From NCBI GenBank assembly GCA_024762835.1, contig JANTGP010000013.1, positions 1 through 35,428 on the forward strand: DNA of 35,428 nucleotides, read 5' to 3'. Source of the stretch: Bacteroidota bacterium (GTDB lineage Bacteria > Bacteroidota > Bacteroidia > Bacteroidales > M50B96). Below the pieces are notes generated by a model. It had not been told where the DNA came from. It worked only from the letters and a program-made list of their open reading frames with translations, and ran no database searches. Below, one piece after another: positions 1 to 35,428 of this stretch; within the stretch, counting starts at the first letter, position 1, and every line of letters starts with the position of its first letter. Both the position numbers and the translations under genes were made by a program.

Positions 1-43
1 ACCCTTATATTTTAAGTATTACCCCCTAGCAAATCCGGATCAG

Positions 44-100
44 TCAACACTGCATTCATCTCTGGCCTATCGGCGAGACGAATGCTTAGTTGTTGGCAAC
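44..100. repeat. Imperfect palindrome (attC-like hairpin) downstream of the 107..796 gene
   Basis: GCATTCATCTC (52-62) pairs with GAGACGAATGC (75-85), 10 of 11; flanked by TCAACA and TTGTTGGCAAC. Confidence 0.5.
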
Positions 101-106
101 CGTAAT

Positions 107-796
107 TTATTCAATTTTAATTAATTTTATTTGGTCTTGTAACTCGAAAATATCAATTACCAATCTCAAAAACTTGATATTTTTAAAATCTATTCTGCTT
201 GGAATCAATATTTTTTCTCCATTTTTATTCAGAGGTTGATTGATAAATTTCATTAATGATTGGAAATTATCATATCGCTTATTTGTCCAATTGTCACCCT
301 TATACTTTTCAATTTTTGCTTTATCAAAATAATAGGTCAAATTGCTTGAATTTTCTGAAGTAAAATTGTGAATAGTGCTATTTTGTGTTGTCCCTAAATA
401 ATCTTTTATTTTATTAAACTGTGTGTCAGATATATTAGTCAGCCAATATAAATAATTTGGATTTGGGTTTTCATGTCCACTTATTAAATATATCTGTCTT
501 GGTGTAACAACTAAAATATACCTTCCGTCAATGTAAATACTCGGCCAAGAAATCTCTATCAAATTTGTGTTTATCTTATTGTTTAAATTCTTTTCTTGTC
601 CAGAAATAAGTAAGTCAAATTCACCAGTTAATGCGTTATCAGGTAGGATTTGCACACTATAAATGGAATCAAAGTGAGATTTTAATATTTTCAACGAGTC
701 TAAATTAGGTCGTTTTAATGGGTCAATATCAACAAATTGAGAAAAAACTCTCGACGTTGAAATTAAAATCAATATTGTGAGTAGTGCAGATTTCAT
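107..796 (-). CDS. Hypothetical secreted protein in a cassette-like locus; start adjusted to MKSALLTILILISTSRVFSQ
   Basis: ORF; the internal Met at 796 gives a classical signal peptide, while the longer ORF start (850) runs into the upstream palindromic element. Confidence 0.6.
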   Translation of the reverse strand: MKSALLTILILISTSRVFSQFVDIDPLKRPNLDSLKILKSHFDSIYSVQILPDNALTGEFDLLISGQEKNLNNKINTNLIEISWPSIYIDGRYILVVTPRQIYLISGHENPNPNYLYWLTNISDTQFNKIKDYLGTTQNSTIHNFTSENSSNLTYYFDKAKIEKYKGDNWTNKRYDNFQSLMKFINQPLNKNGEKILIPSRIDFKNIKFLRLVIDIFELQDQIKLIKIE

Positions 797-805
797 TTTT
801 TTTAT

Positions 806-943
806 GGTTGCCAACGGTTTAAATATGGTGCGTACCGCATTTTGAAACAATTATTTTTCAAGTTACGATAATCTTTATTTTGTGTATTAACTCTCATATT
901 TACAACTACTTGCGGCATGCACTATATTTTTTGTTATGGGCTG
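806..943. repeat. About 138-bp element with long imperfect terminal inverted repeats (attC-like) between two orphan genes
   Basis: AAATATGGTGCGTACCGCA (821-839) versus TGCGGCATGCACTATATTT (911-929) are inverted repeats matching at 16 of 19; outer ends are GTTGCCAAC and GTTATGGGC. Confidence 0.55.
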
Positions 944-951
944 CTATTTAT

Positions 952-1719
952 TCAAGTCTCTATCAATTTAATCACTTCCTTTTTATGTTTTATCATTTTA
1001 ATATTTAGCAAAATATCCATATTATCTGCAACAGATTCTTCTTTTATAGTCAAAATAGGTTCATCAAATTCAATTCTGTATTCTGTCTTATCTTCATTTC
1101 TTTCCATTTGAAAACTCCTTCCTTTAAAACTAAATTCTGCAATCTCATCTCCAAATACATTATCAGGATAATATTTAGGATGCCATTCTGATAATTGTCT
1201 TAATCCTTCTGCTTGAAAAGTCTCAATAAAATATTTATAAAACTCACTTTCAAAAGAATATTCAAAGCAATTAACTTTTTCAGAATTAGGACACCTTTCA
1301 ATTTCCTCATTTTCAATTTCTTTAATTGAAATAGATAGTAATTCAGTTAGTGTTTTAAATGGTTGTATTTCCCCTAATTTTTCATTATCGTCTATGACTT
1401 TGTATACCATTTCACTTTCCAGATTTGATGTGCTCATTAAATAAATAGTATCAACTTCATCTATGTCTACAAAAATCGGAAAATAATCAGGTAATTTATT
1501 TTTTAAATAATCTACATCCTCAAGTATTGATTCTTGTGAAGTATTTATTTTATCAAGTATGTCTTGCACTAATCCGAATGTTGATAAGAACAAGCGATAT
1601 ACAGAATTGAGACGTTTTCCAATCTTTTCTTCAAAATCAATTATTTCTTTCTCTGCCATTGGTTCATAATAAACCGTATTTGAAAATCTATCAATTCTAT
1701 TTTGAAATTCTTTAAACAT
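952..1719 (-). CDS. SMI1/KNR4 (SUKH)-like protein, possible immunity protein
   Basis: N-terminal EKEIIDFEEKIGKRLNSVYRLFLSTFG resembles the SUKH 'IexFEexlGxxLPxxYxxFLxxxxG' signature. Confidence 0.5.
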   Translation of the reverse strand: MFKEFQNRIDRFSNTVYYEPMAEKEIIDFEEKIGKRLNSVYRLFLSTFGLVQDILDKINTSQESILEDVDYLKNKLPDYFPIFVDIDEVDTIYLMSTSNLESEMVYKVIDDNEKLGEIQPFKTLTELLSISIKEIENEEIERCPNSEKVNCFEYSFESEFYKYFIETFQAEGLRQLSEWHPKYYPDNVFGDEIAEFSFKGRSFQMERNEDKTEYRIEFDEPILTIKEESVADNMDILLNIKMIKHKKEVIKLIET

Positions 1720-1750
1720 ATAGTTCTTTATTTATCTGATACTTATTCAT

Positions 1751-1797
1751 AGTTGCCCATAACTAGTAAATATATGGACAAATATACTCAATTTGTC
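1751..1797. repeat. Third cassette-junction-like site upstream of the SUKH-like gene
   Basis: AGTTGCCCATAACT (1751-1764) matches the junction motif at 806-943; followed by the hairpin GACAAAT-N7-ATTTGTC (1777-1797). Confidence 0.4.
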
Positions 1798-1988
1798 GGT
1801 TTTTTTGTCTTTTAGCCCAAGATATTCAATTGAGCTGGTTAGGTTCTTTTTCATATTGTTGCTTACATCTGTATAAATTAATGTTGTTTTAATGCTCGAA
1901 TGTCGTATTTATTAGTTGAATTTATTTCAAACTATACCATTCTTAAGGCTTGACTAGTTATTATCAAAATACATCTTAAATAAAAGCC

Positions 1989-4415
1989 TTATGCTTCTGT
2001 GTTCTTTTTCCCCGACACGAAAAGCTTCCTAATCTTTAATAGAAGATTTGATTGTTTATAGTCATCGGCATAATAGCCATAACCGTAACCATAGCCGTAG
2101 CCATAACCATATGAGGAATAAGCATAGCTGCTATTTAACTTAATATCGTTAATTATTATACCCATATTACGGAAACTCTTCTTTTTAAAATGTTCGTCAA
2201 TTATTGACAATAATTCTTTTTTCGTGAAATTCTGTCTAACAACAAAAAGATTAATATCGGAATATTTGGCTAAAAGAAGAGGGTCGGTAACCAAAGCAAT
2301 GGGTGAAGTATCGAAAATAATAAATTCAAATTCCTTTTTCAGGTACTCAACTAATTCTTTCATCTTATTTGATTCAATAAGTTCGGCAGGATTAGGCGGA
2401 ATAGGTCCTGAGGGGATAAAGTATAAATTGTCGATATGGGTTTTGAATAAAATATCGCTAAGTGAATTTCTATTGCTAAGATATGTTGTTATTCCTTTTT
2501 CGTTGTTAATATTCTCAAAAACATGATGCAATTTAGGCTTTCTTAAATCAAGACCTACAAGTGCAACCTTTTTATCCGACATTGCAAGTATTGCAGCAAG
2601 ATTAAGAGAACAAAAAGTTTTTCCTTCGCCACTAACAGTTGATGTAACTGTAATAGTATGACTTGTGCTATTTACATCAAAAAATTGCAAATTAGTTCGT
2701 AATGACCTGAATGATTCTGAGATTGCTGAACGAGGATTAGTAAATACGGGAATTTGTGATTTTACATTATTACTACCAATATTTCCTATTATATCAAGCT
2801 TTGTTTTACTTAAAATATCTTTTCTACTTACAACAGTATTATTCAAATAATCTTTAACTATCAACAAAACTAATGGAAACAAAAGGCCTAAAACAAAAGC
2901 AAATGAATAGTTTCTCGACTTTTTAGGAGCAACCTGCTCAACATTTGTAATTCTTGCTTTATCTAAAATTTTATTATCCGAAATATTTGATGCTTTGGCG
3001 ATTCCTGCTTCGGCTCTCTTTTCGAGAAGATAATTATAGATATTATTACTTAGGTTAAAATCTCGCTTAATACTTAACAGCTCTCTCTCGGTAATCGGCA
3101 ATTTGCTTATTTCCCTGTTTACTTTGTCTATTCTCTCGTTTAAATTCTTAATTGTAATTTGCGAGTTGTTAATTATATTATTCACATTCTCAATCAATGC
3201 TTTACGAGTATTTTGTATTTTTTCTTCAACAATATTAAGTGCAGGATTTGAATCGGTTGCACTATATGACAACGAAGACCTTTCATGTGAAAGCTCGCTT
3301 AAATAAGCAATTGTTGAATTAAGCATAGCATCGTCAATACCCATTGTTGCAGGAGCAATAATATCATTAAACTCAGTTTTACTTTTCACATAAGACAACA
3401 GATAATTGTAATAATCAAGCTTAACCTCTTCTTTAGCTTTTGCTGATTGAAAGTTCTCGTATTTCTCAAGATATACTGAACCTTCCTGCGAAAGATTTAC
3501 AATTCGGTTACGCAATAAAAAATTTTGGAGGTTATCCTCAGCAATATTAAGAGAATCTAATATTTCTTCAAGCTGTCTGTCAATAAACTGCATTGTATTT
3601 ACAGCGGTACGGTTTTTTTCTTCCAGTTCGGTTTTGATATAAACTTCACCTAACTTATTTAAAAAATTGACTTCTTTTAATGGAACATTTCCTTTGTTAG
3701 AAAGTACTAAAATTGAGCTTTCTTTATTTAATAATTCTACCTTTATACTTCCTTTATACTTATTAGCTAAAGAATTTTTATCATTTATAATAAAATAATA
3801 GTCATTACCGATTATGCTTTCAATTTTATCTTCAAAAGCTTTTCTTATCTCAACAGTAAATGAAATATTTTCATTACTTATCTTTTTGCCGATTTCTCCA
3901 TCTACATTAAAATCAAACAATTCATTATTATCGAGGTATACTTCATAGGCTTCGAGATGTACCCGCTCGGAAGACAAAAACTTAATATTAATCTGATGTC
4001 CGTATATCTGAGCATGGCTTGTGTCAAGATGTATAATAAAAGGGCAATTCTGATAAAGCTCTTCTGCTTTAATAGCTGCCGGCTCAAAATATGAAACATC
4101 AAAATCAAGTTCATCAATTACTTTTCTGGTTAAACTATATGAATGTAATATTCCTATTTCGTTATCGATATTTTTTTTACCTGTAAATATACTTAAGCCT
4201 GAAATAAATTTCTCTGCTCCCCCCTTGGTATTATCCGAATCAATTAATATAGTTGACTTAACATTATATACCGGAGTTGTGAATTTATTTAAATAATATG
4301 CAACCACCAAAGCTGCAAAAACAAATAACAAAAATAAATACCAATTACGGATAATGAGAAATAAGTATTTCTTTATCTCAATATTTTCATCATGTATTCC
4401 TTCAAAATTATCCAC
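1989..4415 (-). CDS. Polysaccharide biosynthesis tyrosine autokinase (Wzc-like: Wzz domain plus BY-kinase), GTG start
   Basis: Two TM segments, Wzz-like coiled coil, Walker A-type TSTVSGEGKTF, DLRKPKLH motif, Tyr-rich C-terminal tail. Confidence 0.93.
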   Translation of the reverse strand: MDNFEGIHDENIEIKKYLFLIIRNWYLFLLFVFAALVVAYYLNKFTTPVYNVKSTILIDSDNTKGGAEKFISGLSIFTGKKNIDNEIGILHSYSLTRKVIDELDFDVSYFEPAAIKAEELYQNCPFIIHLDTSHAQIYGHQINIKFLSSERVHLEAYEVYLDNNELFDFNVDGEIGKKISNENISFTVEIRKAFEDKIESIIGNDYYFIINDKNSLANKYKGSIKVELLNKESSILVLSNKGNVPLKEVNFLNKLGEVYIKTELEEKNRTAVNTMQFIDRQLEEILDSLNIAEDNLQNFLLRNRIVNLSQEGSVYLEKYENFQSAKAKEEVKLDYYNYLLSYVKSKTEFNDIIAPATMGIDDAMLNSTIAYLSELSHERSSLSYSATDSNPALNIVEEKIQNTRKALIENVNNIINNSQITIKNLNERIDKVNREISKLPITERELLSIKRDFNLSNNIYNYLLEKRAEAGIAKASNISDNKILDKARITNVEQVAPKKSRNYSFAFVLGLLFPLVLLIVKDYLNNTVVSRKDILSKTKLDIIGNIGSNNVKSQIPVFTNPRSAISESFRSLRTNLQFFDVNSTSHTITVTSTVSGEGKTFCSLNLAAILAMSDKKVALVGLDLRKPKLHHVFENINNEKGITTYLSNRNSLSDILFKTHIDNLYFIPSGPIPPNPAELIESNKMKELVEYLKKEFEFIIFDTSPIALVTDPLLLAKYSDINLFVVRQNFTKKELLSIIDEHFKKKSFRNMGIIINDIKLNSSYAYSSYGYGYGYGYGYGYYADDYKQSNLLLKIRKLFVSGKKNTEA

Positions 4416-5197
4416 TACAAATGCGTTAAAGTAAGTACTAATACAATTGCCGTTAATGTTGCCGAAACAATAGATAAAATAGCACTATAATCATTTGCCA
4501 TTAAACTTATTGCTTTAGACTTTAAAGGTTCGACATAGACAATATCATTTGGTTCTAAAAAATAATCTGCCGAATTGAGCATTTCCTTTTTCGACAAATC
4601 AATTCTATAACTTGCAGAGCCATTTTCGGTTGCTCTTATTATTAATATGTTTTGCCTGTTTCCATAATCGCTTAAATCGCCGGCTTGACCAATTGCATCA
4701 AATATTGTAACTCTATCTTGAAACAAATAATAAATACCCGGGCTTCCAACCTCCCCAAGTACGGTAATTTTAAAACCCGGTAGCCTAACATCAACAACCG
4801 CATCAGTAATAAAAGATTTGGCTTTTTCGCTAATCAGAGTATTAGCAGTTTTAATATCTAAACCGCTGAGCTTAACTTTTCCAATTACAGGCAAAGAAAC
4901 ATAACCCGAATCGTCAACAAGATAGCTGTCAAAATACAACGAAGCCTGGTCAAATCTCTGACTATAAGATTGAGAATCTGCATTTTTATTAAACATCTTA
5001 TTAATAGCCTCATTCTGACTTGAAATATTTATATACAATAAATCAGCATTATGAATTTTATATTCATCAATCTTTTCGGTTCGCGTAAAGTTATTCTCCA
5101 ATGAATCTATCCCTTGAAGATAAACTAAGTCTTTATTATTCCGGCATGATGAGAATAAGAAGATCAATAATATCAGATAAATAAATCGTTTTAACAT
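4415..5197 (-). CDS. Polysaccharide export outer-membrane lipoprotein (Wza-like)
   Basis: Lipobox-like LFSSC, polysaccharide export/SLBB-like repeats, C-terminal TM; stop overlaps the GTG start of the Wzc-like gene by 1 nt (TAGTG). Confidence 0.92.
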   Translation of the reverse strand: MLKRFIYLILLIFLFSSCRNNKDLVYLQGIDSLENNFTRTEKIDEYKIHNADLLYINISSQNEAINKMFNKNADSQSYSQRFDQASLYFDSYLVDDSGYVSLPVIGKVKLSGLDIKTANTLISEKAKSFITDAVVDVRLPGFKITVLGEVGSPGIYYLFQDRVTIFDAIGQAGDLSDYGNRQNILIIRATENGSASYRIDLSKKEMLNSADYFLEPNDIVYVEPLKSKAISLMANDYSAILSIVSATLTAIVLVLTLTHL

Positions 5198-5350
5198 TAG
5201 TCTAATTTTTTCTCAAAAATAAGGTTTTATTCCATTATATGGAAGTTTTGGCAGAAATTAAACTACGATATTTATTTTATGCTATCAGATAATCATATTT
5301 GAATTTGAAAAAATAAACATTATTCCTATTATTGTTAGCCTTAAAAATAG

Positions 5351-7255
5351 ATGAATATGAACAGACTTAGATTATTAATTTCGATACTTTCTTTTCAGTT
5401 AATATTTAGTTCCATCTCTTTTACGGCTAAAGCCGGAAATCAAAATAATGAACAGAATGAAATCTTACGCCCAATTGGGAATAATGCACCACTAGAACTT
5501 AGTTTTGAGAAAAGTAATCCATCACCCAAGATTAAGAATGGACGAGTAACTATTTATGTTACAGGTGGACAGCCACCATATACATACAAATGGTCGAAAC
5601 AGGATGTTGCTCTTAATTCAAACAAAGCAGAATCGCTTGTTGAAGGAAAAACTTATTCTCTTACCATAACCGACAGTAAAAATAATACTAAAATTGGAAG
5701 TTTTGAAATTTCTGCCGAGTCTGTTAGTGAATCAATAAATGCTGGCTTTGTCCCTGTTGTTGAATTTATAGAAGGGATAATAATGTATGATATTTTTGCA
5801 AAGATGGGTGTTTATGATCCGATAATACACGATGAAAACAGTAATATTCTTTATCACGAAAACGGAGACCCTCGAAAAATGAAAATCCCATTCGTTGTTG
5901 TTTGGTTAATACTGGGTGCTTTATTTTTTACAATATTTATGCGTTTTGTAAATATACGAGGTTTTAAGCATGCTATTCATTTGGTTCAAGGAAAATATAC
6001 CGACCCTAAAGCGAAAGGAGAAGTTTCACATTTTCAAGCCTTGGCAACTGCACTTTCTGCTACAGTAGGTTTAGGAAATATTGCAGGTGTAGCCATTGCT
6101 ATATCTATTGGCGGTCCGGGTGCAACATTTTGGATGATACTTGCAGGACTGCTTGGCATGTCATCAAAATTTACAGAATGTACGCTTGGTGTGAAATATC
6201 GTAAGATTGACAAAGACGGAACCGTACATGGTGGGCCTATGTATTATTTGAGTACTGCATTAAAAAAGAAGAATCTTGGGACTTTAGGTAAAGTTCTTGC
6301 TGCAATTTTTGCGGTATTAATTATTGGAGGTTCATTTGGTGGAGGTAATATGTTTCAAGCAAATCAGGCATTTTCGCAGCTAACGGTAATTGTACCTGCA
6401 CTTGGAGGAAAAGGCTGGATGTTTGGGGTCATTCTTGCTTTTTTGGTTGGTGCTGTAATAATTGGCGGAATAAAAAGTATAGCACGTGTTACTGAAAAGA
6501 TTGTCCCATTTATGGCTATATTATATGTATCAATTGCATTAATAATTATTGGTATAAATATAGCTCATACAGGTGAAGCTTTTCGATTAATTTGGGATGG
6601 TGCTTTTGCCCCCTCTGCAATGAAAGGTGGAATTATAGGAGTCTTGATTGTAGGATTTCAACGAGCAGCTTTCTCTAATGAAGCGGGTGTTGGTTCTGCA
6701 TCAATTGCACACTCAGCAGTAAAAACTACTGAGCCGGTAACTGAAGGTTTAGTATCTCTTTTAGAACCATTTATTGATACTGTTGTAATTTGTACAATGA
6801 CTGCTTTGGTTATAATCTTTACAGGATATCATGACCCTAATTTAGCACAAGGTTTAGACGGAGCACAGTTAACATCAAAAGCTTTTGAGAGTGTATTCTC
6901 ATGGTTTCCGTTTCTTCTTGTAGTTGCAATTATGCTTTTTGCTTTCTCAACCATGATATCATGGTCATATTACGGTATGCAAGGCTTTAATTACCTTTTC
7001 GGAAATATTTTTGAGAAGTATCTGCATTTTAACAAAAAGCAATTAAGAATTACCTATCAGTTAATATTTCTTGCATTTATAATTGTAGGTTCATCCTCGC
7101 AATTAGGAGCTGTTATTGATTTCTCCGACATGATGATATTATCAATGGCATTCCCAAATATATTAGGATTAATAATCTTAGCACCTGAAGTAAAAAAAGA
7201 TTTGGCATCATATCTTAAACGAGTTAAGAGTGGCGAAATAAAACGCTACAAATAA
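5351..7255 (+). CDS. Alanine/glycine:cation symporter (AGCS family) with N-terminal signal peptide and SprB/PKD-like extracytoplasmic domain
   Basis: AGCS core ([58 protein letters not shown]); N-terminal [11 protein letters not shown]...TYSLTITDS matches SprB-type repeats. Confidence 0.92.
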
Positions 7256-7287
7256 ACTATTTGTTAAGCAAATAACTGCATATTATT

Positions 7288-8403
7288 ATGTGGAAAAACT
7301 ATTTCACATTTACAAGAACAGAGCGAAACGGGATGTTCGTATTGCTGGCAATTATTATTTTAATTGTTACGCTAAAGTTATTACTACAAAATAATAAATC
7401 TCATTCTAAAGTAGATTATTCAGAGTTTATACAAAAAGTAGATTCATTTGAGAATTCACTTCATGAAATAACTCAAAATGACTCAGACAGTTCTTTACTT
7501 AAATATGACAGTCTGAAGTTATTTAGGTTTAACCCTAACAATACAAGTAATGAAGATTGGAAAAGCTTGGGTTTATCAGATTATCAAATTCAAATTATTA
7601 ATAACTATCTTAACAAAGGAGGTCATTTTTATAATAGTTCCGATTTTAAGAAGGTTTACGGAATATCAAAAGCTCAGGCTGATATTCTTATCCCTTTTAT
7701 TGATATCCCCGGTTCCGAAAGCAAAAAAGAAACTGTACAAAAAGAACTAATCAAAGCCTTTGTTTTCGACCCAAATACAGCAAGCGATACAGATTTTATA
7801 AAACTTGGATTGTCGCAATATAATATTTCAACAATAAGAAATTACCTGAATAAAGGTGGACATTTTTACACTCCTGATGATTTTGAAAAAATTTACGGCA
7901 TCAGCGAAAGTACATATAAGCAGTTGAAAGATTTTATATTAATAGAGAAATCAAACAAAGACTATTCAAGTCAGCAATACGATTCATTAAAAAGAAATAA
8001 GTCTCAGCTAATCAATATTAATACAGCCGATAGCATTGCCATATTACAATTGCCGGGCATTGGGACGGTGTTTACAAGTCGTATAATCAGTTACAGAAAT
8101 AAGCTCGGTGGATTTTACAGAAAAGAACAGATTCTTGAAGTTTACGGAATGTTGAAAGACAGATACAATTTGATTAAAGATTTAATTGTAATTGATAGTA
8201 CTGCAATAAAAAAGATACCTCTAAATTTTGTAACTGATGTTGAGCTAAGTAAGCATCCATACATCAATTATACAGATGCACAAGCAATTATCAAATACCG
8301 GACAAAAAACGGGAATTATACAAATATCAACCAACTTGTAGAAAATAATATAATCAACGAAAGTACATTCAGAAAAATAAAGGTATATTTGGAATTAAAA
8401 TAA
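7288..8403 (+). CDS. Helix-hairpin-helix (ComEA-like) protein, membrane anchored
   Basis: N-terminal TM; repeated LGLSxxQIxxIxNYLNKGGHFYxxxDFxKxYGIS and ININTADSIAILQLPGIGTVFTSRIISYRNKLGGF motifs. Confidence 0.88.
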   Translation: MWKNYFTFTRTERNGMFVLLAIIILIVTLKLLLQNNKSHSKVDYSEFIQKVDSFENSLHEITQNDSDSSLLKYDSLKLFRFNPNNTSNEDWKSLGLSDYQIQIINNYLNKGGHFYNSSDFKKVYGISKAQADILIPFIDIPGSESKKETVQKELIKAFVFDPNTASDTDFIKLGLSQYNISTIRNYLNKGGHFYTPDDFEKIYGISESTYKQLKDFILIEKSNKDYSSQQYDSLKRNKSQLININTADSIAILQLPGIGTVFTSRIISYRNKLGGFYRKEQILEVYGMLKDRYNLIKDLIVIDSTAIKKIPLNFVTDVELSKHPYINYTDAQAIIKYRTKNGNYTNINQLVENNIINESTFRKIKVYLELK

Positions 8404-8413
8404 GAATTGTAGA

Positions 8414-9190
8414 ATGAGTACTATAATTGGTGCAATTGCTGGCGATGTGATAGGTTCTGTTTTTGAATGGAACAATATAAAAACTACAAAGTTTTCTCTA
8501 TTTACTGAAGAAACAACTTTCACCGACGATACAATATTAACAATTGCTGTTGCAGACAGTATTCTTAATAATAAAGATTTTGAAAGCACGATTAAACATT
8601 ACGCAAATAAATATAGCGATTACGGATATGGTGCATCTTTTCGCAAATGGTTTGAAAGTGAAAAGCCTGAGCCGTATAATAGTTGGGGAAACGGTTCAGC
8701 AATGCGGGTTAGTCCGGTTGGATTTGCATTCAACAGCTTAGATGAGACACTGACAAAAGCAAAAGAGAGTGCAATAATTACCCACAATCACCCCGAAGGA
8801 ATAAAAGGAGCTCAAGCAGTTGCAGCAGCTATCTACCATGCACGAAACGGGAAAAGCAAAGAATTTATTAGAAATTATATCTCTCAATCATTCGGGTATA
8901 ACTTGAAGCGGTCAATAGATGAGATCAGACCTTCTTACAAATATGACGTTAGCTGTCAAGGCTCTGTTCCCGAAGCAATTATATCTTTTATCGACAGTAC
9001 AGGATTTGAGGATGCAATAAGACTAGCAATATCCATAGGTGGTGATAGTGATACAATTGCCTGTATTGCAGGAGGCATTGCATCATCATTTTATAAAACC
9101 ATACCCGATAGTATTTTAGTAAAACTTTATAAACTTTTACCTCTTGAATTTATAAATATTATTGATAAATTTGATAGGAATTTTAATTGA
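8414..9190 (+). CDS. ADP-ribosylglycohydrolase (DraG-like) family protein
   Basis: GAIAGDVIGSVFEW...TFTDDTILT and SIGGDSDTIACIAGGIA metal-binding motifs. Confidence 0.9.
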   Translation: MSTIIGAIAGDVIGSVFEWNNIKTTKFSLFTEETTFTDDTILTIAVADSILNNKDFESTIKHYANKYSDYGYGASFRKWFESEKPEPYNSWGNGSAMRVSPVGFAFNSLDETLTKAKESAIITHNHPEGIKGAQAVAAAIYHARNGKSKEFIRNYISQSFGYNLKRSIDEIRPSYKYDVSCQGSVPEAIISFIDSTGFEDAIRLAISIGGDSDTIACIAGGIASSFYKTIPDSILVKLYKLLPLEFINIIDKFDRNFN

Positions 9191-9960
9191 TAAATATGGA
9201 ACAAACTCTGAAAGGCAAAACGATTCTTATTACAGGAGGATCAAGAGGCATTGGGGCAGCAACAGCCAAGCTTCTATCTGAAATGGGTGCTTTAATAATT
9301 ATGAATTATAACCAAAACAAAGATGCAGCTTTAAAGTTAATGTCAAGCCTGACAGGCAAAGGGCATATTATGATGCAAGCTGATTTTTCAGACCCGGATA
9401 CAATAGAAAAATTTGCAGAACAAGCACTCAGTAAAGTTGAGAAAATTGATATTCTTATAAATAATGCGGGAATATACATTGAAAAATCTTTTGATGAATT
9501 AGACTTTGCCGAATGGAAAAGTATTTGGCAGCGAACAATTGAAATTAATCTAAGCAGTGTAGCTCATCTGTCGTTTATTATTGCAAAACACATGAAAAAA
9601 TCAGGTGGGGGTAAAATTATTAACATAAGTTCGAGAGGAGCTTTTAGAGGTGAGCCAAATGCCTTGGCCTACGGTGCAAGCAAAGCCGGACTTAACAGTT
9701 TAGGACAGTCAATGGCAAAAGCTCTTGCAGCCGATGATATATTTGTTTACACAATTGCACCCGGATTTGTTGAAACAGATATGGCAAAACTTGCTCTGGA
9801 GCAAGCACGTGGCGAATCAATCAGAAACCAAAGTCCATTAGGAAGAGTTGCCGAACCTATAGAGATAGCCGAAACAATTGCTTTTCTTGCCACAGGTAAA
9901 AACGAATACCTTACCGGCTCTATAATTGATATTAACGGAGCATCATATTTAAGAATGTAG
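9187..9960 (+). CDS. SDR family oxidoreductase (FabG-like); ATG start at 9196 also possible
   Basis: TGGSRGIGAA, NNAG, YGASKAG catalytic YxxxK, APGFVETDM; overlaps or abuts the upstream gene. Confidence 0.92.
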   Translation: MINMEQTLKGKTILITGGSRGIGAATAKLLSEMGALIIMNYNQNKDAALKLMSSLTGKGHIMMQADFSDPDTIEKFAEQALSKVEKIDILINNAGIYIEKSFDELDFAEWKSIWQRTIEINLSSVAHLSFIIAKHMKKSGGGKIINISSRGAFRGEPNALAYGASKAGLNSLGQSMAKALAADDIFVYTIAPGFVETDMAKLALEQARGESIRNQSPLGRVAEPIEIAETIAFLATGKNEYLTGSIIDINGASYLRM

Positions 9961-10071
9961 GATTCAAACCTTCTATTTAGACATCCTAAATTAAATGACA
10001 CAAAAATGTTTTGTTCAAGATGATATTTATAGCTAATATTAGTGCCTCTAAAAAAAACAACATCATAGTAA

Positions 10072-12003
10072 ATGGTAAAAAAGTTATTAATACTTATTTT
10101 AATCCTTGGAGCTTTTTCAATCTCCTGCTTTGCCGTTTCCTCTAAAAGTGAAAATGAATCAATCTTTAAAATTGAATTTGATGATATAATATTATCAAAT
10201 ATTGAAAGTGAAATAAGCATTAGTTTTTCAAGTGATTCTTTATTTGCAAAATTCATAATATCACCAAATATTATCATAAACGGGGAAAATTTTATCCCAA
10301 ATATTAATAAAGGTAAAATTACTTTACCTTATACCTTTAAGGAGAATACAGAATTAAATATTAAGGTCTTAAATGAAGAACAAAGGGTGAATATTAAACC
10401 AATTCCCTTATGGCTGTCTGTTTTACCTCCGCTTTTTGCCATCATTATTGCTCTGTTATTCAGGGAAGTATTTTCAGCTTTATTTATTGGAATTTTGTTT
10501 GGGGCATCAATCATTTCATGGTATCAGGGCAATCTCTTAATAATAGCGGTATTTAAGGCTCTTTTTGCAGTAATAGACACTTACCTTTTACAATCCTTAA
10601 ACCACTCAGGACACCTAAGTATTATTGTTTTTTCGATGCTAATTGGTGCAATGGTAAATCTAATCTCTCGAAATGGCGGAATGCAAGGCGTTGTTAATTA
10701 TCTGTCGCGTTTTGCAGACTCACCACGCTCGGGACAGTTTATTACATGGTTACTCGGTATAGCAATCTTTTTCGACGACTATGCAAATACTTTGGTAGTT
10801 GGGAATACAATGCGGCCAATTACCGACCGTTTACGAATATCAAGAGAAAAGCTAAGTTATATTGTTGATTCCACAGCTGCTCCAATAGCTGCAATTGCAT
10901 TTGTCACTACATGGATAGGTGCAGAATTAAGCTATATTCAAGATGGGATATCAAAACTCGGACTTGACGAAAATGCATATCAGGTATTTGTCAATTCACT
11001 GTCATATTCTTTTTATCCGGTTTCTGCTTTACTTTTTATTGTAATTCTTTTTTGGCAGAAAAAAGATTTTGGACCGATGTACAAAGCCGAAGTAAGAGCA
11101 AGGTCAGGAAATGTCACTTCAATTAGTGATAAAAATGCTAGCACATTTAACGACCACAATCTTGATATTTCCAAAAACGCAAAGCCAAGGGCAATTAATG
11201 CAATTATTCCTGTTCTGGTAGTTGTATTTGGTACCATTGCCGGCTTAATTTATACTGGCATGGCTGAAAAATCATGGAGTAATGAACTTGGTTTCTCAAA
11301 AAATCTCTCAATGATAATTGGGGTTGCTGATACTTATTCTGCATTGCTTTGGTCTTCAATATCAGGTGTTGCTGCTGCTTTATTTCTAACTCTAAGTCAA
11401 AGACTAATGAGCCTGAAAGCCAGTATTGACAGTTTAACCGACGGTTTTAAAACAATGTTGCCTGCAATTCTTATATTATCGCTTGCATGGTCACTTGCAT
11501 TAGTTACCGAAGATTTACAAACAGCAACATTTATTTCCGAAACCTTATTGAGCTTTAAAATATCACCTTATCTTATTCCTGCACTAACTTTTGCTATGGC
11601 GGCAGTAATATCCTTTTCTACCGGCTCGTCATGGGGGACAATGGCTATTCTTTATCCGCTCATTCTTCCTGCAAGCTGGTTAATATCTATGGATTATGGC
11701 CTAAACTACGACACATCAATGTTACTGTTTCATAATGTTGTTTCTGCTGTGCTTGCAGGCTCTGTAATGGGTGATCATTGCTCTCCAATATCCGACACAA
11801 CAATACTAAGCTCACTCGCAAGTTCTTGTAATCATATCGACCACGTTAATACTCAATTGCCTTATGCAGTAACTGTTGGAAGCGTTTCTTTATTTTTCGG
11901 GACGCTACCGGCTGCTTACGGTGTTTCGTCATGGATATTGTTTCCCGCTAATTTAATTATCCTCTATTTTATAGTAAAGATATTTGGGAAAAAGACGGAA
12001 TAA
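10072..12003 (+). CDS. Na+/H+ antiporter, NhaC family, with N-terminal signal peptide and about 100-aa extracytoplasmic domain
   Basis: Polytopic core with FFDDYANTLVVGNTMRPITDRLRISREKLSYIVDSTAAP, STGSSWGTMAILYPL, GDHCSPISDTTILSS. Confidence 0.9.
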   Translation: MVKKLLILILILGAFSISCFAVSSKSENESIFKIEFDDIILSNIESEISISFSSDSLFAKFIISPNIIINGENFIPNINKGKITLPYTFKENTELNIKVLNEEQRVNIKPIPLWLSVLPPLFAIIIALLFREVFSALFIGILFGASIISWYQGNLLIIAVFKALFAVIDTYLLQSLNHSGHLSIIVFSMLIGAMVNLISRNGGMQGVVNYLSRFADSPRSGQFITWLLGIAIFFDDYANTLVVGNTMRPITDRLRISREKLSYIVDSTAAPIAAIAFVTTWIGAELSYIQDGISKLGLDENAYQVFVNSLSYSFYPVSALLFIVILFWQKKDFGPMYKAEVRARSGNVTSISDKNASTFNDHNLDISKNAKPRAINAIIPVLVVVFGTIAGLIYTGMAEKSWSNELGFSKNLSMIIGVADTYSALLWSSISGVAAALFLTLSQRLMSLKASIDSLTDGFKTMLPAILILSLAWSLALVTEDLQTATFISETLLSFKISPYLIPALTFAMAAVISFSTGSSWGTMAILYPLILPASWLISMDYGLNYDTSMLLFHNVVSAVLAGSVMGDHCSPISDTTILSSLASSCNHIDHVNTQLPYAVTVGSVSLFFGTLPAAYGVSSWILFPANLIILYFIVKIFGKKTE

Positions 12004-12502
12004 AGCAACAGCCTTAAACTGAGTTTTATGAGCAGGATATTTTATCAGATAGATACAAGAAGACTCTCAAACTCTTATTATTTACTCCCTGGTTTATCCT
12101 TTTTCTAATTTATTTAATTGTTTGTCAGCTAAAAATTCTAGCAATTACGTTGTTGGATAGATACTTGAAACAGCAGCCCCTTTTATACTCTTTCTCATTT
12201 TAAATAATCTGCTAAAGATGAAGATTATGAGACAGTAAATTGTTTTCCTTGCCTGATTTCTTACAAAACTAAAGATGTCTTAAGGCGTATAAGTAGAGTA
12301 AAGTTTCTCGCTAAAACAGTGCTAAGTTCCACACCGTACTCTTGGCAATGAAGAAATAGAAATACTCATTTATGTCTAAACACCATGCCCACAAATTTTA
12401 CTTCTCTGATCAAAACAGATTTACATTAAGTTTATTTATGGAATTTGAAATTTACATACCCTTATAATTGACAGCAGATTTATAATTTAAAACTTATTTG
12501 TT

Positions 12503-13198
12503 ATGGAAAAGAAGAAATCAAACAAAGCAGAGCTTGAAACAAAACGTAAATTATTCTTACAACTTGGATTTATTATTACTCTTGCTTTAATAATAATGGC
12601 ATTTGAATGGAGCACAGAGGAATCAGAAACTCTGATATTATCAAATAATGGTAATATCGAAATTGAAGAAGACTTAGATAATATAATTCAGAAAGATATA
12701 AAACTTATTAAACCAATACCAAAATTACAACTTACAGATGTTATTAACATGGTTACCGATGATGTGATTATTGATGATGATTTAGAGTTCTCTTCAGAAG
12801 ATGACCAGGATAATAAAATGGAAGTAAATTTTACACTTGACGATGAAGAAGGGGATAACACACCTTTTATATTGGTTGAAAATATGCCTATTTTTCGTCC
12901 TAAGATAAACACCACCGAGGAAGAAGGAAAGATAGACCTTCATAGATTTGTTGCCAAACAGGTAAAATACCCTAAAATGGCAGTTGAAGCAAACCTGCAA
13001 GGAAAAGTATATGTAACTTTTGTTGTAAACAAAAAAGGAGAAGTTACCGATGTAAAAGTAGCAAGAGGCGACTATCCTATTCTTAATAATGAAGCAATAA
13101 GAGTTGTAAAGAATCTTCCAAAATTCAGCCCGGGAAAACAACGGGGAAAAGCCGTCAACGTTCAATATAATGTTGCAATCAATTTTAAGTTGTCTTAA
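12503..13198 (+). CDS. Energy transducer TonB
   Basis: N-terminal TM and C-terminal VKYPKMAVEANLQGKVYVTFVVNKKGEVTDVKV...FSPGKQRGKAVNVQYNVAINFKL TonB-C domain. Confidence 0.92.
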   Translation: MEKKKSNKAELETKRKLFLQLGFIITLALIIMAFEWSTEESETLILSNNGNIEIEEDLDNIIQKDIKLIKPIPKLQLTDVINMVTDDVIIDDDLEFSSEDDQDNKMEVNFTLDDEEGDNTPFILVENMPIFRPKINTTEEEGKIDLHRFVAKQVKYPKMAVEANLQGKVYVTFVVNKKGEVTDVKVARGDYPILNNEAIRVVKNLPKFSPGKQRGKAVNVQYNVAINFKLS

Positions 13199-13228
13199 TA
13201 CTTCAAAACAGTTATTTGATAAAGAAGG

Positions 13229-13252
13229 TTTCTGTAAATTTATTTACAGAAA
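13229..13252. repeat. Perfect inverted repeat TTTCTGTAAAT-TT-ATTTACAGAAA downstream of tonB
   Basis: Direct reading; 11-nt arms with a 2-nt centre, no T-tract. Confidence 0.6.
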
Positions 13253-13259
13253 TAAATAA

Positions 13260-13290
13260 TTGGAATATATTTCAATTTTACTTTAATTTG
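13260..13290 (+). promoter_or_regulatory. Candidate Bacteroidetes-type promoter for the trp leader (-33 TTG, -7 TTAATTTG)
   Basis: TTG at 13260-13262, 20-nt spacer, TTAATTTG at 13283-13290; one mismatch to TAnnTTTG. Confidence 0.45.
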
Positions 13291-13298
13291 CAAGCATA

Positions 13299-13364
13299 AT
13301 GCAAAAGACAATAAATAATATTTGGCAATGGCGTAATTATTCTTCAATAAAAAGGAATGATTAG
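13299..13364 (+). CDS. trpL: Candidate trp leader peptide MQKTINNIWQWRNYSSIKRND
   Basis: Short ORF with TGG CAA TGG, terminating in the attenuator-like stem region 88 nt before the trpB start. Confidence 0.72.
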   Translation: MQKTINNIWQWRNYSSIKRND

Positions 13365-13428
13365 CTAAGCTGTTTATTTTAAAAAGATAAGTATAAAGCC
13401 GCAGAATTATTTCTGCGGCTTTTTTTTG
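13329..13428 (+). promoter_or_regulatory. Putative ribosome-mediated transcription attenuator of trpB
   Basis: Stem 1:2 (13329-13342 with 13355-13367, containing the second Trp codon), alternative pairing of GAATGATT with AATTATTTC of the terminator hairpin, then an intrinsic terminator. Confidence 0.65.
13396..13428 (+). terminator. Intrinsic terminator/attenuator immediately upstream of trpB
   Basis: AGCCGCAGAA-TTAT-TTCTGCGGCT followed by TTTTTTT. Confidence 0.9.
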
Positions 13429-13451
13429 TTTAATTTTTTAAATGTTTAATT

Positions 13452-14615
13452 ATGGAAAAAGAAGTAATGATTGAAAAGGAAGAGGGATTCTTCGGAAAAT
13501 TCGGAGGAATGTATGTGCCGGCTGTATTAGCAGGAAAACTGCAAGATTTGTATGACAATTTTGTAAAATTCAGCCAAGAAGATAACTTTAAAAAAGAGTA
13601 TCTTAATTTGCTAAAGAATTATGTAGGTCGTCCTTCGCCTTTATACAAAGCAAAAAGGTTGTCAGAATATGTAGGAAGTGAGATTTACTTAAAAAGAGAG
13701 GATTTGAATCACACAGGCTCACACAAAATTAACAACACCATTGGGCAAATCTTGCTGGCAAAACGAATGGGTGCAACTGAAATTATTGCAGAAACCGGTG
13801 CAGGACAACATGGAGTTGCAACAGCTACTTCTGCTGCATTAATGGGTATAAAGTGTAAAGTATTTATGGGAAATACCGATACCGAACGACAAAAAATGAA
13901 TGTTAACCGAATGCGTCTGCTAGGTGCAGAAGTAATAGAGGTAAAGCAAGGTCAAGGGACATTAAAAGATGCTGTTGATGCTGCTTTAGGATACTATGTT
14001 GAGCATCCTGAGTCATATTATTTATTAGGCTCGGCAGTTGGTCCTCATCCATATCCTACTATGGTAAGATATTTTCAATCGGTAATAAGCCAAGAAATAA
14101 AGAAGCAGATATTGGAAGAAGAAAATCGTTTACCAGAAACAGTTATAGCATGCATCGGCGGTGGCTCAAATGCAATAGGAGCTTTTGCTAACTTTTTAAA
14201 TGACGATGTTGAACTCCTTGCAGCTGAAGGAGCTGGCGAAGGATTAGACACAAATAAAACGGCAGCAACACTTACACTTGGGAAACAAATGATTTTTCAA
14301 GGAGCAGATTCGCTTTGCTTGGTTGACAAAGAAGGTAATCCAATGGACTCATATTCAGTTGCAGCTGGTTTAGATTATCCGGGAATAGGTCCTGAACATG
14401 CATATTTAAAAGAGATTGACAGAGTACAATATCATCCGGTGACTGATGAGGAAGCTTTAGATGCTTTTAAGCTATTATCTGAATTAGAAGGAATTATTCC
14501 GGCTATTGAATCTGCACATGCCATAGCTTTAGCAATAAAAGAGCTTAAAGGCAAAAATAAATTGGCAGTAATAAACCTATCAGGAAGAGGAGATAAAGAT
14601 GTTCATAGATTATAG
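13452..14615 (+). CDS. trpB: Tryptophan synthase beta chain
   Basis: KREDLNHTGSHKINNTIGQILLAKRMG PLP-lysine motif, AETGAGQHGVATAT, GGGSNAIG, SGRGDKD. Confidence 0.97.
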   Translation: MEKEVMIEKEEGFFGKFGGMYVPAVLAGKLQDLYDNFVKFSQEDNFKKEYLNLLKNYVGRPSPLYKAKRLSEYVGSEIYLKREDLNHTGSHKINNTIGQILLAKRMGATEIIAETGAGQHGVATATSAALMGIKCKVFMGNTDTERQKMNVNRMRLLGAEVIEVKQGQGTLKDAVDAALGYYVEHPESYYLLGSAVGPHPYPTMVRYFQSVISQEIKKQILEEENRLPETVIACIGGGSNAIGAFANFLNDDVELLAAEGAGEGLDTNKTAATLTLGKQMIFQGADSLCLVDKEGNPMDSYSVAAGLDYPGIGPEHAYLKEIDRVQYHPVTDEEALDAFKLLSELEGIIPAIESAHAIALAIKELKGKNKLAVINLSGRGDKDVHRL

Positions 14616-14658
14616 TTAATAAATTAATGATTTGAAAAAAGGTAATCTTTAAAAAAAG

Positions 14659-14687
14659 AAAGGCACACCAAATACCGGTGTGCCTTT
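14659..14687. terminator. Bidirectional intrinsic terminator between convergent trpB and the T9SS protein gene
   Basis: AAAGGCACACC-N7-GGTGTGCCTTT with upstream A-run (T-tract on the minus strand). Confidence 0.85.
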
Positions 14688-14717
14688 CAATAACAATCTA
14701 CTACTAACTAACTAACT

Positions 14718-17012
14718 TTATTTAAAAAACCTGAGAGTTTTTATACTTGATTTCTGTCGAATAGTTACAAAATAAATTCCTTCGGCTAGCTTAGCAACAT
14801 CAAGTTTAATGTTTTGATGTCCCCTGCCTAAGTTTTCATTGATGAATAATACTTCTTGACCAAATGAGTTAATAACCGAACAATTAATATCTCCATTTTC
14901 CTTAGTTTCAAAATCGATATTAAGAACATCTGTTACAGGATTTGGATACAATACAAAATTATCCAATTTGTTATTATCAATTTCATCAACTGAATAAGTA
15001 AATGATCCATCAGTAATATTAATAATTATATTATCAACATTTGGATTATTCTCTTCGAGAGTAATTATTGCAGGATACAAATCATAGCTTGGTAAATCGA
15101 TCTGCAATTTATAAGTACCATATGCCAGATGCTCAAATTCAAAATAGCCCGACTCATTAGATAGAGTACTACTTATCAGGTTATTATCCATATCAAGTAA
15201 GAGCAATGATATGTCGCTGACTGTATTATCAGCCCTGTTTTTGTATGTATTGTTTGACTTGAAGCTTGGTGGCCAGATTATTGAACCGGAGATACTACAA
15301 GGGCCTGTTGTTGTAGACGAAAACTCAATCAAATAAATATCAACATTTGAGACATTAGATGATGTTACGCTAAACTCTGTTGCATCTGTCCAGAAGAGTG
15401 CACTGTCGTGATATGTTGGTGCATAATTAGGATAATCAATAAACGATGGCATGGCATAAACTATATATGTTCCGGTATCAACATTAGTAAATAAATAATT
15501 ACCATTAATAATATCAGAAGACCAGAAACCACCTGTGTTATTCATTAATATTGCAATACCACTACTAACCGCATTACTTCCTGCCCAAACAGAACCTGAT
15601 ACATCATAAGTAAGAGTTCCCTGCGAAATTGTGATATTCTCACAATACATGCTATTGCAGCTATCTAAAGTAAAAATTTGAAGACATACTTGATAAGTAC
15701 CGGGTGCATTATACAAATGAACAGGGTTTTGATCCGATGAGATTGTACCATCGCCAAAGTCCCATATCCATGCAAAAACACTACCCGTTGAAGCATCTGA
15801 AAATGATAATTCGAAGTTATTTCCGGCAGAGTTTGAATACGTAAATAATGCATCGCAGTTTCCGCTTCCACCACCTGAGACATATATATACTCGCAGTAA
15901 GTAGATGAACAGCTATCTGAGGTTTGAATTGTTAAACATACTTCATAATACCCCGCACTAACAAAAGTGTGATTTGGGTTTTGGTCAAATGAACCAGTAC
16001 CATCGCCGAAACTCCATATCCAATCGGTAACCATAGTACCTGGGTTTGTAAACGACATATCTGTAAAATCAATTGCTAATGAACCTGCACTGCTATATGT
16101 GAAATAAGCATCGCATCCCGGATTAATAATAGAATCCATTACAAAAACATAATCGCAGTAAGTTGAAGTACAACTATCGGATGTTACTATATCGAGGCAA
16201 ACCTGATATAAGCCCGAAGCTGCGAATATATGATTTGGGTTTTGGTCTGTTGAGCTGCTACCATCGCCGAAATCCCAACTCCATGCAGTTACCATAGTAT
16301 TAGGGTTTGTAAACGACATATCAGCAAAATCAATTGCTAATGATCCTGCACTGCTGTAGGTGAAATAAGCATCGCATCCGGGATTAATAACAGAGTCCAT
16401 TACAAAAACATAATCACAGTAAGTTGAAGTACAACTATCGGATGTTACTATATCAAGGCAAACTTGATATAAGCCCGAAGCTGCGAATATATGATTAGGG
16501 TTTTGGTCTGTTGAGCTGCTGCCATCGCCAAAGTCCCAACTCCATGCAGTTACCATAGTATTAGGGTTTGTAAACGACATATCAGCAAAATCAATTGCTA
16601 ATGATCCTGCACTGCTGTATGTGAAATACGCATCGCAGGAAACAAAGTTAATTGAGTCACAAACAATAAAATCTGCCGTTGCAGTACCTATACCTGTTGC
16701 AGTAACTATTTGCATCACATAATTTCCCATTGGGGAGCAATTATCAATTGTGCTGACAATAAAGCTAGTAACAGTACCTGGAATTACAAAAACAGATGAT
16801 GAATAAAATCCGTTTAAATCAGTCAATACATCAACGTTATACATCAACGAACTGTCGAGACTTGCTATATTAACCAAATGGTTAGATACAGCAGTTCCGG
16901 CAGCGGTTGATACATTGCCTGATATTGTAAACGGATTTTGAGAATACACCAAATTTTGTGACAATGTGAATAAAATTGTCACTAGTAGGGTTAATAATTT
17001 GATTTTTTTCAT
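14718..17012 (-). CDS. Multi-PKD-domain secreted protein with T9SS type A sorting domain; start adjusted to MKKIKLLTLL
   Basis: Signal peptide, four PKD-like repeats (WxWDFGDGxxSxxQNPxH), C-terminal LYPNPVTDVLNIDFE...GIYFVTI...KTLRFFK. Confidence 0.92.
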   Translation of the reverse strand: MKKIKLLTLLVTILFTLSQNLVYSQNPFTISGNVSTAAGTAVSNHLVNIASLDSSLMYNVDVLTDLNGFYSSSVFVIPGTVTSFIVSTIDNCSPMGNYVMQIVTATGIGTATADFIVCDSINFVSCDAYFTYSSAGSLAIDFADMSFTNPNTMVTAWSWDFGDGSSSTDQNPNHIFAASGLYQVCLDIVTSDSCTSTYCDYVFVMDSVINPGCDAYFTYSSAGSLAIDFADMSFTNPNTMVTAWSWDFGDGSSSTDQNPNHIFAASGLYQVCLDIVTSDSCTSTYCDYVFVMDSIINPGCDAYFTYSSAGSLAIDFTDMSFTNPGTMVTDWIWSFGDGTGSFDQNPNHTFVSAGYYEVCLTIQTSDSCSSTYCEYIYVSGGGSGNCDALFTYSNSAGNNFELSFSDASTGSVFAWIWDFGDGTISSDQNPVHLYNAPGTYQVCLQIFTLDSCNSMYCENITISQGTLTYDVSGSVWAGSNAVSSGIAILMNNTGGFWSSDIINGNYLFTNVDTGTYIVYAMPSFIDYPNYAPTYHDSALFWTDATEFSVTSSNVSNVDIYLIEFSSTTTGPCSISGSIIWPPSFKSNNTYKNRADNTVSDISLLLLDMDNNLISSTLSNESGYFEFEHLAYGTYKLQIDLPSYDLYPAIITLEENNPNVDNIIINITDGSFTYSVDEIDNNKLDNFVLYPNPVTDVLNIDFETKENGDINCSVINSFGQEVLFINENLGRGHQNIKLDVAKLAEGIYFVTIRQKSSIKTLRFFK
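16116..16637 (-). repeat. Two near-identical 261-nt tandem repeats encoding PKD domains 1 and 2
   Basis: 87-aa units are identical except near the unit end (DSV/DSI); the DNA differs at only a few positions. Confidence 0.88.
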
Positions 17013-17076
17013 ATTCCTTTTTTTTTGCTGGGTTAATAATTCTAATTCGATATATATTTTACGTAAAATTCTTTTT

Positions 17077-17132
17077 AAAAAGAGGGAAGAAGTCAAAAAC
17101 CAGAACGAGTTAATTTTTTAACCTCCTCCCTC
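17077..17132 (-). terminator. Intrinsic terminator downstream of the sigma/beta-barrel operon
   Basis: Minus strand GAGGGAGGAGGTTAAAAA...TTTTTGACTTCTTCCCTCTTTTT: 18-bp stem allowing G-U pairs, then a T-run. Confidence 0.75.
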
Positions 17133-17139
17133 ATACTAA

Positions 17140-18825
17140 CTATAAATAAAATCTAAAACCGGCATTAAGACCAATAGCATTTGCCTTTAATCCCACAGCA
17201 TGACTATTGTCAAACATAGAATTCAGATTACCTCTGAAATACGGTTCGATATAAATACCCATATATTTCTCAAGTTTGATATACATATTAATACTTGCCA
17301 GCCAGCTTATATTTGTTTTTAAGAAGGGTAAAGAGTTTTTATCAAAGTCAATAACTGATTTGTTGTCGACAAGTGAAAAACTTTTGCCCTTAGCATTTAA
17401 TAATATTCCTATATTACCACCAAGTTTTCCTGTTAAAGTGAGCTTTTTGCTATCATAAAAACTATATCCAAACATTAGAGGAATATTTAAATAGGTATAT
17501 TTGTTTCTGATATTATAATTCTTAGTACTGTTGTTACTTTCGGTTTGATATACCTGCGATGAGTCATACACCATTATTATACTGTCAATAATCATGGGTA
17601 CATACACAAAAAATGTATCTCCGTTAAGGGTATCAATCTGAAACTGATAACCAACTGTATCAAAGCTATGAGTATATCCAAGAGGTGTGTATTCCCAGAA
17701 AGAAGCTGTTGTATCGATTGTGTTTATTTCTTCGGTGTAATTAAAGTTCTCATTTAATTGCAAATAAGAAATTCCTGTTTGAAATTTCCATTTATCAAAA
17801 TCGCAGGTAACATTAGCTCCTAAAGAATAAGACATTGCCAGGGATGTTGAGTTTGTAAGCATTATACCAAGTGTGTCAGTATTTGTATTATAATTGAAAG
17901 AGCTGTTTTCAATACCAGTAAAAATACCAAGCGATAAACCATCAAACAGGCTTTTCTTTTTCTTTTTGTGTTTCTTATCCGGCTCTTTATACCTTATTGT
18001 ATCATAAACGGCAACAGTATCAACATAAAGCACAGTGTCATTAATTGTTACAATTACTGTATCGTAGAAAGTTTCATTCACTTTATTCAATTCCTTATCG
18101 GGATTTGAAATATCATCATTCAAATTCGAGTTACCATTTACGGTTTCTTCATTATTTCCCATAAGGATATTCTCAGATTCAATATCAGCAGACTTAAGTT
18201 GTGAGTTTACAATTGATTGTTTATTCAATTTAGATTTTTGAGTATTGACTATTGCGTCTTTCTTATTTATTTTTCCCTTTGGCTCAATTGAAGATTTATT
18301 AGCTTTTTTGATATTTGGCTTATTAACTATCTTCGATTTAGAATTATCTATAACAGTTTCCTTGCTTAATGAATTATTTGCAAGTGATCGTTTTTTGGAT
18401 TTGTCACTATTCGATTTTACAATAAAATTATTCGTATTATTTTCATTTATAGAATTGAGATTTTTGTTTTTTATTACTCTGTTTATCTTAGTGTTATTAT
18501 TGCTTGAAGGTAATTTGTAATAATTATTTTTATACGATAACCAATCCATTGAATCAATTTCTCTTGTCTGTTGAACTTTTAGGCTCTCATTGTAGTTTTT
18601 TGTATTTTCTGCTTTATCAGTAAAAACAGTAATACCTGAGACAATAATTGCAGCAGTAATAATAGCAGCATAATAAACATTAAAGCTATTTATGCTAAAA
18701 GCCAAAAAGCTTTTAAGCCACAGCTTATGTTTAATACTATTCCATACAGAAGCAGAAGGCGTTGAAACATAACCTTCAAAACTGTCTTTGAATAAATTCC
18801 CTATGTCATTAATTTCGTTTCTCAT
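17140..18825 (-). CDS. Putative dual-membrane-spanning ECF regulator: cytoplasmic N-terminus, TM helix, long periplasmic linker, C-terminal outer-membrane beta-barrel
   Basis: MRNEINDIGNLFKDSFEGYVSTPSASVWNSI N-terminus, single TM FNVYYAAIITAAIIVSGITVF, about 220-aa Asn/Lys/Ser-rich linker, PorT-like barrel ending NAGFRFYL; directly follows an ECF sigma gene. Confidence 0.75.
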   Translation of the reverse strand: MRNEINDIGNLFKDSFEGYVSTPSASVWNSIKHKLWLKSFLAFSINSFNVYYAAIITAAIIVSGITVFTDKAENTKNYNESLKVQQTREIDSMDWLSYKNNYYKLPSSNNNTKINRVIKNKNLNSINENNTNNFIVKSNSDKSKKRSLANNSLSKETVIDNSKSKIVNKPNIKKANKSSIEPKGKINKKDAIVNTQKSKLNKQSIVNSQLKSADIESENILMGNNEETVNGNSNLNDDISNPDKELNKVNETFYDTVIVTINDTVLYVDTVAVYDTIRYKEPDKKHKKKKKSLFDGLSLGIFTGIENSSFNYNTNTDTLGIMLTNSTSLAMSYSLGANVTCDFDKWKFQTGISYLQLNENFNYTEEINTIDTTASFWEYTPLGYTHSFDTVGYQFQIDTLNGDTFFVYVPMIIDSIIMVYDSSQVYQTESNNSTKNYNIRNKYTYLNIPLMFGYSFYDSKKLTLTGKLGGNIGILLNAKGKSFSLVDNKSVIDFDKNSLPFLKTNISWLASINMYIKLEKYMGIYIEPYFRGNLNSMFDNSHAVGLKANAIGLNAGFRFYL

Positions 18826-18885
18826 TTTATTTATTTCATGTGTTGCAAACAATGCACACATAGCTGTTCCGGCAGCTATATGTAC

Positions 18886-19434
18886 TTAGCTGCCTCTAAT
18901 CTTATTTAATTCTATGAGTTTCTGTTGTATTAGTTTTCGAGCTCTCGAATATTGCGATTTTGATGTACTAATATCAATATTCAACATCTCGGCAATCTCT
19001 TTGTGTTTATAACCTTCAATAGCAAACAAGTTAAAAACTATTTGATAACCTGCCGGCAAAGCCCTGATAACATCCAGCAACTCATTATGTGTAAATTCTG
19101 CTTCGGTGTATGAATTGTTTACAATATTTGTCTCTCTAATATCATTAATATCATTCTGATATGCATGTTTGAGATTTTTTTTGTAAATTGTGATAGCAGT
19201 ATTTACAGCAATTCGTTTCATCCAACCTTCAAAAGAACCTTTGTCTTCAAATTGTCCAAGGCTTTTGTAAATTTTAATGAAAACTTCTTGTAAAACGTCT
19301 TCTGCCTCAGAACGATCTTTAGTATATCTCATACAAACTCCCAATAATATATGCGAGTAGCTATCAAATAACTTCTTCTGTGCTTTTTTATCATTGTTTA
19401 AGCATCCTTGTATTAACTGTTTTTCAGTTTGCAT
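18886..19434 (-). CDS. RNA polymerase ECF sigma factor
   Basis: Sigma2 CMRYTKDRSEAEDVLQEVFIKIYKSLGQFEDKGSFEGWMKRIAVN and sigma4 LPAGYQIVFNLFAIEGYKHKEIAEMLNI. Confidence 0.95.
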   Translation of the reverse strand: MQTEKQLIQGCLNNDKKAQKKLFDSYSHILLGVCMRYTKDRSEAEDVLQEVFIKIYKSLGQFEDKGSFEGWMKRIAVNTAITIYKKNLKHAYQNDINDIRETNIVNNSYTEAEFTHNELLDVIRALPAGYQIVFNLFAIEGYKHKEIAEMLNIDISTSKSQYSRARKLIQQKLIELNKIRGS

Positions 19435-19455
19435 TCTCTCGTTCTGTTTTGATTT

Positions 19456-19484
19456 GACTACAAATGATTTTAAAAGGTTGCAAA
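19456..19484 (-). promoter_or_regulatory. Candidate ECF-type promoter for the sigma operon
   Basis: Minus strand TTTGCAACCTTTTAAAATCATTTGTAGTC, about 22 nt before the sigma start. Confidence 0.35.
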
Positions 19485-19675
19485 GGCTTCAAAAAAAATA
19501 TATAATTTTATCATCAAATAGTTACTTTTGTCAAGTATTCGGCAAATATCAGAATTTTAAATAGTTAATAAAAGAACAGATTATATATCCATGACTATAG
19601 TCTTATAAGACTCACAGGATAATGATTTTATAACTATAAAAAGCCGATTCTAACAACAAAAAAATAATTATACAG

Positions 19676-20470
19676 ATGAAACAATATTTGAATCTTTTAA
19701 ATCATGTACTAACAACAGGTGTAAAAAAAGAAGACCGCACAGGAACCGGAACTATTTCGGTGTTTGGTCATCAAATGAGATTTAATCTCGAAGACGGCTT
19801 CCCTTTGCTTACAACCAAGAAATTACATATTCGCTCTATCATGCACGAACTGCTATGGTTTTTAAAAGGCGAAACAAATATTAAGTATCTAAAAGATAAT
19901 AATGTAAGGATTTGGAACGAGTGGGCAGATGAGAATGGAAACCTTGGCCCTATATACGGATATCAATGGCGTTCGTGGCCGGCAGCAAACGGAAAGCACA
20001 TCGATCAAATAAGTCAGGTAATAGAATCAATTAAAAATAATCCAAACTCTCGCCGCCATTTAGTAAGTGCATGGAATGTTGGTGAAATTGAAAATATGGC
20101 TCTTCCACCTTGCCATATCTTATTTCAGTTTTATGTTTCAAACGGAAAATTATCTTGTCAGCTTTATCAGCGTAGCGCAGATATTTTCCTTGGAGTACCA
20201 TTTAATATCGCTTCGTATGCATTGCTTCTTGCTATGATGGCACAGGTTACGGGACTTAAACCGGGTGAGTTTATTCATACTCTAGGCGATGCTCATATTT
20301 ATCTTAACCATATTGAACAGGTGAAACTACAATTAACAAGAGAGCCTCTTCCCTTATCACAATTACAATTAAATAAGGATGTTAAAAGCATATTTGATTT
20401 TAAATATGAGGATTTCTCTATTGTAAATTATGAAGCTCACCCGCATATTAAAGGAGAAATATCAGTTTAG
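19676..20470 (+). CDS. thyA: Thymidylate synthase
   Basis: [19 protein letters not shown] active site, [20 protein letters not shown]. Confidence 0.98.
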
Positions 20471-20516
20471 AACGCATCTCAAATCACTTTACGGAAAATT
20501 TTAATATTTTTATTGC

Positions 20517-21008
20517 ATGAAGAATATATCAATTATAGTAGCAATAGCCGAGAATAATGCCATTGGAAAAAACAATGACCTTCTGTGGCACATCTCTGAT
20601 GATTTAAAAAGATTTAAGAAACTTACCACCGGAAATAATATTATAATGGGTAAGCGAACTTTTCTATCATTGCCCAAGGGCCCATTACCAAACCGTACAA
20701 ATATTGTAATAAGCGACCAAGTGGGTGAATTGTTTGATGGATGCAAAATGGCATATTCAATTGAAGAAGCACTTGAATTGATGGATGAGAATAAAGAGAA
20801 TTTTATAATAGGTGGTGGGATGATTTATAAACAATTCTTGCCTCTTGCAAATAAATTGTATTTAACCCGTGTACACAAATCATTCGATGCCGATACATTT
20901 TTCCCTGAGATTGATTTAGAGAACTGGACTCTTGTTGAAAGTGAAATATATGAGGAAGGTGGTAAGAATCAATATCCACACAGTTTTCAGATTTTAGTCA
21001 GGAAATAA
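20517..21008 (+). CDS. folA: Dihydrofolate reductase
   Basis: IVAIAENNAIGKNNDLLWHISDDLKRFKKLTTGNNIIMGKRTFLSLP, GGGMIYKQFL. Confidence 0.97.
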   Translation: MKNISIIVAIAENNAIGKNNDLLWHISDDLKRFKKLTTGNNIIMGKRTFLSLPKGPLPNRTNIVISDQVGELFDGCKMAYSIEEALELMDENKENFIIGGGMIYKQFLPLANKLYLTRVHKSFDADTFFPEIDLENWTLVESEIYEEGGKNQYPHSFQILVRK

Positions 21009-21026
21009 TTACAACTACCTGTCTTA

Positions 21027-21662
21027 TTACAGTTTATAAACTTTCTGTACTTTCTTCAGCATTTCCTCAAAGTGAATATCCATGTCTATTAGTTTCCCGT
21101 TCTTCATGTCGTAAATCCAACCATGAACAGTCGGGTAACCATATTTCAAATAGCTTTTCTGAACAAATGAAGTTTTAATAACATTCTCACACTGTTCAAT
21201 CACGTTGAGCTCAACCAAACGGTCATATTTTGATTCTTCATTCTCAATTAATTCCAGCTCTTTAAAATTAAACCTGTAAACATCTCTAATGTTTTTCAAC
21301 CAATTATCAAGCAAACCGAAAGATTTTTGTTCCATTGCCGTATGAATTCCTCCGCAACCATAATGTCCGCAAACAACAATATGTTTAACCTTAAGGTGCT
21401 CAACAGCATATTGAATAATAGACATCGTATTTAAATCATTATTCGACACTAGGTTTCCAATATTTCTGTGAACAAATAAATCGCCAACATCCAAACCGGT
21501 AATGATATTTGCCGGAACTCTACTATCCGAACATCCGATATACAAGAAATCAGGATTTTGTTCTTTGTACAGTTTTTGAAAATACTCATTATCATTTTCC
21601 GTTTTACTACTAAGCCATTCATGGTTTAGTTTAAAAATCGCATCATATTTATCTGACTTCAT
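21027..21662 (-). CDS. Beta-class carbonic anhydrase; start adjusted to MKSDKYD
   Basis: YIGCSDSRVPAN, HRNIGN, VVCGHYGCGGI zinc ligands. Confidence 0.94.
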   Translation of the reverse strand: MKSDKYDAIFKLNHEWLSSKTENDNEYFQKLYKEQNPDFLYIGCSDSRVPANIITGLDVGDLFVHRNIGNLVSNNDLNTMSIIQYAVEHLKVKHIVVCGHYGCGGIHTAMEQKSFGLLDNWLKNIRDVYRFNFKELELIENEESKYDRLVELNVIEQCENVIKTSFVQKSYLKYGYPTVHGWIYDMKNGKLIDMDIHFEEMLKKVQKVYKL

Positions 21663-21796
21663 AAGGCTTGTAAATTTTACCAAATATAGTTTTTTTTGTC
21701 GTTTCAAAAAATACATTTGAGATTGTTAATTATGTTGTTGATAATCTATATTGATAATCTTTTGTAAATTAAAGAAGTTTAAGCATTTTTAGCCGT

Positions 21797-23647
21797 ATGG
21801 TAGCAAGTTATACAGATGATACAATAAAGACACTTGATTGGCGGGAACATATCCGGAAAAGACCCGGTATGTATATCGGTAAATTAGGCGATGGCTCTTC
21901 AAAAGACGATGGTATTTATATACTTTTAAAAGAAGTGATTGATAACTCTATTGATGAGTACATGATGGGATTTGGTAAATCAATTGATATTACTTTGAAA
22001 GAATCTTTTGTTGAAGTACGTGATTATGGCCGTGGGATACCGCTTGGAAAAGTGCTTGATGTTGCATCAAAAATGAATACCGGAGCAAAATACGATTCAA
22101 AAGTATTTAAGAAAACCGTTGGATTAAACGGAGTTGGTATTAAAGCGGTTAATGCTCTGTCGATAAATTTTATTATTCGCTCCATTCGCGAAGGAAAAAT
22201 GAAAGCTGTGGAATTCTCACAAGGTAATCTCACAAGCGAAAAAAGAATTGTTAAAAGTGATGAGCCAAATGGTACATATATTTCTTTTATTCCTGATAAA
22301 GAATTGTTTGGCAACTATAGTTTTATTGTTGAATATATTGAGAGCTTATTACGTAACTATTCATTCTTAAATGCCGGATTAAGCATAAATTTTAACGGTA
22401 CAAGATTTTTTAGCAAGAATGGATTATTAGATCTTTTGAATCAAAATCTGGGAACAAGCCAAAGCCTATATCCAATAATTCATTTAAAAGGTGAGGATAT
22501 TGAAGTTGCCTTAACACACGGCAGGCAATATGGTGAGGATTATTATTCATTTGTTAACGGACAGCATACTGTACAGGGCGGCACTCACCTTACAGCTTTC
22601 AAAGAAGTAATAGTCAGAACAGTAAGAGATTTCTTTAAAAAAGATTTTGATGCTTCAGATATAAGAACAGGTATTACGGCAGCCATAAGTATAAAAGTTG
22701 AAGACCCGGTTTTTGAATCGCAGACTAAGACAAAACTAGGTTCAAAAGAAGTTGGACCCGAGGGACCGAGTGTAAGAAACTTTATTAACGACTTTTTAAA
22801 AATATCTTTAGACAATTTTCTACATAAGAATCCCGCTACCGCTGAGATTTTACTAAATAAAATATTAGAGTCGGAAAAAGAAAGAAAAGCGATATCAGGA
22901 ATTAAAAAGCTGGCACGAGAAAGAGCAAAAAAAGCAAGTTTACACAATAAGAAACTTCGAGACTGCCGCATTCATTATAACTCAAATAAAGACGGGCGTG
23001 AACAATCAACCATTTTTATTACCGAGGGTGACTCTGCAAGCGGCTCAATTACCAAATCAAGGGATGTAAATACGCAGGCTGTTTTTAGCCTAAAAGGTAA
23101 GCCCTTAAACACATACGGGCTAACAAAGAAAATTGTTTATGAAAACGAGGAATTTAATCTTTTACAATCTGCTTTAAATATAGAAGAAGGAATTGAGAAC
23201 CTTAGGTATAACCATGTGATAATTGCTACAGATGCTGATGTTGATGGAATGCATATCAGACTCTTACTTATCACATTTTTTCTTCAATTCTTTCCCGAGT
23301 TAATAAAGTCCGGACATTTATACATTTTGCAAACGCCTTTGTTCAGAGTAAGAAATAAGAAAAAAACAATATACTGCTATTCGTCAACTGAAAAACTAAA
23401 TGCCTTAAAAAGTTTAGGAACAAAGACGGAAACAACAAGATTTAAGGGACTTGGGGAGATTTCGCCATCAGAGTTTAAATATTTTATTGGTAAAAATATG
23501 CGACTTGAACCTGTTATTCAAAGCAGGGATGAGTCTATTTCCGAATTGCTCGAATTTTATATGGGAAAGAATACTCTGACACGTCAAAATTTTATTATTG
23601 ACAATTTAAGGGTTGAGTTAGACGAGCTGGAAGAGGAAGAGGTTTAA
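21797..23647 (+). CDS. parE: Type IIA topoisomerase subunit B, ParE-type (topoisomerase IV subunit B)
   Basis: [64 protein letters not shown]. Confidence 0.9.
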
Positions 23648-23692
23648 TTCTTCTTTATTATATAATGTTTGATATCAGGAGATAAATCGTTT

Positions 23693-24574
23693 TTATAGCT
23701 TATTCAGATAATTGTTAATTGCCTCTTTAGCTACTTTCCGTCCTAAGTCAATAATCTCTTTTGACTTGTAAAAATCGTAAGTTCCAAATGATTCATGTGG
23801 AAAACTAATCAAAATATCAGGCTTATATTTCTCTAATGTCAGTTGCGAAATCTTATACAGCATAATGCTTGTTGACTTATCCAATAAATTAATATAGCCC
23901 ATTTTGTCTTTAGAATGTTTCGGGATATGAGAATTTAGCTTTGCCAATATCGCGTTAATGTGATTTGGGTAAGAACTTGTTTCTTCAGTTTTTTCAATCT
24001 TATCCATTTTAAAGGTATTTGGAATGCGTGCATTTACATCTGACACTACAAGGATATCATTATCAGAACGTTCTACTCTGTCTATCGGAATAGGATTTAA
24101 CACTCCCCCATCAATCAGGTATGATTCTTCTTTCTTAACAGGAATAAAAACCGTAGGAATAGATATCGAAGCTCTTATTGCATTATACAAACTGCCGGAT
24201 TTAAAGACAACTTCTTTTTCATTTGTAACATCTGTTGCAGATGTAGCAAAGGGAATTGACAAGTCCTCTATATTTCTATCGGGTATCATCTTTTCCATTT
24301 CCTTTACAACCTTCTCACCTTTTACCAAACCCGACCTGCTGATGGTAAGATCAAGAAGATTAAATACATCACGTTTTTCCAAACTGCACAACCAGTTTTT
24401 ATAAATCTCAAGCTTCCCTGTGGCATACATACCTCCAACCAAAGCCCCCATTGACGTTCCCGATATAGATTTAATATTGAACCCCTGACTTTCAAGTTCC
24501 TCAATTACACCAATATGTGCAATACCACGAGCACCTCCACTTCCTAAAACCAATGCAATATCTTTATTATTCAT
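23693..24574 (-). CDS. Patatin-like phospholipase
   Basis: GSGGARGIAHIGV oxyanion loop, GTSMG nucleophile, DGGV. Confidence 0.95.
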   Translation of the reverse strand: MNNKDIALVLGSGGARGIAHIGVIEELESQGFNIKSISGTSMGALVGGMYATGKLEIYKNWLCSLEKRDVFNLLDLTISRSGLVKGEKVVKEMEKMIPDRNIEDLSIPFATSATDVTNEKEVVFKSGSLYNAIRASISIPTVFIPVKKEESYLIDGGVLNPIPIDRVERSDNDILVVSDVNARIPNTFKMDKIEKTEETSSYPNHINAILAKLNSHIPKHSKDKMGYINLLDKSTSIMLYKISQLTLEKYKPDILISFPHESFGTYDFYKSKEIIDLGRKVAKEAINNYLNKL

Positions 24575-24598
24575 TTTTGCTTTCCCCCATTTACTAAT

Positions 24599-25435
24599 CT
24601 AACACTTTGAAAACTTTATTGGTAATGTATATGATACTTTAACTGCCTGACCGGACTGCTTGCCGGGAATCCATCTTGGCAATTTCTTAACAATCTCAAT
24701 AGCAACCTGATCCAAACCTTTCTTTTTCTTTCCAACAATAACAGGATCTGTTATTTCACCTTTTTCATTTATTAAAAATTCCACAAATACTTTTCCGCAC
24801 GAATGAATATTATAGGTATTCTCGGCATATTCAATCTCCTTATTTATTGTTTTGTCCAATGCAACAACACCCCCCGGAAATTCAGGCATCTCTTCGGTAA
24901 AAGTAAATATTTGATTCGAAAAATCCGGCTTATTCATATTATCAAGTGTAAATAATTTCTTTAGATTTATTTCGCTTTTTGCTACTGAAAGATTGTTAAC
25001 CTTCTTATCTTGTTGCATTTGAACGTCTTCCTTTCCGGGACTCGGCGGAAAATAAACTATATTACTATTATTTTCCTCATCAGTAATATTTTCAGCATTT
25101 TGACTATCGCTTTTTAAATTAAATATATAAAATAAGCCTAATATAAAAAGTATAGAAGCAGCAAATGTTGAAAGAATAAAGATTCTGTTTGATTGTTTAG
25201 CTGCTGATGTTTTTTGCCTGGTCTTATCTTTAATTTCATTCTTTATTTCGGAAATATTTAACTCAGAACTTTCGGATAACTTAATGCCATCAATTGCATT
25301 AGCACAAAAATCACAATTCTCAAGATGACTTAAAACATCTTTTAAGTCTTTCTCGCCAAGTGTTTTTGCAATATAGCTTTCAATTGCTTCGCCTGTAAGG
25401 CATCCAAATTCGTTAAATAATCTGCTGTCACTCAT
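24599..25435 (-). CDS. Zinc-finger anti-sigma (ZAS/zf-HC2-like) protein fused to a TonB C-terminal domain
   Basis: HLENCDFC (HxxxCxxC), one TM IFILSTFAASILFILGLFYIF, C-terminal GKVFVEFLINEKGEITDPVIV...WIPGKQSGQAVKVSYTLPIKF; 8-nt overlap with the upstream ECF sigma gene. Confidence 0.85.
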   Translation of the reverse strand: MSDSRLFNEFGCLTGEAIESYIAKTLGEKDLKDVLSHLENCDFCANAIDGIKLSESSELNISEIKNEIKDKTRQKTSAAKQSNRIFILSTFAASILFILGLFYIFNLKSDSQNAENITDEENNSNIVYFPPSPGKEDVQMQQDKKVNNLSVAKSEINLKKLFTLDNMNKPDFSNQIFTFTEEMPEFPGGVVALDKTINKEIEYAENTYNIHSCGKVFVEFLINEKGEITDPVIVGKKKKGLDQVAIEIVKKLPRWIPGKQSGQAVKVSYTLPIKFSKC

Positions 25436-26051
25436 CGTTAAATTCATTTAATTTGCTTAAAGCAATTTGTAAATTTCTTTTCCCGTTCTGGATATAACTT
25501 TTAACTTTTGTTATTTCATATCCGGTAATTTCTACTGTTTCTTTATACGATTTCTGTTGTAGATAAACCAACTCAATACATTTTCGCTGTTCATCATTCA
25601 ACTGCTCAATTGCTCTATATAAACTTTCTTCCTGCTGTTTTTTCGTACCATCAATCTTAAGGGCAAGTTTGTCCTCAGTTTCCATAATCGAAATATTAAT
25701 TCCTCGCTTCGTGTATTCCACATATCTACTATTCTGACTTTGTATACGCTTTTGTTTCAGGCAATAATTTTTGCTTACAATGTACAACCAATTCTTAAAA
25801 TTTTGTACTTCATAAGTTTTCAGATCAACTAATATTGTCTCAAATATTTCCATTACAGCATCCTTACAAGCATCTTCGTTTTTCAGGTATTTCATACAAA
25901 CACCATAAACTAAATGGACAAAAGGGTCAAACAGCTCTCCTATTAGCTCAGTGTTACCACTCTTCTTATATTGCTCAATCAGTTTAACATGGTAAACATT
26001 GGTATTTGAAAAACTATCCTTTCTTTTCTTATTTGAAAACTTTAAAAACAA
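25428..26051 (-). CDS. RNA polymerase ECF-type sigma factor
   Basis: VHLVYGVCMKYLKNEDACKDAVMEIFETIL and LNDEQRKCIELVYLQQKSYKETVEITGYEITKVKSYIQNGKRNLQ. Confidence 0.88.
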   Translation of the reverse strand: MFLKFSNKKRKDSFSNTNVYHVKLIEQYKKSGNTELIGELFDPFVHLVYGVCMKYLKNEDACKDAVMEIFETILVDLKTYEVQNFKNWLYIVSKNYCLKQKRIQSQNSRYVEYTKRGINISIMETEDKLALKIDGTKKQQEESLYRAIEQLNDEQRKCIELVYLQQKSYKETVEITGYEITKVKSYIQNGKRNLQIALSKLNEFNDE

Positions 26052-26231
26052 ACTATAGTATTTATTTTAATCTAATTTTAAGTAATCACAAGATAGTAAA
26101 ATTATTGTAATACTTCATAAAGTATTCTGTCTTATAAATTATAAGGGAAGAAAAAAATAATATTCCATACAAAAAGCAGAAATAAAAATAATTATCTTAG
26201 CTCAATGAAAATTTTATAACTATTTACAAAT

Positions 26232-26774
26232 ATGAGAATACTAAAAGAAGATAGCCTAGCTGTAATTATTGATATTCAGGAATTATTATTCCCTTTGATA
26301 AGTGAAAATGAAAAGATAGAAAAGAATACTGTTACCTTGGTTAAAGGATTAAAAGAACTTGGAATAGATATTATTGTAACCCAGCAATATACAAAAGGTC
26401 TAAAACCTACTATCAACAGTGTTGCAACTGCCATTGGTGAATTTAAGCACATCGAAAAAATGTCGTTTAGCTGTTGTAACGAAGCTAAATTTGTAGAAGA
26501 GTTAGTTGTACAAAATAAGAAAAATATAATTATTGCCGGAATTGAAACTCATGTTTGTGTACTACAAACTGTTGTTGATTTAATTGATTTAGGTTATCAA
26601 CCTGTTGTTGTCGAAGACTGTGTTTCTTCACGAAACCTTAATGATAAAAGTATTGCCATTGAAAGAATGAGAAATGAAGGAGCAATTATTACAACTTACG
26701 AATCACTCCTTTTTGAACTATTACAATATTCGGGGACAGATACTTTTAAAGCAATTTCGCGTTTGGTAAAATAA
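26232..26774 (+). CDS. Isochorismatase-family hydrolase
   Basis: VIIDIQE, GIETHVCVLQTVVDL catalytic Cys. Confidence 0.92.
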   Translation: MRILKEDSLAVIIDIQELLFPLISENEKIEKNTVTLVKGLKELGIDIIVTQQYTKGLKPTINSVATAIGEFKHIEKMSFSCCNEAKFVEELVVQNKKNIIIAGIETHVCVLQTVVDLIDLGYQPVVVEDCVSSRNLNDKSIAIERMRNEGAIITTYESLLFELLQYSGTDTFKAISRLVK

Positions 26775-26788
26775 TTGACAGCCTGCAA

Positions 26789-27601
26789 TTATTCGTAAAT
26801 AAAATACAGAATATTTTTTAAAAGTAATGTTGTCTGCTCGGCATGCACCCAATGTCCGGCATTTGGAATTGTTACCAATTCGGCAAAGGGAAAAATATTT
26901 GCTATTATATTGTCGTAATCCTCTTCCAGAATGTAAGCTGAATTTGCAGCTTTTACAAAAAGCACGGGGAAACCTACTATCTCATTTCCGTTTACAAAAT
27001 CCTGCTCATTCATACCGTCAAGAATTTTTGGCATATTCTTTTCAATAGCTTTTACATTCAATCGCCATTCGTAAACGCCATCGCTATTTCTATTTAAATT
27101 CTTAAGCAAGAATTGTCTTACCCTTTCATAAGGAATTGTTTTAGCAAGCTCATTGTCAACATCCTGACGCGATTTTATTTTGGAGAAATCAATTGCCTTC
27201 ATGGCAGAAATAATCTTCATGTGATTGATTGTTTGAGGTAAATCCTCATCTGGCAGAATATACGATTTTGGTGCAATATCAATCACAATTAAATGGCTTA
27301 TCCTTTCGGGATAGTCCTTAGCAAAAAACATTATTGTTTTCCCACCCATCGAGTGTCCTATTAATACAGCTTTCTCAATGGACATTTTATCCATAAACTC
27401 AAGAAGGTCGTCTTTTAGAACTTCGTAGTTAAAATCGTCGCAGTGTGGCGAGCGTCCATGATTACGCTGGTCGATAAGAAAGACTTCAAAATTTTCTGAA
27501 AGCTTTTTGGCAATTGTCACCCAATTGTCTGATGAACCATATAAGCCATGCACAATTATAACAGCAGGACCTTCACCATATTTTCTATAAAACAATTCCA
27601 T
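26789..27601 (-). CDS. Alpha/beta hydrolase (YbfF-like esterase)
   Basis: VHGLYGSSDNW, DQRNHGRSPH, GHSMGGKTIM, NAGHWVHAEQ. Confidence 0.93.
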   Translation of the reverse strand: MELFYRKYGEGPAVIIVHGLYGSSDNWVTIAKKLSENFEVFLIDQRNHGRSPHCDDFNYEVLKDDLLEFMDKMSIEKAVLIGHSMGGKTIMFFAKDYPERISHLIVIDIAPKSYILPDEDLPQTINHMKIISAMKAIDFSKIKSRQDVDNELAKTIPYERVRQFLLKNLNRNSDGVYEWRLNVKAIEKNMPKILDGMNEQDFVNGNEIVGFPVLFVKAANSAYILEEDYDNIIANIFPFAELVTIPNAGHWVHAEQTTLLLKNILYFIYE

Positions 27602-27716
27602 AATATAGTTTTCTGCAAAGCTAAATAAGATTTATAAAATAGATTTCATAAACAGCTTAAAAATGTAATGTCGAATCTCATTTGCTTTATTACTTTTGTT
27701 TCAAAATTATTTCAAT

Positions 27717-28331
27717 ATGACAATTATAATAATTGTAGTAACATTTGCTGTATCTGTTGTTGCTTTCAAGCAAGCTGAAGTATTTGATAAACTTAAGTTT
27801 AATGCCTACCGCATTGTTCATTACAGAGAATGGAACAGAATGATTTCCCATGGTTTTATCCATGCCGATTGGATACACCTGATAATAAATATGCTGGTTT
27901 TTCTTTCTTTCGGCAGGTCAGTTGAAGATATTTTCAAGCAACTGCAAATTGCAGAATGGCTTAGTAATCCGGTTCTTGATTTTGCTATTCTATATTTTGG
28001 CGGTATAGTTGTTTCTTCTATTTGGACATTAATAAAGCAAAGAGATAATGAATATTATAACTCTGTTGGTGCATCTGGTGCTGTATCTGCCGTTGTGTTT
28101 ACAAGCATCTTTTTCGACCCTTGGGCTAAAATTTATTTTTACGGAATAATTGGCATCCCCGGAATTATTTTAGGATTTCTTTATCTTGCATATTCATATT
28201 ACATGAGTAAAAAAGGTGGTGATAATATCAATCACGATGCACATTTTGCCGGTGCAGTTTACGGATTTATTTTTCCTTTGTTGATTGATTACAAAATGAT
28301 TGATTTATTTTTATATAATTTTCAACATTAG
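27717..28331 (+). CDS. Rhomboid-family intramembrane serine protease
   Basis: HGFIHADWIHLIINM, VGASGAVSA catalytic Ser, DAHFAGAVYGF catalytic His. Confidence 0.93.
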   Translation: MTIIIIVVTFAVSVVAFKQAEVFDKLKFNAYRIVHYREWNRMISHGFIHADWIHLIINMLVFLSFGRSVEDIFKQLQIAEWLSNPVLDFAILYFGGIVVSSIWTLIKQRDNEYYNSVGASGAVSAVVFTSIFFDPWAKIYFYGIIGIPGIILGFLYLAYSYYMSKKGGDNINHDAHFAGAVYGFIFPLLIDYKMIDLFLYNFQH

Positions 28332-28353
28332 AGTCATATCTAATAATTATTAA

Positions 28354-28851
28354 ATGAAAAAAGCAGTTTTTATTGACAGAGACGGTGTAATTAATAATGA
28401 GTCTAATCATTATTATATATACAAATTGGATGAATTTATTATTAATGATGGAATTGTTGAAGCCTTACAACTTTTATCGAAAAATGATTTTCTGATAATT
28501 GTAATTACCAATCAGGGAGGTATTTCAAAAGGCATGTATACAAAGGCTGATGTTGATATAATTCATAACTCTTTTGAAATAACAATGGCAGAAAACGGTG
28601 TTGAAATTACCGAGTTTTATTATTGCCCTCATCATTCTGATATTGAGAAATGTTTATGTCGTAAACCCGATTCCCTTATGATTGAGAAAGCAGTTGCCCG
28701 GTTCGACATTGACGTAAAAAAGTCTTATTTAATTGGAGACAGCCAACGAGATATTGAAGCAGGCAAGAAAGCCGGATTAAAATGTTTCTTAATTGAGGCA
28801 AATGAAAATATACTACCCTTGTGTGAATCAATTGTAAATCCCAATCAATGA
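28354..28851 (+). CDS. HAD-IIIA phosphatase, GmhB-like (heptose 1,7-bisphosphate 7-phosphatase family)
   Basis: FIDRDGVIN, ITNQGGI, CPHHSDIEKCLCRKP, IGDSQRDIEAG. Confidence 0.87.
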   Translation: MKKAVFIDRDGVINNESNHYYIYKLDEFIINDGIVEALQLLSKNDFLIIVITNQGGISKGMYTKADVDIIHNSFEITMAENGVEITEFYYCPHHSDIEKCLCRKPDSLMIEKAVARFDIDVKKSYLIGDSQRDIEAGKKAGLKCFLIEANENILPLCESIVNPNQ

Positions 28852-29699
28852 GCCAGCTAAAATATATAAATTTTAACGGAAGATTATTAAAACAAGAACA
28901 GGCGGTTTTAAACTCTAATAATAGAGCTTTTCAATATGGCGATGCTTTATTTGAAACAATGCATGCAAACGGAAGCGATGTCCAGTTTTTTCATGAACAT
29001 TATAACAGATTGGTAAAAAATGCCGGCAAACTTGGTTTTATTATTCCTCAATCCTTTACAATAAGTGCCCTACAGAATGAGATTAAGAGATTATTTCACC
29101 GCAACAAATATTACAAAGGAGCACGTGTGCGATTAACTGTATTTAGAAATAGCGGTGGTTATTATACGCCAAAAGATAATAATTGCACATGGCTAATTGA
29201 GACCTCGAAACTTGAAACAGATAGATACCAACTAAATACAAATGGTTTGCAGATTGACTTATTTAGTGACATTAAAAAGCCAATTAATTTCTTCTCTGAT
29301 ATGAAAACTGCAAACTCACTTCTTTTTGTAATGGCAGGATTAAATAGCCAAATAATGGAAGTTGATGATTCTTTAATTCTTAACGAGAATGGAGATATTA
29401 TTGAAGCAAGCAGCTCTAATATTTTCATTGTAAAAGACAAAACTCTAATTACACCAGATTGCAATTCAGGATGCTTGCCGGGAATTATGAGGCAGCAGAT
29501 TATCAAAATAGCCCTTTCGGGAAATATTCCATTAAAAACAGAAAAGATTAGTCGCAGTAGTTTATTTGATGCTGATGAAGTGTTTTTAACTAATGCCGTA
29601 AAAGGAATAAGCTGGGTAATTGCTTATAAAAGTAAAAGATATTTCAACGAATTTGCAAAGACCTTGATTGAGCCCTTAAATAAACTCGCTTTTAGTTAA
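28848..29699 (+). CDS. Class IV aminotransferase (PabC/IlvE-like)
   Basis: RAFQYGDALFETM, ENGDIIEASSSNIFIVKD, PGIMRQ; ATGA overlap with the upstream HAD gene. Confidence 0.9.
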   Translation: MSQLKYINFNGRLLKQEQAVLNSNNRAFQYGDALFETMHANGSDVQFFHEHYNRLVKNAGKLGFIIPQSFTISALQNEIKRLFHRNKYYKGARVRLTVFRNSGGYYTPKDNNCTWLIETSKLETDRYQLNTNGLQIDLFSDIKKPINFFSDMKTANSLLFVMAGLNSQIMEVDDSLILNENGDIIEASSSNIFIVKDKTLITPDCNSGCLPGIMRQQIIKIALSGNIPLKTEKISRSSLFDADEVFLTNAVKGISWVIAYKSKRYFNEFAKTLIEPLNKLAFS

Positions 29700-30276
29700 G
29701 ATTCGGATCTTCAGGAAAGTTTGTCCATGCTTTTTCCTTTTCACCAAGCCCCGACAAACTACTCCGCCAGATATTTTCTTTATAAGCCATGATATCTTCT
29801 GTGCTTAACTCTGATATTAGCCATGAATCGTTTGAGATTTCCTCGTTTAACTGATTTGGTGACCATCCAGAATATCCTAAGAAAAAAAGTATTTGATTCT
29901 TTTTAACCACACCGGTATTTAGCAAGCTCTTTAGCTCATTAAAATCGCCACCCCAAAACAAATCAGGTTTTATTTCAATACATCCGCTAATTTGTTTGCC
30001 AAGTGTATGAATAAACTGAATCATATCGGTACTTACAGGTCCACCAATAGAGATATTAGCATCAAAATCAGGGAATTCGGGCAAAAGGTCATTAAGCTTT
30101 GTGTCTATAGGATTATTAATTACAAAGCCCATAGAGCCCTCTTCATTATGTTCTGTAAGCAAAATTACCGAACGCTTGAAAAAATAATCATTTAACAAAG
30201 GTTCGGAGATTAGAACTCTTCCTTTGGCAGGCTTAAGATTATTATCAATTTTGAAAAAGTTATCAGTAATTTTCAT
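29692..30276 (-). CDS. YqgE/AlgH (UPF0301) family protein; start adjusted to MKITDNF
   Basis: KGRVLISEPLLNDYFFKRSVILLTEHNEEGSMGFVINNP, YSGWSPNQL. Confidence 0.93.
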   Translation of the reverse strand: MKITDNFFKIDNNLKPAKGRVLISEPLLNDYFFKRSVILLTEHNEEGSMGFVINNPIDTKLNDLLPEFPDFDANISIGGPVSTDMIQFIHTLGKQISGCIEIKPDLFWGGDFNELKSLLNTGVVKKNQILFFLGYSGWSPNQLNEEISNDSWLISELSTEDIMAYKENIWRSSLSGLGEKEKAWTNFPEDPNLN

Positions 30277-30439
30277 GGTCAATTGGTTTATGCAAATATA
30301 AGTATTGTTGTTTACATAACGAAAAGCATCATGATTTTGTTTCATTAATTTCGACTTGAATAAAAAATTTAATAGTAATTTTGAATGATAATTTCAAGAG
30401 GCAATCTTTTACTGAGTTTAAATCAAAATAATTATAAAA

Positions 30440-32023
30440 ATGGAACTTCAAGCTGTTAATTTTATTGGTAATGATACTTCCCGAAATGGAGATGTGTTTT
30501 TTAAAGGCTATGACCCGATTAAAAATAAAGAGCTAGAGCCGGCTTATCCTGAAGCAAGTAACGAAGAAATTAGTTTAGCTGTTGAGAAAGCTGTGAAAGC
30601 ATTTTCTTTGTTTCGTAAAACAACAGCAGCTCAAAGACAAAACTTTTTGCAATCTATTGCCGACGAGATTCTTATGCTGGGTGATGATTTAATATACTGT
30701 TGCATGAATGAAACGGCTTTATCTTTTGATAGACTCACCGGCGAACGAACACGAACGGTAAATCAACTAAAGATGTTTGCTGATTTAATTACAAAAGATT
30801 TTTGGAATGATGTAAGAATAGACAGAGCAATACCCAACAAAAAACCTGTTCCTAAAAAGGATATCAGACAAATGCAAATACCCATTGGGCCTGTTGCAGT
30901 ATTTGGAGCAGGTAATTTTCCATTAGCTTTTTCTGTTGCCGGCGGCGATACTGCTTCTGCTCTGGCAGCCGGTTGCCCTGTCGTATATAAAGCTCATCCC
31001 GGCCATCCTGCAACCTCGGAGATGATTGCTCATGCAATAATTAAAGCAGTAAAAAAGAGTAAAATGCCTGATGGAGTTTTTTCTCTTGTTAATGGATTAT
31101 CAACACGAGTTGGTGAGAAATTAGTTTCAAATCCTAATATTAAAGCAGTTGGTTTTACAGGCTCTTTTAAAGGAGGTAAAGCCTTATTCGACTTAGCGGC
31201 ACTAAGAGATGAACCTATTCCTGTTTATGCCGAAATGGGGAGTACAAATCCAATTTTCCTGTTACCCATGGCTTTACGCAATAATGCAGATTATATTGTT
31301 GAGGGCATAATAAACTCTTTTACATTAGGAAGCGGACAGTTTTGTACAAATCCCGGCTTAATTATTATTTCAAAATCTGACGATACAAGTAAATTTTTGG
31401 AAAAGCTAGGAAAGAGGACAGGCCTGCTCTCACCGGCATTTATGTTATCAAAACGGATGAAAGACAATTTTGAGAATGGAATAAATAAACTTCAAAGCAT
31501 TAAAGATGTGAAGGTAATATCAAAAGGCATTAAGGCTCTTGGAAGTTGCGAAACTACAAGTTATTTATTAGAAACAACAGCAAAGCAATTTGTTAATAAT
31601 GAGAATCTTGAAATGGAAGTATTTGGGCCATCAACATTAATTGTGCTTGCCAAAGACAAAAACGAGATACAAACTATTGCCACTAAACTGGGTGGACATC
31701 TCACGGCATCAATACATTGTAATGATGAAAAAGAGCTTTCGGAATATATGGAATTGGTGGAGACCTTAACATATAAGGTTGGAAGATTAATAATAAACGA
31801 TTATCCAACAGGAGTTGAGGTTTGCGATTCAATGCATCATGGTGGCCCTTATCCTGCCACAAGCGATGTACGCTTTACTTCTGTTGGTACAGCAGCAATT
31901 AAGAGATGGTTAAGACCTGTAAGTTTTCAAAATTTTCCCGAAAGATTATTACCTGATGCATTGAAAAATTCAAATCCTGAGAATATTTATCGATTAATTG
32001 ACGGTATACTTAAGAAAGCTTAA
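30440..32023 (+). CDS. NADP+-dependent aldehyde dehydrogenase (2-oxoglutarate semialdehyde dehydrogenase-like)
   Basis: PIGPVAVFGAGNFPLAFSVAGGDTASALAAGCPVVYKAHP, VGFTGSFKGG, YAEMGSTNP, GQFCTNPG. Confidence 0.92.
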   Translation: MELQAVNFIGNDTSRNGDVFFKGYDPIKNKELEPAYPEASNEEISLAVEKAVKAFSLFRKTTAAQRQNFLQSIADEILMLGDDLIYCCMNETALSFDRLTGERTRTVNQLKMFADLITKDFWNDVRIDRAIPNKKPVPKKDIRQMQIPIGPVAVFGAGNFPLAFSVAGGDTASALAAGCPVVYKAHPGHPATSEMIAHAIIKAVKKSKMPDGVFSLVNGLSTRVGEKLVSNPNIKAVGFTGSFKGGKALFDLAALRDEPIPVYAEMGSTNPIFLLPMALRNNADYIVEGIINSFTLGSGQFCTNPGLIIISKSDDTSKFLEKLGKRTGLLSPAFMLSKRMKDNFENGINKLQSIKDVKVISKGIKALGSCETTSYLLETTAKQFVNNENLEMEVFGPSTLIVLAKDKNEIQTIATKLGGHLTASIHCNDEKELSEYMELVETLTYKVGRLIINDYPTGVEVCDSMHHGGPYPATSDVRFTSVGTAAIKRWLRPVSFQNFPERLLPDALKNSNPENIYRLIDGILKKA

Positions 32024-32113
32024 TAATCAATGTAACAATTACATGGTTTTAAACGTTAAAATCCTTATTATTAAATAATCGAACACCAAAACACGAAACC
32101 TAAACAAAAACTT

Positions 32114-35044
32114 ATGAAAAAGAGACTTTTTATTTTATTGCTGATAAGCGTTTTCTCATTTGGCATTTCTGCACAACCCGGTGGTAGTTACGACTTCTTA
32201 CATAAAAAGTATAAAGTTGAAATTGGAACAGACAACCCTCTAAATGTTACTACCTATGTATTAGACAACGGGCTTACGGTTTATTTAAATCCCGACCCAA
32301 ACTTATCTAAAGTTTTTGGTGCTGTTGTAGTCAGAGGCGGTTCAAAACGAGACCCCAAAGGCGACGACGGCATTGCTCATTATTTCGAGCATATTATGTT
32401 TAAAGGTACCGAAGATCTTGGAACTTCCGATTACCCCAAAGAAAAAGTTTACCTTGACAGTATTAGGTTAATGTATGATAAACTTGGCGAAACAAAGGAA
32501 GAGGAAAAGCGTATAGCTATTCAAAAAAAGATAAACGATTTATCAATTAAAGCCGGGAAATATGCCATCCCGAACGAATTGAATAAAGTACTGGAAAGCA
32601 TGGGTGGTTCAGGAATAAATGCTTTCACAAATAAGGATGCTATTGTTTATCATAATAGTTTTCCGGGCAACCAAATGGAAAAATGGCTTGAGGTTTACAG
32701 TCACCGTTTTGAGAAACCTGTTTATCGCTTGTTTCAATCGGAGCTGGAAACAGTTTACGAAGAAAAGAATATGCACATGGATGACCCTTTCTCTACACTT
32801 CTTGAAACGTATGAAGCAAATATGTACAAAGGACATCCATACGCAAATACTGTTCTTGGCGAAGTGGAAAACTTAAAGAATCCATCGCTGTCGAAAATGG
32901 ATGAGTATTTCAAAACTTATTATGTAGCAAATAATATGGCTCTTATCCTTTCAGGTGATTTCGATGCTCAGGAGGCTTTACCAATTATTAAGGAAAAATT
33001 CGGGAAATGGCGTTCAGGCGAAGTTCCTCCAATGCCCGATTACGATGTTAAACCCTTAAACGGAAAGGTTAATATTTCAAAAAGACTTACTCCCGTAAGG
33101 ATTGGCCTTTTAGGATACCGAACATTTGCCAAGGGCTCACCCGACGAAACTGCTTTAAGCTTTTTTAATAATCTGCTCACCAATCAATCATCAACCGGTT
33201 TATTAGACAAACTTGTTGTTGATAATAAGATTATGGCTGCTTTTGCCATGCCTCTCACTTATACAATGATGGGCTCTGATATGATTATTTATGTTCCTAA
33301 GTTAATTGGACAATCATTTGATAAAGCGGAGAATTTGGTCGCTTTGGAAATTGAAAAGATAAAATCCGGCGATTTTGATGATGAGTTATTTGAAGCAGTA
33401 AAAGCCGAATTACTTGTTGAAGCACAAAGATCACTTGAAAGCGGATACAGTAGATCATTCCTTATACTGGATGCATTTTTATCGCATCGTACATGGGATG
33501 ATATTCTTTCTGATATTGATAAAATTAACAGTCTTACAAAAGACGATATAATAAAAGTTGCAAATAAATATTTTGGTGACAATTACCTTTCATTCCATTC
33601 GAAAATGGGATTTCCCAAAAAAGAGAAATTAGAAAAACCTCCTTTTGAACCTATTGAAGCTGTAAACTCTGAAAAGGTTTCTGAATATGCAGAAAAAGTA
33701 ATGAATATGCACATAAAGGAAAGTTTGCCAAAATTTATTGAGTTCAATCAGGATGTTTACTTTGATGATGTAAATGATTTGACCCATTATTATTTTACTC
33801 CGAATCCAATTAATGATGTATTTACATTGAAATTAGTATTTGGAGTTGGCACTGAGGAAATCCCAATGCTTGCACAAGTGGCAGAACATATTTCGCTACT
33901 TGGCACAACAACTAAAAGCTTTGAGGAATTTACACGTAGTATGCAATTACTGGGCAGCTCTTATTCAAACTATGCCAGTGGTGATTATTTTACTATTGAG
34001 ATTTCGGGATTGGACAAAAATTTTGAGAAAACTATTGGGTTAATGTCAACATTTCTGGACAGCTTAAAGCCTGATGATAAGAAAATAAAGCAGCTTGTTC
34101 AGAATGCCAAAATGAATATTAAGTTCGAGAAAAAAGACCCTAAAACAATTGGCAAAGCATTAAAAGAGTATGTCTTATATGGCGACAAGTCTTCTTTTAA
34201 AGATCGCTTAAGCGTAAAGCAAATAAAAAAATTAAAGTCACAGCAATTGATAAATGCATTTAAAAAGGTACAGAATTATGAGCTGGATATTCACTATGTA
34301 GGCAAATTACCACAGAAAAAAGCTGAGAGATTAGTGCTTAATAATCTTCTGGCTGTTAAACCTTCGATAAAGACTAAATCGCCTGTTTACAAAGAAAAGA
34401 ATAAGATAAACGAAAATATAGTTTACTATCTCAACGACAAAAAAGCTGTTCAAAGTCAGATTCATTTATTAGTTGAAGGAAAAGTAAACAGTCGCAGCGA
34501 GAGAGTGATAGCCACAACTTTTAATAAATACTTTAGTTCTGATATGTCGTCAATCGTATTTCAGGAAGTGCGCGAATTCCGCAGTTTAGCTTATACCGCT
34601 TACGCCTATCACAGATCGCCTTTTTATAAAGACAAAGAGGGTTATACATTTGGTTATATGAGCACACAGGCAGATAAAACTCTTGATGCTTTAGATGTTT
34701 TTTCCGGTTTATTTACCGATATGCCGAAAAAGCCACAACGTATTGAACATGTACGAAATTCAATCATTCAATCACTTAGCTCAGACAGACCAAGCTTTAG
34801 ATATATGTCGAATACCGTTTCGTATTGGCGAAAAAAGGGATATAAACAAGACCCGAGAAAATACTCTTTAGATATTTACAAACGAATGACTTTTGATGAT
34901 ATTGAGGATTTTTACAACAAAAATATTTATAATCGCCCATTAAACTATGTCATTGTAGGCGATAAGAAAAGAGTAAATCCCGAGAATCTTACTAAATTCG
35001 GAAGAATTGTAAAAGTGAAGCTAAAAGATATTTTTACTGAGTAA
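32114..35044 (+). CDS. M16-family (insulinase-like) metallopeptidase with signal peptide
   Basis: Signal peptide; inverted zinc motif HYFEH, ETVYEEKN; tandem M16 domains. Confidence 0.95.
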   Translation: MKKRLFILLLISVFSFGISAQPGGSYDFLHKKYKVEIGTDNPLNVTTYVLDNGLTVYLNPDPNLSKVFGAVVVRGGSKRDPKGDDGIAHYFEHIMFKGTEDLGTSDYPKEKVYLDSIRLMYDKLGETKEEEKRIAIQKKINDLSIKAGKYAIPNELNKVLESMGGSGINAFTNKDAIVYHNSFPGNQMEKWLEVYSHRFEKPVYRLFQSELETVYEEKNMHMDDPFSTLLETYEANMYKGHPYANTVLGEVENLKNPSLSKMDEYFKTYYVANNMALILSGDFDAQEALPIIKEKFGKWRSGEVPPMPDYDVKPLNGKVNISKRLTPVRIGLLGYRTFAKGSPDETALSFFNNLLTNQSSTGLLDKLVVDNKIMAAFAMPLTYTMMGSDMIIYVPKLIGQSFDKAENLVALEIEKIKSGDFDDELFEAVKAELLVEAQRSLESGYSRSFLILDAFLSHRTWDDILSDIDKINSLTKDDIIKVANKYFGDNYLSFHSKMGFPKKEKLEKPPFEPIEAVNSEKVSEYAEKVMNMHIKESLPKFIEFNQDVYFDDVNDLTHYYFTPNPINDVFTLKLVFGVGTEEIPMLAQVAEHISLLGTTTKSFEEFTRSMQLLGSSYSNYASGDYFTIEISGLDKNFEKTIGLMSTFLDSLKPDDKKIKQLVQNAKMNIKFEKKDPKTIGKALKEYVLYGDKSSFKDRLSVKQIKKLKSQQLINAFKKVQNYELDIHYVGKLPQKKAERLVLNNLLAVKPSIKTKSPVYKEKNKINENIVYYLNDKKAVQSQIHLLVEGKVNSRSERVIATTFNKYFSSDMSSIVFQEVREFRSLAYTAYAYHRSPFYKDKEGYTFGYMSTQADKTLDALDVFSGLFTDMPKKPQRIEHVRNSIIQSLSSDRPSFRYMSNTVSYWRKKGYKQDPRKYSLDIYKRMTFDDIEDFYNKNIYNRPLNYVIVGDKKRVNPENLTKFGRIVKVKLKDIFTE

Positions 35045-35428
35045 GCGGCTGGTTAAGTGGGTAAAGAGGTAGGTAATGTGATATGCGATATGTATCGGAT
35101 GCGTTAATGTGGTTGTATAACAAGCAATAAGTCATTATTTAATAAAAATAATTTCATTTAGGGGGGGTAAAAATTCAACTTCCTGTTATATATAAATAAT
35201 TGACCCTTTTTAATACAATTTTTGTATGGTATTATTTATGCACATAAAGCAATCTGATTTCTGCTGCCAAAAGCAATCAGTAGCATATACCAATTATCGG
35301 AGGATTCATACATACATACACCTGTCCGAATACCGACGAATATTCAAAAAAGCGAATTATCCAAAAAACATTCTTCCGAAAACAATCGGAAAAAAAATTA
35401 TATATTTGTAATTGGAAAAAATAAGTTC

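Follow-up and report, generated by a model that had tools for sequence, protein, structure and literature searches.

The window analysed here, a 35,428-nt stretch of Bacteroidota DNA, carries an ECF sigma factor gene overlapped by a second gene, and the pair probably represents a sigma factor held by a class I (zinc-type) membrane anti-sigma factor with a periplasmic TonB-fold sensor and freed by proteolysis. Class I anti-sigma factors are the known part of this arrangement and the periplasmic module is the new part; the TonB_C-like fusion is not a one-off, recurring in about half of a sizeable sigma family across Bacteroidota. Judged from profile comparisons, the conserved anchor of this family, formed by an anti-sigma domain (ASD) and a transmembrane (TM) helix, carries various exchangeable periplasmic modules, TonB_C among them. 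Sequence comparison and modelling show the domains of the window pair, their order, the elements of its topology and its family, laid out as follows.

25428–26051 (−): ECF sigma factor gene, 207 aa, TTG start (Pfam Sigma70_r2 and Sigma70_r4_2; TIGR02937)
25428–25435 (−): 8-nt overlap of the sigma stop with the second gene, ATGAGTGA
24599–25435 (−): gene for the putative membrane-bound anti-sigma factor with C-terminal TonB domain, 278 aa, its ATG inside ATGAGTGA
25274–25435 (−): predicted zinc-type anti-sigma domain, aa 1–54, ligands C12/H37/C41/C44 (alignments, PDB profile matches, zf-HC2 in relatives, model helices)
25115–25183 (−): single predicted TM helix, aa ~85–107 (hydropathy; helix 42–111 in the AlphaFold model)
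24911–25114 (−): predicted disordered periplasmic tether, aa ~108–175 (pLDDT <50 for most of 115–164)
24602–24910 (−): predicted TonB C-terminal-domain fold, aa ~176–278 (PF03544; AlphaFold pLDDT >90; Foldseek)

The earlier note had read an ECF sigma factor gene and, overlapping it, a gene for a single protein with an HxxxCxxC N-terminus, one TM helix, a linker and a TonB C-terminal domain, and both parts of that description hold at these positions. The sigma factor matches Sigma70_r4_2 (E=6.9e-11) and Sigma70_r2 (E=8.9e-7) in Pfam and scores 61.6 bits with the sigma70-ECF model TIGR02937 (cut-off 42.9); among solved structures, the best match to its family profile is SigW (E=3e-13). In the fusion, the HxxxCxxC motif lies at aa 37–44 and the most hydrophobic 19-mer at aa 85–103, or 89–107 if translation starts at an earlier in-frame ATG at 25447 that would give a 282-aa product. 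TonB_C (PF03544) reaches 50.4 bits against a cut-off of 24.6.

The N-terminal domain resembles zinc-type anti-sigma domains of solved structure. Its putative ligands C12/H37/C41/C44, an upstream ligand followed by HxxxCxxC, are spaced 25-4-3, as are the zinc ligands His25/His50/Cys54/Cys57 of RslA (PMC2877774). On the window protein alone the zf-HC2 model scores 13.9 bits, under its cut-off of 22.2, and 18 of 21 relatives match it at E<=1. A profile built from the N-termini of 21 family members matches the solved domains of RslA (3hug, E=3e-4), DdvA (8rlz, 4e-4), ChrR (2q1z, 0.008) and RsiW (5wuq, 0.4). The window pair is thus like RslA–sigmaL, ChrR–sigmaE and RsiW–SigW in its ASD profile match, in the ligand spacing of RslA and in having SigW as its nearest solved sigma factor; none of RslA, ChrR and RsiW is known to have a TonB-like periplasmic domain. 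Given the four-ligand spacing, the profile likeness and the adjoining ECF sigma gene expected of a ZAS/ASDI domain, the N-terminus is predicted to bind the sigma factor, and we infer that it binds zinc as well.

An AlphaFold model computed from an alignment of 25 family members shows short N-terminal helices (15–22 and 28–40), a long helix (42–111) running through the membrane segment, and an alpha-beta-beta-alpha-beta domain at 189–275 with pLDDT >90. Foldseek places the TonB bound to FoxA first among matches to this domain (E=9e-4), followed by free TonB and TonB bound to TbpA, BtuB and FhuA. A zinc-less relative (L209) has the same layout in its AlphaFold model, with matches to TonB, HasB and TolA. 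Within the window, the domain is homologous to the C-terminal domain of the stand-alone TonB at 12503–13198 (E=2.9e-14, 38% identity), the paralogy proposed in the earlier note, and both TonB strings quoted there are present in the window sequence. The two proteins differ elsewhere: the N-terminus and TM helix of the fusion are unrelated to those of the stand-alone TonB, and the canonical TonB motifs are partly lost in fusions.

A search with the fusion protein alone was dominated by ordinary TonB_C proteins; the only relatives it recovered were L008/L079 and L051. Other matches were set aside: most of the 280-aa TonB matches (L022, L029, L035, L039 and L049) have no zinc motif and are other TonB-like proteins, and L081 (Armatimonadetes) is a ZAS/sigma pair with no TonB. 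Anchoring the survey on the sigma profile worked. Run on 148 genomes from the order and 347 from the phylum, it gave 58 matches at E<=1e-30 in the order sample, where a gap separates E values of about 1e-30 from 4e-26, and matches in 34 genomes of the phylum sample, all in the same class except one (G120). Taking as partner the longest same-strand ORF adjoining each sigma gene yielded 97 sigma/partner pairs, most of them overlapping by a few nucleotides. Forty-five partners have a TonB_C-like C-terminal end, 29 are TPR-type, 11 are short and 12 are of other kinds, several of which resemble eroded TonB domains. In Pfam, 21 of 25 members sampled from the order and 20 of 26 from the phylum match TonB_C at E<=0.01; CarboxypepD_reg-like domains also occur in 13 of the 26 phylum-level members, and one order-level member (L161) has a SusC-type plug. 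In that protein (L161:2284–3501), the plug segment is followed by a TonB-like domain, so that a single anti-sigma partner combines parts from the TonB side and from the receptor side of their interface. TonB_C also serves as a module of other signalling-type proteins in Bacteroidota, found at the C-terminus of two BlaR1/M56-like membrane proteins (L023 and L025; M56 assigned by eye).

With 45 of 97 partners TonB_C-like, the survey rules out that the window fusion is unique, and it does not support the earlier note's reading of the protein as a special case in which the roles of TonB and anti-sigma factor are merged. Full-length homologues, each with its own sigma gene directly upstream, are L079 (=L008), which comes from a Bacteroidales MAG and is 37% identical to the window fusion, L051 (=L179) and L080. 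HxxxCxxC occurs within the first 110 aa of 42 of the 97 real partners and of 1 of 970 shuffled ones, and none of the 970 shuffled sequences reaches the TonB profile threshold. Together, these homologues and the shuffle controls argue that the pairing is not due to chance. In 96 of the 97 partners, the 19-residue stretch of highest hydrophobicity falls within residues 65–148, after the N-terminal domain; in the exception, L245, the partner lies 377 nt off and may be a wrong call.

The anchor itself can be traced across partner types. An ASD+TM profile made from TPR-type partners alone recovers 43 of the 45 TonB-type partners (E=2e-18 for the window fusion). Of 78 TonB-like ORFs, the fusion copies are the only ones that it matches. 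Together these results point to a conserved anti-sigma anchor with exchangeable modules; those found on it are TonB_C, TPR, CarboxypepD_reg plus TonB_C, and SusC plug plus TonB_C. The N-terminus and TM helix of the fusion find no match among the N-termini of stand-alone TonB proteins, and a TonB-type N-terminal TM helix, the part that couples to ExbB/ExbD, is not seen. These profile comparisons place the TM helix in the anti-sigma family rather than with TonB. Nothing therefore points to energising of the protein by ExbB/ExbD, and the energy-transducer role proposed earlier is not supported. A domain-only annotation would call the protein a TonB family protein, and one may ask whether it is an ordinary energy transducer whose N-terminal zinc motif arose by chance, with no anti-sigma role; this is very improbable, given the homology of the ASD to solved anti-sigma domains, the sigma-gene overlap repeated across the 97 pairs, the TPR-bearing paralogues with the same N-terminus and the lack of a match to stand-alone TonB N-termini.

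Mapping the TonB label onto the tree of sigma factors takes no fewer than 15 changes, of which well-supported branches force 5, compared with a mean of 32.5 for shuffled labels. The label is thus clustered, yet has moved or been lost several times; the swaps themselves are weakly resolved, many forks being weak or open. The window's own genome holds a paralogous sigma factor (G000:C140, L020/L178; 41–42% identical) whose partner is a 435-aa anti-sigma-like protein with TPRs replacing TonB_C and with no zinc motif. Elsewhere, a supported sigma clade (SH-aLRT 99; L214, L218, L223, L227, L228, L230, L233, L235, L240 and L245) has partners of ~120 aa that include the TM helix and lack a periplasmic module, that of L245 being doubtful.

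With an anti-sigma-type TM helix, and with the canonical TonB motifs eroded in half of the fusions, the likeliest reading of the protein is an anti-sigma factor whose sensor has a TonB fold, not an energised transducer. The cytoplasmic zinc domain would hold the sigma factor in sequestration, the single TM helix would act as the anchor, and the disordered tether would lead to the periplasmic TonB fold as the sensor. This fold may grip, or be gripped by, a putative envelope partner, our best guess being an outer-membrane TonB-dependent receptor or other outer-membrane protein encoded elsewhere. When the contact is lost or changed, the tether would be exposed to a periplasmic protease and then to an RseP-like site-2 protease, freeing the sigma factor. 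Regulated proteolysis frees sigma factors in the FecR and RseA systems (PMC9249621). The window's genome encodes one M50 site-2-type protease and has three ExbD genes. The tether of the window fusion is only 77 aa, compared with a family median of 185, and would have to be almost fully stretched out to reach the outer membrane.

A sharper and rather doubtful form of this explanation is that the TonB domain docks on the TonB boxes of outer-membrane receptors and that the anti-sigma factor reads receptor occupancy, with or without ExbB/ExbD energy. The receptor complexes that head the Foldseek matches suggest such docking, as do the SusC-type CarboxypepD_reg and plug domains in other family members, which link them to the receptor side, and a divergent stand-alone TonB gene (L079:3451–4152) adjoining the orthologous sigma/anti-sigma-TonB pair of L079. 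Pulling the other way are the origin of the TM helix in the anti-sigma family, the erosion of canonical motifs, [YF]P being kept in just 22 of 45 fusions compared with 68 of 68 stand-alone TonB-like proteins and PGG in 8 of 45 compared with 46 of 68, and the position of the pair away from any receptor gene; the earlier note had seen no adjacent receptor, and the Pfam scans of the window likewise contain no TonB-dependent receptor, and no other partner gene is linked to the pair.

The same eroded motifs fit another reading, also rather doubtful, in which the TonB fold no longer binds receptors and serves as a compact plug in the periplasm or as a redox/folding sensor, keeping the tether out of reach of a site-1 protease until the domain is unfolded or reduced under envelope stress. 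Cysteines C213 and C278 of the window fusion are kept in the 37%-identical L079 and absent from canonical TonB domains; from the topology of the fold, the two could be joined by a disulfide that links the beginning of strand 1 to the end of strand 3. At least two cysteines occur in the TonB domain of 8 of 45 fusions and 2 of 68 stand-alone proteins, at differing positions. The exact pair is present in just two sequences, however, and several fusions (L179/L051 and L149) keep a canonical TonB domain with no such cysteine pairs. As for the anti-sigma factor with a TonB-fold sensor, a wider proposal, which we regard as less likely than the sensor role itself, is that this Bacteroidota family uses TonB_C, SusC-type CarboxypepD_reg and SusC plug domains as sensors that plug into the TonB/receptor interface and so read receptor occupancy or the state of the outer membrane directly, with no linked receptor gene. 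If TonB-like modules do read receptor or envelope state, they would provide a route from the outer membrane to a promoter that needs no such gene.

In the open literature searched, we found no paper linking an anti-sigma factor to TonB_C; an earlier mention is possible, and a TonB-fold periplasmic module on class I anti-sigma factors is apparently undescribed. A 2020 census found only 6% of Bacteroidetes ECF sigma factors adjoining class I ASDs and left the control of the rest open (PMC7406223). The window sigma family almost always has a one-TM partner, and many of these partners have zinc domains or zinc-less relatives of them. The FecI/FecR/FecA system (PMC9249621) resembles the window pair in its ECF sigma factor, its one-TM regulator reaching into the periplasm, and the possible links to a TonB-dependent receptor and RseP cleavage. 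It differs in that the C-terminal domain there is of FecR type, not TonB, and in that a receptor gene is usually linked. No FecR domain was found by Pfam in the product of the second gene, and the window sigma factor scores below the cut-off of TIGR02985, the model for FecI-like sigma factors of Bacteroidetes (56.3 against 126.4 bits).

The genes flanking the window pair, encoding a patatin-like protein and an isochorismatase by Pfam, are not shared with the L079 or L051 loci, and no conserved downstream genes were found in the window's close group, with small clusters only elsewhere. Five TonB-type pairs (L217, L225, L226, L234 and L239) are followed by a related secreted-protein gene, probably DUF2911 by eye, which is a possible regulon lead. 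The promoter regions of five sigma genes, compared by eye, showed no readable pattern.

The closest studied analogues of the window fusion are the Bacteroides Dma anti-sigma factors. Dma1 and Dma2 consist of a sigma-binding domain, a TM helix, a disordered tether and an outer-membrane barrel (PMC13088901), and a sigma/anti-sigma pair of P. vulgatus is induced by the antibacterial protein BcpT (PMC9308784). Like both, the window pair has a sigma gene beside the anti-sigma gene, whose product is predicted to start with a sigma-binding domain, cross the membrane once and continue through a disordered tether to a C-terminal domain in the envelope. As opposed to the beta-barrel of Dma, the window fusion ends in a TonB fold, and it further differs in its zinc-type ASD, its short tether and, probably, its sigma subfamily; Dma proteins have ECF21 sigma factors as cognates. 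A second ECF sigma gene lies in the window at 18886–19434 (−), within 17140–19434 and ~5 kb from the fusion pair, and is followed by a gene for a 573-aa protein with one TM helix (aa 62–80), a long low-complexity tether and a C-terminal region resembling an outer-membrane barrel (PF13568, 25.1 bits, cut-off 27). This protein matches none of the ASD profiles, and 17140–19434 seems to encode a Dma-type dual membrane-spanning anti-sigma pair. Relatives of this pair were found in 41 of 118 genomes of the order, with a second copy in the window's own genome (C135).
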